Of a DNA stretch of 64,000 bases, positions 1 through 64,000 are shown piece by piece (the first letter of the stretch is position 1; each line of letters begins with the position of its first letter). The position numbers were made by a program, and so were the translations under genes. Under the pieces are notes generated by a model. It had not been told where the DNA came from and did not search any database. It saw only the letters and a program-made list of their open reading frames with translations. The stretch is from Paraburkholderia sp. BL10I2N1 (GTDB lineage Bacteria; Pseudomonadota; Gammaproteobacteria; Burkholderiales; Burkholderiaceae), in contig NZ_SNWA01000002.1 of assembly GCF_004361815.1 (NCBI RefSeq), positions 434,001-498,000 of the forward strand, in the 5' to 3' direction.

Positions 1-142
1 CCACCCGTTGTCGAACCAAGTGACGTCTGGCTGCTCTGATAGCCGATCCCCGCGTCCACGATGCCGTACAACGTCACGCTGCTCTGGGCGTGCGCGCTGA
101 GAGCAACCAACCCAAAAGCCGAAGTTGCTAGTACCTTTTTCA
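1..142 (-). pseudogene. Gram-negative porin, N-terminal fragment cut at its start codon
   Basis: The reverse strand reads KKVLATSAFGLVALSAHAQ, a signal peptide ending in AHA, followed by SSVTLYGIVDAG, the usual first beta strand of Burkholderia OmpC-like trimeric porins (compare the complete porin at 46.3-47.5 kb). The gene runs off the left edge of the window. Where the initiator ATG should be, the sequence reads CTG; an in-frame TAA lies just upstream, and the transposase-bearing segment begins there. The start codon and promoter appear to have been removed by an insertion sequence, so the gene is probably silent unless transcribed from within the element with a non-standard start. Confidence 0.75.
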
Positions 143-174
143 GGCTCTTTTAAAAGCGCAGTGGGTAATGCGGC

Positions 175-1404
175 TCACGAGGCATGCGGATTGAGTGCTG
201 AGAAGTCGAGTTTGCCCGCGATGAGAAACAGCACGGTGCGCATGGTCTTGAAGCTGGCGTATCCCCGTGCCTTGCGCTTGGCGGCCTGAAACAGGCCGTT
301 GATCGCCTCAATGAATCCATTGGTCTGGCGTGTCTGCGCCCACGCGATGATGCCGTCGAAATGACGACGGATCATGCGCGCGACGTCCTTCATGGGCTCG
401 ACCTTGGAACGCATGACGTTGCCGCACCACCGGCGCAGCATTTTGGAGACGACGTGGATCTGTTTGCGATCGAGAATCTCGCGCAGTTGCTCGCGGTACA
501 TCCACGCTCGGGCCGTGCGGTTGGTGGCGTACTGGCTGATCAGCGCCTCGAGATCGGTCAGTTGCGCGAGATCGAGTTTCTCGGCATCCTTGAGCAGCGA
601 CCAGCGCATGCCCTTCAGCGAGGGATCGGTTTTCTGCTGCGCGCGGCGCACACCATCAAGCGCTTTGGACGCATGCGCCACGACATGAAACTTGTCGAAG
701 GTCACACGCGCGTCGGGCAGGTGTTCGTCCACGCCCTTGATGAAGGCAGCCGACATGTCGATGCTGACCGATTCGATCTGTGCAGGCGTGGCATTATGTT
801 CCTCCAGGTGCCGGGCAAAGCGTTCGACAACGCCGGCATCCTTGCCTGGCGTGACGAAGACCACGCGCCTTGCGTCCATGTCGGCGACCAGCGAGATATA
901 GTCCTGCCCACGTCGGGCCGACGTTTCGTCAATGGCCACCGCGGTAACTTCGGACAGGTCGGTCGCGGCCACGGCCAGGTCCACGTAACGGTCACAGATG
1001 GCCTTCACCCGATGCCACGACAGGTTCACCACGCGGGCCACCGCGGCAAATGTCATCTCCCGGCACAGCGTCAGCACGAGCGCTTCAAACAGCAGCGTGA
1101 AGCCGTCCAGCTTGCCTATCCAGTCGGGTTCGACCAGGCGCACCGAGCCGTCCGGCAGACGCACCCGCGGCACCCGAACCTCCAGATAGCACTCGTGCTG
1201 AAAGAAGTTGAGGTGGCGCAGCCGCTTGATCTGGGTGTCGTGAGCCGGATGCTCGCCCGCGACGCCGGGATAGGGAAAGCGCGTACCCGCGACAAAGTCC
1301 ACGGCAATGGTCAGTTCACGCCGCGCGGCATCGAAATCGACGCCTTGCACGTACCACGGGGCCTTGATTCCCAAGGCGGCTTCAAACAGTTGGGTCTGGT
1401 TCAT
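175..1404 (-). CDS. ISL3-family transposase
   Basis: A protein of about 409 residues counted from MNQTQLFEAALGI, the usual start of this transposase group; the frame stays open 15 codons further upstream. It has the DDE transposase layout of the ISL3/IS204/IS1001/IS1096/IS1165 family: a short N-terminal region, a helix-turn-helix stretch (SWHRVKAICDRYVD), then AIDETSARRGQDY with the first catalytic Asp, SIDMSAAFIKGV with the second, and NGFIEAINGLFQAAKRKARGY with the catalytic Glu near the C terminus. The frame is uninterrupted and the catalytic residues are present, so the enzyme looks functional. It lies about 30 bp from the left end of the element, typical for the family. Confidence 0.9.
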   Translation of the reverse strand: MNQTQLFEAALGIKAPWYVQGVDFDAARRELTIAVDFVAGTRFPYPGVAGEHPAHDTQIKRLRHLNFFQHECYLEVRVPRVRLPDGSVRLVEPDWIGKLDGFTLLFEALVLTLCREMTFAAVARVVNLSWHRVKAICDRYVDLAVAATDLSEVTAVAIDETSARRGQDYISLVADMDARRVVFVTPGKDAGVVERFARHLEEHNATPAQIESVSIDMSAAFIKGVDEHLPDARVTFDKFHVVAHASKALDGVRRAQQKTDPSLKGMRWSLLKDAEKLDLAQLTDLEALISQYATNRTARAWMYREQLREILDRKQIHVVSKMLRRWCGNVMRSKVEPMKDVARMIRRHFDGIIAWAQTRQTNGFIEAINGLFQAAKRKARGYASFKTMRTVLFLIAGKLDFSALNPHAS

Positions 1405-1422
1405 CGGTTCACGTTGTCTTGC

Positions 1423-1457
1423 AGGGCTGGTTGCCGCATTCTGCCGCAACCAGCCCT
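1423..1457. repeat. 12-bp inverted repeat upstream of the ISL3-type transposase
   Basis: AGGGCTGGTTGC and its exact complement GCAACCAGCCCT are separated by 11 bases, directly upstream of the transposase start. It could form a hairpin that limits read-through transcription into the transposase gene, or be a protein-binding site; neither can be decided from sequence. A second inverted pair, GTCAAGTA / TACTTGAC, lies just beyond it (about 1485-1522). Confidence 0.5.
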
Positions 1458-1549
1458 GTCCCAGCTTACTTCTTCAACGCGCGTCAAGTATTCGCTTCGC
1501 CGGGCTGACGCCCGTACTTGACCCGCCAAACCAGCCACTCGGAATTTGA

Positions 1550-2458
1550 AATAGGCGAGAAAAGCCTCCCCGGACGTTCGAAGAGGCAGCAGAGAAGTAT
1601 CTGACTCAGGAAGCAGGAAAGAAGGATTTCGAGAGTAAGGAACGTCACCTCGTCTGGTTCGGCCAGTGGTTCGCCGGCCGCGCATTGCACACGATCACCC
1701 GACAGGAAATTCTGGATGCCGTCCCGACGCACAACAGGAGGCTGAAACAGGACGTGCGGCCGGTATGCCCAGCGACCCGAAACCGCTATCTCGCAACGAT
1801 CCGCGGAATGCTGAAGGACGCCGCCGAAGAGTGGGACTGGATCCATGAGGCGCCGTCGCTGCTTGACTTGCCGGAAGCAAAAAAACGAGTCCGGTGGATT
1901 ACCCAGCTGGAAGCGCAGCGCCTGCTGGCATGCATGACGCCGATGTGGATGCGCGAGGTAACCGAGCTGGCATTCAATACGGGACTCCGATGGTCGAATG
2001 CAGCGAAGCTGGAATGGGCTCAGGTCGATCTGGTCAGGAAGTGTGCGTGGATTCATCCGGATCAGGCGAAGGCGAAAAAGCCGATTGGCGTCCCATTGAA
2101 CCCCGCAGCGGTCGAAGTAATCCGACGGCAGATCGGCAAGCACGGGCAGTTCGTGTTCACGACGAGGGGACACGGCCTCGCAAGGCTGGACAACCGGCTG
2201 TGGAAGATTGCATGCGCGCGCACCGGGCTCACCGATTTCCGGTTTCACGACACGCGCCACACTTGGGCGACATGGCACGTCCAGAATGGAACGCCTCTGA
2301 ACGTGCTGATGGAATTGGGCGGCTGGGCGTCCTACGAGATGGTGCTGCGGTATGTCCACCTCGCCCCCGACCATCTGGCCGAACATGCAAACGCGGTCAC
2401 ACTTTGGTCACAGGCGGGTCTCAGCGAGTCTGCAAACGGTCTGAAAAGCGTTGGGTGA
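1550..2458 (+). pseudogene. Phage-type tyrosine recombinase (integrase), N-terminally truncated
   Basis: The frame is open from about 1550 and reads KPPRTFEEAAEKYL, the start of a core-binding domain, but a stop lies directly upstream and no credible initiation codon precedes this segment; the next possible start is a TTG at 1685 inside the domain. The catalytic domain is complete: Arg in FNTGLRWSN, HDTRHTW (His-x-x-Arg), GGWAS and the nucleophile Tyr in RYVHLAPDH. The arm-binding N terminus is missing, probably removed with the adjoining insertion sequence. The gene marks a former prophage or genomic island boundary; no att site or tRNA gene was recognised beside it. Whether the shortened protein is made or active is unknown. 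Confidence 0.8.
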
Positions 2459-2597
2459 TACCGGCGAAAACTCTTTCCGGATAAGGGTTTGATGCAAAAC
2501 AGAGGCCGACTGGCGGCAACCATGTCGGCCCTGTAACAGCCGGATGCCGGATCCGTTCTATGTCGACGATTATTGGTCAAGTCTATTGAAAGGAACC

Positions 2598-2627
2598 GGG
2601 CCTCGAAGTCTGCTGGCATCGAGGCCC
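2598..2627. terminator. Stem-loop between integrase remnant and MFS gene
   Basis: GGGCCTCGA and TCGAGGCCC form a perfect 9-bp stem with a 12-base loop, followed by TTT. It lies 26 bp before the MFS start codon and could be the integrase terminator or an attenuator-like leader structure of the transporter gene. The U-run is short. Confidence 0.45.
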
Positions 2628-2652
2628 TTTCCACATCCACCCAGAGGATGCC

Positions 2653-4092
2653 ATGTCGACTGCCGCCGCTCCGTCGTCCACCTCCCGTCCCACAGCCGCC
2701 GCGCGCCTCGAGCGCCTGCCGTTCTCCGGCTATCACCGGACGATCTTCATCATCATCGCTGTCGCGTTCTTCTTCGATTCGGTCGACCTCGGCACGATGA
2801 CGTTCGTGCTCGGATCAATCAAGACGGAGTTCGGGCTGTCGAGTGCGACCACCGGCCTCGTAGCGAGCGCGAGCTTTTTCGGCATGGTGCTCGGCGCAGC
2901 CGTAGCCGGTCTGCTCGCCGATCGCTTCGGACGCCGTCCGGTATTTCAGTGGAGCATGGTGCTGTGGGGCGTGGCTTCGTATCTGTGCTCGACGGCCCAA
3001 TCGGTCGATGCGCTGATTTTCTATCGTGTGCTGCTCGGCATCGGCATGGGCATGGAATTTCCGATTGCGCAGACCTTGCTCTCCGAGTTTGTGCCGGCCG
3101 CATCGCGCGGCCGCCTCGTCGCGCTGATGGACGGCTTCTGGCCGCTCGGCTTCATCACAGCCGGAGTGGTGTCGTACTTCGTGCTGCCGCACTTCGGCTG
3201 GCGCAGCGTGTTCGGGCTGCTGGCGATCCCCGCCGTGTTCGTGCTGATCGTGCGCCGCATCGTGCCCGAGTCGCCGCGTTGGCTCGAACATCGCGGACGA
3301 CTGCATCAGGCCGACAGCGTGCTCGCGCAGATCGAACTCAAGGTCATGAAGTCGAACGGCCTTGCTTCCTTGCCTGTGCCGTCGATGCTCGCGGAGCCGC
3401 CTGCCGCGCGCGCGGGCAGCGCGTTTCGCGAAATCTGGGGCGCCGCTTACCGGCAACGCACGATCATGGTCTGGCTGCTCTGGTTCTTTGCGCTGCTCGG
3501 TTTTTACGGACTGACATCGTGGCTCGGCGCACTGATGCAGCAGGCCGGATTCGCAGTCACGAAATCGGTGCTGTATACGGTGCTGATCTCGCTTGGCGGT
3601 ATTCCCGGCTTCCTGTGCGCAGCGTGGCTTGTCGAGCGGTGGGGACGCAAGCCGACGTGCATTGCCTCGCTCGTCGGCGGTGGCGTGATGGCCTACGTGT
3701 ATGGGCAAACGGCGTTGCACGCGGATAGCGTCACGCTCCTGATCTGGACCGGGCTCGCGATGCAGTTCTTCCTCTTCGGCATGTGGGCGGTGCTTTACAC
3801 GTACACGCCGGAACTCTATGGGACGGGTGCGCGCGCAACGGGTTCGGGATTTGCGTCGGCGATTGGCCGGGTTGGCTCGTTGATCGGTCCGTATGTGGTC
3901 GGCGTCGTGCTGCCGATGTTCGGCCAGGGTGGCGTCTTTACGCTCGGCGCATTGTCGTTCGGCGTGGCGGCGTTCGCGGTTTGGGTCATGGGCATCGAGA
4001 CAAAGGGACTCGCGCTGGAAACCCTCGCCGCAAAGGCCGCACCGGAAGCGTCACCCGAATATCGCGGCGTAGCAGTCGACGAAGTTCGTTGA
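2653..4092 (+). CDS. MFS transporter, sugar-porter/NiaP-like
   Basis: Inner-membrane secondary transporter of 479 residues with about 12 hydrophobic segments in two halves. Family signatures are visible: FFFDSVDLGTMTFV in TM1, motif A as LLADRFGRRPVFQ, the PESPRWLEHRG motif at the end of the first half, ERWGRKP in the loop of the second half and PELYGTGARATG. These point to the sugar porter/NiaP/aromatic acid symporter branch; the substrate is not readable from sequence. AGAGGA seven bases before ATG is a good ribosome-binding site. It appears monocistronic: the integrase remnant is upstream and a 315-bp gap follows. A stem-loop lies in its leader. Confidence 0.85.
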   Translation: MSTAAAPSSTSRPTAAARLERLPFSGYHRTIFIIIAVAFFFDSVDLGTMTFVLGSIKTEFGLSSATTGLVASASFFGMVLGAAVAGLLADRFGRRPVFQWSMVLWGVASYLCSTAQSVDALIFYRVLLGIGMGMEFPIAQTLLSEFVPAASRGRLVALMDGFWPLGFITAGVVSYFVLPHFGWRSVFGLLAIPAVFVLIVRRIVPESPRWLEHRGRLHQADSVLAQIELKVMKSNGLASLPVPSMLAEPPAARAGSAFREIWGAAYRQRTIMVWLLWFFALLGFYGLTSWLGALMQQAGFAVTKSVLYTVLISLGGIPGFLCAAWLVERWGRKPTCIASLVGGGVMAYVYGQTALHADSVTLLIWTGLAMQFFLFGMWAVLYTYTPELYGTGARATGSGFASAIGRVGSLIGPYVVGVVLPMFGQGGVFTLGALSFGVAAFAVWVMGIETKGLALETLAAKAAPEASPEYRGVAVDEVR

Positions 4093-4407
4093 GTGGGTGG
4101 TCGATGCAGGCGCCTGAACGGTGTGGCCAGATCAAAAGCGGCGGGCAATACGCAGCAGTGCCTCATCTACCAACCCGAAGAAGACCGCTTCTATCGAACC
4201 GAGTGGCATCGGCGGGTTGACGTTTTGTCATTGAACGATCAACGCGCACTGCAATCAAGACCTCGCCGTCCCGGGCCCGTCGCCATGCCACCGCAGGCGG
4301 CATAAACTGTGGAATGTAGTCTGTCCGATCGGAAGGATGACGCCCGTGCAGCGTAGGGCTGACAGCACCGGATAATCATCCGGCTGACTTCATGAAAGTA
4401 GTTCGAG
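4093..4407. other. Intergenic region, no gene recognised
   Basis: About 315 bp between the MFS gene and the lipoprotein gene. Short frames here have no family resemblance. It presumably holds the promoter of the lipoprotein gene; no convincing promoter or terminator was recognised. Confidence 0.4.
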
Positions 4408-4956
4408 ATGGAATCGCGTCGATCGAAATCAGCGCAGACGGCGTGGCGTCGCGGCTGCAACGCCCACCGCGTGCTGGCTTGTGCCGCGGTATTCGCGTTG
4501 AGCGCCTGCGCGCAGCCGTGGGAGAGCTTTCAACCCGGCGAAGCGCAATCTGCTGTCATCGCCCGGCTGGGTCAACCGCAGGAAATCTATGACCTGCCAG
4601 ACGGTTCGAAGCGGTTGATGTGGCCGACCCAGCCGATGGGAGAGACCACTACGGCGGCGGACATCAATGCAGCGGGCAAGGTGATCAGCGTCAGGCAGGT
4701 GCTCCAGCCGACTGAGTTCTATCGCGTCGAGCCGGGTAAGTGGATGAAACAGGACGTGCTGGTCAACTTCGGCCGCCCTGAAGAGGTGGTTTACTTTCCA
4801 ATGATGAAACGCGAAGTATGGAGTTATCGCTATCTCGAAGACGGCGTCTGGTACCTGCTCTTTAACTTCTATTTCGACAACGCCGGTGTGCTGCGGTCGA
4901 CCCAGAAGAGTCCGGACCCGCTCCATGAGCAAAATGACAACAACCGCCCATTGTGA
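4408..4956 (+). CDS. Putative lipoprotein with SmpA/BamE-like fold
   Basis: 182 residues. A basic N terminus is followed by a hydrophobic stretch ending in the lipobox FALSAC, with the lipidated Cys at about residue 34, so export and lipid anchoring are likely. The mature part contains two similar units, FQPGEAQSAVIARLGQPQE and VEPGKWMKQDVLVNFGRPEE, each followed by strands. This 'G-x-x-x-x-x-V-x-x-x-x-G-x-P' pattern is that of SmpA/BamE (OmlA) domains, small outer-membrane lipoprotein folds. BamE itself is usually shorter with a single unit, so this is more likely a tandem BamE-like lipoprotein of unknown role. The start is uncertain; later starts would shorten the unusually long basic region. 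Confidence 0.7.
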   Translation: MESRRSKSAQTAWRRGCNAHRVLACAAVFALSACAQPWESFQPGEAQSAVIARLGQPQEIYDLPDGSKRLMWPTQPMGETTTAADINAAGKVISVRQVLQPTEFYRVEPGKWMKQDVLVNFGRPEEVVYFPMMKREVWSYRYLEDGVWYLLFNFYFDNAGVLRSTQKSPDPLHEQNDNNRPL

Positions 4957-5733
4957 CTGCGCTGACGCGGGATTTTGACGACCCGCGCACATGGGAAAAG
5001 CGGGAGGCGCAGCCACTACGTAAAGGCGTCGGCAAGACGGCTGTCCGGATGCTGTTCCGGCGTCACCGCGCGGGCAATGGAGAAACGTCGATTTGATCGA
5101 GCAGATTGCTTTCGAGAAGCCGGCTTGATTGTCTCGGCGGCAGGATCCGGCCGACTGTCAGGAACTGAGCGAGAACCGGGCAAGCGGAATTGCCGGGGAC
5201 AGAGCAATCGTAGAGCTGGTCAACAGTGACTGATGGTGAAATATCCGCGGAAGCGCGTCGGGCCGCGTCAGCCAACCTGATCAGACCTTACCCAGTCAGG
5301 ATCGTCGACAGCGTGGCAGCCAGGGCCGTGAAACGTCTGCCAGACGCCCGCCCCATCGAGCCGGTCCTGTCGCGTCGATTCATCAGACGTAACAGGATAT
5401 CGAGGCCAGCGGTCGTCGAGCCCACAGGCGACCTCTGCCATCTGATAGCGATCTGATAGCGAGACCCGGCCCCACACACTTGAATCTGCAGATTTACTGC
5501 CCACATGATGAGCAGCGAGGCAGCGGCCGAGGTAGAATATCGCCCTTTTGCCCGGACGAGCGCCCGAGGCTCGAGGATCCGGCAAGCCCAAGTGGCAACT
5601 GCCGCGGCCAGTTCCATTCTTTTTGCACCGACGCCCTCATCACGGCCTTCCTGTGGCCTGAAGCGACGGTTTGGCGCGCGCATTCGTCCAGTCTAATCAG
5701 TCACGTAGGTCGTCAGTAAGGGAGCAGCAGTCA
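4957..5733. other. Long intergenic region upstream of the sigma factor gene
   Basis: About 780 bp with several short overlapping frames, none with protein-like composition or recognisable domains. A tandem direct repeat of the 11-mer ATCTGATAGCG lies at 5440-5461. The 3' part must hold the promoter of the sigma factor gene. Decayed genes or an untranslated RNA cannot be excluded. Confidence 0.4.
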
Positions 5734-7689
<1,956 letters not shown>

Positions 7690-7699
7690 CTGCCCCTGC

Positions 7700-7729
7700 G
7701 CTGCCTGCGCCAGTCTTGGCGCAGGCAGC
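7700..7729 (+). terminator. Stem-loop after the sigma factor gene
   Basis: GCTGCCTGCGCC and GGCGCAGGCAGC form a perfect 12-bp stem with a 6-base loop, 11 bases after the stop codon. There is no long U-run, but position and stability suit a transcription terminator or 3' stabiliser. Confidence 0.6.
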
Positions 7730-7908
7730 CATCAACCCTCAGTGCCGTTTCCGGCGGTCCCTATCCGCCTTCTCAGGAAACAAACGGCAGCTTGCTGGCT
7801 CGCGCCTCCGCGAGCATCGACAGCGTAATCTCACGAACCTCCAGCCTGAATTCAGCCGCCGCACGCTGCCCACGAGCCTGCCTACGGCACGGCTAGGCGC
7901 GCTGCGGA

Positions 7909-8853
7909 TTAACGATGCGAATCCGAATCCCTGTCTCGCTGGCTTGTCGTGCCATGCTGCTGATAACTCAGGCGCTGAAAGAACAGACTCACACGGACGA
8001 ATGGATTCGGCTTGATCTGCGGCGTCGAAGGGCGACGATTCTGGGTGGCGTGATGGTTCACCTGAAGAGGCCTGGTTGATGCCTGCTGCGGTGCGACGGA
8101 ATACACCGCAGGTGCCGCCTCGGCCTTCGACGGAACGGGCGCTGCGGGCGGCGCGGGCTCGACACTCACCACCGAAGTGGCGCGAGCCACAGGCGCCGGC
8201 GATACCGTGACCTGAGCAGGCAGAGCAGTCTGTGTCATTGGCGCTGCTGCGGGTGCGGTTATCTCAGGCGCGTGCTGAGAGCTTGCCATCGCTTCGACGT
8301 AGCCGCGCTGGTCATGGTTGAACCAGACGCCGTACGCGCCGGTCCCCACTACCCCGACGGCTATCGCGCTTGCCGACGCAGCCCAGAGCGTCACGCGGCC
8401 GAACCGCCCTCGCTGTGCAAGCGGAATGTAACCCGCCTCGATACGGGCATCGCCCCCTGGACGGACACCCAGATCCGGCAAGCCAGCCTCTGTGGATATC
8501 GCAAGCCGCGTCGAATCGCTTCGGCTGATCGTTCGATAGAGTCCGTTGACCCATGGGTGAAGCCGCCGGGACCGTCTGAGAACGATGATGAAAGTAACGA
8601 CGGCACACATCAGCGTGTTCGCCAGATTCATCCAGAACATCGGGTTTGTGACCCCGCGGCTCATTTCGAGCAGCATCAGTGCGAACGTACCGTTGCTAAG
8701 CGCCCAGCTTCCCCAGCTCAAGAGGCTGTAACTGCGCACGTCGACTTCCCGTTCCAGCAGTTTGCTGATGGTCGGAAGGTACGTGAGGACGCGTGCACCA
8801 TTCCAGAAGAGAAACATCGCGCTAAGTACCTGGATGTAGAGTTCGTGAGACAT
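7909..8853 (-). CDS. Membrane protein with Pro/Ala-rich C-terminal tail, unknown function
   Basis: 314 residues counted from MSHELYIQV, which has AAAGGA eight bases upstream. Three hydrophobic segments lie in the first 95 residues (around VLSAMFLFWNGARVLTYL, SWALSNGTFALMLLEM and LANTLMCAVVTFIIVL), and a fourth (TLWAASASAIAVGVVGTGAYGV) at about 155-178. After it comes a low-complexity tail of some 130 residues rich in Pro, Ala and Val, ending in basic residues. The layout suggests an inner-membrane protein with a periplasmic extended tail. No family was recognised. It diverges from the TPR protein gene, with a 484-bp intergenic region between them. Confidence 0.65.
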   Translation of the reverse strand: MSHELYIQVLSAMFLFWNGARVLTYLPTISKLLEREVDVRSYSLLSWGSWALSNGTFALMLLEMSRGVTNPMFWMNLANTLMCAVVTFIIVLRRSRRLHPWVNGLYRTISRSDSTRLAISTEAGLPDLGVRPGGDARIEAGYIPLAQRGRFGRVTLWAASASAIAVGVVGTGAYGVWFNHDQRGYVEAMASSQHAPEITAPAAAPMTQTALPAQVTVSPAPVARATSVVSVEPAPPAAPVPSKAEAAPAVYSVAPQQASTRPLQVNHHATQNRRPSTPQIKPNPFVRVSLFFQRLSYQQHGTTSQRDRDSDSHR

Positions 8854-9337
8854 CTTCAATCCTTTGCCATGCGTGCAGGGCTGGACATGTGGTTCACCGC
8901 TCGCCTGAGACATTCCATACGTGTCGCTTTATCACCCCCAAAGCCATACCAAAGTTATACAAAATATTCAGCGACGGCGGCGCACCTCTTCCGTCGTGTC
9001 CCTGACTCCTTCTCGACGCAGCAATACGCCCGATCACCAATAACACCATACACGCCGTGTCTTGAGCAGCCGAACTTCCGACAATAAAGCGTTGGCCACG
9101 CGACAACACCTTCCGCCCCCTCTTCTATCGCTAAAGAGCGGTAACCCCTCTACCGGCTTGCGTTTGACGAAGTTGGCATGGTCGATGCTACGTGTCTATG
9201 GCCAAGTCGCGGACTTGCCAACGCTGAGTGGACTGAGGTGCGTCATGTCGAGTGTTCAACGTCAAGGTCGCAGGACCGGGTGGCGAGGACTGCCACAATC
9301 CCGCCGAACGGCCGGAAACCGTAACAGTTTGAAAATC
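8854..9337. other. Divergent intergenic region
   Basis: About 480 bp between two divergently transcribed genes. The part at 8935-8975 is conspicuously AT-rich (with TTATACAAAATATT), a plausible promoter region. The TPR reading frame is open through the right part of this region back to 9062, but the composition there is not protein-like. Confidence 0.4.
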
Positions 9338-10705
9338 ATGAAACACATCCTGAACGGATTGCGCGCCGCGGGATGGATCGGCCGCGGACCCAGCGCGTTG
9401 TGGCCGTACGTGCGCCCGTGGGTGTTTGGCATTCTGACGATCGCCTTTTTCTGCTTCGTCGCGCAAGGCGTATTCAAGCGACATTTACTGGTCCCTCCGG
9501 TGGAAACGCCTCCGTCCCTGATCGAGCGCGGTTACACGTCGAATTTTCTCGCGGAGAGGGTCATGTCCGCCATGCAGGAGATCGGGCGTGACGTGGGGTC
9601 CATCCCGCACGACGACATGATGGCCAACGACTCCCGGCCCGATATCCAGATTCCCGGACAGGAGATGTCCTACGCGTCGACAGTCCGCTTCCTCAAAGGG
9701 TTCGTCGGCCGGGAAGATGTGGTTGTCAATATCGGCATCACCAGACTGAATGGCGATCCCGATTCGTACGTTGCGCACGTGCGGATCGCAGGAGGTCTCT
9801 TTGATTCCCGCGAGGATGTGGTGTTTTTTACGGGACGCGATCTGGACAAGTTCGTGCCTGAGATCGCCGCAAAGGCAATGCAGCTCGCCGAACCGAACAT
9901 ACTGGCGGGCCATCTCTTCACGCAGGCGCAAAAGAAGAAGTGCTCGCCGGCCGAATGCGATTATCACGAGATCGTAGGCATCTACGACGAAGTGCTTGCG
10001 CTGCCAGCTTCCCAGCAATCGGAATGGGCGCTTGCCGGTAAAGCCTGGTTGCTGACGAGGCAGGATCGTTCACGAGACGCGGAAGAGCAATCCCGTGACG
10101 CACTTCTCACGTACCCGCATTCGGCCATTCTGCGGGCCGCCCTCGGGATCGCCCTCGAACAGCAGCACAGGATTGACGACGCGATTGTCGTACTCAGGCA
10201 AGGCGCTCAAGAGAAATCGAAGACAGCTGAAAACCTGCGTCTGCTCGGCGACGTGCTCCTGCATGCGCATCGCTATCCAGATGCATTAGACGCGTTCAAG
10301 GACGCCTGGCGCATGAACCCCGACTCAGTCGACACGCTGCACGATTGGGGCGAGGCCCTCGTAGCAGTCGGGCGATACGACGATGCGATCGACAGGTTGT
10401 CCCGCGCGGTCGCGCTTCGCCCTGACCTTGCTCCCTCGTATGTCGAATGGGGTCGTGCTCTGGAACAGAAAGGCGATCTGGCCGCCGCGGCACGCCGGTA
10501 TGCACAGGCGTCGCGGCTCGATGAACAGGCGGTGTCGCCTCATGAAGAAAGGATCGCTCGCCTTGCCAGGGAGTATCGGGAGGTCAGACGCTCTGACGTC
10601 CCTGCTCCCGATGCCAAAGCAAGACCGCGTTCGAATCCGTCGGAACAGGTCCTGTTCGAGGCGTATCTGTGCCCAGACGGATGGAGCGCCACGTTGACGG
10701 GCTAG
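9338..10705 (+). CDS. Membrane-anchored TPR-repeat protein
   Basis: 455 residues counted from MKHILNGLRAAGW; the frame is open for 92 further codons upstream, but these lack protein-like character. One hydrophobic segment (FGILTIAFFCFVAQGVF, about residues 31-47) probably anchors the protein, with a middle domain of unknown type (about 60-210) and a C-terminal array of tetratricopeptide repeats (about 225-400; for example PDALDAFKDAWRMNPDSVDTLHDWGEALVAV split over two repeats). TPRs mediate protein-protein contacts, so a scaffold role in the envelope is likely. The stop codon TAG is formed jointly by the original TA and the first G of the IS630 element inserted there, so the protein sequence is unchanged. 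Confidence 0.75.
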   Translation: MKHILNGLRAAGWIGRGPSALWPYVRPWVFGILTIAFFCFVAQGVFKRHLLVPPVETPPSLIERGYTSNFLAERVMSAMQEIGRDVGSIPHDDMMANDSRPDIQIPGQEMSYASTVRFLKGFVGREDVVVNIGITRLNGDPDSYVAHVRIAGGLFDSREDVVFFTGRDLDKFVPEIAAKAMQLAEPNILAGHLFTQAQKKKCSPAECDYHEIVGIYDEVLALPASQQSEWALAGKAWLLTRQDRSRDAEEQSRDALLTYPHSAILRAALGIALEQQHRIDDAIVVLRQGAQEKSKTAENLRLLGDVLLHAHRYPDALDAFKDAWRMNPDSVDTLHDWGEALVAVGRYDDAIDRLSRAVALRPDLAPSYVEWGRALEQKGDLAAAARRYAQASRLDEQAVSPHEERIARLAREYREVRRSDVPAPDAKARPRSNPSEQVLFEAYLCPDGWSATLTG

Positions 10706-10736
10706 TACAACATCCCGTAAATAGGTTGAATAATTA
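10705..10736 (+). repeat. Left terminal inverted repeat of the IS630 element
   Basis: Begins GTACAACATCCCGTAAATAG and pairs with 12146-12177 with three mismatches over 32 bases. Confidence 0.93.
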
Positions 10737-10759
10737 ACTGCCTCGGATATCATGTCTGG

Positions 10760-11842
10760 ATGAGTCGAGGCCGCCATGCAACGCCAGTGAAGCTGGCGAA
10801 TAAAGAACGACAGGAACTGCTATCGCTGATTGAGCGGAAAACGGCTACGCAGCGAGATGTGATGCGGGCGCGTATCGCGTTGTGGGCCCACGAGGGTCAC
10901 TCCAATACGGTGATTGCGCGGGAACTGGGTGTCTCGGTGCAAACGGTCTGCCTGTGGCGCAAGCGCATTGCCCGGCAAGGTGTCCTGGGTATTCGCGAGG
11001 GCGAGCGCAGTGGCCGTCCGCCACGCATCACGCACGAAGCGCGACTGCAGTTGATTGCGCTGGCGTGTGAAGCACAGGAACCTGAGGGACGGGTCACGCC
11101 GACACTCGACGAGATTGCGGCGCGTGCCGTGGAGCGTGGCGTCGTCGGGCAGATCAGCCGCAGTCACGTGCAGCGCATTCTGCAGGCCGGCGACGTACGC
11201 CCGCACCGGGTCCGGCAATGGCTGCACAGTCCGGACCCGGCCTTTCGCGAGAAGGTCAACGTGATTTGCAAGCTGTACCGCAAGGCGCCGCGAAACGCGG
11301 TAGTGCTCAGCATCGACGAGAAGACCGGCATTCAGGCCATTGAGCGCAAGCACCCGGGACGGGCACCCGCGCCAGGACGGCTGCGTCGCCGTGAATTCGA
11401 ATATATCCGTCACGGCACCCAGGCGTTGATTGCTGCGCTCGATGTGCATACCGGAAAGGTGTTGGCAGAGTGCCGCGAGCGGCGCACCCAGGACGATCTG
11501 GTAGCCTTCATGGAACGCGTGGCAGCCGCGTACCCGGACAAACAGGTGCACGTGGTTTGGGACAATCTGAACACGCATCGCGCCCAGGCCGTCTGGCAGG
11601 CGTTCAATGTGCGGCATGGCAAGCGGTTTCATTTCCACTTCACGCCGTTGCACGCAAGCTGGGTCAATCAGATCGAACTCTGGTTTGCCCGTTATACGCG
11701 CCGGGTGCTGCGCCATGCCAGCCACACCAGCACCGCGCACCTGCACGAGCGCACCGGGCAGTTCGTCGGCGAGCACAATCAGGCCGCACGCCCCTTCAAA
11801 TGGAGTTTCCGGGGCTATCCGCTGCAAAGCGGTGCATCGTAA
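10760..11842 (+). CDS. IS630-family transposase
   Basis: 360 residues. The N-terminal half has a helix-turn-helix (HSNTVIARELGVSVQTVCLW) and a linker with the GRPPRITHEAR pattern found in IS630 transposases, followed by a second DNA-binding helical region (SRSHVQRILQAGDVRPH). The catalytic DDE triad is visible as VLSIDEKTGIQ, HVVWDNLNTHRA and HASWVNQIELWF. The enzyme cuts and joins the element at TA targets. The frame is uninterrupted and spaced normally from both terminal repeats. Confidence 0.95.
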   Translation: MSRGRHATPVKLANKERQELLSLIERKTATQRDVMRARIALWAHEGHSNTVIARELGVSVQTVCLWRKRIARQGVLGIREGERSGRPPRITHEARLQLIALACEAQEPEGRVTPTLDEIAARAVERGVVGQISRSHVQRILQAGDVRPHRVRQWLHSPDPAFREKVNVICKLYRKAPRNAVVLSIDEKTGIQAIERKHPGRAPAPGRLRRREFEYIRHGTQALIAALDVHTGKVLAECRERRTQDDLVAFMERVAAAYPDKQVHVVWDNLNTHRAQAVWQAFNVRHGKRFHFHFTPLHASWVNQIELWFARYTRRVLRHASHTSTAHLHERTGQFVGEHNQAARPFKWSFRGYPLQSGAS

Positions 11843-11855
11843 TCGAGGAACGCAG

Positions 11856-12155
11856 ATGCCAGCTGTACCCGCCAAACACCACGCTGCTGAACTGCAGCGT
11901 CAACTGCGCAGCCTGCTCGGCCATGAGCAGATTGTCACGCAAGCCTACGGGCGCCACTTGCTGATCAAACGTCTGGACGATGAGGAGCCAACCGTCGTGG
12001 CGCGCCTCACCGAGCTCGGCCGCAATCGATATGGCGCCGCCTTTCGCAGCCATAGTGGGCGTTGGGAACCGCTGCCGGGCACGGGTTCGCTCGACGAAAT
12101 GGCCGACGTGGTCGTCACGCTCCTGCAGCCTTATTTGCAGCCCGATAATTATTAA
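11856..12155 (+). CDS. Small passenger ORF of the IS630 element
   Basis: 99 residues beginning MPAVPAKHHAAELQRQL, with a start codon 13 bases after the transposase stop codon and AGGAA upstream. It contains charged helical segments and ends 22 bases before the right end of the element. No domain was recognised. Its position wholly inside the IS, tightly behind the transposase, suggests co-expression; it could be an accessory factor or a captured small gene. Confidence 0.6.
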   Translation: MPAVPAKHHAAELQRQLRSLLGHEQIVTQAYGRHLLIKRLDDEEPTVVARLTELGRNRYGAAFRSHSGRWEPLPGTGSLDEMADVVVTLLQPYLQPDNY

Positions 12156-12177
12156 ACGTATTTGCGGGATGTTGTAC
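12146..12177 (-). repeat. Right terminal inverted repeat of the IS630 element
   Basis: Read on the minus strand it begins GTACAACATCCCGCAAATAC and matches the left repeat at 29 of 32 positions. Confidence 0.93.
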
Positions 12178-12271
12178 TAGTACGCTCGTGACCGGCTCAA
12201 GGCTGCCGTGGCCGGTCACCGCGACGACCGTGACACTGCAGGCGTTGTTCCATCGAGAAAGGAGGACCGCT

Positions 12272-12478
12272 ATGTGTCCGATATGCCTTACGACCGTCGC
12301 TCTCCTTGGATCGGCGGCGACATCGACCGGCGGCCTGGCCGCGCTCGCTGTAAAGAAGCTTCGCGCGCGCAGTGACAAGACGCCGGACTACGCTTCACTG
12401 AACACTCGAGGAATTGGCGGCGAGCCACAGAAACATGAGGCTGGTGCCGGGCCGCACGCGATGGGAGCAGGCGAATGA
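12272..12478 (+). CDS. Small conserved-looking protein with N-terminal CPIC motif and one hydrophobic segment
   Basis: 68 residues starting MCPICLTTVALLGSAATS, preceded by a near-perfect AAAGGAGG ribosome-binding site eight bases from ATG. A CxxC pair at residues 2-5 precedes a short hydrophobic stretch that could insert in the membrane, then a basic and polar tail. Before the IS630 insertion it lay about 90 bp downstream of the TPR protein gene and may have been co-transcribed with it. Function unknown; similar CPxC mini-proteins are familiar from Burkholderiales, but none is characterised to my knowledge. Confidence 0.65.
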   Translation: MCPICLTTVALLGSAATSTGGLAALAVKKLRARSDKTPDYASLNTRGIGGEPQKHEAGAGPHAMGAGE

Positions 12479-12549
12479 GGACGCCGCACGTCAACTGTTT
12501 CGGGCCTCCGTCAGCACAATAGCAACACGGCTCGATATTCAGTCCCAGG

Positions 12550-15303
12550 TCACTTCTGGTCCGCGGGACGGCCAGCACCGAGCGCATCGAGCAACGGCCG
12601 CAGAGCATCAAGTTCCGAGCCGAAGCCGGTCCAGTCTCCCGCCTTCAGTCGCTCGATGGCGCGGTCATAGTGGGCCAGTGCCTCGCGGGCGCGCGCGTCC
12701 GCCGTGCCCTGGGCCGGCGATGCTGCTCGCGCGGTCTCCCTGAAGAGCGCCGCCAGGGCTTCACCCAAGGTTTCCTCCATCACTACACGGTCACCATAGG
12801 CGGCGATCACCCGCTTCAACTCGGGCAACTGGCCGGACGCCGCACGCAAATAGAGCGGGGAGACATAGAGAATCGAGTTCTCGATCGGCACAACCACAAG
12901 ATGACCGCGAATCACGCGTGAGCCCATCTGGTTCCACAGCGAGATCTGCTGCGAGATCTCGGTATTTTGCTGAATGCGTGCTTCGATTTGAAACGGCCCA
13001 AAGACCAGCCTGTCCTTTGGGAAGGTGTAGACGATGAGCTTGCCGTACCCGGCCGGATCGCAACGCGCCGCCAGCCAGGCAATCATGTTCTCGCGCTGGC
13101 TCGGCACCATCGGCAGCATGAGGACGAACCCGGCGCGCGCGTCCCCGGGCAGTCGCATGATCATGTAGTACGGCGGCATTGTGCCGGCGGCGTTCCCACC
13201 ATCTATACCGGCCAGTTCCCGAGGGAACTGCCACAGGTCCTCGCGGTTATAGAAGACTTCCGGCGCATCCATATGGTAGGTGCGATAAATTTTCGCCTGG
13301 ATCAGGAACAGATCCTCAGGATAGCGGATATGCTGCCGAAGCTCCTGTGGCATCGCATCCAAAGGCTTGAACAAACCCGGAAAGATGCGCTCGTATGTCC
13401 GCAGGATAGGATCGGTGGAATCGCTGACGTAGAAGTCGACCGTGCCGTTGTACGCGTCGACCACAACCTTGACCGCGTTGCGAATGTAATTGGCGCCGTC
13501 GCCGAAACCAGGCTGGGCGTAGGGAAACCACTGGCTCGTGGTGTACGCGTCCTGGATCCAGAACAGGCGCCCGTCGCTCGCGACGATATACGGGTCGCGG
13601 TCGAGACCAAGGAACGGCGCGATCGTGCGCACGCGCTCCTGAATGTTACGGTGAAGCAGGATCCGGCTTTCGTCCGTGATATAGCCGCTAAGCAGGATGT
13701 TGGGATCGTCGAACTCCCAGGCGAAGAGGCTGCGTCGCGCCACGCCGCCGATGGCAACGCCGTCGCGCCCGCTGTAAGTGCTATAGACGTTATCCGCCCC
13801 TTTGGGATAGTCGAATTCGGGCACGCTGCCCTTCACGATGACGTAGCCCGGATTGCCTCCACCAAAATAGAGGCGCGGTTCGTGGATGGTCGGGCCGCCT
13901 TTGGCGACGGGCGGGATATCCTGCAGATAGAAGGAAGGCAAGCCTTCGGCGGATTTCTCGGTGACCGGCGACATCACGACGCCGTTGCCATGCGTGAAGA
14001 TGAGATGCAGGTTCACCCAGGTCTGGGCGTTGGGCGGAAGCATCGCCGGCTCCAGTTCCCGCGCCGACAGCATCACCTGCCTGTAACCGCTATCAAGCCC
14101 GTAGCGATCGATGTCTACAGAGAGAAACTTGTAGTAAGTCCGGATCTCCTGCAACTGTGCGTAGGTATCCAGCAGCGGCTGCACATCCCACAGGCGGATG
14201 TTGTCGATGGTCGCGCGATTGGCTTCAAGCGAGGCGAGAGTCAGCCCCTGCTCGGCAGCAAACGGTCTGACCGCAATCTGCGCGAGGCCGTAAGCCTGTC
14301 GCGTCAGCGCGATATTGTGTTCGATATAGGGCGTCTCAAGGCGCAGTTCGCTCGGTTTGACATAGAAGCGCTGAAACAGCGCCGGATAGATCAGCGCGAA
14401 CACAAACGAACTGCCGAACACCAGCAGCGCGAGGGCGGCAGGCAGTCGATAGCTTCGCGTGCGCATATTGACCCACATGGCGACGGCTGAGGCAGCCGCA
14501 AGGCCCACGAGTACCCACAGGACCGGCAATTCGACGTGCACATCGGTATAGCTGGCGCCGACCACGACGCCGTTGTCGCCATAGAGCAGCAGAAAGCGGT
14601 CGAGCCAATAAGACCAGGCCTTCAGCACAAAGAACAAACCGAGCAGTGCCGAGCCATGAGTGGCCGCGGCGGACGAGAGCTTCCGTGGCGGCCGCTCTAG
14701 CGCGATGTCGCCGCGCAATCCATAGACCGCACCTGCCACGATCGCACTGCAGAAGAGCACTCGCAGCAGCCAGTTCTTGAGCGCGACATACACGGGCAGT
14801 GAGAAGAGATAGAAGCTGATATCCCTGCCAAAGATCGGATCGTGCTCGCCATAAGGTACCTGCTGAAGGAAGCGAAGCGCGATGTCCCAGTTTGAGATTT
14901 CGCTGCCGGCGATAATCAGCCCAAAGACGACAGCGGCGCCCGTGATACTGGAGCGCCAGGGAACGCGCGGCGCCACCAGTTCGGCCAGATCGCCGGTGGC
15001 TTCCGTCACGACCGACAAACTGCGTACTCCCGCTTGCGAGGGATAGACAGCCCTCGCGTAACGATGCGCCAGGAACCCCGACACGCCGATCGCGCCCGCC
15101 GAGGCAGCGAACACGGCGACAAACAGCAGCACCCTGGCGAAAAAGACCGTCCAGAAGACCCCGACATAGCCGAGCGAAGAGAACCACAGCCAGTCGACCA
15201 GAATGCCTGTGATACGCCCGACGACAATCAGGCAGGCGAGGGCGGCCGCAGCCATAATTGCATAACGTCTCAGGCGCACGCCGGACCTCACTTCCGATCG
15301 CAT
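12550..15303 (-). CDS. UPF0182 family membrane protein (COG1615)
   Basis: 917 residues, the usual length of the family. The first third has about seven transmembrane segments (for example IMAAAALACLIVVGRITGI, VFWTVFFARVLLFVAVFAA and AALALLVFGSSFVFALI). The rest is a large soluble domain with family-typical stretches: NIRLWDVQPLLDTYAQLQEIRTYYKF (split here only by length), YVIVKGSVPEFDYPKG, WVNLHLIFTHGNGVVMSPV-like and IMRLPGD. The physiological role of UPF0182 proteins is not established. A strong AGGAGGGGG site precedes ATG. It is transcribed towards the 68-aa gene and appears monocistronic. Confidence 0.92.
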   Translation of the reverse strand: MRSEVRSGVRLRRYAIMAAAALACLIVVGRITGILVDWLWFSSLGYVGVFWTVFFARVLLFVAVFAASAGAIGVSGFLAHRYARAVYPSQAGVRSLSVVTEATGDLAELVAPRVPWRSSITGAAVVFGLIIAGSEISNWDIALRFLQQVPYGEHDPIFGRDISFYLFSLPVYVALKNWLLRVLFCSAIVAGAVYGLRGDIALERPPRKLSSAAATHGSALLGLFFVLKAWSYWLDRFLLLYGDNGVVVGASYTDVHVELPVLWVLVGLAAASAVAMWVNMRTRSYRLPAALALLVFGSSFVFALIYPALFQRFYVKPSELRLETPYIEHNIALTRQAYGLAQIAVRPFAAEQGLTLASLEANRATIDNIRLWDVQPLLDTYAQLQEIRTYYKFLSVDIDRYGLDSGYRQVMLSARELEPAMLPPNAQTWVNLHLIFTHGNGVVMSPVTEKSAEGLPSFYLQDIPPVAKGGPTIHEPRLYFGGGNPGYVIVKGSVPEFDYPKGADNVYSTYSGRDGVAIGGVARRSLFAWEFDDPNILLSGYITDESRILLHRNIQERVRTIAPFLGLDRDPYIVASDGRLFWIQDAYTTSQWFPYAQPGFGDGANYIRNAVKVVVDAYNGTVDFYVSDSTDPILRTYERIFPGLFKPLDAMPQELRQHIRYPEDLFLIQAKIYRTYHMDAPEVFYNREDLWQFPRELAGIDGGNAAGTMPPYYMIMRLPGDARAGFVLMLPMVPSQRENMIAWLAARCDPAGYGKLIVYTFPKDRLVFGPFQIEARIQQNTEISQQISLWNQMGSRVIRGHLVVVPIENSILYVSPLYLRAASGQLPELKRVIAAYGDRVVMEETLGEALAALFRETARAASPAQGTADARAREALAHYDRAIERLKAGDWTGFGSELDALRPLLDALGAGRPADQK

Positions 15304-15824
15304 CGCCCCCTCCTTTGCTGGCCCGTCACATGCTCTGCTGCGGCCGGATCATTGCGCAACGCTGACCTGCCTGGAGCGCGGCGGAATGGCTGTTGACGCA
15401 ACCCTGATTGCCCGGAATAGGCACTCAACGACCTGCGCGAGGCGAGCCAGGATGAGGCAGGTTCAGGCCTGTTGAATGATTGTAGTCCGGTCAGTCAGAA
15501 GCGATCGGCATCGCTATCCGAAGTTAGACCGCGAATGACTGTGTCCCGAACGCCACCGGTTGGGCGATGGATTTCAAGCGAGCGACTCATGGTCAAGAGG
15601 AAGGCTACCGCGCGCAATCAGCCGTTCATGGTCGCTCCGCATGACGCGACGCCCGCGCCAAAAAACTTACATAACCTTTAGTTTATCGTTACCGTAAAAA
15701 ACATTAACTATCGCAAATTTTTGTTCCGCCCTACTCTCTAATCATCCCTTCACACCGCGCCTCGGTCGCCGTAGTCGAACCGCCGACAGCGTAGTCAGGG
15801 AAGGTGAGGTTGAAGGAGAGTGTC
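15304..15824. other. Intergenic region with an AT-rich tract
   Basis: About 520 bp between two divergent genes. The segment at about 15660-15735 is strikingly AT-rich for this genome (AAAAAACATTAACTATCGC lies in it) and probably contains the promoter of the 82-aa gene or a nucleoid-protein binding site. No ORF of convincing quality. Confidence 0.45.
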
Positions 15825-16073
15825 ATGAACACCGCCGAGAAGTCCCTGCACTATCTGGTCGAAAAGTGGCTTGCACCCACTAAACTGGCGCGGATCCGGG
15901 TAGTCCAGTTTGGTCGTATGCAAAATGACAGTCGGCGCTACGTACACGTCGAGGCATCGGCTCCGACCGGCTCGCATGCAATTTTTTTCTTTCGGCACGA
16001 TGACGGCTGCTGGCGCGTATTTCCGGCCCGGATCGCACGACCGTCGATGACGGGTTATCGGCTCGCCGCCTGA
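15825..16073 (+). CDS. Small basic protein of unknown function
   Basis: 82 residues from MNTAEKSLHYLVEKW, with GAAGGAGAG just upstream as a good ribosome-binding site. It has alternating charged and hydrophobic residues and a C-terminal half reading HAIFFFRHDDGCWRVFPAR, probably a small alpha/beta fold. No signal peptide or membrane segment. The convincing ribosome site and the AT-rich upstream tract support a real gene; the function is unknown. Confidence 0.65.
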   Translation: MNTAEKSLHYLVEKWLAPTKLARIRVVQFGRMQNDSRRYVHVEASAPTGSHAIFFFRHDDGCWRVFPARIARPSMTGYRLAA

Positions 16074-16119
16074 TCTGCGTCACCCTCCCGGCAAAGCAAC
16101 CGACCTGGCTATCCCGATC

Positions 16120-19100
16120 TCACTCAACCGTCCAGCCCTGCTCCTGCCCCGACAGTTCAGAACACATCCGCCGCCCGGAATCAAACCTGCTCACAAACGC
16201 CTCAAAGCCCTCGACAGGCAGCGGCCGGCAGAAGTAATAACCCTGATACGCATAACATCCCGACTCAGCGAGCAGGTTTCGCTGAGCCTCGGTCTCGACG
16301 CCCTCGGCGATCACCTCCAGACCAAGACTCTGACCAAGCGCCACGATCGTTCTGGCGATCACGGCATCGTTCGGATCCACAAGAATGTCACGCACAAACG
16401 AGCGATCGATCTTCAACTGATCCAGCGGCAAACGCTTCAGATAGGAAAGCGACGAATATCCGATACCGAAATCGTCCAGTGAGAAGACCACCCCGGTGGC
16501 CTTGAGCGCACGCATCTTCCCGGTGATATCGAGCACATTGTCGACGAGCACGCTCTCAGTCAGTTCCAGCTTGAGCCTGCTCGGGTTGGCCCCCGTCCGG
16601 CTGATGACAGCCAGCACCTTGTCGACAAAATCAGGCTCACGAAATTGGTGAACGCTGACATTGACCGCGATCGTCAGACGCGCCATTTCCGGCTGGGCCG
16701 CCCATCGCGCGAGTTGAAGACAGGCGGTTTCCAGCACCTTGTTTCCAAGCGCGAAGATCAATCCGGTTTCTTCGGCGAGAGGAATGAAATCGGCAGGCGC
16801 TACGATTCCACGCTCGGGATGCTGCCAACGCACGAGTGCCTCGGCGCCCGTTACGGTATTGCAGGCTGTGACCTGTGCCTGGTAATGCAGCAGGAACTGA
16901 TTTTCTTCGATCGCCTTGCGCAATCCCGCCTCCAGAGCGGCGCGCTCCACCACCACAGTCTGCATCGCCGGATCGAAGAAGCACATCGCGTTGCGCCCTC
17001 TCTCCTTGGACTTGTACATGGCAAGGTCGGCCTGCTTCAGGAGTTCGTCGATGGAAGCCTGATGCCCACTAAAGACGGTCGCGCCAATACTCGCGGTGCT
17101 GCGATATTCGACGCCATCGAGTCGATAACTCTTGCCGAGCACGGCGAGGATTTTTTCGCTCATCGCTTCAGTCTGGCTGGCCGCTTCCTGGCGGTTCTCG
17201 CTCAGGCTTCCCAGCACGACGACGAACTCGTCGCCCCCTACCCGCGCTACCGTGTCACCCTCACGCACGCTCTCCGAGAGCCGGTGCGCCACCTGCTGCA
17301 GCAGGAGGTCTCCCTTGTCGTGGCCCAGCGTATCGTTGAGCGTCTTGAAGTTGTCGAGATCGATGAACAGCAGGGCGCCGGAGGCTTCGCTCTGGGCACT
17401 GACCGCAATGGCCTGCTTCAGACGATCCGCCAGCAGGGTGCGGTTAGGCAGACGGGTCAAGGCATCGAAGAAAGCCAGTTCCTTGATTCGCTCTTCGGCA
17501 ATCTTGCGTTCGGTAATGTCGTGATGCGTGCCGACATAGTGCGTCACCGCCCCGTCGCTCCCGGTCACCGCGGCGATGGTGAGCCATTTCGGATAAACCT
17601 CGCCATTCTTGCGACGGTCCCAGATCTCGCCCTGCCAGCCGCCCACACGGTGAATCGAATTCCACATCTCGCGGAAGAAAGCCGCGTCGTGATAACCCGA
17701 CTGCAGTATTCGCGGCGTGCGGCCCACCACCTCGTCGGCGGTGTAGCCGGTACACTCGGTGAAGGCCGAATTCACGCGCAGGATCGTGCCGTTCGAATCG
17801 GTGACCATCATGCCTTCCAGCGAGTCGAACGCGACCGCGGCGATGCGAAGCTCGGCCTCGACCTGTTTGCGCTCGGTAATGTCACGCCCGCTAGTCCGGA
17901 TACCCGTGAATACGCCCCTCGCATCATGGATGGGAACCCATGAGACGGAAAACCAGACGAACGAGCCATCCTTGCGAACACAACGAAACTCAAGGTCGTC
18001 GCCACGCAAACCCTGAAGCCCCTTCAGAAGCTCAGGCACGACACGCGGCCTGTCCTCGGCGTGGATCAAGGTGCCGGTGAAGTCGGGCATCGCCATGCAC
18101 TCGTCCACGGTATAGCCGGTGTACTCCTCAACGGACGGATTGATCCAGCGGGGTTTGCCGTCCAGCCCCCACCAGACCTCCAGGTTGACCGTGCAGTCGG
18201 CGATCGCGCGGAATTTCTCCTCGCTCTCGCGCAGTTCGCTGGTCATCTTCGAGGCGAGCCGCATGGCACGGCTGCGACCGGTCACCATGACCCAGGCCAG
18301 CAGCGCCAGCAACAGACTGAGGCCCGTGCCGGTGCAGGCAATCAGCGTTTCGGCGTTGCGGCCGAACCGGGTCTTGAAATCGTTGTGGGCAGTCATGGAG
18401 AGCATCCAGTTATGCCCGTTCACGACCAGATACTCGCTCGCTGAAACGGTTGAATCCGGGTGCTGTCCTTTGGCGCCGGACGAGTGATACAGGAGCGCCG
18501 CCGCCGACTGCTGGACGCCATCATAGATCGTCAGGGAGAGTCCGGCCGGTTGCTCGCCATAGAGACTTGCGATCACGTCCCGCATACGGAACGAAGCGGA
18601 GACCCAGCCGAGCAGGTGCGCCCGGCGCTGGGCGACGGTGTCCTGCGGCTTGCCTCGCGCATACACCGGCAGGAACATCACAAAACCGGGTTGCGCATCC
18701 TCCCCGGTGTCCACGGCCAGTTGAACCTTCCCGGATACGATCGTCATCCCGGCGTCGCGGGACTCCTCCATGGCTTGCCGCCGCACCGGGCTCGCCCAGA
18801 CGTCGAAGCCGAGTACCGAACGACTCCCGCCCACGTACGGTTCGCGCTGGACGATCGGGGCGTAGTCTTCGCGCAGCCCCTCGGGCCGGATGGTGTAGTG
18901 GGGCAAACCCAGCTGGCGCATCGCGGCGATATGGGCGTCCCTGTCGGCCGCGGGCACCCACTGGACAACGGCGAGCCCCTGGATGCCGGAAAAGTTCGCG
19001 TCGAGGTTGATCGCGCGGACGTACTCGCGGAATTTGTCGCGATCCAGCGTGCCCGTCGCGACGAACATGGCCTGCACGCCCCGCAGCATCTGCTCGTAGG

Positions 19101-19269
19101 TCGCCATCCGCTGCTCGATGCGGGTGACGGCGTCGCCCAGCGCGGAGTTGAACTGTGTGAGCACTTCACGCCGTGAGGCCTGCCGCTCGTGATCCCAGAG
19201 TGTCCACGTCACGCCGAGCCCGGCGGACAGGATCAGCAAAGGCAGCAGGACAAGGCGTACCCAGCTCAC
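16120..19269 (-). CDS. CHASE-PAS-PAS-GGDEF-EAL protein (c-di-GMP synthase/phosphodiesterase)
   Basis: 1,049 residues, start GTG. An N-terminal membrane helix, a periplasmic CHASE domain (about 30-230; FSGIQGLAVVQWVPA, GFDVWASPVRRQAME), a second membrane helix (LIACTGTGLSLLLALLAWVMV split at about 310-330), two PAS domains with PAC motifs, then GGDEF and EAL domains. The GGDEF site is intact (RVGGDEF), with the inhibitory RxxD site as REGD five residues before it; the EAL domain keeps EALVRW, LDDFGIGYSS, KIDRSFV and AEGVETE. Both synthesis and hydrolysis of c-di-GMP are therefore possible. The start overlaps the stop of the upstream binding-protein gene by four bases, so the two are translationally coupled and the pair may sense a common ligand. 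Confidence 0.95.
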   Translation of the reverse strand: MSWVRLVLLPLLILSAGLGVTWTLWDHERQASRREVLTQFNSALGDAVTRIEQRMATYEQMLRGVQAMFVATGTLDRDKFREYVRAINLDANFSGIQGLAVVQWVPAADRDAHIAAMRQLGLPHYTIRPEGLREDYAPIVQREPYVGGSRSVLGFDVWASPVRRQAMEESRDAGMTIVSGKVQLAVDTGEDAQPGFVMFLPVYARGKPQDTVAQRRAHLLGWVSASFRMRDVIASLYGEQPAGLSLTIYDGVQQSAAALLYHSSGAKGQHPDSTVSASEYLVVNGHNWMLSMTAHNDFKTRFGRNAETLIACTGTGLSLLLALLAWVMVTGRSRAMRLASKMTSELRESEEKFRAIADCTVNLEVWWGLDGKPRWINPSVEEYTGYTVDECMAMPDFTGTLIHAEDRPRVVPELLKGLQGLRGDDLEFRCVRKDGSFVWFSVSWVPIHDARGVFTGIRTSGRDITERKQVEAELRIAAVAFDSLEGMMVTDSNGTILRVNSAFTECTGYTADEVVGRTPRILQSGYHDAAFFREMWNSIHRVGGWQGEIWDRRKNGEVYPKWLTIAAVTGSDGAVTHYVGTHHDITERKIAEERIKELAFFDALTRLPNRTLLADRLKQAIAVSAQSEASGALLFIDLDNFKTLNDTLGHDKGDLLLQQVAHRLSESVREGDTVARVGGDEFVVVLGSLSENRQEAASQTEAMSEKILAVLGKSYRLDGVEYRSTASIGATVFSGHQASIDELLKQADLAMYKSKERGRNAMCFFDPAMQTVVVERAALEAGLRKAIEENQFLLHYQAQVTACNTVTGAEALVRWQHPERGIVAPADFIPLAEETGLIFALGNKVLETACLQLARWAAQPEMARLTIAVNVSVHQFREPDFVDKVLAVISRTGANPSRLKLELTESVLVDNVLDITGKMRALKATGVVFSLDDFGIGYSSLSYLKRLPLDQLKIDRSFVRDILVDPNDAVIARTIVALGQSLGLEVIAEGVETEAQRNLLAESGCYAYQGYYFCRPLPVEGFEAFVSRFDSGRRMCSELSGQEQGWTVE

Positions 19270-20060
19270 GGCGGCGTCTGGAAATCGACCATGGAATCGG
19301 CCAGGTCGGGTTTGAAATATTTCTCGAAGATCCGGCGCACCGTGCCATCCGCGCGCATCTCATTCACCAGGTCGCGCCACTTCTGCTGCTCCGCAGGCGA
19401 CAGCGCCTTCTTCGACATGATGAGACCGTGCGGCACCGCTGGGTCGTTGAACTCGACGATCGTAGTGACGTCGCGAATCCTCTTTGCGTCGATCGCCGGG
19501 TAGTCGAAGGGCTCAATGATCATGCCCTGGATGCGCTGCAGGATGAGCGCCTCATACAGGGGTTCAAGGCCGCCAGCCTGGCTCACGCGGTTGGCGGCCG
19601 CAAGTGTGTCCACCAGCTGGTTAGCCGAGTCGCTATAACGGAAACTGCGGATGACACCAAGCTGAAACCGGTCGTTGTGTTCGAAGTCGGACAGCTGGCG
19701 TATGCCGGAATCCTTGCGCACCAGCAGATAGTATTTATTGCTGAAGTACCAGGCGAAGGAGGCGTACCGATTGCGCTCGGCGTTCGCGATACCGGACAGG
19801 CTGAAATCGAGCGCGCCGGATTCGATCAGTGTCCAGATGCGCGCGCGCGACATAAGACTCACTCTGACCTCGCAGCCGCTGCGGCGGATCAGTTCGTCGG
19901 CGAAGTCCTTGTCGATGCCGGTGTCGGTGTCGAGCGAATAAAGCAGGCCGTGATCGTGCAGCGCGAGCGTAAATGGACGTGAGCAATCAGGACCGCTCGC
20001 GACGGCCGTGCCAAGGCAGCACAGCGTCAGGAGCAAGCCGCCAAGTGCGTGTCGTATCAC
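19266..20060 (-). CDS. Periplasmic solute-binding protein, family 3 (SBP_bac_3)
   Basis: 264 residues with a signal peptide (HALGGLLLTLCCLGTAVAS) and the two-lobed family 3 binding fold: YSLDTDTGIDKDFADELIRRSGCEV near the start, FSLSGIANAERNRYASFAWYF and QLGVIRSFRYSD in the middle and MRADGTVRRIFEKYF at the end (each quoted in part). Such proteins usually deliver amino acids to ABC transporters, but there is no permease here. The gene instead overlaps the CHASE-GGDEF-EAL gene, so a sensory partner role in c-di-GMP signalling is a reasonable inference. Confidence 0.85.
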   Translation of the reverse strand: MIRHALGGLLLTLCCLGTAVASGPDCSRPFTLALHDHGLLYSLDTDTGIDKDFADELIRRSGCEVRVSLMSRARIWTLIESGALDFSLSGIANAERNRYASFAWYFSNKYYLLVRKDSGIRQLSDFEHNDRFQLGVIRSFRYSDSANQLVDTLAAANRVSQAGGLEPLYEALILQRIQGMIIEPFDYPAIDAKRIRDVTTIVEFNDPAVPHGLIMSKKALSPAEQQKWRDLVNEMRADGTVRRIFEKYFKPDLADSMVDFQTPP

Positions 20061-20374
20061 AGTGTCTCCAGTGCAATAAAAGATGACTCAACAACGACAG
20101 TCGTTTCTATCGACAACCATTTTGACTACACGTCCAGCCATGTGGTCACTTTGAAGACGGCAATCCAAGGCGAACATGTTGCACCGATGCCAGGCTCGCA
20201 TCTGCGCGCACCGGAGACCAGAAGTCCCCGCGCGCAAATGCTCCAAACGCGTTTACGGCACCACCGGGAAGTTCTTGAGGGGTATTTGCAACGTTTTCAA
20301 AGATTATTCTCGAGCAAACGAAAGCACGCCGCAATGCGCTGGCGGCCGGGTACCTGAAAAATACCCTGGCTGCC
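20061..20374. other. Intergenic region, no gene recognised
   Basis: About 314 bp between the LacI gene end and the start of the binding-protein gene (both minus strand). It should contain the promoter of the binding protein/c-di-GMP operon. The part near 20070-20140 is less GC-rich. No clear hairpin with a U-run was seen. Confidence 0.4.
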
Positions 20375-21454
20375 TCAGAACGTCTTCACTTTTGTCTTCG
20401 CCTTTTTGCGGGTCTTCGCCCCTGCTCCCGTCCCCGCTTTCGTATTCCGGCACGTGGACTCCCTCACGACGAGCGTCGGTTGCGGCCCCAGCACCATGGC
20501 GGGCGACGCTTCAGCGCTGCCCTTCTGCATCAGCCGGATCAACAACTCGATGGACAGGTCGGCGATCGCGGTCGTGTTGATCGCGACCGTGGTCAGCGCC
20601 GGACGAACCTGATGCGCGAGCTGGATGTCCGTGATGCCGATCACCGACACATCCTCGGGCACGCGGCGGCCCAGCGTCGTCAGCGCCTGGATCGCGCCAA
20701 TCGCAAGCAGATCGTTGGTTGCAAAGATGGCCGTCAGGCCGGGGGCATTCGTCAGCAACTGCATGCATGCCGCATAACCGGCGTCGATCGTATCGCGGAT
20801 CTCCAGTACGGCCGCGTTGTCCGGCTCAATGCCCGAAGCCCGGATGACTTCGCGAAACCCCGTCGCCCGGGCGTCCTGCAAACCGCCGCAGCCATCGCCG
20901 ACCAGCATGCCGATGTCGCGATGCCCGAGTTCCAGCAGATGCTCCGCCGCCAGCGCGCCCGCATGAGAAAAGTCGACGGCGACACAGGGCACGGCCGGCG
21001 GTGCCTCGGGGTGTTCCCACAGGCTGAGCACGATCGGCGCGCCGAGCGCAGCCGATTCGCATAACTCATTGATCGCAATGTCGGTGTTGAGCACGAGCAC
21101 GCCTTCGGCGAGCGTACCGGCGATCTGCGTGAGATACGCACGGCCGGTTTCGGCGTCGTCGTCGGTGTTGCAGACCATCAGGAAATAGCCCTCGCGGCGC
21201 GCGGCCCTTTCGGCCGCGAGTACGAACTCCGGATAGAACGGGTTCGCGATATTCGAGAGCATCAACGCAAGCGTCGACGACCGCCCTTCGGCAAGCGCCC
21301 GGGCATTCAGGTTCGGCCGGTAGCCCAGTTCGCGAATCGCGCTCAGTACGCGCTCCGCTGTTTCCGGACGAACCTTCTCACGGTTGCGCAGCACGTTCGA
21401 TACGGTCGCTGCCGTGACTTTCGCCCGACGCGCCACTTCGCTCAGCGTAACCAT
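20375..21454 (-). CDS. LacI-family transcriptional regulator of the galactoside operon
   Basis: 359 residues from MVTLSEVARRAKVTAATVSNVL, the standard LacI N terminus (22 further codons are open upstream but are not homologous). Helix-turn-helix and hinge helix (RPNLNARALAEGRSS) are followed by a periplasmic-binding-protein-like sensor domain (LALMLSNIANPFYPEF, GIEPDNAAVLEIRDT, AIFATNDLLAIGAIQAL, VIGITDI). The C terminus is Lys-rich. It diverges from the galactoside ABC operon, with two identical 16-bp palindromes between them that are the likely operators; the inducer is probably a galactoside or its breakdown product. Confidence 0.93.
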   Translation of the reverse strand: MVTLSEVARRAKVTAATVSNVLRNREKVRPETAERVLSAIRELGYRPNLNARALAEGRSSTLALMLSNIANPFYPEFVLAAERAARREGYFLMVCNTDDDAETGRAYLTQIAGTLAEGVLVLNTDIAINELCESAALGAPIVLSLWEHPEAPPAVPCVAVDFSHAGALAAEHLLELGHRDIGMLVGDGCGGLQDARATGFREVIRASGIEPDNAAVLEIRDTIDAGYAACMQLLTNAPGLTAIFATNDLLAIGAIQALTTLGRRVPEDVSVIGITDIQLAHQVRPALTTVAINTTAIADLSIELLIRLMQKGSAEASPAMVLGPQPTLVVRESTCRNTKAGTGAGAKTRKKAKTKVKTF

Positions 21455-21609
21455 GACGACCGCATCCGGGAAAACGCGCAGTTCGGCTTGACACGACATC
21501 CCACATTCAGGGAAGTACAACCAGATGTTGCGTAGCCGGGGGAGGCTTTGTTAAGTTTCATGACAAATATCCAGGAGACAAGCATCGTGACTTCAATTCC
21601 CACCTTCGA

Positions 21610-21625
21610 ATTTAAGCGCTTAAAT
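21610..21625. promoter_or_regulatory. LacI-type operator 1
   Basis: Perfect 16-bp palindrome ATTTAAGCGCTTAAAT with a central CG step, as in LacI/GalR operators. It lies 155 bp from the regulator start and 70 bp from the ATPase start. Confidence 0.8.
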
Positions 21626-21664
21626 CCCCGCCGCGCAAGCGTTCCGGCATTTTTTTTCTGTCAG

Positions 21665-21680
21665 ATTTAAGCGCTTAAAT
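21665..21680. promoter_or_regulatory. LacI-type operator 2
   Basis: The same palindrome ATTTAAGCGCTTAAAT (extended to 18 bp by flanking G and C), centred 55 bp from operator 1, about five helical turns. It ends 14 bp before the ATPase start codon, so bound repressor would block transcription. Two in-phase sites suit DNA looping. Confidence 0.82.
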
Positions 21681-21694
21681 CGAGGAGCGGAACG

Positions 21695-22858
21695 ATGTCT
21701 GCGATCAGTCTCAAGCATGTTCAGAAGTCCTACGGCACTCACTCGCCGGTGATCCGGCAACTGAATCTGGAGATCGCCGAACACGAGTTCTGCGTTTTCC
21801 TCGGCCCGTCGGGCTGCGGGAAATCCACGCTGCTGCGGATCATCGCCGGCCTCGAAGATCTGAGCGAAGGCGAACTGCACATCGGCGGCCAGTTGATGAA
21901 TGGCGTCCTCTCGGCGGAGCGCGGGGTCGCGATGGTGTTCCAGAGCTACGCGCTCTTTCCGCACATGACCGTTTTCGAGAACATGGCCTTCGGGCTGCGT
22001 CTTGCCAAAACGCCCAAAGACGTGATCGAGCGCAAGGTGCGCGAAGCCGCGCGCACCTTGCAGCTCGACGCCCTGCTCGATCGTCATCCGAAAGCGCTCT
22101 CGGGCGGACAGCGTCAACGCGTGGCGATCGGCCGCGCGATCGTGCGCGAGCCCGGCGTGTTTCTGTTCGACGAGCCGCTATCCAATCTCGACGCTGCGCT
22201 GCGCGGCCAGACGCGCATCGAAATCGCGCGGCTGCATCAGCGTTTCCCGCAAGCGAGCGTCGTCTATGTGACGCACGACCAGGTCGAAGCCATGACGCTC
22301 GCCGACCGGATCGTCCTGCTGCATGCGGGCGCCGATACGCAGCGCTTTGGCAGCATCGCGCAGGTCGGCGCGCCGCTCGAGCTCTATCATCGTCCGCGTT
22401 CACGCTTTGTCGCCGGTTTCATTGGCTCGCCGCGGATGAATTTCATCGACGCAACGGTCGATGCGATCCAGTCGGGCCGCGTCATCGTCAAGCTGCTGCA
22501 AAGCGAGGAAACGCTTGCGGTCGACGTCGATGGCATACGTCTCGTGCGCGGCCAGTCAGTGACACTCGGGATTCGGCCGGAACACGTGCGCACCGACGGC
22601 GAAGGCCAGGCGATCCGTGGTGCCGCCACACTGACCGAACAGCTCGGCGAACACAGCTACATTCACGTGGATTACGCAGGGGGCGCCCTTGTTGCCAAGG
22701 CACCCGGCGATGCGGCGGCGCAGTCTGGCGAACGCATTACGTTGCGCATTCCTGCTGACGCCTGTCATCTGTTCGACGCCGACGGCATCGCGCTGGAACG
22801 CACCGTGACCGAACCGGCACTGCCGGAGCGGGCCGTAGGGTACGAGAAGGTTGCATGA
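21695..22858 (+). CDS. ABC transporter ATP-binding protein, MsmK/UgpC/MalK type
   Basis: 387 residues. Walker A GPSGCGKST, Q-loop, signature LSGGQRQRVA, Walker B VFLFDEPLSNLDA and switch His in VTHDQVEAMT are all present, followed by a C-terminal TOBE region (LGIRPEHVR) typical of carbohydrate importers. It powers uptake by the two permeases encoded downstream. The ribosome site is GAGGAG before ATG. First gene of the operon, placed directly behind the second LacI operator. Having the ATPase gene first, ahead of the binding protein, is less common than the reverse. Confidence 0.95.
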   Translation: MSAISLKHVQKSYGTHSPVIRQLNLEIAEHEFCVFLGPSGCGKSTLLRIIAGLEDLSEGELHIGGQLMNGVLSAERGVAMVFQSYALFPHMTVFENMAFGLRLAKTPKDVIERKVREAARTLQLDALLDRHPKALSGGQRQRVAIGRAIVREPGVFLFDEPLSNLDAALRGQTRIEIARLHQRFPQASVVYVTHDQVEAMTLADRIVLLHAGADTQRFGSIAQVGAPLELYHRPRSRFVAGFIGSPRMNFIDATVDAIQSGRVIVKLLQSEETLAVDVDGIRLVRGQSVTLGIRPEHVRTDGEGQAIRGAATLTEQLGEHSYIHVDYAGGALVAKAPGDAAAQSGERITLRIPADACHLFDADGIALERTVTEPALPERAVGYEKVA

Positions 22859-22939
22859 AAGGACGCCAGCCGCAGAGCTGGCAGGATCACCCGTCCGCAC
22901 CACGCGGCCGGCACACAACGTAGTCAAAGGAGACAGCAA

Positions 22940-24220
22940 GTGAACTCAAGCCGCATTAGCCGCCTTACACACTGCCGGCCTGTCCGTACCGTGGCCCGCG
23001 CATCCGCCGCCGTCGCGGTAGTCGCCGCCCTGCTGTCGGGAGTGAGCGCCGAAGCCGGGCAGTTGAACATCAACGTGTCCGCGCGCGGAAACCAGCGCTC
23101 GACGTGGCAGGACGCCTTCGACAAGTTCAAGAAGGCCAACCCCGACGTCGACCTGAAAGTGACTTACATCACCGAGGAAGCGTACAAGGTGCAGATGGGC
23201 GGCTGGCTCGCGACCGATCCGCCTGACATCGTCTCCTGGCACGATGGTGAGCGCATGGCGTACTACGCACAACGTGGCCTGCTTGAAGATCTGTCGTCCG
23301 ACTGGAACAGGAACGGCTGGAACCAGCAATACGCGTCGGTGAAGGACGCCTCGACATACAACGGCAAGCAGTATGCGGCACCGCTTGGCTATGACGCGTA
23401 CGGCTTCTTCTATCGCAAGGATCTCTTCGAGAAGGCCGGCATCAAGGGCGAGCCGAAGACGTGGGACGAGTTTCTCGACGCCGCGAAAAAGCTGAAGGCC
23501 AGCGGCGTCGCACCGATCGCGGTCGCTGCGCGGGACAGCTGGACGCTCGCCGCATGGTTCGATTACCTCGATCTGCGCATCAACGGCAACGCCTTTCACC
23601 AGAAGCTGATGGCGGGCGAAATCCCGTACACGGACCCGCGCGTGAAGAAGGTCTACACGACGTGGAAGACGCTGATGGATGACCACTACTACATCGACAA
23701 CGCCCTCTCCTACGATCTCGACTCGATCGCACCGTTCCTCGTGAACGGCAAGGCCGCGATGATGCTGATGGGCACGTTCTTCTCGGCGAGCATTCCGGAA
23801 TCGATCAAACCGCAAACCGGCTTCTTCCGCTTCCCGGTCGTCGACGCCAACGTGCCGACTGCCGAAGACGGTCCGGTCAACGTGTTGCTGATCCCGGCAA
23901 AGGCGAAGAACAAGGCCGACGCGCGGCGCCTGCTCGCCTTCATGGAGTCGCCTGAAATCAACGCGGATCTCGCCCGCGGCTGGGGCCAGCTGCCGTCGAA
24001 CAGCAAGGCGACGGAACCCGACGATCCGATCTCGAAGGTCGGCTTCCAGACGCTTGCCAATACCACCGGCGGCATCGCGCAGTTCTACGATCGCGACATG
24101 ACGAAAGAAATGGCCGACGAAGGCATGAAGGCGATGCAGCAGTTCTATAGCGACCCGTCGCAACTCGACGCGCTGCTCGATCGACTCGAAGCGACGCGCA
24201 AGCGCATCTACAAGAAGTAA
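22940..24220 (+). CDS. ABC transporter sugar-binding protein (family 1)
   Basis: 426 residues, GTG start preceded by AAAGGAGA. A signal peptide (ASAAVAVVAALLSGVSAEAG) leads into a MalE-like family 1 binding protein: QDAFDKFKKANPDVDLKV, PPDIVSWHDGERMAYYAQRG (quoted in part), GKQYAAPLGYDAYGFFYRKDLF and GKAAMMLMGTFF. It captures the sugar in the periplasm for the permease pair. Given the two beta-galactosidases downstream, a galactoside is the likely ligand. A long hairpin directly after its stop may stabilise this part of the transcript so the binding protein is made in excess. Confidence 0.94.
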   Translation: MNSSRISRLTHCRPVRTVARASAAVAVVAALLSGVSAEAGQLNINVSARGNQRSTWQDAFDKFKKANPDVDLKVTYITEEAYKVQMGGWLATDPPDIVSWHDGERMAYYAQRGLLEDLSSDWNRNGWNQQYASVKDASTYNGKQYAAPLGYDAYGFFYRKDLFEKAGIKGEPKTWDEFLDAAKKLKASGVAPIAVAARDSWTLAAWFDYLDLRINGNAFHQKLMAGEIPYTDPRVKKVYTTWKTLMDDHYYIDNALSYDLDSIAPFLVNGKAAMMLMGTFFSASIPESIKPQTGFFRFPVVDANVPTAEDGPVNVLLIPAKAKNKADARRLLAFMESPEINADLARGWGQLPSNSKATEPDDPISKVGFQTLANTTGGIAQFYDRDMTKEMADEGMKAMQQFYSDPSQLDALLDRLEATRKRIYKK

Positions 24221-24229
24221 CGTCACCGT

Positions 24230-24270
24230 CCTCCCGGAGCAGGCAGCATGGGCTGTCTGCTCCGGGGAGG
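24230..24270 (+). promoter_or_regulatory. Intercistronic hairpin after the binding-protein gene
   Basis: CCTCCCGGAGCAGGCAGC (24230-24247) pairs with GGCTGTCTGCTCCGGGGAGG (24251-24270) with one bulge and minor mismatch, a stem of about 18 bp. It lies between the binding-protein stop and the first permease gene. It is likely a processing or attenuation element that lowers permease expression relative to the binding protein. Confidence 0.6.
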
Positions 24271-24302
24271 TGCTTCAGCGCGGACTTTACGAGGCCATTC
24301 GA

Positions 24303-25208
24303 ATGTCCACTTCAGCAGCCCGCAGCCTGCCGGCCGCTCGGGGCCGGCGTACGCCGAAAACCCGGCGCAGGCAGCATCGTGCGGCATTTTTCTTCCTGTT
24401 GCCCGCGTGCGCGCTCTTCAGCCTGTGCGTGATCTATCCGATCATCAGCAGCATCACGCTCAGTTTCTATAACTGGGATGGCATGACGCCGAAGAGCTTC
24501 GTCGGCTTCGCGAACTACGTCGAACTGTTTCATGCGGATGTCTTCTATGTCGCATTGAAGAACAACCTGATCTGGCTCGCCCTCTTCCTGCTCGCGCCGC
24601 CGCTCGGCCTTGTGTTCGCGCTGTATCTGAACCAGCAGATCAAGGGTATGCGCGTCGTGAAGTCGCTGTTCTTCGCGCCGTTCGTGCTGTCGGGCGTCGT
24701 TGTCGGGCTGGTGTTCAGCTGGTTCTACGATCCGACGTTCGGGCTGCTGCGGATGATCGTCGGGCATGGCATTCCCGTGCTGGGCGATCCGCATACGGTC
24801 ACCTTCGGCATCGTCTTTGCCGCACTGTGGCCACAGGCGCCTTACTGCATGGTGCTGTATCTGACCGGGCTCACTGCCATCAATCCGGAAGTCGTCGAAG
24901 CCGCGCGCATGGAAGGCGCGAAAGGTGTACGGCTTCTCTGGCACGTCATCCTGCCGCAACTGCGGCCCGCCACTTTCATGGCCGTCGTGCTGACCGTGAT
25001 CGGCGCGCTGCGCAGCTTCGACCTGATCGCGGTCATGAGCGGAGGCGGTCCGTTCGACAGCTCGACGGTGCTCGCCTATTACATGTACGACCAGGCCATC
25101 AAGTATTACCGCGAAGGCTATTCGGCGTCGATTGCGGTCGTCCTGTTCGCCATCATGCTCGTCTACATCGTGTTCCACCTGCGCCGCATGTTGCGCGAAG
25201 AACGCTGA
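24303..25208 (+). CDS. ABC sugar transporter permease, MalF-type
   Basis: 301 residues from the ATG giving MSTSAARSLPAARG; the frame is open a little further upstream within the hairpin. A basic N terminus is followed by six hydrophobic segments. The cytoplasmic coupling motif EAARMEGAKGVRLLWHVILPQLRP (residues quoted in part: EAARMEGAKG and ILPQLRP) is the EAA loop of binding-protein-dependent permeases. Forms the membrane channel with the next gene product, driven by the ATPase encoded first in the operon. Weak ribosome site, consistent with lower expression than the binding protein. Confidence 0.93.
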   Translation: MSTSAARSLPAARGRRTPKTRRRQHRAAFFFLLPACALFSLCVIYPIISSITLSFYNWDGMTPKSFVGFANYVELFHADVFYVALKNNLIWLALFLLAPPLGLVFALYLNQQIKGMRVVKSLFFAPFVLSGVVVGLVFSWFYDPTFGLLRMIVGHGIPVLGDPHTVTFGIVFAALWPQAPYCMVLYLTGLTAINPEVVEAARMEGAKGVRLLWHVILPQLRPATFMAVVLTVIGALRSFDLIAVMSGGGPFDSSTVLAYYMYDQAIKYYREGYSASIAVVLFAIMLVYIVFHLRRMLREER

Positions 25209-25226
25209 TCTACAGAGGACTTCGTC

Positions 25227-26078
25227 ATGTATCCGCTTCCCGTCGAACGCTGGAAACCATTCAACCGCGCGCTGTACAAGGCGTCGCTGCCGCTCGCGCT
25301 GATTGTGTGGCTGCTGCCGATGCTCGCCGTCCTCGTGACGTCGATACGCTCGTCCGACGAGCTTTCGCAAGGCGACTACTGGGCCTGGCCCAAACACTTC
25401 GCGCTGTGGGAGAACTACGGCGCGGCGCTCACGCAGACGCCGATGCTCCACTACTTCGCCAACAGCGTGCTGATCACGGTGCCTTCCGTGATCGGCGCGA
25501 TCGTGCTGGCCTCGATGGCGGGCTTCGCCCTCGCGACCTACCGCTTTCGCGGCAACACCGCCGTGCTGTTCGCGTTCGTCGCCGGAAACTTCGTGCCCGT
25601 GCAGATCCTGATGATCCCCGTGCGCGACATGGCGCTGAAAGTCGGCATCTACAACACCGTATGGGTGCTGGTGATCTTTCACGTGTCGTTTCAGACTGGT
25701 TTCTGCACGCTGTTTCTGCGCAACTTCATCAAGCAGTTGCCGTACGAATTGATCGAGGCCGCGCGCGTGGAAGGCGCAAGCGAATGGACGGTCTACGCGC
25801 GCATCGTGCTGCCGCTGATCCGTCCGGCGCTGGCCGCGCTGGGCATCCTCGTCTTCACCTTCGTGTGGAACGACTACTTCTGGGCGCTGTGCCTCACGCA
25901 AGGCGACGATGCCGCGCCGATCACGGTCGGCGTCGCCGCGCTCAAGGGTCAGTGGACGACGGCATGGAACCTCGTCGCTGCCGGTTCGGTACTGGCCGCC
26001 CTGCCTTCCGTGCTGATGTTCTTTGCGATGCAGAAGCACTTCGTCGCCGGTCTGACCTTCGGTGCCAGCAAGGGCTGA
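25227..26078 (+). CDS. ABC sugar transporter permease, MalG-type
   Basis: 283 residues with six predicted membrane helices and the EAA loop EAARVEGASEWTVYARIVLP (quoted as a 20-residue stretch). A characteristic NFVPVQILMIPV segment and the ending HFVAGLTFGASKG are typical of CUT1-type second permeases. Lies 18 bp after the first permease gene and 27 bp before the GH42 gene, so the transport and hydrolysis functions share one transcript. Confidence 0.94.
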   Translation: MYPLPVERWKPFNRALYKASLPLALIVWLLPMLAVLVTSIRSSDELSQGDYWAWPKHFALWENYGAALTQTPMLHYFANSVLITVPSVIGAIVLASMAGFALATYRFRGNTAVLFAFVAGNFVPVQILMIPVRDMALKVGIYNTVWVLVIFHVSFQTGFCTLFLRNFIKQLPYELIEAARVEGASEWTVYARIVLPLIRPALAALGILVFTFVWNDYFWALCLTQGDDAAPITVGVAALKGQWTTAWNLVAAGSVLAALPSVLMFFAMQKHFVAGLTFGASKG

Positions 26079-26105
26079 TCCCCCATTCAACAAGAGAGAA
26101 TCCCG

Positions 26106-28070
26106 ATGCAGCTAGGTGTTTGCTACTACCCCGAACAGTGGCCCCAGTCGATGTGGGCCGACGACGCACGACGGATGGTCGAACTGGGCATCACGCACGT
26201 GCGCATTGCGGAGTTTGCGTGGAGCCGGATGGAGCCGAAGGCCGGCGAGTACACATGGGAATGGCTCGACGAAGCCGTCGACACGCTCGCGTCCGCCGGA
26301 CTCAGGATCATCCTCGGCACGCCCACCGCGTCGCCGCCCAAATGGCTGGTCGACGCCTGGCCGGAGATCCTGCCCGTGCGCGCCGACGGCGCACGCTGGA
26401 ATTTCGGCTCGCGCCGCCACTACGATGTATCGAGCGGGCGCTATCGCCGCGAATGCCTGCGCATCGTCACCGCGATGGCCGAACGTTACGGACGGCACCC
26501 CGCGGTGATCGCATGGCAAACCGACAACGAACTGGGCTGTCACGACACCGTGCCGAGTTATTCGGATGCTGCGCGCACGCGCTTTCGCGCGTGGCTCGCG
26601 CGCCGCCATGAAACGGTCGGCGCGCTGAACCGCGCGTGGGGCAACGTGTTCTGGAGCATGGAGTATCCATCGTTCGACGCCATCGAACTGCCGAACCTCA
26701 CGCCGACTGACGCGAACCCGAGCCATCTGCTCGACTTCCGCCGTTTCATGTCGGATGAAGTCGCGCAGTTCCATCGCGAGCAGGTCGAGGTGCTGCGGCG
26801 CTTTGCGCCCGGCGTGGATGTCCTGCACAACTTCATGGGCTTCTTCACGACCTTCGACCACTACCGTTTCGTTGAAGACCACAGCGTCGACGTCGCCGCA
26901 TGGGATAGCTATCCGCTCGCCCGCACCGAGGTGATCGCGTTACCGGAGGAAGACAAGGCCCGCTATGCACGTACCGGCCACCCGGATGTGTCCGCATTCG
27001 ATCACGACCGCTACCGCGCGATCGGCGCCGGGCGCTTCTGGGTGATGGAGCAGGAGGCCGGACCGGTGAACTGGGCGCCGTGGAATCCGGTGCCCGCGCC
27101 CGGCATGGTCCGCCTGTGGGCCTACGAGGCGTTTGCACATGGTGCGGAGCTGGTGTCGTATTTCCGCTGGCGTCAATGTCCGTACGCGCAGGAACAGATG
27201 CATTCGGGCCTTAACCTGCCGAATAACGAGCTTTCGCCCGGGGGCCGTGAAGTCGCGCTTGCCGCAAAGGAAATTTCGGACTCTTCGGTGCTCTCCGGTC
27301 TCGCTCCCGTCTCGCGCGCTGAAGTGGCGCTGGTGTTCGACTATGAGACGCAATGGATGTTCGAGATCCAGCGCCACGGAAAAACCTTCGACTATCAAAC
27401 GCTCGCGTTTGAGTACTATCAGGCGCTGCGCGAAATGTCGCTCGACGTGGACATCGTCCCGCCTCACGCGGACTTCTCGTCATACAGACTCGTGGTCGTG
27501 CCGGGTCTTGCCGTGATCACTGACGCACTCGTGCAGGCGATCCGGCGATCATCCGCGCAATGGGTGTTCGGGCCGCGCAGCGGCTCCAAGACCGCAGAGT
27601 TCGCGATTCCGGCCGAACTGCCACCTGGCCTGCTGCAAGCTGCGCTGCCCGTCCAGGTGCTGGAAGTCGAATCGCTGCGCCCGACCCTGCAGCCTGCGAC
27701 GTCGATTGGCGGCGTCGCTGGAATCGCAGTGCACTGGCGCGAGCATCTGCAGCCTGGCGCTGAAGCCGAAGTGCTGGCGAGCTTCGACGACGGCTGGCCC
27801 GCCGTCGTCGCCCACGACCGGGTGCGCTATGCGGGCGCCTGGTTCGACCGTGCGCTGCATCGTGCGCTGCTCGAAGGCGCCGCGCGCGACGCCGGCATCG
27901 AAATCGCGACGCTTCCCGACGGCATTCGCCTGCGCCGCCGTGGCAACGTGACCTTCGCGTTCAACTTCGGGCCGGATACCTCAAGCGCACCGGCGCCGGC
28001 CAACGCGCGCTTCGTGCTGGGCGGCCGCGAGCTTCGCACAGCCGACGTCTGCGCGTGGGAGAACCCGTGA
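26106..28070 (+). CDS. Beta-galactosidase, glycoside hydrolase family 42
   Basis: 654 residues, no signal peptide, so it acts in the cytoplasm on imported galactosides. The N-terminal TIM barrel starts LGVCYYPEQWP. The acid/base Glu is E142 in the DNELGC motif and the likely nucleophile is E315 in FWVMEQEAGPVNW. A trimerisation domain and a C-terminal beta domain follow, as in GH42 enzymes. The ribosome site AAGAGAGA precedes ATG. The stop overlaps the GTG start of the GH35 gene, so both enzymes are translated together. Confidence 0.95.
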   Translation: MQLGVCYYPEQWPQSMWADDARRMVELGITHVRIAEFAWSRMEPKAGEYTWEWLDEAVDTLASAGLRIILGTPTASPPKWLVDAWPEILPVRADGARWNFGSRRHYDVSSGRYRRECLRIVTAMAERYGRHPAVIAWQTDNELGCHDTVPSYSDAARTRFRAWLARRHETVGALNRAWGNVFWSMEYPSFDAIELPNLTPTDANPSHLLDFRRFMSDEVAQFHREQVEVLRRFAPGVDVLHNFMGFFTTFDHYRFVEDHSVDVAAWDSYPLARTEVIALPEEDKARYARTGHPDVSAFDHDRYRAIGAGRFWVMEQEAGPVNWAPWNPVPAPGMVRLWAYEAFAHGAELVSYFRWRQCPYAQEQMHSGLNLPNNELSPGGREVALAAKEISDSSVLSGLAPVSRAEVALVFDYETQWMFEIQRHGKTFDYQTLAFEYYQALREMSLDVDIVPPHADFSSYRLVVVPGLAVITDALVQAIRRSSAQWVFGPRSGSKTAEFAIPAELPPGLLQAALPVQVLEVESLRPTLQPATSIGGVAGIAVHWREHLQPGAEAEVLASFDDGWPAVVAHDRVRYAGAWFDRALHRALLEGAARDAGIEIATLPDGIRLRRRGNVTFAFNFGPDTSSAPAPANARFVLGGRELRTADVCAWENP

Positions 28071-30547
28071 CGAACCGCGTCGAACGCATGGCCATGGCCG
28101 CGCCGGACGCGGCCATGCTGGGTAGCAGTGCGGCCACGGCCCGGATGGGCACGGTCACGCTGCTGACCGTCGACGCCAGCCAGCCAGCCCAGGCGCCCCG
28201 CAGCAGCACGCTGCGCATGGGTACCGACACGAATCCAGACGGCGGCACGATCGGCATCAACAGCCGCTACCTGACACGCGATGGCGCACCATGGCTCCCC
28301 GTCATGGGCGAGTTCCACTACTCGCGCGTGCCCGAAGCACAATGGGACGACGAACTGGCGAAGGTCAAGTGCGCAGGCATCGAGATCCTCGCAACGTACA
28401 TCATCTGGAGCCATCACGAGGCCGAGGCAGGCCACTTCGACTGGAACGGACCCCGCGACCTGCGACGCTTTGTCGAGACCTGCGCGCGGCAGGGCCTGCT
28501 GGTGTTCGTGCGCATCGGCCCGTGGGTGCATGCCGAGGTGCGCTATGGCGGCATCCCTGAATGGGTCGTGAACCAGATGCCCTCCCGCTCTGACGATCCC
28601 ATGTACCTCGCTCACGTCGAGCGCTTCTATCGGCAGATCGCCGCGCAGCTCGAAGGCGAACTCTGGAAAGACGGCGGTCCGGTGATCGGCGTGCAGCTCG
28701 AAAACGAGTACAACCTCACGGGCCCGAACCAGGGTGCCGCGCATGTCGCGACCCTCAAGCATCTCGCCGTCGACGCCGGACTCGATACGCCGCTCTATAC
28801 GGTGACCGGCTGGGACAACGCGGTATTTCCACACCGGGAAGTCACACCGGTCTTCGGCGGATATCCGGATCTGCCGTGGGCAACGACGAGCATCGCATCG
28901 CCGCCAAACGAAGTCTATGCGTTCCGCTTTACGAGCCGCGTCGGCGGCGACCTCGGCGCGCAGACCAAAGGCGGGGCGGCCGGCGACGCCGACGCTGTCA
29001 CCCATGAAACGCCGTTCCTCGGCGCGGAATACGGCGGCGGTGTGCCGACGATGTACCGGCGTCGTCCGGTCATCGATCCGGACGACATCGGCGCGATGTT
29101 GCCGGTTCAGCTCGGCTCCGGGGTGAACCTGTACGGCTACTACATGTTCCATGGCGGACGCAATCCGCCTCACCTGCTGCACGGACAGGAATCGACCGCC
29201 ACGGGTGGCTGGAACGACCTGCCTGTTGTCAATTACGACTTCCAGGCGCCCTTCGGATCGAACGGCGAGGCGCATCCGGTGCTGGGCAAGATTCGTCCAA
29301 TGCATCTCTTTCTGCACGAATGGGGCGCGGCACTCGCGACGTACACGGTCTGTCAGCCCGATCTCACACCACGATCCGCCGACGATCCCGACACGCCAAG
29401 GTTCTCGGTCCGCGCGGATGGCGAACGGGGTTTTCTGTTCTTCAACAACCACGTGCGCCAGCATCCGCTGCCCGTTCGGCACGGCGTGCGCTTTGCCGTA
29501 AAACTGCGGGACCGGACGGTGACGTTGCCTGCAGAACCGGTCGATATTCCGTCGGGGACGTATTTCGTGTGGCCGGTCGCGTTGCCTCTGCACGACGCGC
29601 AATTGCGCTACGCGAGCGCGCAACCGATGACGCGGCTAACCACGCTCGCGGGCGACACCTGGGTGTTTCGTGCTGCCGATGGCATTACGTCGGAGTTCGC
29701 GTTCGAGACGCGCAGCGTGAAAAGCATCACCTCGGACAGCGGCCAGAATGTGCCGGTACGCGTGGTGGATGACGCGCTGGTCGTGAACCTCAGCCCTGGC
29801 GACGCCATTTCCGTGACGACAGCCAGCGGCCGCCGGTTCATGGTCGCCCTGCTGTCGCAGCGCGACGCGGAACGTGCGACGGTCGTGCCGATCGAGGGTG
29901 CGCGCCGCCTCGTCATCACCGACGCAACCGTGTTCGAGTCGCACGGACAACTGGTGCTGCGCTCGGTCGGTGATTCGACGTTCGCCCTCGGCGTCTATCC
30001 GCCGCTCGATGCGAAGCCACCGTCAACCCTGCCGCTTGACGCACTGCCCGATGCGGGAATTTTCCAGATGTACACGGCCCATGCGGATCCGCATTCCGGC
30101 ACGGTCGCTGTGAATCAGATACGCGGTGCAGCGGAAGTACCGCCGATCGCCCACGGCGGCCCGGCGAACGCGAGCGTCGAACCGCTGCCAGAGACGTACG
30201 GCAAATCCGCCGCGTGGCGCATCGCCTTGCCTGCCGATGCGACGAAGGGGCTCAGCAACGCGTACCTGTCGATCCGCTACACGGGCGATGTCGGACGACT
30301 TTTCTCCGGCGCGGATCTGGTCGACGACGATTTCTACACTGGCCTGCCGTGGAATATCGGGCTGTGCAATGTGCCGATCGATCCGGCTGTGCCGCTAACG
30401 CTCACCGTGCTGCCGTTGCGGGCGGACTCGCCGGTCTACCTGGACGAACGCTTCGACCCGCGTCAAGAAACAAGGGATCAGGTGGCGACGCTGGACAGCG
30501 TGACGCTCATCCCGGAGTATGAGATGCGGATCGGCCGCCTGACTTGA
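28067..30547 (+). CDS. Beta-galactosidase-like protein, glycoside hydrolase family 35
   Basis: 826 residues from the GTG that overlaps the GH42 stop (GGGAG lies six bases upstream). The GH35 barrel begins near GEFHYSRVPEAQWDDEL; acid/base Glu is in IGVQLENEYN (about E214) and the nucleophile Glu in LGAEYGGGVPTMYRR (about E321). IGPWVHAEVRYGG is also typical. The C-terminal half consists of beta-sandwich modules. There is no signal peptide: the first 60 residues are Ala/Thr/Met-rich and not homologous, so a later start is possible. Two unrelated galactosidase families in one operon suggest different linkages or chain positions of one oligosaccharide. Confidence 0.93.
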   Translation: MTNRVERMAMAAPDAAMLGSSAATARMGTVTLLTVDASQPAQAPRSSTLRMGTDTNPDGGTIGINSRYLTRDGAPWLPVMGEFHYSRVPEAQWDDELAKVKCAGIEILATYIIWSHHEAEAGHFDWNGPRDLRRFVETCARQGLLVFVRIGPWVHAEVRYGGIPEWVVNQMPSRSDDPMYLAHVERFYRQIAAQLEGELWKDGGPVIGVQLENEYNLTGPNQGAAHVATLKHLAVDAGLDTPLYTVTGWDNAVFPHREVTPVFGGYPDLPWATTSIASPPNEVYAFRFTSRVGGDLGAQTKGGAAGDADAVTHETPFLGAEYGGGVPTMYRRRPVIDPDDIGAMLPVQLGSGVNLYGYYMFHGGRNPPHLLHGQESTATGGWNDLPVVNYDFQAPFGSNGEAHPVLGKIRPMHLFLHEWGAALATYTVCQPDLTPRSADDPDTPRFSVRADGERGFLFFNNHVRQHPLPVRHGVRFAVKLRDRTVTLPAEPVDIPSGTYFVWPVALPLHDAQLRYASAQPMTRLTTLAGDTWVFRAADGITSEFAFETRSVKSITSDSGQNVPVRVVDDALVVNLSPGDAISVTTASGRRFMVALLSQRDAERATVVPIEGARRLVITDATVFESHGQLVLRSVGDSTFALGVYPPLDAKPPSTLPLDALPDAGIFQMYTAHADPHSGTVAVNQIRGAAEVPPIAHGGPANASVEPLPETYGKSAAWRIALPADATKGLSNAYLSIRYTGDVGRLFSGADLVDDDFYTGLPWNIGLCNVPIDPAVPLTLTVLPLRADSPVYLDERFDPRQETRDQVATLDSVTLIPEYEMRIGRLT

Positions 30548-30596
30548 GAAAACCGGACGGATTCCACACGCATGCCCAGACAGCCATGCAGCGACG

Positions 30597-31358
30597 CTAC
30601 GTCTTCAGCCGGTATCCGGTCTTGAATATCCACGCCACGATAGCGAGAAACACCGCGAGAAACAGCGCCGTCATGCCGAGACTGACTTCGACGCTAACGT
30701 CCGCCAGGCCATAAAAGCTCCAGCGAAAACCGCTCACCAGATAGACGATCGGATTGAACAGCGTAACGACCTTCCAGACCGGCGGCAGCATGTTGACGGA
30801 ATAGAAGCTGCCGCCCAGAAACGTCAGCGGGGTGATGATGAGTAGCGGCACGAGCTGCAGCTTCTCGAAACTGTTGGCCCAGATGCCGATGATGAACCCC
30901 AGCAGACTGAACGTGATCGCCGTCAGCACGAGGAACAGGATCATCCAGAACGGATGAAGCACCTGAAGCGGCACGAAGAGGCCCGCCGTGGCCAGGATGA
31001 TGAGACCGAGCGCGATCGATTTGGTCGCCGCGGCGCCGACATAGCTCACCACGATCTCCAGGTAGGACACGGGCGCTGACAACAGCTCGTAGATCGTGCC
31101 GGTGAACCGCGGAAAGTAGATACCGAATGACGCGTTGGAAATGCTTTGCGACAACAGCGACAGCATGATCAGGCCAGGCACGATGAAAGCGCCATAGCTG
31201 ATGCCATCGACTTCCTTGATGCGCGAGCCGATCGCCGCACCGAACACGACGAAATAGAGCGATGTCGAGATGACGGGCGCGATGATGCTTTGCATCAGCG
31301 TGCGCCACGTGCGGGCCATCTCGAAGCGGTAGATGGCGCGGATTGCGTGAATGTTCAT
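30597..31358 (-). CDS. yadH: ABC-2 type transporter permease, YadH-like
   Basis: 253 residues with six hydrophobic segments and the ABC-2 signature region [19 protein letters not shown] near the C terminus; [14 protein letters not shown] and [11 protein letters not shown] match the YadH exporter group. With the ATPase encoded upstream it should form an export pump of unknown substrate in the inner membrane. Its ATG overlaps the stop codon of the ATPase gene (ATGA), so the subunits are translationally coupled. Confidence 0.88.
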
Positions 31359-32281
31359 TGACCCTTCCTCACCAGACTGACAAAGATGTCTTCAAGAGAA
31401 CTCTGTGTCGTCTGAAGATCCTTGAAACGGATACCTGAATCGTTCAGGTCTTTCAGGAGCGCGATGATGCTGCTGCGTTCGCCTTGCGTATCGTACGTAT
31501 AGGTCAGCTCGGTGCCGTCGGGCGACGGCTCCAGCTTCCACGGCAGCAGTTGAGATGGAATGGTTTCGAGCGCGCGCTCCAGTTGCAGCGTCAACTGCTT
31601 CTTGCCGAGCTTGCGCATCAACTCATGCTTCTCTTCGACCAGCATGATTTCGCCGCCGTTGATCACGCCGATCCGGTCCGCCATCTCTTCGGCTTCGTCG
31701 ATATAGTGGGTGGTCAGGATGATCGTCACGCCGCTGGACTTGAGCGAGCGCACCAGATTCCACATGTCGCGCCTCAACTCGACATCGACGCCCGCGGTCG
31801 GCTCGTCGAGAAACAGCACCTGTGGTTCATGCGACAACGCCTTCGCGATCAGGACGCGGCGCTTCATGCCGCCCGAAAGCGTGATGATCTTGTTGTTGCG
31901 CTTGTCCCACAATGACAGGTCCCTGAGCACCTTTTCGATGTGAGCAGGATTCGCCCGTCTGCCGAACAGCCCCCGGCTGAATGAGACCGTGGCCCACACG
32001 GTTTCGAACGCATCGGTGGTCAGTTCCTGCGGCACGAGACCGATCATGGTCCGCGCGGCGCGGTAGTTTTCGACGATGTCGTGGCCGTCCACGATCACCT
32101 TGCCTGCAGACGCGTTGACGATCCCGCAGATGATGCTGATGAGCGTGGTCTTGCCGGCGCCGTTCGGCCCTAGCAACGCGAAGATTTCTCCTCGCCGGAT
32201 GCTCAGGTTGATTTGCTTTAGCGCGTGAAAACCCGTGGCGTAGGTTTTCGAAAGGTCAGATACCGAGATGATTGGCTGCAT
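31355..32281 (-). CDS. yadG: ABC transporter ATP-binding protein, YadG-like
   Basis: 308 residues from [18 protein letters not shown]; the frame is open 31 codons upstream without homology. Walker [10 protein letters not shown], signature LSGGMKRRV, Walker [18 protein letters not shown] and the switch region [16 protein letters not shown] are complete. The C-terminal part ([19 protein letters not shown]) is that of drug/lipid exporter ATPases. Partner of the YadH-like permease. Confidence 0.9.
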
Positions 32282-32475
32282 GAACGAGACGATAGCAGGA
32301 GCAGTTGGATAGCTGGATGTGTCGAAAGCGATCAAACGGGTTCGGGTCCGGCGCAAGGCGCATCCCTCTGCCATGCGCGGCGGTTTCCCCGCGGACCGCT
32401 TACTGGGCCTGCAGCTTTTGGGGAAGGCGACCTGGGGATCATACCCACTATGCCATCACCCTGCTTGCAGCGTGA

Positions 32476-33303
32476 TCAGGCGCCGCTGGCGAGCCGCTCG
32501 ATCATCGCGATGCCGGCAGCCGGGTTAAGCGCCTTGAATCCGCTGATCACGTACAGATAAACGTCACGTGCTCCTTCCCTGGCCGGTGGCTTGCGGACTG
32601 TTTCGAGTCCCTTCGGCGTGCCACCGGCTGCCCAGACACGCGCCCGTTCAGTCCACAGATCGAGCGCATCGTCGGCATAGCCCTGAGGGTGCGACTCGGT
32701 TGTGCCCATGATGCGCGCATAGACGAACGGAGCGGTCGGGTCCGCGATCTGCGGGTACTTCGAATCCCCCGCGACCACGATCGCGACACCATACTCGCGT
32801 GCGAGCGCAACGAATGCCTCGTCGCGAAAGCTGTCGTGCCGTACCTCGACGGCGTGGCGTATCGCCCGTCCGTCGATACGTTGGGGCAACAGCTTCAGAA
32901 AGCCTTCGAAGTCTTCAGGGTCGAATTGTTTGGTCGGGGCAAGTTGCCAGTTGACAGGTCCCAGCTTGTTCTTCAGTTCCAGCACGCCACTTGCGAAAAA
33001 CCGCTCGATGGTTTCGCCTGCTCCGGCGAGCACGCGCCGGTTGGTCGCAAAACGCGGCGCCTTGAGCGAGAAGACGAAGTCGTCAGGCGTCTCGTCATGC
33101 CATTTTGCGAACGTCGTGGGTTTCTGCGAGCCGTAGAACGTGCCGTTGATTTCGATCGTGGTCAGCTTGCGGCTGGCGTACTCAAGTTCGCGCTTCTGCA
33201 CGAGCCCTTCCGGATAGAACACGCCGCGCCACGGCTCGAACGTCCAGCCGCCGATGCCGACGCGGATCTGCGCCGCTTTGCCTGCTGTCTTTCGGGTTGC
33301 CAT
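32476..33303 (-). CDS. DUF72 family protein
   Basis: 275 residues. Family motifs are clear: RVGIGGWTFEPWRGVFYPEGL at the N terminus (quoted in part as GIGGWTFEPWRG), EINGTFYGSQ, FSLKAPRFATN, LGPVNWQLAP, RHAVEVRHDSF and a C-terminal YLYVISGFK. DUF72 proteins adopt a TIM-barrel fold and have no agreed biochemical function. Probably monocistronic; no link to its neighbours could be read. Confidence 0.92.
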   Translation of the reverse strand: MATRKTAGKAAQIRVGIGGWTFEPWRGVFYPEGLVQKRELEYASRKLTTIEINGTFYGSQKPTTFAKWHDETPDDFVFSLKAPRFATNRRVLAGAGETIERFFASGVLELKNKLGPVNWQLAPTKQFDPEDFEGFLKLLPQRIDGRAIRHAVEVRHDSFRDEAFVALAREYGVAIVVAGDSKYPQIADPTAPFVYARIMGTTESHPQGYADDALDLWTERARVWAAGGTPKGLETVRKPPAREGARDVYLYVISGFKALNPAAGIAMIERLASGA

Positions 33304-33490
33304 GAAAAACGCCTCTCCATGAACACGGGAAGCATCCAGTGTAGCGAATCGCTGCCACGCCCGTCGGTGTTCCGTCGCCCGAACGATTGCGGCTATCGAT
33401 AAGTGCCATCAGGTCATCCGTGAAGGCGCCCCGCAGACGGGAGCCCGTCAACTCATATGCCGCCAGATGCTTTTACCGGACGACAACGGG

Positions 33491-33574
33491 TCAGGAAATC
33501 AGCAGCAGAATCAGGGACGTGAAGGTCAGCGCAAACAGGCACCCGGCAAGCGCAAAGAAATGCATGGGTTTCAT
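33491..33574 (-). CDS. Possible 27-residue hydrophobic small protein
   Basis: A short frame starting MKPMHFFALAGCLFALTF and ending in LILLLIS followed by TGA, almost entirely one transmembrane segment after a brief basic start. No clear ribosome site precedes it. It lies in the gap between the DUF72 gene and the iron-sulphur subunit gene. Composition resembles real single-pass microproteins, but it could be chance. Confidence 0.3.
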   Translation of the reverse strand: MKPMHFFALAGCLFALTFTSLILLLIS

Positions 33575-33676
33575 CTAATGCAACGCAATGTAACGTGACC
33601 AGCCAATAGTAGTGGCTTACTGCCGGACCGAAAGTCAACCATTGCAAACTCCGGTCAAGACGTTTCCCCGCGGGTC

Positions 33677-34126
33677 CTATCGTTTTGCCGCCTGATGAAT
33701 CGCCGCCCGTATGCGCGGGTACGTGCCACAACGGCAAACGATGCCGGAAAGCGCCAGATCGATGTCAGCATCGGTAGGATGCGGCTTCTGCTTCAATAGC
33801 GCGCTGGCCGCCATCAGTTGCGCGCTCTGGCAATATCCGCATTGCACGACGTCCAGATCGAGCCAGGCCGCCTTGACTGCCTGAGCCTCGGCGCCGCGCA
33901 GGCCTTCGATCGTCGTGACCTTCTGCTCGCCGACGGTCGAGACCGGCGTTTGACACGAGAGCGCCGCATGGCCGTCCAGATGCACGGTGCAGGCGCCGCA
34001 GATTCCCACGCCGCAGCCGAACTTCGTTCCGGTCATCCTGAGTTCGCACCGCAGCACCCACAGGAGCGGCATATCGGCGTCCGTCTCGACACTGACGATC
34101 CTGCCGTTGACGTTCAGAGATGTCAT
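33677..34126 (-). CDS. 2Fe-2S subunit of a molybdenum hydroxylase (IorA type)
   Basis: 149 residues. Two [2Fe-2S] domains are evident: the plant-ferredoxin-like CGVGICGACTVHLDG with a later Cys (LSCQT), and the helical domain QCGYCQSAQLMAA with the CRCGTYPRIR motif. This is the small electron-transfer subunit of the xanthine oxidase family, closest in layout to isoquinoline 1-oxidoreductase alpha chains. Encoded 16 bp after the large subunit gene and surely in its operon. The substrate is unknown. Confidence 0.92.
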   Translation of the reverse strand: MTSLNVNGRIVSVETDADMPLLWVLRCELRMTGTKFGCGVGICGACTVHLDGHAALSCQTPVSTVGEQKVTTIEGLRGAEAQAVKAAWLDLDVVQCGYCQSAQLMAASALLKQKPHPTDADIDLALSGIVCRCGTYPRIRAAIHQAAKR

Positions 34127-34142
34127 CGCGCTTCTCCTGTAT

Positions 34143-36413
34143 TCATGCGACTTTCAGCGGCAACGTACGCAGACGCTGGCCCGTCAGCGCAAACAGCGCA
34201 TTGGCCACGGCTGGCGCGATCGGCGGCGTACCCGGTTCGCCGACGCCTTGAGGATGCGCCTGACTCGGCATGATCTCGGTTTCGATGACCGGGCACTCGC
34301 ACATGCGCACAACCGGGAACTCGAGAAAATTCTGCTGCTGCACCTGCCCGTTGACGATCGTGATCTCGTCCTGCAGGGCGGCCGACAGGCCGAAGACAAT
34401 CGCGCTCTCCATCTGCTGACGAATCAGGTTCGGGTTCACCGGCAGACCGCAATCGATCACACACACCACCCGGTGCACACGAACGGTCTTGTTGGGTGCC
34501 AGCGAAACCTCCGCCACCTGCACGACGACGCTGCCGAACGCCTCGTGCAGCGCGACGCCGCGTGCGCATCGGGCGCCATCGGCGGCTCGCGCGAGCGGCT
34601 TGCCCCAACCGGACAGCGTCGCCGCACGCTGCAACACCGCCTGATGGCGCGGATGCTCTGTCAGGAGGCCGAGGCGAAAGGCCACCGGGTCCTGGCCTGC
34701 CGCCACCGCGAGTTCGTCCATGAAGCTCTCGGTGAAAAATGCCTGATGCGAATGACCGACCGAGCGCCAGAAGCCCACGGGCACCGGCAGGTCGACGATC
34801 TTGTGGCCGACGCGCACATTCGGCCATTCGTATGGCTGGTCGAACGCGCCTTCCGACGTGGTCTTGTCGATCGGAACGCGCGGTATGCTGTAGTTGCGCG
34901 CGAGCGACTCCGGCACGATCGCCTGACTGGCCGACGTGTTATGCCAGGCGATCAGCTTCCCTGAAGCGTCGAGACCTGCCTTGAAGCGCGAGCGGCAGGC
35001 CGGGCGATAGAAGTCGTGCGTCATGTCCTGCGCGCGCGACCAGAGCGTTTGCACCGGCTTGCCTTCCGCTTCGCGCGCGATAGCCGAGGCCTGCGAGACG
35101 AAGTCCATCTCCAGCCGCCGTCCGAACGCGCCACCGAGCAGTTGCGACTTCACGCAGACCTTGTCGGCATCGATGCCCAGCACTTTCGCAACGTGTGTGC
35201 GGGCGAGCGCCGGCACCTGCGTCGACACCCACACGATGGCCTCGCCATCCCTGAACTGCACCGTGCAGTTGACCGGCTCAACCGGGCCGTGCGCAAGGTA
35301 TGGCGCGCGATATTCAGCGGTGATGGTCTGCGCGGCCTTTCTCAACGCGGCATCGACGTCGCCAAGTTGGTAGTACGTGTGACCCCGGCTGCTGTCGAGC
35401 GCCTGCCCGAGGCGCCGGTCGACATCGGCGCTCGACAGGGTGGCAGCCGCACCGTTGTTCCACTCGACTTCGACGGCGGTAACCGCATTCATCGCGCGAA
35501 AGGGGTTGTCGGCAATCACCGCGACGCCGCCGGTGCCGCCGTTGTACGGCGCAACCGCGAACACCTTGACGATGCCTGGCTTCGCCGCGACCGCAGCGCC
35601 GTCGAAATGCCGCACGGAGCCGCCCAGTGTCGGACACATCACCACGCTGGCGTACAACAGGTCGGGGGGCTGCGCATCGATGCCGAAGCGCGCGGTCCCA
35701 TTGATTTTCGACCCGGCTTCGATGCGCCGCAGGGGCTTGCCGATGAGCTTGAACTCAGACGGTTCCTTCAACACCACCCTGACGGGCAGCGGCTGCTGCG
35801 CAGCCAGCGCGGCCAGTTCGCCGAAGCGGGCTGCATGACCGGACGCATGCAGCACCTTGCCCGCCTCCACGCGGCATTCGGAAGCCGGCACCTTCCACAG
35901 GTCGGCGGCAGCGCCGACCAGCATCACGCGGGCCGACGCACCGGCTTCGCGCATGGGCATCCAGAGATCGTTGACGCTCGACGAGCCGCCCGTCATCATC
36001 GTGCCGCCTTCGCGGGCAAGCTTGCGCGCCAGCCAGTCCGAGAGACGGCTGAGTGCGCTGGCGTCGTCCGGGCGAAACGGCAGGTCGTCGACGACGCCCT
36101 GCAGGTTGTTGTAGATCTTGTCGATGGGCGAGTTTTGGACCTTCACCTGCGACCAGTCGGCGTCGAGCTCGTCGGCCAGCACCATCGCGAGGCCGGTGTG
36201 GATGCCCTGCCCCATCTCCGCCTTGCACATCATGACGGTGACGCTGTTGTCCGCGGCGATCTTGACCCAGCCGTTGAGCGCCACCTGGGCACCCTCTGCC
36301 GGCAACGGCACTGAGGTCGTCAGACGCTGGCGCGGCGGCAGCGCCGACCAGCCAATCAGCAGCGCGCCCACCGCGCCGGCACCACCGATCAGGAAGGTTC
36401 TGCGCTTCATCAT
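34143..36413 (-). CDS. Molybdopterin subunit of a molybdenum hydroxylase (IorB type), Tat-exported
   Basis: 756 residues from MMKRRTFLIGGAGAVG, a Tat-like signal (RRTFL then a hydrophobic stretch), so the enzyme may work in the periplasm or at the membrane face. Xanthine-oxidase-family large-subunit motifs are visible: MCKAEMGQGIHTGLAM, the AFGRRLEMDF region, and GVGEPGTPPIAPAVANA (the catalytic Glu region). The N-terminal duplication typical of IorB-like aldehyde oxidases is present. Haem or FAD subunits are absent, so electrons probably pass through the small subunit to a cytochrome encoded elsewhere. Confidence 0.92.
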   Translation of the reverse strand: MMKRRTFLIGGAGAVGALLIGWSALPPRQRLTTSVPLPAEGAQVALNGWVKIAADNSVTVMMCKAEMGQGIHTGLAMVLADELDADWSQVKVQNSPIDKIYNNLQGVVDDLPFRPDDASALSRLSDWLARKLAREGGTMMTGGSSSVNDLWMPMREAGASARVMLVGAAADLWKVPASECRVEAGKVLHASGHAARFGELAALAAQQPLPVRVVLKEPSEFKLIGKPLRRIEAGSKINGTARFGIDAQPPDLLYASVVMCPTLGGSVRHFDGAAVAAKPGIVKVFAVAPYNGGTGGVAVIADNPFRAMNAVTAVEVEWNNGAAATLSSADVDRRLGQALDSSRGHTYYQLGDVDAALRKAAQTITAEYRAPYLAHGPVEPVNCTVQFRDGEAIVWVSTQVPALARTHVAKVLGIDADKVCVKSQLLGGAFGRRLEMDFVSQASAIAREAEGKPVQTLWSRAQDMTHDFYRPACRSRFKAGLDASGKLIAWHNTSASQAIVPESLARNYSIPRVPIDKTTSEGAFDQPYEWPNVRVGHKIVDLPVPVGFWRSVGHSHQAFFTESFMDELAVAAGQDPVAFRLGLLTEHPRHQAVLQRAATLSGWGKPLARAADGARCARGVALHEAFGSVVVQVAEVSLAPNKTVRVHRVVCVIDCGLPVNPNLIRQQMESAIVFGLSAALQDEITIVNGQVQQQNFLEFPVVRMCECPVIETEIMPSQAHPQGVGEPGTPPIAPAVANALFALTGQRLRTLPLKVA

Positions 36414-36635
36414 GAAGTGGCTCACCAAGTGTTCACGATAGAGAACCGGTACAGACATTCATAGGTGTCCATGTCGTAGGGACACCCATAAAACGCGCAA
36501 GCTGGCGATAGACTGAAATGCGTGCTGCCACCTCCCTGTGGGGCCGCGGCCCGCGCGGATACCTGTATCTCCCGATATTTGTCCCGCTATCGTACGCCCA
36601 GACCCCGCTCCGAAAGCTCCATGACAACCCTGACT

Positions 36636-37241
36636 TCACGGCGCGCAACGCGTATTCCACTGACGTATCGCGCGGTTCTCGTGATCGAAGCCAAGAATAC
36701 TGATCGACGCCGTGTCGAGAAAGAGATGCGCGCCGAGCGCGGCTGAATCGCCAATCCAGCAGCCGCCGAATACGCGAAGAAAGTGCGCGTGCGAGAACAG
36801 TGCGATGCGCCCGCCCGACGCGAGCAGACGCTGAATCAGCGATCGCGCCCGCGCCTGAATCTGCTCGAGGCTTTCGCCCTCTGGAATCGGCGAATTCCAC
36901 ACGGACCAGCCTGGCACGCTATCGCTGATCTCTTTCGTTGTGCGCCCTTCATAGATGCCGTAGTTCCATTCGCTCAGGTCCGGCTCCACTTCGGCCTGCT
37001 CGCCGAGCCCCGCCTGGTGGCAGGTTTCCAGCGCGCGCGACATCGGGCTCGTCAGCACGCGATCGAAGCGCTGCCCCGCGAGATGCGATGCCAGCGCGTG
37101 CGCCTGTTCACGTCCGCGCGGGGTCAACGGGATATCGGTGCGCCCCGTATGCTGGCCTGAGAGGCTCCATTCGGTTTCGCCATGACGGATCAGCCAGATC
37201 TCGGGGCGGGCGACGGCTTGAGCGGCAGCGGTTGCGTTCAT
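36636..37241 (-). CDS. Histidine phosphatase family protein (phosphoglycerate mutase-like)
   Basis: 201 residues. The active-site motif is LIRHGETEWSLSGQHTGRTD with the phospho-acceptor His in RHGE, the second Arg in TSPMSRALET, Glu in WNYGIYEGRTT and the second His in LFSHAHFLRV. This is the broad-specificity phosphatase branch (CobC/GpmB-like). Substrate unknown. Transcribed towards the molybdenum hydroxylase genes but separated from them by 220 bp. Confidence 0.9.
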   Translation of the reverse strand: MNATAAAQAVARPEIWLIRHGETEWSLSGQHTGRTDIPLTPRGREQAHALASHLAGQRFDRVLTSPMSRALETCHQAGLGEQAEVEPDLSEWNYGIYEGRTTKEISDSVPGWSVWNSPIPEGESLEQIQARARSLIQRLLASGGRIALFSHAHFLRVFGGCWIGDSAALGAHLFLDTASISILGFDHENRAIRQWNTRCAP

Positions 37242-37610
37242 CGGCTAATCTCGAACCTGAAGACAAAGGGGGATGATCCGGACGATCACATCAAGGGCAC
37301 GGGCTTCACAAGCCTGTCGATTCTACGGCTACAACCGGGGAACCGCCGACACCGTTGCGCGCGGCTTCCATGCGGATGACGGCCGGACTGGACACAAAAG
37401 AAAAAGCACCGGGAAAATGCCCTTGACAGCTGCGCCCGTATAATCCGGCATGACTTTCATCCCTTCGCAGGCCGATTGCCTGCCGGCCGCATCCCGCGGC
37501 CCAAGCCCCCGTTTCCCGAATACGCTTACCGTTAAAGGGACTCAGCCTGTCCAGCACCGTCCCCAAGGGCGGTCGGCTCGCCCCTCACGATCCGCCCCTT
37601 TCTGCGCCGC
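37242..37610. other. Divergent intergenic region with promoter-like elements
   Basis: About 370 bp between two divergent genes. TTGACA (37423-37428) and TATAAT (37439-37444) both occur exactly, but only 10 bases apart, too close for a single standard promoter; TATAAT alone could be a -10 box for the RIO gene. No other gene recognised. Confidence 0.4.
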
Positions 37611-38492
37611 ATGTCCCGCGGCCGCCCGGGCGGCCGCATGAAAGTACCCAAACGACTCATCCCGCTTGTCGAAGAAGGTCTCATCGACGAAGTGATCGGC
37701 CAGTTGATGAGCGGCAAGGAAGCTACGGTCTACGTCGTGCGCAGCGGCGACTCGACGCGATGCGCGAAGGTCTACAAGGACGCGAAGCAACGCAGCTTCC
37801 GACAGGCGACTTCGTATCTGGAAGGCCGCAAGGTCAAGAACAGCCGACAGGCGCGCGCAATGGAGAAAGGCACGCGCTACGGCCGCCAGATGCAGGAAGA
37901 ACTGTGGCAGAACGCCGAGGTGGATGCGCTGTTCCGACTCGACAATGCGGGCGTGCGCGTGCCGCAGCCCTACATCTGCACCGACGGCGTGCTGCTGATG
38001 GAACTGGTCGTCGATGCAACGGGCGACGTCGCGCCGCGCCTGAACGACGTGGACCTGACCGAAGCACGCGCCCTGGAACTGCACGCGCTGCTGCTCAACC
38101 AGGTGGTCCGCATGCTGTGTGCCGGTGTGATTCACGGCGACCTTTCCGAGTACAACATCCTGCTCGCGGCGGACGGACCGGTGATCATCGATCTGCCACA
38201 GGCCGTCGACGCGGCCGGCAACAACGAAGCGGCGGCGATGCTCGAACGCGACGTCGACAACCTGGCCGCCTACTTTGGCCGGTTTGCGCCGCGGCTTCTC
38301 ACCGCGAGTTACGGCAAGGAAATCTGGACGCTCTTCGAAGCGGGCGCACTGCACGTCGATGTCGAACTGACAGGCCGTGTCGAGGAAGACACCCAACCCG
38401 TCGACCTCGATGCCGTGCTGCAGGAACTCGAAGAGACGCGTCTCGACGAAGATGCGCGGGTGCGCAGACAGCAAGAACTCAGCGCCGGTTGA
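37611..38492 (+). CDS. RIO-type serine/threonine protein kinase
   Basis: 293 residues. RIO1 family signatures are complete: a glycine-poor nucleotide loop MSGKEATVYVVRSG, catalytic loop VIHGDLSEYNILL (Asp in HGDLSEYN) and metal-binding region VIIDLPQAVD. LTEARALELHALLLNQVVRML is also typical. RIO kinases act in ribosome maturation in archaea and eukaryotes; the bacterial role is unsettled. Two starts are possible, ATG at 37611 and ATG at 37638; a perfect 20-bp GC palindrome lies between them and directly touches the second, which would hide any ribosome site there. Confidence 0.9.
   Translation: MSRGRPGGRMKVPKRLIPLVEEGLIDEVIGQLMSGKEATVYVVRSGDSTRCAKVYKDAKQRSFRQATSYLEGRKVKNSRQARAMEKGTRYGRQMQEELWQNAEVDALFRLDNAGVRVPQPYICTDGVLLMELVVDATGDVAPRLNDVDLTEARALELHALLLNQVVRMLCAGVIHGDLSEYNILLAADGPVIIDLPQAVDAAGNNEAAAMLERDVDNLAAYFGRFAPRLLTASYGKEIWTLFEAGALHVDVELTGRVEEDTQPVDLDAVLQELEETRLDEDARVRRQQELSAG
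37618..37637. repeat. Perfect 20-bp GC palindrome at the start of the RIO kinase gene
   Basis: GCGGCCGCCCGGGCGGCCGC reads the same on both strands and ends directly before the ATG at 37638. It can form a very stable loopless hairpin only with strain, or be a dimeric protein-binding site. Confidence 0.6.
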
Positions 38493-38707
38493 GCGGCGGT
38501 TGCCGCACCATCGGGCCAGTGTCTATGCCGCCTCGCCTTTCGCACGTGCCCCATTGAAGGCAGCGATGCAGCCTCGTTCCTGAGTCCTTGCGTAGCACAC
38601 GCAAGAAGGCCGTTCCGAATCGTGCGGCTTTCGCGATCCTACCGTTTTGTTGTGTGCGTGCCGCTACACTTGCTCATACAACCACGACGACGGTCGACTG
38701 ACTCGAC

Positions 38708-38998
38708 CTACTTGACTGGAACCGCGACGGAGGCCTGTCTAACGCCGCCTGAATCGTCTCGGTACCAAACCACCAAACGCTTCCGTTCAAACCGCAGCCT
38801 TTCAACTTCAGGTTGTATGAACGATGTGTTGAGATGTAGCGTTGCTATTGGCGTCGGGCCAGAAAATAGGCGGTACACCCCGTAGTACACGTCTCTCGCA
38901 GCCTGAAGGCTATCCTGCCAAGCGGCCTTGTTGCTAGGGTGCTGCACTTCGCGGTAGTTGGGATCGTTCTTCATCCAGGCGTCATACTGCCCCCGCAA
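38708..38998 (-). CDS. Unrecognised ORF downstream of the Tae4/membrane-protein genes
   Basis: 96 residues from a TTG start with GAGG nine bases upstream; the frame is open further back to the TAG stop of the preceding membrane-protein gene, with which it is in phase. Sequence ends IQPEVERLRFERKRLVVWYRD then a short Val-rich tail. It looks protein-coding but has no recognisable domain and no good start, so it could be the 3' part of a decayed gene, possibly another immunity or accessory gene of the effector islet. Confidence 0.4.
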   Translation of the reverse strand: MRGQYDAWMKNDPNYREVQHPSNKAAWQDSLQAARDVYYGVYRLFSGPTPIATLHLNTSFIQPEVERLRFERKRLVVWYRDDSGGVRQASVAVPVK

Positions 38999-39091
38999 CC
39001 AGTGACGCCTCGCGGAAACAGCAAGCGACGCGACAATCCGATTAGCGCGCCGCCTGTACTTTTGATCGGTTGTGGCTTCCAGTCGGCTTGG

Positions 39092-39706
39092 CTATTGGCT
39101 AGCACACAGGTCCATTGACTGGAGCGCTATAGTGCCCGGCAAATTTTCGCTGGGAATAAGACTGAAAGCGTGCCAATCTGCTTCATTCACGTATACGACT
39201 CCATCCTTGCAAAGCATCTCCGCCTGCCTCGGCCGCTTTTCGCATTGTGCCGTACCAATCAGGCAGCGCTGCCATTGAGGAATCGCCCGCATCGGCTCAA
39301 TTGGACCAAAATCACTGCCCGTATATCCTTGCACAGGACGAGTCGCAATGGTCATGTGCAAGAATTCAAGATTGGGCTTAACCGGTCGCTCCGCTTCGGC
39401 TTCTACATAGTGCTGATGTAGTTTCCAGGTGTAAAAGCCCCATGCCGGAAGCAGCATGAGCAAGCACAAAGCTGCGTTGACAGCCAGCACTGTCTTGACT
39501 GTAATATGGCGCTTCCGCGTTGCAAGATGGCCGATCAAAGCAAATCCAAAGAAGCCTCCGATCGTAGTTAGGAAAAATATCCCGAATACCCGGTTCTCAC
39601 AGTCGTATCCACATCTCGGAGAAAACGCAAGGAATGATCCGGAAGCGAGCCAGCCTGCGGCCAGCCCCGCGATGGCAAAGACCAGGATTGCCAAGAATCT
39701 TTTCAC
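39092..39706 (-). CDS. Membrane protein, putative immunity partner of the Tae4-like amidase
   Basis: 204 residues, GTG start overlapping the amidase stop codon by four bases. Three hydrophobic segments lie in the first 110 residues (AILVFAIAGLAAGWLASGSF, FGIFFLTTIGGFFGFALIG, VLAVNAALCLLMLLPAWGF) and a C-terminal domain of about 90 residues with four Cys follows. Coupled translation right behind a peptidoglycan amidase effector suggests it protects the producer; known Tai4 proteins are small soluble periplasmic proteins, so this would be a different type. The function is inferred from position only. Confidence 0.55.
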   Translation of the reverse strand: MKRFLAILVFAIAGLAAGWLASGSFLAFSPRCGYDCENRVFGIFFLTTIGGFFGFALIGHLATRKRHITVKTVLAVNAALCLLMLLPAWGFYTWKLHQHYVEAEAERPVKPNLEFLHMTIATRPVQGYTGSDFGPIEPMRAIPQWQRCLIGTAQCEKRPRQAEMLCKDGVVYVNEADWHAFSLIPSENLPGTIALQSMDLCASQ

Positions 39707-40326
39707 TTTACTTCCCAGAACAAGATTTGTTTGGACTGCCTCAAATCTGAGAATCCGAACGAGTACCCCGCGAAAAAGGAGTTCATACCTAGCATTCGGC
39801 CAATTGTTGCGAACGAGTCTATCGGGCCGCTGATGGTCAGTCGGGTTCCGTTCCAGAGGTCAATATGCCCTCCGCTCGCATCGTCCGACTTTTCGCCATC
39901 GCGTGTCCAGTATCGGGAAAAGGCAATGATGCCGGTTCGGCCCTTGACCCTGGATGCCCAATCCGGTCCGGTAATGTTCTCTGCCGGCGGAAGCCCAGCG
40001 ATTGGCCGCAATTGTAGCCACTCGGCCAACTCGTCGGCCCGCGTGGCTGTAGGCTTGCCATCGAGCAAAAGGCGACCGACGCTCGACCTGCCGGCAGCCG
40101 GCTTGACCAGCTTCTGAGAGAACGACTTCATCTCGATGCCGACGCGATGGAAGGTTACACTCATGCGTATCGCACACTGATTCCCGTATTGCCCGTTCGG
40201 ATCGTTGTACGGATCACCCGTCGCGTAGTTGTCCCACAATTCCCGAAAGGTCAGCACCTTCAGTGACACTTCCTTGATTGAATTGGACGTTGGGTTTGTT
40301 CTGACCACTGTTTTTCTGTTCGGCAT
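39703..40326 (-). CDS. Type VI secretion amidase effector, Tae4-like
   Basis: 207 residues. The Tae4 peptidoglycan amidase pattern is visible: FRELWDNYATG near the N terminus, catalytic Cys51 in YGNQCAIRMSV, and catalytic His154 with Asp156 in ASGGHIDLWNG. This family cleaves the gamma-D-glutamyl-mDAP peptide bond in target-cell peptidoglycan after delivery by a type VI secretion system. It starts three bases after a PAAR protein gene, the spike tip that could carry it, and overlaps the membrane-protein gene after it. No signal peptide, as expected for T6SS effectors. Base composition is lower in GC than flanking genes, suggesting acquisition. Confidence 0.85.
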   Translation of the reverse strand: MPNRKTVVRTNPTSNSIKEVSLKVLTFRELWDNYATGDPYNDPNGQYGNQCAIRMSVTFHRVGIEMKSFSQKLVKPAAGRSSVGRLLLDGKPTATRADELAEWLQLRPIAGLPPAENITGPDWASRVKGRTGIIAFSRYWTRDGEKSDDASGGHIDLWNGTRLTISGPIDSFATIGRMLGMNSFFAGYSFGFSDLRQSKQILFWEVK

Positions 40327-40329
40327 GCT

Positions 40330-40881
40330 TCAGGCCCCTACCCGTCTCGCAAGGGCTTCGTCGCCCCAATAGATCGCGTACGTGCCGGCCACATCGGTTT
40401 CGATCCGGGGCAACAGCCCGTTCGCACCTACACGTCCAGAGAACGTGCGCCCGTCCGCCGTTTCGACAAAGTACGGATAGCCGTCGAGCGCGCCGCCCGA
40501 CGCGGCGGCGCGAACTTGTTCGTCATAGGTCGCGACGGATGCGCCTGTCGCGATGGCGGATTGCGCCGCGCTCGCCGCGTTGCGTGCAACCGCCGAACCC
40601 CGGTCCGTATTGAGAAAGATTCCCGGATTGCTGCCGACGATAACCCGGTTCTTTCCGCAGGGGCAAAGTACGGAATCGCCATCGACAACCACCGCCCGTC
40701 CCTTGTCCGACATTCCTTTTCCGGTCCCGAATATCCTGTATGTACCCGTGCAGTTCCCACAGGTGGCGTGATCGTCAGTCAGGGCAACCTTCTTCCCCTT
40801 ATCGTTAATCCTGGTCGAAGTGCCAATGACGTACCCGCCCGTTGTTGTAGGATCGCCGTCGCGGACCGCTGCTTTACGCAT
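40330..40881 (-). CDS. PAAR domain protein (T6SS spike tip)
   Basis: 183 residues. The N-terminal half is a PAAR-type fold of the CT_2 kind: VRDGDPTTTGGYVIGTST, a Cys pair in ATCGNCTGTY, VVDGDSVLCPCGKNRVIVG and SNPGIFLN. The C-terminal part (about 105-183) is variable, ending with a small beta-rich segment. PAAR proteins sharpen the VgrG spike and carry effectors. The RBS GGGGGAG precedes ATG. First full gene of the effector islet; no vgrG or baseplate genes are nearby. Confidence 0.85.
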   Translation of the reverse strand: MRKAAVRDGDPTTTGGYVIGTSTRINDKGKKVALTDDHATCGNCTGTYRIFGTGKGMSDKGRAVVVDGDSVLCPCGKNRVIVGSNPGIFLNTDRGSAVARNAASAAQSAIATGASVATYDEQVRAAASGGALDGYPYFVETADGRTFSGRVGANGLLPRIETDVAGTYAIYWGDEALARRVGA

Positions 40882-40908
40882 GAATGCTCCCCCGATCCTT
40901 GCCGGCGC

Positions 40909-41013
40909 TCAGCGGCAGCATGTTGTTACCCGGGTGACGCGCCCGCCACGCTCAGTGCGCGAACCGATGGTGACAAAGAGGTACGTCGTTTCGCTGTTCT
41001 GCTGTTGCGACAT
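40909..41013 (-). CDS. 34-residue ORF resembling a PAAR N terminus
   Basis: Starts MSQQQNSETTYLFVTIGSRT, with AGGA nine bases upstream, and stops after 34 residues. GSRTERGGRV aligns with GDPTTTGGYV of the PAAR protein encoded 28 bp downstream, the usual first PAAR repeat. It may be a decayed first PAAR gene or a short leader peptide of the effector operon. Confidence 0.4.
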   Translation of the reverse strand: MSQQQNSETTYLFVTIGSRTERGGRVTRVTTCCR

Positions 41014-41202
41014 GCTTAAGTATCCTACGTAAATAAACGCCGCGCCCGAAAGGATTGCCTCGCTAGAGTAACCGCAATTCCCCAGATGTTTTGTCAAAAA
41101 TCGTCAGGCGTTGACAGGCAGCGCTGTCTAACCGCACACGAGCCTGAACGGGTGCTGCGGAGGCGTTTGCGGACAGCCTCTGGCGCGTTTCCAACTGCGC
41201 AG

Positions 41203-43515
41203 TCAGGCCGCCACAGCCTCCACACACGCGGTCAGGAGCACCGGAATCGACTTTGACGTAGGCGTCCCGGCCCCATCCGCTACCGACGACAGCGGCACGA
41301 GCGGATTCGTCTCCGGGTAGTACGCGCCGAGGCATCCGCGCGGGATGTCGTACTCGACGAGTAGAAAGCCATCGGCACGACGTTCGATTCCGTCATCCCA
41401 CACGCTCGTGATGTCCACGCGCTGACCGGCCGCAAAGCCGAGCATCGCGATGTCTTCCCTGTTCGCGAACAGCACGCGGCGCTGGCCGTACACGCCGCGA
41501 TAGCGGTCGTCCAGACCGTAGATCGTCGTGTTGTACTGGTCGTGGGAGCGCGTGGTCATCAGCGTCATCAGGCGCTGGCCGTGCCGGGCGCGGGCGCGGT
41601 GGATCGGTGTATCGACCGCGATGGCGTGCACGAGAAACTGCGCCTTGCCGCTCGGCGTCTTCCAGATCCGCTCCCGCGAAGCGACGCCCAGATGAAAGCC
41701 GCCCGGATGCTTCAGGCGCTCGTTGTAGTCGTCAAAGCCGTCGATCACCTTGGCGATGCCGTGGCGGATCAGCGCGTAATCGTTCGCGTGCGCGAGCCAG
41801 TCAACCTTGTCGCTGCCGAGCGTCGCGTGCGCCATGCGCGCCACAATCGCGATTTCCGACAGCAGATTCGGCGAAGCCGGCCGGTTCATGCCGTAGGAAA
41901 TGTGCACCATGCTCATCGAGTCCTCGACGCTCACGCCCTGCGCGACCCCATTCTGCAAATCGATTTCGGTGCGGCCGAGTGTCGGCAGGATCAGCGCATC
42001 GCGACCGTGCACGAGGTGGCTGCGGTTCAGCTTGGTCGTGATATGGACGGTCAGGTCGCACGAACGCATCGCTTCCCACGTGCGCGGCGTATCCGGCGTC
42101 GCGATCGAGAAGTTACCGCCGAGTCCGATGAACACCTTCACCCGCCCATCGAGCATTGCCTGAATCGTGTTGACGACATCGAGGCCATGCTCGCGCGGCG
42201 GCTCGAAGTTATAGACTTCGCCGAGCCGGTCGAGGAACTCTTGCGTGGGTTGTTCCTCGATGCCGACCGTGCGATCGCCCTGCACGTTCGAGTGGCCGCG
42301 CACCGGGCACAGCCCCGCGCCGCGCCGGCCGATATTGCCGCGCATCATCATCAGGTTCGACAGGATCTGCACGGTCGGCACGGAGTTCTTGTGCTGCGTG
42401 AGACCCATGCCCCACGTCGAGATCACCGCGCGGCCCTGCACGTAGATGTCGGCGAGCCTGAGCACCTCTTCGAACGTCACGCCCGCTTCCGCGACGATCG
42501 TGTCCCAGCTTTCGGCGCGCAGATCGTCGGCGAACGCATCGAAGCCGACCGTGTGCCCGGCGATAAAGTCCATGTCGAGCACGCGTTCCTGCCCGGACAC
42601 GACAGCTTCGTCGTCGAGTTCGATCAAGCGCTTGGCGACGCCCTTGATCAGCGCAAAGTCGCCGCCGACCTTCGGCCGGATGAAGACGGAACTGATCTTC
42701 GTGCTGCCCATCGTGAGCATTTCAACCGGGTGCTGCGGGCTGGCAAATCGTTCGAGCCCGCGCTCCTTCAACGGATTGATCGATACGATGGTCGCGCCAC
42801 GCTTCGCGCACTCGCGCAGTTCGCCGAGCATGCGGGGATGGTTGGTGGCCGGGTTCTGCCCGAACAGAAGCAGCGTATCGGCGTGTTCGAAGTCGTCGAG
42901 CGTCACGGTGCCCTTGCCGACGCCGACCGTATGCGGCAGGCCGCGGCTCGTCGCCTCGTGGCACATGTTCGAGCAGTCGGGGAAGTTGTTGGTGCCGTAC
43001 ATGCGCACGAACAGCTGGTACAGAAACGCGGCTTCGTTGCTCGCTCGGCCGGACGTGTAGAAGGCCGCGCGGTCAGGATCGTCGAGTGCCTGCAGATGCC
43101 GGGCGATCAGGTCGAACGCCTCGTCCCAGCCGATCGGCACGTAGCGGTCGCGGAGCGCATCGTAGACGAGCGGGTCCGTCAGCCGGCCGTGCTGTTCGAG
43201 TTCGAAGTCGGACTGCCCCATCAGTTCCGAAACCGTGTGCTCCTCGAAGAAGGCGGGCGTCACGCGTTTGCCGGTCGCCTCGGCGGCCACGGCCTTGACG
43301 CCGTTCTCGCAGAATTCGAACGTCGACGCGTGCTCGCGATCCGGCCACGCGCAACCGGGGCAATCGAAGCCGTCCGGCTGGTTCTGCGCGAGCAGCGTCC
43401 GATAGTTGCCGCCCGCGACCTTTTCCTTGATGAGATTGATCGCGACGTACTTCAGCGCGCCCCAGCCTGCCGCTGGATGCGTGTACGGTTCGATACGGGC
43501 TTCTGGTTTCTTCAT
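41203..43515 (-). CDS. FdhF/YdeP-type molybdopterin oxidoreductase (formate dehydrogenase alpha-like)
   Basis: 770 residues from MKKPEARIEPYTHPAAGW (later ATG chosen; upstream codons lack homology). It matches the Fdh-alpha-like FdhF/YdeP group: FDCPGCAWPDREHAS near the N terminus, DCSNMCHEATSRGLPHTVGVGKGT (quoted in part: DCSNMCHEATSRGL), LFGQNPATNHPRMLGEL, RRGAGLCPVRGHSNVQGDRTVG (quoted in part: CPVRGHSNVQGDRT) and a C-terminal molybdopterin-binding domain (TTRSHDQYNTTIYG). It needs bis-MGD cofactor. YdeP-type proteins are linked to acid or stress tolerance; the reaction is not proven. A MocR regulator diverges from it and a di-Mop molybdate-binding gene lies nearby. Confidence 0.92.
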   Translation of the reverse strand: MKKPEARIEPYTHPAAGWGALKYVAINLIKEKVAGGNYRTLLAQNQPDGFDCPGCAWPDREHASTFEFCENGVKAVAAEATGKRVTPAFFEEHTVSELMGQSDFELEQHGRLTDPLVYDALRDRYVPIGWDEAFDLIARHLQALDDPDRAAFYTSGRASNEAAFLYQLFVRMYGTNNFPDCSNMCHEATSRGLPHTVGVGKGTVTLDDFEHADTLLLFGQNPATNHPRMLGELRECAKRGATIVSINPLKERGLERFASPQHPVEMLTMGSTKISSVFIRPKVGGDFALIKGVAKRLIELDDEAVVSGQERVLDMDFIAGHTVGFDAFADDLRAESWDTIVAEAGVTFEEVLRLADIYVQGRAVISTWGMGLTQHKNSVPTVQILSNLMMMRGNIGRRGAGLCPVRGHSNVQGDRTVGIEEQPTQEFLDRLGEVYNFEPPREHGLDVVNTIQAMLDGRVKVFIGLGGNFSIATPDTPRTWEAMRSCDLTVHITTKLNRSHLVHGRDALILPTLGRTEIDLQNGVAQGVSVEDSMSMVHISYGMNRPASPNLLSEIAIVARMAHATLGSDKVDWLAHANDYALIRHGIAKVIDGFDDYNERLKHPGGFHLGVASRERIWKTPSGKAQFLVHAIAVDTPIHRARARHGQRLMTLMTTRSHDQYNTTIYGLDDRYRGVYGQRRVLFANREDIAMLGFAAGQRVDITSVWDDGIERRADGFLLVEYDIPRGCLGAYYPETNPLVPLSSVADGAGTPTSKSIPVLLTACVEAVAA

Positions 43516-43678
43516 GACCTGGGGGCTGGAAACAGCCTGATAGGCAGACGGAAAGGTGGATGAACGCAAGCGTACTGTGTTCCAAAAATGGCACGGCACA
43601 CAGAAAGCATGAAACTGGAGGGATACAGTTACAGGCAATCTGACATAGACTTGCCGCATTCCACCGCAACGAGAACCC

Positions 43679-45091
43679 ATGAAGCTCTACGAAAAACTTG
43701 CCGACGAGATCGAGTCGGCCGTGCGGCGCGGCGTGTTCGCGGCGGGCGAGCGGATTCCGTCGGTGCGCAAGGCCTGCCAGCAACACGGCGTCAGCATCAA
43801 GACGGTGCTGCATGCGTACGCCGTGCTGGAAAGCCGGGGCGTCGTCGAGAGCCGGCCGCAGTCGGGCTACTTCGTGCGCGAACCAGGACCTGCGCGCGCC
43901 GCGCGCAGTCCGGCTTCCGCGCCGCCCGCGGTCGCCTCGGAAGTCGATGTCAGCCGCCTCGTGCTGTCGACGCTGCGCAGCATCCGCACGAACGCTGCGA
44001 TGCCGCTCGGCTCGCCCTATCCCGACCCGTCGCTCTTTCCGTGGCGCCGCATCAACCAGTACGCGAACGCAATCGCCCGGCGTCGCGCAAGCTGGAACCT
44101 GATGGACGACCTGCCGCCCGGCAATCCCGAACTGATGCGCCAGATCGCGCGGCGCTACGCCGAAAATGGCGTACCGGTCGATCCCGACGAAATCATCATC
44201 ACCGTGGGTGCAACCGAGGCCATCAACCTGAGTCTCCAGGCCGTCGCGAAGCCGGGCGACACGGTGGCCGTCGAATCGCCGACCTACTACGCGATGCTTC
44301 ACGCGATCGAGCGGCTCGGCATGCGTGCCATCGAAGTCCCCACCCATCCCGCCGATGGCATCGATCTCGACGCGCTCGCACAGATTCTCGCCGCGCGGAA
44401 GATCGCGGCATGCATGGTCATGCCGAACTTCCAGAATCCGCTGGGTTTCCAGATGCCGGACGAACGGAAGAAGCGGCTCGTCGAACTGCTCGGCGCGCAA
44501 GACATTCCGGTGATCGAGAACGATGTTTATCAGGAGCTTTACTTCGGCGAATCGCGGCCCTCGACATTGAAAAACTTCGACAGCAAAGGGCTCGTGCTGC
44601 ATTGCGCGTCGTTTTCGAAAAGCCTGACGGCTTCGTACCGGATCGGCTGGGCGATGCCCGGACGGTATCGGGCGCAGGTCGAGAAGCTCAAGTTTCTCAA
44701 TACGCTGACGACGCCTTCCGTGCCGCAGGTCGCCGTCGCGGACTATCTCCGCCAGGACGGTTACGATCGCCATTTACGGCATGTGCGCAGGGTGTACCGG
44801 CAACAGGCGCGCATCATGACCGCGATGGTTCAGCGCTTCTTTCCTGCCGGGACGCGCACGTCCGCGCCGCAAGGCGGCTACGTGCTGTGGGTTGAACTGC
44901 CTGAGCGCGTCGATTCGATGTGGCTCTATCAGGCTGCGCTTGCCCGCGGCATCACGATCGGTCCTGGCTACATGTTTTCGACACGCAACGTGTTTCGCCA
45001 CTTCATCCGGCTGAACTACAGCTATCCGTGGACTGCGCAGACGGAAGACGCGCTGAAAACGCTGGGCGAACTCGTCGCACAAATGGCCTGA
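43679..45091 (+). CDS. MocR-type regulator (GntR winged helix fused to aminotransferase-like domain)
   Basis: 470 residues. The N terminus is a GntR winged helix ([34 protein letters not shown], quoted in part as [18 protein letters not shown]), then a class I aminotransferase-like domain with the PLP-binding Lys in [17 protein letters not shown] and [15 protein letters not shown]. MocR proteins use PLP to control vitamin B6, GABA or amino-acid genes. Its position divergent from the fdhF-like gene suggests it controls that gene or itself. Confidence 0.93.
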
Positions 45092-45113
45092 AACGGCCCG
45101 CAAGGAGACGCAG

Positions 45114-45389
45114 ATGAACGATGAAATCGATCCCGTGCTGGTCGCTGTACTCACGCAACTGTGGCGCGCGGAGCATGAGACGCCGGGGCGCGCGTGGTCG
45201 CTCGCCAGGCTCTCGAAGCAGGCCGGCGTGCCGATGAGCGGCTTGCGACGTCACTTGACGGCGCTCGTCGACAGCGGATTCGTCGAGACGACGTTCAGCG
45301 AGGAAGGCACCGGCACCGCGCGCCTGAGCGACGCCGGACGTGCGTTGTGCGCCGACGTTTTTTCCGGCTCGCAGCCCGCCGCCGGCTGA
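45114..45389 (+). CDS. Small winged-helix regulator
   Basis: 91 residues, ATG preceded by AAGGAGA. A single winged helix: [43 protein letters not shown], then a wing ([17 protein letters not shown]). MarR/ArsR-like in size and layout, with no visible metal or ligand site. Lies 22 bp after the MocR gene, so the two are probably co-transcribed; it may act as accessory regulator of the fdhF-like gene. Confidence 0.8.
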
Positions 45390-45544
45390 CCTTCGCGGCG
45401 TGCAGACCAGCAATGTCGGTGGTTGCGGGTCCCGCCACCGAACTGGCCATGTGTGCCGGTTGCAGGTTCCCGGGTACACTCGTGCAGACACCATCAACCA
45501 CCGTTTCCCACGGCACCTCGGAAATCCCGCACACGGAGATGACC

Positions 45545-45973
45545 ATGCGAACCAGCGCCCGTAACCACTTTGCCGGTCAGGTAACCGCCGTCAAGCCAGG
45601 CGTCGTCAATGACGAAATCACGCTGCGCACGCAGGAGGGCCTCACCCTCGTCGCCATCATCACGCACGGCAGCGCCGCCTCGCTCGGGCTCGCCGCCGGC
45701 ACGCCGGCGTTTGCGCTGGTGAAGGCATCGTCGGTGATCGTGATGGTCGATGTCGACAGCAGCAAGGTGTCGGCGCGCAACTGCATTGCTGGCAACGTTG
45801 CTTCGGTGACCAAAGGCGCCGTCAACTCGGAAGTCGTCATCGCGGCGCAAAGTGGCGCGCAGGTCGCAGCCATCATCACCAACGAAAGCGCAGACCGCCT
45901 TGGGCTTGCCAGCGGGAAACCCGCTGTCGCGATCTTCAAGGCGTCGAGCGTGATCGTCGGCATCGATCAATAA
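45545..45973 (+). CDS. Molybdate-binding protein with two Mop domains
   Basis: 142 residues from MRTSARNHFAGQV (GGAG six bases upstream). Two tandem Mop/TOBE units of about 68 residues each, starting SARNHFAGQVTAVKPGVVND and SARNCIAGNVASVTKGAVNS and each ending with KASSVIV. Di-Mop molbindins store or buffer molybdate or pterin in the cytoplasm. The position near the fdhF-like molybdoenzyme gene makes a supply or sensing role likely. Confidence 0.92.
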   Translation: MRTSARNHFAGQVTAVKPGVVNDEITLRTQEGLTLVAIITHGSAASLGLAAGTPAFALVKASSVIVMVDVDSSKVSARNCIAGNVASVTKGAVNSEVVIAAQSGAQVAAIITNESADRLGLASGKPAVAIFKASSVIVGIDQ

Positions 45974-46069
45974 GGTCCTGATGCGCCGTCCGCCATCGCT
46001 GGCGGACGCACCGTTTCATTTCGGTGCCAAGGTGCACGCGTGACGGGTACGGCCGTGCCAGATCCAGAA

Positions 46070-46327
46070 TCAGCCGGCCGATATGATGGATATCGATCGA
46101 TTCGATACACCACAGCGGATGAATGCGGCATCGAGCCGCTCGAGTTCCGTGGCGGCGCTGCGCAGCATGACCTCGCTGGCAGCCGGCGATTGCAGGAAGA
46201 TGACGTCCCGATGGACTTCGGCCTGCGCGGCACGCTCGATGATCTGATCCAGTCCGCGCAGACGTGCGAATTCCGTCTGTCTCGCGAGATGCCTTTCAAC
46301 AGCAGAAATCGCTGCAGCAAAGGCCTC
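46070..46327 (-). pseudogene. Open frame without start codon, probable gene fragment
   Basis: 85 codons between two in-frame stops, with no ATG, GTG or TTG near the 5' end. The translation (containing LARQTEFARLRGLDQIIERA and EVMLRSAATELERLDAAFIR) is amphipathic-helical and much more protein-like than the other frames. It starts right behind the porin stop on the same strand. Family not recognised; it may be the 3' remnant of a deleted gene. Confidence 0.3.
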
Positions 46328-46347
46328 TCACGTTCAGGCAGACACGC

Positions 46348-47514
46348 TTAGAAACGCGTGCGCAGTCCCACGGTACCGACCACCTGGTTGCCCGTCGACG
46401 ACGCGCCACCCGCCGTATTGATGAACGCGACATAGTTCTGGCCGATGGCGCGCTGATACATGCCTTCGGCGTACACGTCCGTGCGCTTCGAAAACGCGTA
46501 GACGGCCTGCAGATTGACCTGATTGAACTTAGGATCCGTGCCGAACGGAGTCTTGCCCGTCAAGGTCGCGCCTGACAGATGGCCATCGGTGAACGTATCG
46601 GCGATACCGAGCGTGACCGCGGGTGTCAGTGCGTATTTGGCGTTCAGTTCATAGTTGTCGAACCGTTGCGACCCGTTGTTGAGATTGAACGAGTTGGTGC
46701 CCTGGAAATGGCTGTTCGTATATACGAAGCCGATCAGCGCCGGGCCGAAGGTGTAGTTCAGGCCCGCGCCGAACGTACGCTGAACGTTCGACCCGAGCAG
46801 GAATCCACCCGTGCCGTTCGCGGTCGATTCGCCCAGGTCAACTGCGCCGCCGGTATTCGTCGTGCTGTTCGAACCGTTGATCTGCAGGTAGCCGGCTGCC
46901 ACGTTGAACGGGCCATAGTTGAAACTTGCGCCGGCGCTGTAAGCACGGTTGATCGAGAAGTCGGTGCTGTTCGAGAACGCGTAGAGGCCGCCGAACTTCA
47001 GGCCTGAGTAGTTGTTGCTCGTGTACTTGATCGCGTTGCTCATCCGCACCGAGTGGTTCAGGTTGTCGTTGTCGAACGGGTGCGCAAAGCCGGTGTCGCC
47101 GAACGTCCCAGCCGTGGCCGACAGCGGCGCGACGAAGTCGACCAGCGAATCATATTGGCGGCCCAGCGTCACCGTACCGAACTCGTTGCTGCTCAGGCCC
47201 ACGAATGCCTGGCGACCAAACAGGCGGCTGTGCTGGCCGAGGTTGCCGTTCTGCACGTTAAACCCGTTTTCCAGCACGAAGATGGCCTTCAGACCGCCAC
47301 CGAGGTCCTCGGCGCCGCGCAAACCGAACCGGCTTCCGTTGATGTTGCCGCTTGTTGCCTGAAAGAGCGAGCCCGAGGTGCCGCCCTTGGCGACGTTATT
47401 GGTGTACATCAGACCGGCGTCGATCAGACCGTACAACGTCACGGAGCTCTGTGCGTAAGCAGACGATGCAGCAAGCGCCGACGATACCGCTATGACGAGA
47501 GGGATTTTTTTCAC
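46348..47514 (-). CDS. Gram-negative porin, OmpC-like trimeric beta-barrel
   Basis: 388 residues, GTG start. Signal peptide MKKIPLVIAVSSALAASSAYA (20 of them shown elsewhere in short form) then QSSVTLYGLIDAGLMYTNN, FGLRGAEDLGGGLKAIFVLENGF (in part), RQAFVGLSSNEFGTVTLGRQY and a C-terminal aromatic strand ending VGTVGLRTRF with terminal Phe, the BAM recognition signal. Forms a general diffusion pore in the outer membrane. Appears monocistronic. Confidence 0.95.
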   Translation of the reverse strand: MKKIPLVIAVSSALAASSAYAQSSVTLYGLIDAGLMYTNNVAKGGTSGSLFQATSGNINGSRFGLRGAEDLGGGLKAIFVLENGFNVQNGNLGQHSRLFGRQAFVGLSSNEFGTVTLGRQYDSLVDFVAPLSATAGTFGDTGFAHPFDNDNLNHSVRMSNAIKYTSNNYSGLKFGGLYAFSNSTDFSINRAYSAGASFNYGPFNVAAGYLQINGSNSTTNTGGAVDLGESTANGTGGFLLGSNVQRTFGAGLNYTFGPALIGFVYTNSHFQGTNSFNLNNGSQRFDNYELNAKYALTPAVTLGIADTFTDGHLSGATLTGKTPFGTDPKFNQVNLQAVYAFSKRTDVYAEGMYQRAIGQNYVAFINTAGGASSTGNQVVGTVGLRTRF

Positions 47515-48054
47515 GAGGAAACTCTATGGTGTTGGAAATCACGGGAGGAAGTCGCCCGCAAGTATAGAAATCCGCGGGCGTCAGAGTAACGCCGGCATAC
47601 GAGGAACACTGTTGCGATATCCGGAACAGACTTTAATAATTCTGTCGCAATAGCCGTTTTCGAGAGCGCTGAAGCGGGCACGCGAGGCGCCGCGCCTTGA
47701 TGAGTGCCCGCCTCGCCAGACACCGCTTCAAACGTCAGTCGAGAGCGAAAGTCTCCGCGCAACGCCTCGAGAAAGCCCGACATTGTCGCGTTAGAAAATA
47801 CTGGTAGGATCGCGACCCATGGTGCCCCTTAGCGACCCACGGCGCCCGATAGCGGGACAGTGCAACACGCTCGACTGTCCCGCTTCGCGCCCTGTCAAAT
47901 CGTCACGCTGCAGTCACAATCCCTCGATCCACATGCACACGCCCCAGCCTGCCCAAGCTCAGCTTGCGATGAAAGATCCAACCGCTTCGGCGTTGTTGAG
48001 CGACGCACGGACCTCGGCGCTCGCCACCCTTCAGCGTGCACCAGGGCGGCACGT
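47515..48054. other. Divergent intergenic region
   Basis: About 540 bp between the porin and flippase-like genes. The porin-side part near 47560-47660 is the least GC-rich and should contain the porin promoter. A frame at 47935-48058 beginning MHTPQPAQAQLAMKDP ends with a stop overlapping the TTG start proposed for the next gene; it may be the frame-shifted N terminus of that gene or a leader peptide. Confidence 0.4.
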
Positions 48055-49062
48055 TTGAGCGGATCTCGCATCCGTAGTGCCGCCTTGATGCTGGCCCTGC
48101 TCGGGGGCGGACTGGCGATGGCCGCGCCTTTCCTGCTGGGCGCGCATGAGTTGGCGGCCGGTTTGCGGGCCGTACCTGCGCATGTGTTTCTGCTGCTGGC
48201 CGCGGGCGCCGCCGTCAGTGCGCTGGCCAAGGCCGGCAAGCTGCAGTTGCTGCAAAACGCGCTTGGCCTGCGGCTTCGTTTCATGCGCACGGTCGCCATC
48301 ACCTTCGTGACTGACTTCGCCTTTCTCGTCTCACCGCTCGGAGCTGCGGGGTACGGCGTCAATATCGGCTTGCTGCAGCGCTCAGGGGCCTCGTGGGCGA
48401 AAGCCACCACAGTCGTCAGCGCCGACCAGGTGCTCGACCTGACGTTCTTCGCGCTAGCCGTGCCGATCTCCCTGGTGTCGCTGGTTGGCCCGCTAGCGAC
48501 GGGACTGCCGGGGATCAACCTCTCCATCATCGCGGGAGTGGTGGCCGGAGCGGCAATTCTTGTGGGCATGCTATGGGTTTCCCGCCGGCCTCTTGAGCGC
48601 GCGCTAGACGCCGTTTGCCGCCGCATTCTGTGGCTCAGGGCACGGAGGGCCCAATTGGCCCGTTTCCGCCAGAATGTGCGCGCGCAATGGGCGAGCCTCA
48701 TGACCGGGCCTCGCGACCGGTTTGTCGCATTGCTGCTGCTCACCACACTGCAATGGCTGCTTCGCTACGGCGCGTTGTGGTTTGCACTGCTTGAGCTCGG
48801 CTACCCGTTGCCGCCCGGATTCGTTCTCGCCGTGCAGGCGGTGGTGCTGCATGCCGCGCTCTGGACCGGCATCCCCGCCGGCGGTGGAGGGGGAGATCTT
48901 GCACTTGCCGCGGTGTTCGCCAACTGGGTACCGCGTGCGACGATGGCGACAGCGCTGGTCCTGTGGCGCTTCGCCACGCTTTATTGCCCGCTGATGCTGG
49001 GCGCCGTGGGCTTCGCTGCTCTCGAGTGGCGCCGGCGTTCGCGAACGCCGGCGGCGGAATAG
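48055..49062 (+). CDS. Flippase-like membrane protein (LPG synthase TM / UPF0104 family)
   Basis: 335 residues from a TTG start; the frame stays open to 47860, but the extra residues are Cys/His/Arg-rich and unlikely. About eight hydrophobic segments, including MLALLGGGLAMAAPFLLG, VFLLLAAGAAVSALAKAG and VLAVQAVVLHAALWTGIPAGG. The motif GAAGYGVNIGLLQRSG and the GGGGGDLALAAVF loop are typical of the lysylphosphatidylglycerol synthase transmembrane/UPF0104 family (HpnL-like), which handle lipid-linked substrates. The GT2 glycosyltransferase gene converges on it and may work in the same lipid pathway. Confidence 0.75.
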   Translation: MSGSRIRSAALMLALLGGGLAMAAPFLLGAHELAAGLRAVPAHVFLLLAAGAAVSALAKAGKLQLLQNALGLRLRFMRTVAITFVTDFAFLVSPLGAAGYGVNIGLLQRSGASWAKATTVVSADQVLDLTFFALAVPISLVSLVGPLATGLPGINLSIIAGVVAGAAILVGMLWVSRRPLERALDAVCRRILWLRARRAQLARFRQNVRAQWASLMTGPRDRFVALLLLTTLQWLLRYGALWFALLELGYPLPPGFVLAVQAVVLHAALWTGIPAGGGGGDLALAAVFANWVPRATMATALVLWRFATLYCPLMLGAVGFAALEWRRRSRTPAAE

Positions 49063-49083
49063 GGCCTGGTCACGCGACGCAGC

Positions 49084-49887
49084 TCAGACCAGGTTGCCGC
49101 GCGGCTTCCTGATCCGTACGAGAAACGGCACGCGGCTGGCATGATCGACCCGCAACGAAAACAGACGAAACGTCTGCGAAAGCAGTGCGAGCGGGTACGT
49201 GACCTTCAACAGGTCGGCGATCATGCGCCACTCCGCGCGCATCCCTTTCCAGTAGCCGAGCTTTTCGGTCTTCCGGGCCTGCGTGACGTGAGGCCAGTGC
49301 GTGACCGCGATCGGCAGCCGCCGCGCGATAATCCGGCGATTCATGAACACTTCGATTCCGAAGCGCGGCAAGCCGCGAATTTCACCAAGCGTGTCGCCGA
49401 GCAAGGCCTTGCTGACCACTCGCTCGCCAGAAACGAAGTCGAGACCGATTGCGCGAAACACCAGCAGACTGTTTTCCCGCAGGCTGATACTGACAGCCGC
49501 GGCGCCACTCAGAACCGGAGCAGCGAGCGCCGTGATGTGTCCGGGAGCGAGTCCCTTGAGATCCGCATCGAGCAACATCAGCAACTCGTTGTACGCGGCG
49601 TCGATGCCTTTAGCCATCGCTGCACTCTTGCCGCGGTTAGAGGGGGATGTAATCAACCTTACCGAAGGAAACCGCCTGACGACCTCGGCGGTGCCATCGG
49701 TTGAGCCGTCGTCGACCACGATGACTTCGTCCAGCAGCGGATGGACGGATGCAACCGCCAGCACCGCGCCGATTCGGGGCGCTTCGTTGAATGCGCAAAT
49801 AATGCATGAAACACGAGGACGGCTGGACACTATGGACTTGTCGGTCATGCGGGATGGCAGATGAACGATGCGAGAAAACAGCCCCAT
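49084..49887 (-). CDS. Glycosyltransferase, family 2
   Basis: 267 residues from MGLFSRIVHLPSRMTD; starts at 49848 (MTDKSIVSS) or further upstream are also possible. The GT-A fold is clear: SCIICAFNEAPRIGAVL, VIVVDDGSTDGT and LMLLDADLKGL with the metal-binding Asp residues. The C-terminal part contains a hydrophobic stretch (LLKVTYPLALLSQTFRLF) that may bind the membrane. Transfers a sugar from a nucleotide donor, perhaps to a lipid; convergent with the flippase-like gene. Confidence 0.85.
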   Translation of the reverse strand: MGLFSRIVHLPSRMTDKSIVSSRPRVSCIICAFNEAPRIGAVLAVASVHPLLDEVIVVDDGSTDGTAEVVRRFPSVRLITSPSNRGKSAAMAKGIDAAYNELLMLLDADLKGLAPGHITALAAPVLSGAAAVSISLRENSLLVFRAIGLDFVSGERVVSKALLGDTLGEIRGLPRFGIEVFMNRRIIARRLPIAVTHWPHVTQARKTEKLGYWKGMRAEWRMIADLLKVTYPLALLSQTFRLFSLRVDHASRVPFLVRIRKPRGNLV

Positions 49888-50204
49888 GAACCCGGGGCCA
49901 CGGCCGATCATGAAAGCAGCTTGCGATCTGGCATGGGCCGCCTGCCAGCAATCGAACGCGTTGCCGAATCGAAGAAGTCTCAGTGATCCGCCGGCTGGAG
50001 CGTACTGACTGTTTCGCAAATTGCGCAGTGCGAAGGCCATGCTACCAGACAATCTTTCCGCGATTGTGGCGACGGCGCAATCAGCACAACGAGAACAAAT
50101 ATTGAAAGTGCTTGAGCGTAGCTAACCGCAGGTACGAGAAAGATCAATCGAACCGACGGCAGCGAAGCTACCGCGCATCCCGCGCGCCACCCACACTACC
50201 CGGC

Positions 50205-50226
50205 GCGTGGCCAGTCCCGGCCACGC
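50205..50226. terminator. Stem-loop downstream of the exported-protein gene
   Basis: GCGTGGCC and GGCCACGC form a perfect 8-bp stem with a 6-base loop in the 250-bp gap after the exported-protein gene. Possible terminator; no U-run. Confidence 0.35.
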
Positions 50227-50303
50227 CTACCCGCTGACATCGCAGAACGGGCGCGGCAGACACCCGACCGACCGCCCGTTCGATTTCAAAACAACATCGC
50301 GTA

Positions 50304-51992
50304 TCAGAACCGGTGATCCACGTCCGTGCCCGGTGTGAAGGACACCCCGCGCAGCACTTCTGCAAACCCCGCACCGCGCAACACGACAAATTTCTCGCGC
50401 GCCGCGCCGGCGGCTGTGGTGTTCTTCAGTACGTCGCGAATCGCTACCAGCCTGTTCGGATCAGCGCCGACATCGCCGTTACCGCTGACCGTCGACGTAA
50501 TCGCCCAGATCGTCACCGAGCCGTCGTCCTCGACGCGTCCGGTCAGGTTGCGCAGGCCGTCTGTCGAGGGTGCCCAGGGCAGACCGGTCGCCGTGTTGGA
50601 GCCGGTCGGATAGCCAGGCACCGTGTACTGCGTGCCGAGATCCAGACCCGCTTGCAACGTGTAGGCCAGCGTCCATTTTTTCGCAGCCGCGTTGTATACC
50701 CACTTCTGCAGGCCTGCGCCCGTCTGTGCGGCCGCGTGCGCATACAGATCCGTGCCGCCGGTATAACCGTCGCCCTCGTCGGCCACGTAGAGCGTATTGG
50801 CATCGGCGAACCAGAGTCCGAACGGGTAGGAGAGCGTCGTCGCGGACTTGTTGGGGGTTGCCGGGAAACCTGCCAGCACGCACATGTTGCTCGGCAGGCC
50901 GCTGGATTGCAGCGTGGCCGGGTTGTAGGCGAGCGGCGTCGTGGGCAGCGTCGCCGTAGCCGACGGCACACCCACACCCGACGGACAGGCCTTACCCGTC
51001 GTATCGAGGAAGTACACCGTATTCACGCCGTTGCCGCCGCTGCCTTTCGTGAAGAACAGCACGTTGTTGAATACCGTCATGCCGCGGAAGTTGTCGTCCT
51101 TGCCGATCTTGTCGGCTTTGGCGCCGAGTTCAGTGATCGAGAAACTGCCGAGCGGAGTCGGCGTGCCAGGATTCTGCTGCGCTTCGTGCTGCTTCGATGC
51201 GTCGATGAACTGGGCGCCCGCGCCGAGAATCACGCCATCCGGTTGCGGGTTGGCGCCGTTGCCGGCATTGCCCGCCGTGTAGAAGATGTCGTGACCGTTG
51301 CTGTTGTTCAGGATCGCCGAGCGGCCGTTATTGCCGCTATAGGCGTTGGTTTCGGTGAAACGGAAATGTCCATCGCGGTCGACGCGGGCGACAGCACGAT
51401 AGATATTCTGTCCAACGGGGTTAGTCGGATCGATCACACCCGGAGTGTTCGAGTTCGATACGTCGAGCGTATTGACCGGCGCGACGTAGCCCATGAAGGT
51501 CAAATACTTGCCGTCGGTGGACAGATGCAGGCCGAGTTCTGATTTTGAACTGAAGCTGGTCACCATCTGGTCGCGCGCGAAACCCCTCTGCAGGCTGTTA
51601 GGCACTTCGAGTGTGCTCACGAACCCGCCTCCTGGCGTGATCTGATCGAGGAAAATCCGCGACGTAATGCCGAAACTGCCGTCATAGCCGTCGTTGTTCC
51701 ATACGTACGGATACGTGCCGTCGCTGGGCGCACCGGTTGATGCAGAACAGCCTCCCGTCGTGTTCGCGCAGTTCGGCGGCAAAATCGAGCCCACCTGAAC
51801 GTTGCTCGACAGATTGTCGTAAGTACTGCGGCTGATCACCAGGAAACCTGGCTGAAAGCGGTTTTCGCCACCGAAAGAAAACTGCTGCGCATGCGCGGCG
51901 ATACTGGCGGCAACCAATGTGAGCGCGACGAGTGGCCGACGGCCAGCAACGAGAGGATGGCGAGTCGGCGGGGCAAGGACAGTGGTTTGCAT
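50304..51992 (-). CDS. Exported protein of unknown function, probable beta-propeller
   Basis: 562 residues from MQTTVLAPPTRHPLVAGRR, with GGAGA before ATG (the frame extends upstream without homology). A signal peptide ends LTLVAASIAAHAQ. The mature protein is rich in Gly, Asn, Thr and aromatic residues with repeated units such as DGKYLTFMGYVA, NNVLFFTKGSGGNGVNTVYFLD (in part), ANTLYVADEGDGYTGG and DGSVTIWAITSTVSGNGDVG. Spacing of these strands suggests a six- or seven-bladed propeller. Similar exported proteins occur in Burkholderiales without assigned role. Two Cys pairs may form disulfides. Confidence 0.6.
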   Translation of the reverse strand: MQTTVLAPPTRHPLVAGRRPLVALTLVAASIAAHAQQFSFGGENRFQPGFLVISRSTYDNLSSNVQVGSILPPNCANTTGGCSASTGAPSDGTYPYVWNNDGYDGSFGITSRIFLDQITPGGGFVSTLEVPNSLQRGFARDQMVTSFSSKSELGLHLSTDGKYLTFMGYVAPVNTLDVSNSNTPGVIDPTNPVGQNIYRAVARVDRDGHFRFTETNAYSGNNGRSAILNNSNGHDIFYTAGNAGNGANPQPDGVILGAGAQFIDASKQHEAQQNPGTPTPLGSFSITELGAKADKIGKDDNFRGMTVFNNVLFFTKGSGGNGVNTVYFLDTTGKACPSGVGVPSATATLPTTPLAYNPATLQSSGLPSNMCVLAGFPATPNKSATTLSYPFGLWFADANTLYVADEGDGYTGGTDLYAHAAAQTGAGLQKWVYNAAAKKWTLAYTLQAGLDLGTQYTVPGYPTGSNTATGLPWAPSTDGLRNLTGRVEDDGSVTIWAITSTVSGNGDVGADPNRLVAIRDVLKNTTAAGAAREKFVVLRGAGFAEVLRGVSFTPGTDVDHRF

Positions 51993-52451
51993 TGATAGTC
52001 TCCGTACGGCATTAGGGGGATTGTTCGTATACGGACTGACAGGTGTAACCGCGCTACCGTAGCAGCGCTTGATGAAGGATTGATTGCGTGGCCAACGGTG
52101 TAAACCACTACGCGTTGCTGGCGGCGCCAGCATTCCGCTGATCAGGAAATGCCATCGAAAGCTTATTGCCAGATCCGGCAATGTCTTGCGCTATCCAGAT
52201 CGAGACCTGGGTTCAATTCCCGCGCATCTCGCTCGTCTGATCTGCATGGCGGACTGCGGGACGTTCTCCTTCTCAAAGCTCGTTTCCTCACACGTTTCTC
52301 GTGCATCCAGCTAGCTGGCTATCAAGAATGAGAACCGCCGCCATCACGTCCCGGTGAGTGTGCCTGTCTGTTCGCGTCATTCGCCGTACGCGTCGTTCCC
52401 GCGAATCTGCGCAGTGCAAAACCGCACTGACCATCTTGAAAGGAGACTCAC
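51993..52451. other. Divergent intergenic region containing a tRNA-like 3' fragment
   Basis: About 460 bp between two divergent genes. At 52205-52236 the sequence CTGGGTTCAATTCCCGCGC resembles a tRNA T-arm with the GGTTCAATTCC loop signature, but the stem pairs poorly, no 5' acceptor or anticodon arm precedes it and CCA is absent. Promoters of both flanking genes must lie here. Confidence 0.4.
52205..52236 (+). other. Possible tRNA 3' remnant (T-arm signature only)
   Basis: GGTTCAATTCCCGCG followed by CATCTCGCTCG resembles the T-arm and acceptor end of a tRNA. Only the T-loop and three stem pairs fit. Might be a relic of an integration site or chance. Confidence 0.2.
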
Positions 52452-52718
52452 ATGAAAGTGGCTTACATACTTGCAGGCGGACTGCTTTGCGCATCGTCAT
52501 GGCAAGCCAGCGCTGCGGACGTCAGTCCGGATTCAGCGACTGCACCCACCCAGGCAACCATGGAGGCCGAGGGACCCTCGACCTCAGGTGGCGGCATGTC
52601 AGGCGGCCCCAACATGTCCGGTCCGAAAACCCGGAACGACATCTACCAGGATTTGCTGAGATCGCAACGCAGTGGAGAACAGCAGCGCATGCAGGAGTTT
52701 TACAAGGGCGGCAGCTGA
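52452..52718 (+). CDS. Small exported protein, Ser/Gly-rich
   Basis: 88 residues, ATG preceded by AAAGGAGACTCAC. A signal peptide (MKVAYILAGGLLCASSWQAS with cleavage after ASA) is followed by a Thr/Ser/Gly-rich linker (STSGGGMSGGPNMSG) and a charged helical C terminus (NDIYQDLLRSQRSGEQQRMQ). Likely a small periplasmic protein. Function unknown; the excellent ribosome site and signal sequence make the gene real. Confidence 0.75.
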   Translation: MKVAYILAGGLLCASSWQASAADVSPDSATAPTQATMEAEGPSTSGGGMSGGPNMSGPKTRNDIYQDLLRSQRSGEQQRMQEFYKGGS

Positions 52719-52937
52719 CCGCATGGATTGACGCCATCGCCTCGTGCAAGCTCGTGCCGTTGAAGTCGAGAACCGCAGCTGGCCGCCAGACGACCGAAGA
52801 CATGTCCGCAATACCTGACACACGTCGCTGGGGCCGCACGGTTTGAGTTACCTTGCGTTGCCTCATATTGCGTTGCCGGAAAGAGAACCGCCAACGGAAG
52901 GGGCGCCAATCGCGCTCGCCTCCGTGTCCATCGTGCA

Positions 52938-55199
52938 TCAGGAGTCGAAGTCGAGCCTCTTGATCCTGTCGCCTGCTGGCGGAGGAATGCGGCCAGCGCC
53001 TTCCCGTTGGTTCGGAAACTCTTTCTTGTCGGCGTGCGGTATGGCATGTGGAGGCGGCCCCTGCCCGGCGTTCGCTTCGTGCTTCTCCGACCTGATCCGC
53101 TCCTCCTTCGACGCCCTTGACTCGACCCAGTTACGTGCCCACTCGTGGTCCGTCGTGCTGTGGGCAGTCACACCGGCCGGTTCTCCGGCGATACACCGGG
53201 CGTGCATCTGCCGCAGCTTTTCCCTTGCCAGCATTCGTGCAATCTGAGGGCCGGCGACACTGGTTCCATCCATGGCGACTACGCTACGGCTTCGCGTACC
53301 TGCACCAAGGACGCCGAAACATGCGGCCGAGTCGTCGCTGACAGCGGCTGCGTCCGGTCCCTCCCGCAGCGGCTTGCCCAGGTACCCCGGCTCTACGCCT
53401 GGTCCGGTGGCAGAGTAGCGCGCCGGCTTGCCGTCGCTGCCGCGAAAGCCGGCAACAACAGCCGTGTATTTACCTGTCGCCACGGAGTTGATCGTCCCCT
53501 TGCGTTTGACCCAGCTATTTTCGTTGCCGTCGTCCGTGTCCTTCTCATGCCCCCAGCAATCGAAGCGCCTGTACCGGCAATCTTCGAAGCGTGTCTGGCG
53601 GCCGCGCAGCGGGTACCCGTACGCGGTCTCATCGCGCTGTATCCACGCGTGCACACGAAGATCGGACTTCCCTCCGTTTGTGACGCGGATCATCCACATG
53701 CCAGTGTCCGCAGTATCGCGTTCGGGATCGTGCGTCGTGGTGGGCGCGAGCGCGACGAGAATCATCTGCCGGCTCCCCGTTGCGACGCGACGCAGATAGA
53801 CCACCGTGCACAGGACGTCGCCCGCCGGCTTCCACGTATGCACTTCGTTTAGCCTGATAGACGGACTTTTGTCGCCACGGGGCGTGGTGATTTCGAGCTC
53901 GACCTGGCCGGCGTCGGCGTCGGGCGGCAGCCAGACTTCCAGAAAACTCGGCGTGGCGTCATCGGGCAGCGTGCGCCAATTGAGCGTCTGGGACTTGTCA
54001 CGCTCGAGAAGAAATTCCGCATGACACCGGGCCAGATTGCTGTTGCCGACGGGAATCACGATGGAAAGATCAGGATGTCGTTCAATCAGTTCATCGATCG
54101 CGTCTTCGATCATCGAGCTGCCGTCGTGCGGTCCTGCAATGTAACCGTAGCTCAGGTTGACGATCACCGGACACGGGCCCCTGGCAAGCTGGTTCGCGCG
54201 ATGCAGGATATAGCGGAGCGCGTCGAGCGCATATACCCCGAACCAGAGACCTGACGTGTCGCGGATCGTGCGTCCCGGCGGGTGAAACTGGACACAGATG
54301 ATGTGCGGCTCGCCCACCTCTTTCGAGCCGTCGGCGCTGTGCGCGTGGTGCGTGGGCTGAGGCGCTTGCGCGCCTGCCGCCTGCGGGGCTTCGGCCGGTT
54401 TCGCACCGCATGCCAGGTCCATGATCTGAGTACCGTGCGCCCATCGGTGCCGCACGCTCATGTATTCGGCCTCTCTGTACAGGGCGTCCTCATCCACCAG
54501 TCCGCCGTACAGGCATTGCTTCATCAGGTGATCGATGTCGCGCTTCAGAAACTCCCGCCCGTAGACTGCATCCGTCGGTATCCCGGGCGGCCCCTGGTCC
54601 CAGAAGCACTCGATCCGCGTCGAAGGTTCGTCAGTATCGACTTCGCGAAAGCGTTGATGGGCAAATGCCAGACCGTCGTCGATAACGCCCATGAAAACCG
54701 GGTGACACTTTTCATCCACCCCTGCAAGGGGGTCGACCGTACGATCGGGATCGAACGGATAACTGATCGCCGGTACGGGCACGACGGCATCGTCGGGGAC
54801 CACGGGCAGCCCAAGCTCGACACGCGCCACGATACCCTTGAGCAAACCGTCGAGTTCTGCAAAGAACCGCTTCGTGACCGCTGCGGTGAGAAAGCGGGTC
54901 CGCACGAGATCCGCAGGCGGGTTCAGATACAGCGGCGACACCTGGAGCCATTCGCCCCATTGCTGGCTCTCGACCATACGCGCAAACTGCTGCGCATCCC
55001 CGGCTCCCCGGGTTGGGTGCTGGTCCACCAGTTCGATCATCACGCGAACCCGATGCGCCGGCGGGTGACCTAGATCGACGAACTGCGTCGCATCCGCCCA
55101 GACGAGATACGGATCGATACGCGCGGCATCATCCGCGCGCCCGGTCCAGTCCTGACCGGTCCAGCTATCTGCGACGCCTGACATCCAGTGCGTGCCCAT
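52938..55199 (-). CDS. Subtilisin-like serine protease (S8), no signal peptide
   Basis: 753 residues. The catalytic triad is complete: Asp in VFMGVIDDGLAFAHQRF, His in RWAHGTQIMDLACG, Ser in VAMDGTSVAGPQIAR, plus the oxyanion Asn region IVIPVGNSNLAR. Before the catalytic core lie about 160 residues of own N-terminal domain (LVWADATQFVDLGHPP) and the core carries large insertions (beta-rich, about 405-560). The C-terminal 100 residues are charged and Pro-rich. No signal peptide, propeptide-like stretch or membrane anchor is visible, so it acts in the cytoplasm or leaves by a non-classical route. Follows the PAP2-like gene by 36 bp, so they are co-transcribed. Confidence 0.9.
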   Translation of the reverse strand: MGTHWMSGVADSWTGQDWTGRADDAARIDPYLVWADATQFVDLGHPPAHRVRVMIELVDQHPTRGAGDAQQFARMVESQQWGEWLQVSPLYLNPPADLVRTRFLTAAVTKRFFAELDGLLKGIVARVELGLPVVPDDAVVPVPAISYPFDPDRTVDPLAGVDEKCHPVFMGVIDDGLAFAHQRFREVDTDEPSTRIECFWDQGPPGIPTDAVYGREFLKRDIDHLMKQCLYGGLVDEDALYREAEYMSVRHRWAHGTQIMDLACGAKPAEAPQAAGAQAPQPTHHAHSADGSKEVGEPHIICVQFHPPGRTIRDTSGLWFGVYALDALRYILHRANQLARGPCPVIVNLSYGYIAGPHDGSSMIEDAIDELIERHPDLSIVIPVGNSNLARCHAEFLLERDKSQTLNWRTLPDDATPSFLEVWLPPDADAGQVELEITTPRGDKSPSIRLNEVHTWKPAGDVLCTVVYLRRVATGSRQMILVALAPTTTHDPERDTADTGMWMIRVTNGGKSDLRVHAWIQRDETAYGYPLRGRQTRFEDCRYRRFDCWGHEKDTDDGNENSWVKRKGTINSVATGKYTAVVAGFRGSDGKPARYSATGPGVEPGYLGKPLREGPDAAAVSDDSAACFGVLGAGTRSRSVVAMDGTSVAGPQIARMLAREKLRQMHARCIAGEPAGVTAHSTTDHEWARNWVESRASKEERIRSEKHEANAGQGPPPHAIPHADKKEFPNQREGAGRIPPPAGDRIKRLDFDS

Positions 55200-55235
55200 G
55201 GGTCCACCTCTTTTGCAGAAGGACGGGAGGTCCGT

Positions 55236-56501
55236 TCAGGTACCAGGAAGCCGCGTCGTGGCAAGCGCCCGGTTGTCCCACTCAGCGGCCGCCTGATTCC
55301 ATATCCACGCGAGAATTTCAGATCCTTCGACCTCCGATTCGGTATCGCACCATTCGATCCACCCGAAATCGTCGCGACGTACCTCCTCAGGGTCTCTGTC
55401 GGGGACCCTTTGGCACCAGGCAAGGAGTTCGGCCATATTCAACGGCTGGTGCGGCTCGAAGTCGAGAAGCCCATTGAACTTTGGACCGTTGAACGTTCTG
55501 GGCGTGAATCCGCCTCGCTTCCCGGGCACGTATTTGCAGCGGTGAACGAAATACTCGGCAAGCGTGGTGCCGAGCAACCGTCCCGCGATGTGGTCCACCG
55601 GGAAGTGCACGCCAGCGATCGTCCGGTTGATGGTGACGCGGTACGCCTGGCGCATGAGCTGTTGTCCGAACACCGATGTTTCCGGCTGGCCGCGCAGCGC
55701 GCAGAGGACATTCGAGACGATATAGGCCTGCGTGCCGTGACCGCTCGGAAGCGAGCCGTGCCCCGGTGTCTGGATCATCGGCTGTACCTGGGGCGAGTAG
55801 TCGATGGGGCGCGGTACCGCCAGCGCGTGTTTGAACCTCATTTCCACGAAGATCGCAAAGCGCACCACCGTATCGAGCAACTCCAGTGTCTTGGGCGTAC
55901 GCGCCGGATGAAGGTTCGCGATCGAACTCCAGAACGCGAGCTGCGGTCCCATTTGGTAAAGAATCTCCGATGCGCGGTCCTCCCGCAGATCGGCGTATTC
56001 GTCCATCTTTCCCAGTTGCTCGATGAAGGCCCTTTCCGGCGGCCGGATCATGCTCGCGATCCGGGTCATGCTGGCTTGGCCGCCACCCTTGCCGCTTTCG
56101 TCCTGGCCGCTCCAGCCCGTCCCCTGTCCGCCGGGCGCACCGCCCTTGTGCCACAGGCTCACCTTGCCGTCGCTCGACCTGGAAAAGTGAAGGTTGGACA
56201 ACAGCTCGAAATCGAATACCGTTGCCCGCACCCACGGTTCCCATCTCCATAGCTGCGCCGGGTCTTCGACGAGCCGCAGCGCCGGTCCCTCGTTGAGGTC
56301 GACCTCGATCTGCTTGCCTTTCCAGTTGCCGACTATCCCGTCGCGGTGACCGATCAGGGCGTCCGCCAACAGCCAGGACTCATAGGTCACCCCTCCGCCG
56401 GAGGCGGGCGCGCCGCCCACGTCGTTCCCTCCGCCCGCACCACCGGCGCCGCCAGCGCCACCCGCGCCGCCCGCCCCGCCTGCACCACCGAGTCCGCTCA
56501 C
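55236..56501 (-). CDS. PAP2/vanadium haloperoxidase-like protein with Gly/Ala repeat N terminus
   Basis: 421 residues. The first 25 residues are GGA repeats (encoded by 56430-56498), followed by an alpha-helical protein. The three acid phosphatase/haloperoxidase motifs are intact: KHALAVPRP, LPSGHGTQAY and RTIAGVHFPVDHIAGRLLG (binding the phosphate or vanadate, with His residues in PSGH and VHFPVDH). Length and helical composition fit vanadium-dependent haloperoxidase homologues better than membrane PAP2 enzymes, as no membrane helices are visible. No signal peptide. Co-transcribed with the subtilase gene. Whether it is a phosphatase or haloperoxidase cannot be told. Confidence 0.85.
   Translation of the reverse strand: MSGLGGAGGAGGAGGAGGAGGAGGGNDVGGAPASGGGVTYESWLLADALIGHRDGIVGNWKGKQIEVDLNEGPALRLVEDPAQLWRWEPWVRATVFDFELLSNLHFSRSSDGKVSLWHKGGAPGGQGTGWSGQDESGKGGGQASMTRIASMIRPPERAFIEQLGKMDEYADLREDRASEILYQMGPQLAFWSSIANLHPARTPKTLELLDTVVRFAIFVEMRFKHALAVPRPIDYSPQVQPMIQTPGHGSLPSGHGTQAYIVSNVLCALRGQPETSVFGQQLMRQAYRVTINRTIAGVHFPVDHIAGRLLGTTLAEYFVHRCKYVPGKRGGFTPRTFNGPKFNGLLDFEPHQPLNMAELLAWCQRVPDRDPEEVRRDDFGWIEWCDTESEVEGSEILAWIWNQAAAEWDNRALATTRLPGT
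56430..56498 (-). repeat. Gly-Gly-Ala triplet repeat tract
   Basis: About seven tandem copies of a 9-bp unit encoding Gly-Gly-Ala at the N terminus of the haloperoxidase-like protein; such tracts can vary in copy number by slippage. Confidence 0.75.
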
Positions 56502-56546
56502 GATCGCTCCTCCGTCTTCGATATCAAACCAGCCCGTGAACTGCGG

Positions 56547-58385
56547 CTACGCGGGCAATCCTGCCCTCCTCAACGCCTCGGACCAGATTGGACCGGTCTT
56601 GTACCCGGCACATGGCGAACGCTCCAGATAGCTCGTGACGGTCAGCGTCGAATCGTAGGCGAGCACTTCGTTGACCGTCGCGTGAGCCGCTTCAGTCTGC
56701 CCGAGCAGCGATTGGGCAATGGCAAGCGCGCGCAGCGTCGATGTGTTGGTGCGGTTGGAGCGCAATGAGCGTTGCGCGAGTTCGATCGCCCGCTCGTAGC
56801 GACCCGCGGACAGAGCCGCGGTGGCGCCGAGCGATTCATAAAACGAACGCAGCGGATCGAGGGGAGACAGCCTGAGCGCGCGCTCGGTGGCATCGACCGC
56901 GACCGACCCTTCGCCCTTGAATGCGTGCAGGGTGCCGTCGAGAAGCCAGGCAAGCGAATCGTTGGGATTGACGCTCAGCGCTTCTTCATAGCGCTTCTGC
57001 CCGATGTCCAGCCGCCTGAGCAGACTGGTATGGACGAAGCCGTCGATGGCCAGTGCCAGCGAACAGCGCGGATCGACATCGAGCGCCCGCTTCGTGCAAT
57101 CGAGCGCGGCTTCGGCCTCGCTCAGCCTGTCGTTCGTCCAGCCGCGGTTAAAGCGCAGCACATGCCATTTCGCAAGCCATGCGTGCGGCGTCGCCTGACG
57201 GCGCGCGCGCTCAGCGAGAACTTCGAGCATGTCCCGCGCGCGGTGAAAATCGTAGGCCACGCCGCGATGCATCAGCACGATCGCACTCATCAACAGCGTG
57301 CAGCTTTCGAGTGTCGGCAATGCCTGCGACTGGGCGCGCTGCACCTCGTGAGCAATGATCGCCGTGCTGATTTCGGAGACGACACAATGCGTCAGGTCAT
57401 CGTCGCCATTCATGATTTCCGCTATGCGGCCCGTGAGGCTGTCGCTCCACACGACACGGCGCGACTTCGTTTCCGCCAGTTCGGCAACGAGTATCAAATG
57501 ATCGCCCGAGATCCGGTAAGCACCCGACAGGACGTAGTTGACGCCGAGAAAATCGCTGACTTCGTCAAGCGTCGCGTCGCGTCCGCGAAAGGCGGTGGTG
57601 GATAAACGGGAGATGACTTCCAGTTCCGATGTACGGCACAACGACGAAATGATCTCATCGGCCAGCACCTCGCCAAGCACAAAGTGCTCGGGCTGGACGC
57701 CGCGCGCGGTGAAGGGAATGACGGCGATCGTCGGGCGAAGTTCAGGCAGAAATGAGCTATGCGGCTCGATCACAGGGCGCGGCCCCGGAGCGCCAATGCG
57801 ATACGCCCGCACCGGACGCTTCAGGTGCTTGAGGTGGCAATCGCCGAGGTCCTCGATGTCGGCGTCGAGTTCCGCGGTCAACTGGTCGCGAACTTCCACC
57901 GAGACCACAATTTCACCGGGCCCGGCCAGGGTGTAGAGGCGTGCGGCCAGATTGACGCCGCGTCCGTACACGTCGCGCTGGTCCTCGAACAGTTCGGTGA
58001 CATGCAGGCTCATGCGCAACAGCAGGTGCTGGGCCGGCACAAGGTTGACGTTGAGGCTCACGCACGCACGCTGGATCGCGAAGGCGGCCTGCACAGCGTG
58101 ATGCACGCTGACGAACGTGACCATCAACCCGTCGCCCTCTGTCCTGATCAGGCGACCGCTATGCGCCGGTACGATCCTGCTTTCGATATGGGCTCGCAGA
58201 TCGCGCCATCGCGTGGCCGCACCCGCTTCATCGTCCTCGATCAGGCGACACGATTCCACCAGGTCGGCGAACAGCACTGTCCGGACCACCCGCACGAATT
58301 CATCCGATGAATGTGAAACGTTTGGGGTCACATTGTTCGAACCTGCTTTTCGGAAGCCCTTGGCATGGTGAGGTGCGTCGGCCAT
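56547..58385 (-). CDS. Class III nucleotide cyclase with TolB-like and TPR domains
   Basis: 612 residues from MADAPHHAKGFRKAG (ATG; an upstream frame of 50 codons has no homology). Domains: catalytic cyclase domain (about 30-205; metal Asp in VLFADLVESCRL, second metal Asp in TEGDGLMVTF, transition-state Asn and Arg in YGRGVNLAARLYTLA), then a TolB-N/FlgO-like domain (TIAVIPFTARG; LGEVLADEIISSLCRTSELEVI) and a C-terminal TPR array (about 400-600). It probably makes cAMP; substrate-specifying residues differ enough that cGMP cannot be ruled out. Lies downstream of, and on the same strand as, a regulator with a cyclic-nucleotide-binding domain. Confidence 0.9.
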   Translation of the reverse strand: MADAPHHAKGFRKAGSNNVTPNVSHSSDEFVRVVRTVLFADLVESCRLIEDDEAGAATRWRDLRAHIESRIVPAHSGRLIRTEGDGLMVTFVSVHHAVQAAFAIQRACVSLNVNLVPAQHLLLRMSLHVTELFEDQRDVYGRGVNLAARLYTLAGPGEIVVSVEVRDQLTAELDADIEDLGDCHLKHLKRPVRAYRIGAPGPRPVIEPHSSFLPELRPTIAVIPFTARGVQPEHFVLGEVLADEIISSLCRTSELEVISRLSTTAFRGRDATLDEVSDFLGVNYVLSGAYRISGDHLILVAELAETKSRRVVWSDSLTGRIAEIMNGDDDLTHCVVSEISTAIIAHEVQRAQSQALPTLESCTLLMSAIVLMHRGVAYDFHRARDMLEVLAERARRQATPHAWLAKWHVLRFNRGWTNDRLSEAEAALDCTKRALDVDPRCSLALAIDGFVHTSLLRRLDIGQKRYEEALSVNPNDSLAWLLDGTLHAFKGEGSVAVDATERALRLSPLDPLRSFYESLGATAALSAGRYERAIELAQRSLRSNRTNTSTLRALAIAQSLLGQTEAAHATVNEVLAYDSTLTVTSYLERSPCAGYKTGPIWSEALRRAGLPA

Positions 58386-58703
58386 GACGCACGTCCGCCC
58401 GCCTCTGCTCACGCGTTGCCGGATGGCGCGACAGCACTTTACGTGCTGCGCCGACGACTCGTGCACGCTACTGAAGACCTGTCTGGATAAGGCGCACGTA
58501 TCAATGGATGATGCGTGACTCTGGGTCGTCTTCACCGGATTCGCGTTTGTATGAGTTATAGCCGATAAACGGTTTTTGACTGCTCATTTTTAACGCACTG
58601 CGGGGCGTTGCAGGCGAGCATTTCATCGCGTGCGTGACCCGTGGACAGAGGTATCAGAGTGGTCCGTGCGAGGCTTCGCAAGCGATGCGCTCGAAGCCAT
58701 GGC
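58386..58703. other. Intergenic region before the cyclase gene
   Basis: About 318 bp between the regulator and cyclase genes (same strand). The part at 58540-58600 is relatively AT-rich, a probable promoter for the cyclase gene. No gene recognised. Confidence 0.4.
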
Positions 58704-59735
58704 CTAGGACGAGGAGCGCCGTTTGTCCGCCTCGAGCCGGCGCGTAATGAGATGAATGAGGTATACCGCGAATTCCGGGTCCTGGTAGTAGAGCCGCATC
58801 GCGTCGGTGGCCGTGACCGTCAGCAACTCCGTGTCGGTTTCGCACCGGGCCGTGCAGGTGCGTCTGTGATCGGGCGAGAACAGTCCGATTTCGCCGAGCA
58901 TCGTACCGGGACCCACGTCGACATCGATCTCCTTCAGCCGGATCGTTCCCCGCACGACGTAGTACAGCGCGTCGGCAGGATCGCCTTGGCGAAAGAGCGT
59001 CTCGCCGCGGCGGTACTGAGTGCGCGTCATGTATGCGAGCAGGCGCCCGACTGAAAGCTGTCCCTCCAGCGCCTGGCGGATCTGCTCGTCGGCAACGGTT
59101 TTCAGACGCGTCGCAGCGACGCTGGCCTGACTGCGGCTGCTCACCTTGAGTGCCTTGTATGCCGTGTAAAGATGCACCTTGACGGTCCCTTCGGCAATGT
59201 CCAGGTGACGCGCGATCGTCTTGTTCGATTCGCCGCGCGCGGCTCTCGCCAGCACTTCGATCTGTCGTGGAGTCAGGGCGCGCGGGCTGTCCTGCGACTC
59301 CTTGTCCGGCTTTGCATGCGGAATTTCGCGCGGACCGTGCTGATTCACCGCGAAGTCCACCAACGCCCTCGGCAGATAGATGCCTCCCGATAGCACCAGA
59401 CGCAATGCGTCGAGCAATACGGAGGAGGATTCAGATTTGTCGAAACAGCCTGTGACGCCTGAGGCGATCAGGTTCTCGACAGTGTTCGGATCGGTTGTCG
59501 TGAGCAGCACCACGATCGGCGCAGCAGGTACCAGTTTGCGTATCGCGTCGATCGCCTGCAGCGCCTCTTTCAGATAGTCGCCGTCGAGCACGACGAGATC
59601 GGCCGGCGCGCTGGTGTCGAGCGCCGCCCCCGCGTAGTCGACGCATGTGACTTCTGCCGCCGGATCCAGATCGCGCAGAATGCGTGCAACTCCGTCAGGA
59701 AGTAATCCGGCGGGGCCGGCGAGAAGAATGTGCAT
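58704..59735 (-). CDS. Response-regulator receiver-LuxR HTH-cyclic nucleotide-binding fusion regulator
   Basis: 343 residues in three domains. A receiver domain (1-125) keeps the phospho-acceptor Asp51 (VVLDGDYLKE) and Lys in GCFDKSES, but the acidic pair normally near residues 8-10 is absent (HILLAGPAGLL). A LuxR/FixJ helix-turn-helix domain follows (LTPRQIEVLARAARGES, NKTIARHLDIAEGTVKVHLY). The C terminus (about 215-343) is a CRP-type cNMP-binding domain (YRRGETLFRQGDPADALYYV; phosphate-binding cassette GEIGLFSPDHRRTCTARC with Glu and Arg). The order HTH before cNMP domain is unlike CRP. The class III cyclase encoded next is the obvious ligand source. Confidence 0.9.
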   Translation of the reverse strand: MHILLAGPAGLLPDGVARILRDLDPAAEVTCVDYAGAALDTSAPADLVVLDGDYLKEALQAIDAIRKLVPAAPIVVLLTTTDPNTVENLIASGVTGCFDKSESSSVLLDALRLVLSGGIYLPRALVDFAVNQHGPREIPHAKPDKESQDSPRALTPRQIEVLARAARGESNKTIARHLDIAEGTVKVHLYTAYKALKVSSRSQASVAATRLKTVADEQIRQALEGQLSVGRLLAYMTRTQYRRGETLFRQGDPADALYYVVRGTIRLKEIDVDVGPGTMLGEIGLFSPDHRRTCTARCETDTELLTVTATDAMRLYYQDPEFAVYLIHLITRRLEADKRRSSS

Positions 59736-60059
59736 GCGTTTCTTCGCGTTAGGATGAGCCTTCTTCCTGCGGCGTCGGTCATGCGCAAACGGTCGACGAT
59801 TGCGCGCCCGGTTTCGAACTGCCTCATTACATTATGGTCTGCTTCGAGCCAGAATATTTTCGACCGGGTCAAATTCTCAGACAACGACATGTTGCTTATT
59901 TGAATATCGGGAAAACGGGCATTTACGCGAAGGCAGGAAGTGAGCCAGAGGGCACTAAACCGTTGTGGTACCGCGCGGAGTAAACATTGGGACGCATTGT
60001 TTCAATGTGAGAGCCAATGACACAAAGCGGCTGGTGGCCATCGAGCGCGCCGGTGACGC
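59736..60059. other. Intergenic region upstream of the fusion regulator gene
   Basis: About 324 bp between tssC and the regulator gene. The stretch at 59815-59940 is distinctly AT-rich (containing GAATATTTTCGACC on the plus strand) and is the likely promoter region of the regulator. No ORF of note. Confidence 0.45.
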
Positions 60060-61574
60060 TTAAGCGGCAAATTTTCCGGAGGGCAGCGTCGACACGATGC
60101 ACAGCGAAACGGTGAGCCCGTCCAGCTGGTAGTACGGCCTCAAAAAAAATTGTGACGTGTAGTAACCGGGCGAGCCTTCGACTGGTTCGATCCTGACTCT
60201 CGCAGCGGCAAGCGGCTTTTGCGCCCTGGTGAATTCGGACGAATGGAGCGGATCCCCATCGACATAATTCATGATCCAGTTGTTAAGCCACCTCTCCATG
60301 TCGGCGTGCCCCTTGAATGTCCCGAGCCGGTCGCGCGCAATGCACCGGAGATAGTGCGCAAACCGGCTGCAGGCGAAGCAATACGGCAGGCGCGCGGCCA
60401 GAGCGGCATTCGCCGTCGCATTGGAATCGTCGTATTCAGCGGGCTTTTGCAGGGACTGTGCGCCTATGAACGCGGCGAAGTCCGCGTGCTTGCGGTGAAT
60501 AAGCGGCATGAAGCCGTTCTTCGCCAGTTCCGCTTCACAGCGGTCCGAAATCGCGATCTCGGTCGGACATTGCGTCTCGACGCTGCCATCGTCGCCCGGA
60601 AAACTGTGCGCCGGCAGGCCTTCGAGCGCCCCGCCCGATTCCACGCCGCGAATCCTCGCACACCAGCCATACAGATTGAACGACCGGTTGATATTGACGG
60701 CCATCGCATACGCCGCGTTGGCCCACACATATTTCCCATGCTCCGCCGAACCGGTGTCCTCCTCGAATTCGAACTGGTCGACCGGCGCGGTGCGCGCGCC
60801 ATAGGGCATGCGCGCCAGAAACCGCGGCATGGCGAGGCCGACATAACACGCGGCCGCGGATTCGCGCAGCGACCGCCAGCCCGCATATTCGGGCGCGTTG
60901 AAGATCCCGGTCAGATCGCGCCGTCTCGCCAGCTCCTGCCACGAATCCATCTGCATCAGCTTCGGGCTCGCGCCCGCGATAAACGGCGCCTGCGCAGCGG
61001 CCGCGAGACTCGCCATCCCGCCAAGCAGTTCCAGATCGGGTGGCCCGTGATCGAAGTAGAAATCGCCGATCAGCGCGCCGAACGGCTCACCGCCGACGTG
61101 CGCGAAAGGTTCCTGGCAGACCGTCCGGAAGAGCGGACTCTGCTCCCACGCGTCGTCCCTGAAACGCTCGAGGGTTTCGCCAAGCTCGCTCTTCGCGATG
61201 TTCAGCGTGCGAATCTTCAGCATCTCGCTGGTGTCGGTGTTGTTGACGAGGTAGTGCAAACCGCGCCACGAGCCCTCTAGCTGCTGAAATTCCGGATGAT
61301 GCAGGATCAGGTTCAACTGCCCGGCGAGCTTCCCGTCGATCCCCGCGACCAGGGTCTGGATCGTCCGAACAACATCGTCCGGGACAACCTGGTCTTGCAA
61401 CAGGACCTGCTGCGCCAGTGTCCGCACCTCACTCCGTAGCGCCTTCTTCGTCCCCTCCGTCTTCGATCTGAACTCCTTTTCCAGCAGGGCGGCAAGGTCG
61501 TCGCCTTCGGGCATCGCCCCCTGTGCATCCGGTCGAGCCGGCGGCGGGCCGGAGGATCGAGGTGTCTTGCACAT
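60060..61574 (-). CDS. tssC: Type VI secretion sheath large subunit TssC (EvpB/VC_A0108 family)
   Basis: 504 residues from MCKTPRSSGPPPARPD, GGGAG upstream. Family signatures are clear: LNLILHHPEFQQLEGSWRGL, YLVNNTDTSEMLKIRTLNI, ALIGDFYFDHGPPDLELL, FIAGASPKLMQMDSW, MPYGARTAPVDQFEFEE and a C-terminal TSQFFLRPYYQLDGLTVSL. With TssB it polymerises into the contractile sheath around the Hcp tube. Length is normal and no frame damage is seen. No hcp, tssE, tssF/G, vgrG, clpV or tssJKLM gene lies around it in this window. Confidence 0.95.
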   Translation of the reverse strand: MCKTPRSSGPPPARPDAQGAMPEGDDLAALLEKEFRSKTEGTKKALRSEVRTLAQQVLLQDQVVPDDVVRTIQTLVAGIDGKLAGQLNLILHHPEFQQLEGSWRGLHYLVNNTDTSEMLKIRTLNIAKSELGETLERFRDDAWEQSPLFRTVCQEPFAHVGGEPFGALIGDFYFDHGPPDLELLGGMASLAAAAQAPFIAGASPKLMQMDSWQELARRRDLTGIFNAPEYAGWRSLRESAAACYVGLAMPRFLARMPYGARTAPVDQFEFEEDTGSAEHGKYVWANAAYAMAVNINRSFNLYGWCARIRGVESGGALEGLPAHSFPGDDGSVETQCPTEIAISDRCEAELAKNGFMPLIHRKHADFAAFIGAQSLQKPAEYDDSNATANAALAARLPYCFACSRFAHYLRCIARDRLGTFKGHADMERWLNNWIMNYVDGDPLHSSEFTRAQKPLAAARVRIEPVEGSPGYYTSQFFLRPYYQLDGLTVSLCIVSTLPSGKFAA

Positions 61575-61678
61575 GGTGGCATTCTCCCGGTAGATGCTTT
61601 CGATACGTGGTATCGACCGGCGCCTGGGGCGCCTCTGGGCGGCGGACTTGCGACAGCTGCGCAAACCCATGTGCGCCA

Positions 61679-62182
61679 TCACGTGCTCCCGGCTGGCGGA
61701 CCGTCCGATGCAAGCGTCTTGAGCCACGCCGGATCTTTCAGCATCCTCGCAATCAGTTCTTCCGCGCCTGCCTTGCCATCCATTCTGGTGAGCAGACCGA
61801 CAAGCTGGGTACGCGCCTCGAGCAGTTGGCGAAGCGCGTCGATCCTGCGCACGAGTGCGCCGGGTGCAAAGTCGTCCATGCTCTCGAAGGTCATGTCGAC
61901 GCTGAGGTCGCCTGCCTGAGTCAGCGTATCCGGCACCTCAAACGCGACGCGCGGCTTGATCGCCTTCATCCGGCTATCGAAGTTATTGGCATCGATCTCC
62001 TCGAACCTGCGTTCCGCGACCGGCGGCAACGGGTCTGCGGGCTTGCCCGACAGGTCGGCCAGCACGCCCATTACGAACGGCAACCGGTTTTTCTGTTCGT
62101 CGCCGTCCACTTCGACTTCGTATTCAATCTGCACGCGTGGAGCGCGGTGGCGAACGTCGAATTTCTGCCTGCCGGTGGACAT
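61679..62182 (-). CDS. tssB: Type VI secretion sheath small subunit TssB
   Basis: 167 residues. The TssB core is intact: RVQIEYEVEVDGDEQKNRLPFV, MGVLADLSGKPADPLPPV, FEEIDANNFDSRMKAIKPRV and LSVDMTFESMDDFAPGALV (each in part), followed by helices (RIDALRQLLEARTQLVGLL). Forms the sheath heterodimer with TssC, whose gene starts 104 bp later. First gene of the 9.2-kb minus-strand block and divergent from the dppA-like gene. Confidence 0.95.
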   Translation of the reverse strand: MSTGRQKFDVRHRAPRVQIEYEVEVDGDEQKNRLPFVMGVLADLSGKPADPLPPVAERRFEEIDANNFDSRMKAIKPRVAFEVPDTLTQAGDLSVDMTFESMDDFAPGALVRRIDALRQLLEARTQLVGLLTRMDGKAGAEELIARMLKDPAWLKTLASDGPPAGST

Positions 62183-62412
62183 GACGCCTCCCTCCCTGAA
62201 CGCAAATCCCGTCTCCCTAAACGATCAAGGAGCCGGCAATTTGAAGTCACGGGCGTCCGTGCCGACGGCGCGGGCGTCATTCGTGGACCGAGTACCGGCT
62301 CCCGGTCGGGGAGCGCAATCTCCTTACCCGCAACGGAAAATTTTTACTAAGCTTTCAACACGTCGCTTGACGCATCGCTCGCATCACACTGGTTTTCCGC
62401 AGGAGTGCGCCC

Positions 62413-64000
62413 ATGTTGCAACGTCTTCGGTTGTCCGCCTTTCGTGTGGTCGGGTTTGCCGCCCTGACGGCCCTTGCGCTCGCTGGCTTCGACGCGACGT
62501 GCAACGCCGCGCCGCTGCCCGACAAGACCATCGTATTCTGTTCGGAAGGCAGTCCCGCCGGCTTCGACTCGGCGCAATACACGACGAGCGTCGAGTTCAC
62601 CGCAGCGTCTTACACGGTGTACAACCGGCTCGTCGAGTTCCAGCACGGTGGCACCAAAGTGGAACCTGGTCTGGCGGAATCGTGGGAAATCTCCCCCGAT
62701 GGCCTGACGTACACGTTCCATCTGCGCCACGGCGTCAAATTCCACACGACGTCCTTCTTTAAGCCGACGCGCGAGTTCAATGCCGACGATGTCATGCTGA
62801 CGTTCGAACGGATGCTCAATCCGAACAATGCTTTTCGCACCGCCTACCCGGTAGCGTTCCCGTATTTCACCGATATGGGCCTCGACAAGAGCATCGAAAA
62901 AATTGAAAAACTCGATCCGTACACGGTCCGCTTCACGCTGAACGCGGTAAATGCACCGTTCCTGCAGGCACTCGCCATGCCGTTCGCGTCGGTGATTTCC
63001 GCCGAATACGCCGATCAACTGCTGAAGGCTGGCAAGCCGGCGGACATCAACCTCAATCCGGTCGGCACGGGTCCGTTCATCTTCCGCAGCTATACGAAGG
63101 ACTCGACCATCCGCTACGACGGCAACCCCGACTACTGGAAGCCTGGTGTCGTGCAGGTCGGCAAACTGATCTTTTCGATCACGACCGACCCGGCCGTACG
63201 CGTGCAAAAACTTCGGCAAAACGAGTGTCAAGTGATGAGCTATCCGCGCCCGCAGGACATTGCGTCGCTGGCCGCGGACGCGAATCTGCAACTGCCGCAT
63301 CAGGTCGGCTTCAACGTCGGCTTCCTCGCGTACAACACGACGCGCAAGCCGCTCGATCAGGTTGAAGTGCGTCAGGCTCTGGACATGGCGATCAACAAGC
63401 AGGCGATCATCCAATCCGTGTACCAGGGCGCGGGCCAGGCAGCGAGCAATCCAATGCCGCCCACGCAATGGTCCTACGACGGGAGTCTGCGCGATGCGCC
63501 GTACGATCCCGCGAAGGCAAAGGCGCTGCTCACGAAAGCCGGCCTTCCGGACGGCTTCGAACTGACGCTGTGGGCCATGCCGGTGCAGCGGCCGTATAAC
63601 CCGAACGCGCGTCTGATGGCGGAGATGATTCAGGCCGACTGGGAGAAGATCGGCGTGAAGGCGAAGATCGTGACGTATGAATGGGGTGAGTACATCAAGC
63701 GCGCGCATGCGGGGGAACACGACGCGATGCTGATCGGCTGGACTGGCGACAATGGCGATCCGGACAACTGGCTGGGCGTGCTGCTCGGATGCTCGGCAGT
63801 GAACGGCAGCAACTTCTCCAAGTGGTGCTACAAGCCGTTCGATGACTTGATCCGGAAGGGGCGTCAAACGACCGATACGGCGGAGCGCACGAAGTACTAT
63901 ACCGAGGCGCAGGAGATCTTCAAACAGCAGGTGCCATTCACGCCGATCGCGCACTCGACGGTCTACCAGCCGCTGCGCAAGGACATCACCGGCTTCAGGA
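62413..64000 (+). CDS. dppA: Dipeptide/peptide ABC transporter binding protein, DppA-like (partial at window end)
   Basis: 529 residues visible; the stop lies beyond the window. ATG preceded by AGGAG. Signal peptide (VVGFAALTALALAGFDATCNA), then a family 5 binding protein: KTIVFCSEGSPAGFDSAQYT, LAESWEISPDGLTYTFHLR, GVKFHTTSFFKPTREFNADDV (in part), GTGPFIFRSYTKDSTIRYDGN (in part), FLAYNTTRKPLDQVEVRQAL and MLIGWTGDNGDPDNWLGVLL. It binds di- or oligopeptides in the periplasm; permease and ATPase genes are expected to the right. Confidence 0.95.
   Translation, partial: MLQRLRLSAFRVVGFAALTALALAGFDATCNAAPLPDKTIVFCSEGSPAGFDSAQYTTSVEFTAASYTVYNRLVEFQHGGTKVEPGLAESWEISPDGLTYTFHLRHGVKFHTTSFFKPTREFNADDVMLTFERMLNPNNAFRTAYPVAFPYFTDMGLDKSIEKIEKLDPYTVRFTLNAVNAPFLQALAMPFASVISAEYADQLLKAGKPADINLNPVGTGPFIFRSYTKDSTIRYDGNPDYWKPGVVQVGKLIFSITTDPAVRVQKLRQNECQVMSYPRPQDIASLAADANLQLPHQVGFNVGFLAYNTTRKPLDQVEVRQALDMAINKQAIIQSVYQGAGQAASNPMPPTQWSYDGSLRDAPYDPAKAKALLTKAGLPDGFELTLWAMPVQRPYNPNARLMAEMIQADWEKIGVKAKIVTYEWGEYIKRAHAGEHDAMLIGWTGDNGDPDNWLGVLLGCSAVNGSNFSKWCYKPFDDLIRKGRQTTDTAERTKYYTEAQEIFKQQVPFTPIAHSTVYQPLRKDITGFR

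Follow-up and report, generated by a model that had tools for sequence, protein, structure and literature searches.

We analysed a window of 64,000 nucleotides from the genome of Paraburkholderia sp. BL10I2N1, which holds a block of six genes (Table 1). All six ORFs, from tssB to the subtilase gene, lie on the minus strand, about where the original prediction had placed them. Pfam and NCBIfam models confirmed the families of tssB and tssC, of the cyclase protein (Guanylate_cyc plus TPR), of the regulator (GerE plus cNMP_binding) and of the PAP2 enzyme. The Peptidase_S8 match of the subtilase stayed under the family cut-off, and a later fold search bore the family out. The alignment of tssC with its relatives starts about 50 codons inside the listed frame, where the real start probably lies.

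Table 1. Genes and features of the six-gene block, with two further genes to its left.
Feature	Positions	Strand	Basis or remark
S8 subtilase, CspB fold, 753 aa	52938..55199	-	Pfam PF00082 5e-4, alignments A1/A6, model, Foldseek
PAP2 / vanadium-haloperoxidase-like enzyme, 421 aa	55236..56501	-	PF01569 1.5e-8, alignments A2/A5, PDB profile
N-terminal repeat tail of PAP2	56430..56498	-	sequence reading; model pLDDT
Class III cyclase domain + TolB-like region + TPR	56547..58535	-	PF00211 2.8e-7 + TPR families
Receiver-like - LuxR HTH - cNMP-binding regulator	58704..59735	-	PF00196 4e-16, PF00027 4.8e-17
tssC, orphan sheath large subunit, outside the module	60060..61727	-	TIGR03355 7.9e-191
tssB, orphan sheath small subunit, outside the module	61679..62182	-	TIGR03358 4e-52
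PAAR protein	40330-40881		12-13 kb left of the six-gene block
Tae4-type amidase	39703-40326		12-13 kb left of the six-gene block

The intergenic gaps, counted from the subtilase gene up to tssC, are 36, 45, 168 and 324 nt, the last one, between the regulator gene and tssC, being the widest in the block. Because the first two gaps are so short, the cyclase, PAP2 and subtilase genes look like a single operon, and the spacing already hints at two units. A promoter and terminator scan gave no more signals than were found in shuffled sequence.

The tssB and tssC genes of the window are genuine by their family models. Unlike those of a T6SS cluster, they have no other core genes alongside. We searched with ten kinds of T6SS query from Caballeronia (TssA, TssB, TssC, TssE, TssF, TssG, TssH, TagH, Hcp and VgrG; TssJ, TssL and TssM were outside the set). 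In agreement with the original prediction, only tssBC matched in the window, and the adjoining 19 kb on its right side gave no match. The nearest other TssC in 144 genomes of the genus, host included, is 68% identical. We fetched 17 relatives of the pair from well over 100 TssC matches listed, 15 from other genomes and two on Caballeronia plasmids, and all 17 have tssH and further T6SS genes nearby.

The rest of the host genome was searched with some of the core genes, and Hcp was matched at four places. TssK was matched on other contigs only: its single full-length match lies close to where contig C4 starts, and contig C3 ends with a broken copy. These two contig ends agree at 99.5% over 7.8 kb (39 gap openings) and are most simply one locus assembled twice. 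The TssC of this other T6SS cluster is a 374-aa frame spanning VipB model positions 3-207 of 301, so that the second sheath domain is missing, and a Tn5-type transposase lies inside the cluster. Since the sole full-length TssK stands in a cluster with a truncated TssC, we see no baseplate that could serve the orphan sheath genes. The truncated TssC and the transposase thus leave the pair without an obvious working partner.

The synteny of tssBC with the other four genes was then followed in relatives. Neither tssB nor tssC was found in any of 91 loci around the regulator, PAP2 or subtilase genes (flanks of up to about 10 kb; some species were counted twice in the 91, which come from two genome collections). 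The original prediction had tentatively joined the six genes into one regulated, sheath-dependent system with the haloperoxidase-like protein and the protease as cargo. In this genome the six genes do share a strand and adjoin each other, and PAAR and Tae4 genes lie not far off. However, the synteny breaks between tssC and the regulator, at the 324-nt gap, the relatives of tssBC sit inside T6SS clusters, and the host has no visible working baseplate. We rejected the cargo model on synteny and regard it as almost certainly wrong. The unity of the regulator, cyclase, PAP2 and subtilase genes stood; the membership of tssBC did not. The pair is a bystander and most likely either a relic or an addition with no evident use. 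What makes the locus interesting is thus the neighbouring module rather than the T6SS genes.

The regulator, cyclase-TPR, PAP2 and subtilase genes form a conserved module separate from tssBC. Among 97 genomes of the genus, strong matches to the subtilase and to PAP2 occurred in the same 11 genomes, host included, and two further genomes each had no more than weak matches. The order regulator, cyclase-TPR, PAP2, subtilase and the strand were the same in all ten other carriers, one of them split over two contigs. The regulator (>300 bits) was found in 20 of the 97 genomes. All nine that lack PAP2 and subtilase match another, larger type of cyclase near the regulator, although weakly in two of them and as a fragment in one; genome G021 has a second copy of the regulator with no cyclase of the larger type nearby. 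Cyclases beside the regulator across genomes therefore point to a recurring cyclase-regulator pair, which supports, but does not prove, a putative local control by cyclic nucleotides.

We also scanned the genomes of named species with a subtilase profile and obtained 78 distinct loci from the best 80 of 99 relatives. They belong to Burkholderiales, Rhizobiales, Rhodobacterales, Kiloniella and its kin, several MAGs and one planctomycete-labelled MAG; the hosts are mainly Alpha- and Betaproteobacteria. The module is also present in P. phymatum STM815, on NC_010625.1. In 77 of the 78 loci PAP2 is the gene immediately upstream of the subtilase and shares its strand; the exception is a 3.4-kb contig. 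The gap between the two genes is at most 150 nt in 75 of the 77, although short gaps were favoured because the subtilase start closest to the PAP2 stop was picked. A gene for a TPR protein adjoins PAP2 in 76 of the 78 loci. It carries the cyclase domain in 31 of them, is cut by a contig end in one and has another head in 44, seven of which are divergently oriented. At three loci (L128, L132 and L141) a gene for a cNMP-binding protein follows the subtilase. A class-level search with PAP2 matched two of 369 genomes, host included, and was too sparse. The four module genes match no described system in the literature within reach; our search, which covered open-access literature, found no paper on either the module or an orphan tssBC.

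The cyclase residues D91, D135, N195 and R199 were invariant in all 18 aligned sequences; we take the two aspartates to bind the metal and N195 and R199 to be the N/R pair. The middle part of the protein is presumably a TolB-like region. With these residues, and with a LuxR regulator carrying a cNMP domain next to it, the cyclase resembles known pairs of a class III cyclase and a cNMP regulator. It differs from them in being fused to a TPR half that bears another head elsewhere. The TPR halves of cyclase-headed and other-headed proteins are homologous (35% identity over 404 columns). In Phaeobacter the second kind of head is plainly a winged helix (Trans_reg_C 4.5e-14), while a weak Pfam match was found in one of 22 others, and the label "SARP-like" was given by eye. 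Anti-phage systems were considered and rejected for the cyclase-regulator pair. A PycC match (1.3e-9) to the Pycsar system was limited to the cyclase fold, the matches of the regulator to TIR effectors cover its cNMP domain only, and the partner is a transcription regulator. The other PADLOC matches were generic ones to cyclase and cNMP models, and IetS came up only at 0.016.

The PAP2 enzyme has all of the expected active-site residues (K224, R231, S253, H255, R293, H299 and D303). They are invariant in alignment A2 and, apart from the nearly invariant S253, also in A5. Profile matches in the PDB were to soluble members of the superfamily, namely class A acid phosphatase and vanadium bromoperoxidases (7f17/7f18 and 1qi9). 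With its phosphate/vanadate-binding residues kept, the protein is, as far as these comparisons go, probably phosphatase- or haloperoxidase-like. It differs from soluble PAP2 enzymes in its exact repeat tail, in showing no leader to the eye and in its standing subtilase partner. The structural model has a pLDDT of 83.2 and is poor mainly in residues 1-41 (<50), where the tail lies.

For the subtilase, the model (pLDDT 85.1, pTM 0.91) was compared by Foldseek, and the best match among the 50 rows listed was CspB (4i0w, E 5.3e-24), followed by CspA and CspC and then by Tk-SP, Kex2 and furin. The profile search agreed, with Csp proteases as the best match. Tripeptidyl-peptidase II was considered and set aside, as it occurred neither among the 10 profile matches nor among the 50 Foldseek rows listed. 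Residues D174, H255, N386 and S647 are invariant in alignments A1 and A6; we take D174, H255 and S647 to be catalytic and N386 to be the oxyanion Asn. According to the report on CspB, this protease has an inserted jellyroll, and its pathway frees an N-terminal propeptide from the zymogen pro-SleC, with direct cutting by CspB left open (PMC3567191). The module subtilase resembles the Csp fold, not the germination pathway: identity in the structural match is about 15%, the module occurs mainly in Proteobacteria without a germination setting, and the partner is a repeat-tailed PAP2.

In the window, PAP2 begins with Met and SGL, followed by an exact GGA repeat that is 20 residues long. We examined this region in 82 PAP2 loci (the window, four plasmid loci and 77 of the 78 named loci) and found at least four exact three-residue units in 80 of them. 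The two exceptions are L111, whose contig starts inside the gene, and L167, where the gene lost its frame. There are 25 unit types, and their letters vary from lineage to lineage (GGA, GGF, SGD, HAG, TAM and 20 others). Most are glycine-rich (GGX), and those without any glycine include HAS, SSD, STQ and TAM. Copy number ranges from 4 to 17 units with a median of 9, and it was 5, 6, 6 and 7 in four tails of related Phaeobacter plasmids that were read to the end.

Neighbouring units with the same residues differ in their DNA in 593 of 634 comparisons, by 2.24 nt on average. The tail stretch was defined by identity, so the lack of amino-acid change inside it arises by construction, and the information of the tail lies in its synonymous divergence and its length. 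The differing codons indicate that selection keeps the repeat at the protein level. Neutral slippage of DNA might produce such repeats, since unit number differs among close relatives and since a few tails (HAS and GMH, for example) look recently expanded, their units being nearly identical in DNA. However, slippage does not account for protein units kept while their DNA diverges, nor for the imperfect units at the edges of the perfect stretch, which often remain in the triplet frame. We consider neutral slippage very improbable.

The position of the tail relative to the start codon was also examined. As the start we took the closest ATG in frame within 60 codons or, failing that, GTG and then TTG. 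The lead between Met and the tail is a multiple of three residues long in 75 of 80 loci, where one third would be expected by chance, and in 39 of the 44 different lead sequences, counts that are inflated by shared ancestry. These leads measure 0, 3, 6, 9 or 12 residues, which implies several whole-triplet changes. The five loci out of register are L102, L129, L142, L160 and L178; L102 and L160 fit if the unit is read from another letter. Overall the repeat starts 0-18 residues after the Met of PAP2. In 77 of 80 loci PAP2 has S, A, G, T or P as its second residue, which suits methionine aminopeptidase. The first proline after the tail was also tried as a block to triplet cutting and was rejected: it lies at position 3 or 1 in 65 of 79 cases and at position 2 in 14, a mild excess confounded by ancestry.

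Tails outside the named set were surveyed from the side of PAP2. A PAP2 profile matched nine of 399 genomes of the order, host included. Six of the eight other proteins stand in modules of cyclase-TPR, PAP2 and subtilase, and all six have tails (AGA, GGA, SGW, WEG, NGF and the four-residue SGGA, the last at L213, which has the subtilase). Another locus, L219, combines a cyclase-TPR gene with a PAP2 that has a two-residue AN tail, and the subtilase was not found there. The remaining PAP2, which stands outside any module, lacks a tail. Of the five three-residue tails, three keep the register by the strict rule, and WEG and NGF do so only from another letter. Among the 120 database PAP2 proteins listed, many of which are fragments or start after the repeat, none met the tail rule. 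Some of those starting with Met lack a long exact repeat, some have imperfect in-frame triplets, and two (P0106 and P0107) have five-residue GGFSQ tails. The survey thus indicates that exact short repeats accompany the module and that three residues are usual but not obligatory.

Here, we propose how the parts of the module may work together. A TPR protein with a signalling head would govern the PAP2-subtilase pair; in the version of the window the cyclase would act through the LuxR-cNMP regulator, and in other lineages another, DNA-binding-like head would serve. Newly made PAP2 would carry a disordered tail of exact short repeats at its N-terminus; the partner subtilase would recognise this tail and cut it from the N-terminal side, unit by unit or at unit borders. 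The cutting may activate, release or time the PAP2 enzyme, which can be likened to the way the CspB pathway sets a cortex hydrolase free of its propeptide. We regard the conservation of the module and of its tail as established. Control of PAP2 through an action of the subtilase on the tail has the best support among the mechanisms, and we put it forward tentatively, at a little less than an even chance. It is favoured by the near-constant adjacency of the two genes, and of a TPR-protein gene, in the named loci, by the exactness of the tail, its upkeep at the protein level and its register, by the presence of tails in all six further subtilase modules against none in the PAP2 outside a module, and by a fold nearest to that of CspB and then to those of Tk-SP, Kex2 and furin.

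The clade whose units end in D or E also speaks in favour of tail cutting. Its subtilases carry L389R in five of five cases and nowhere else, and H358K in five of five and in one of 75 elsewhere. Both changes add positive charge, and both belong to one clade. Positions 358 and 389 presumably lie in stretches near the P1 pocket of subtilisins. A scan for covariation between the subtilase and the third letter of the unit (36 differing and 122 equal pairs) gave nothing at the presumed pocket, the best block being columns 600-609. This result, together with the database proteins, the two out-of-register tails of the PAP2 survey and the tails of two, four and five residues, weighs against tail cutting by the subtilase, and the last-named tails count in particular against a strictly tripeptide-cutting enzyme.

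Tails of other unit lengths would suit a structural role instead, in which an uncut low-complexity arm packs, bundles or clusters PAP2 or docks it on the subtilase. GGX repeats form helices with three residues per turn, most units are of this glycine-rich kind, and the tail is predicted to be disordered in the monomer. However, packing requires neither exact identity of the units nor glycine-free ones, and a structural arm leaves the start-codon register and the standing protease link unexplained. We regard such a role as possible, although rather unlikely. Whether the subtilase reads the tail is a clean biochemical question, and the module suggests that an enzyme may be controlled here by unfamiliar means.

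The unit of the tail changes at least 32 times on the subtilase tree (79 rows; a quick tree with some long branches). In Kiloniella, species whose subtilases are 72-88% identical have the units AGT, TGL, SGV, SGV and AGI. Such turnover, with 4-17 identical units in each protein, would suit a tail that serves as a tandem precursor: the subtilase would release a short peptide, mostly a tripeptide, specific to the lineage, and the TPR protein would sense it. Putative TPR regulators adjoin the pair, and Kex2 and furin are among the fold matches. If so, the module would be the bacterial equivalent of the tandem pheromone precursors that kexin processes, except that the message is part of an enzyme and is rewritten as a whole from one sister species to the next. 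However, no leader was seen by eye ahead of the repeat, the repeat forms part of an enzyme, and a tripeptide like GGA would make a poor private signal. We think this role unlikely. With RRNPP systems and tandem pheromone precursors the module shares a TPR protein as candidate regulator, a protease and a repeated short peptide; it differs in having no secreted precursor with a leader, as read by eye, and in that its repeat belongs to an enzyme, and we do not claim membership.

We know of no bacterial parallel to an enzyme-protease pair with an exact repeat that is kept at the protein level while its letters are replaced wholesale among close relatives. How codon-diverse units change letters together is an evolutionary puzzle. 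Two loci whose subtilases are 89% identical, L183 (GGF) and L187 (GGL), differ in the third letter in all nine units, and the nine units of L187 use eight codon sets.

The T6SS cluster of the host genome (G000) lies on two contig ends, namely the end of contig C3 and the start of contig C4 (loci L004 and L005). The two copies matched at 99.5% over 7.8 kb, and they are probably a single locus that was assembled twice. We found that TssC was truncated in this cluster, and that a Tn5-type transposase was located within it. Stray T6SS effector genes for a PAAR protein and a Tae4-type amidase are also present in the window, separated from the orphan tssBC by 12–13 kb. For the 625-aa ORF downstream of the module, Pfam and NCBIfam searches returned zero matches.

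Coordinates and strands of additional features in the window and in the Phaeobacter module locus L102
Feature	Location	Strand
PAAR protein, then Tae4-type amidase	window 39703-40881	minus
625-aa ORF, downstream of module	window 50304-52181	minus
Phaeobacter TPR protein with winged helix	L102:3914-6037	

At loci L070-L078, L097 and L098, the LuxR-cNMP regulator is likewise found next to a cyclase, here a different, larger one. In Caballeronia M1242, this larger cyclase carries SAM, cyclase and AAA domains, and the regulator/larger-cyclase pair is located about 25 kb away from the tssBC of a T6SS cluster.

The repeat units of the N-terminal PAP2 tail usually have three residues; other lengths were four (L213), two (L219) and five (database proteins P0106 and P0107). 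Compared with its close relatives L183 and L185, locus L187 shows GGF changed to GGL in all nine tail units, and many codon sets were found among the units compared despite the uniformity of this change. A TPA repeat also occurs close to the C-terminus of the L114 subtilase ORF (from 9972).

The Phaeobacter modules of L102, L199, L200 and L201 are plasmid-borne, on plasmids typed as conjugative, and the plasmid carrying the L198 module was typed as non-mobilizable. In the L102 TPR protein, a degenerate cyclase region, judged by eye, separates the winged helix from the TPR half.
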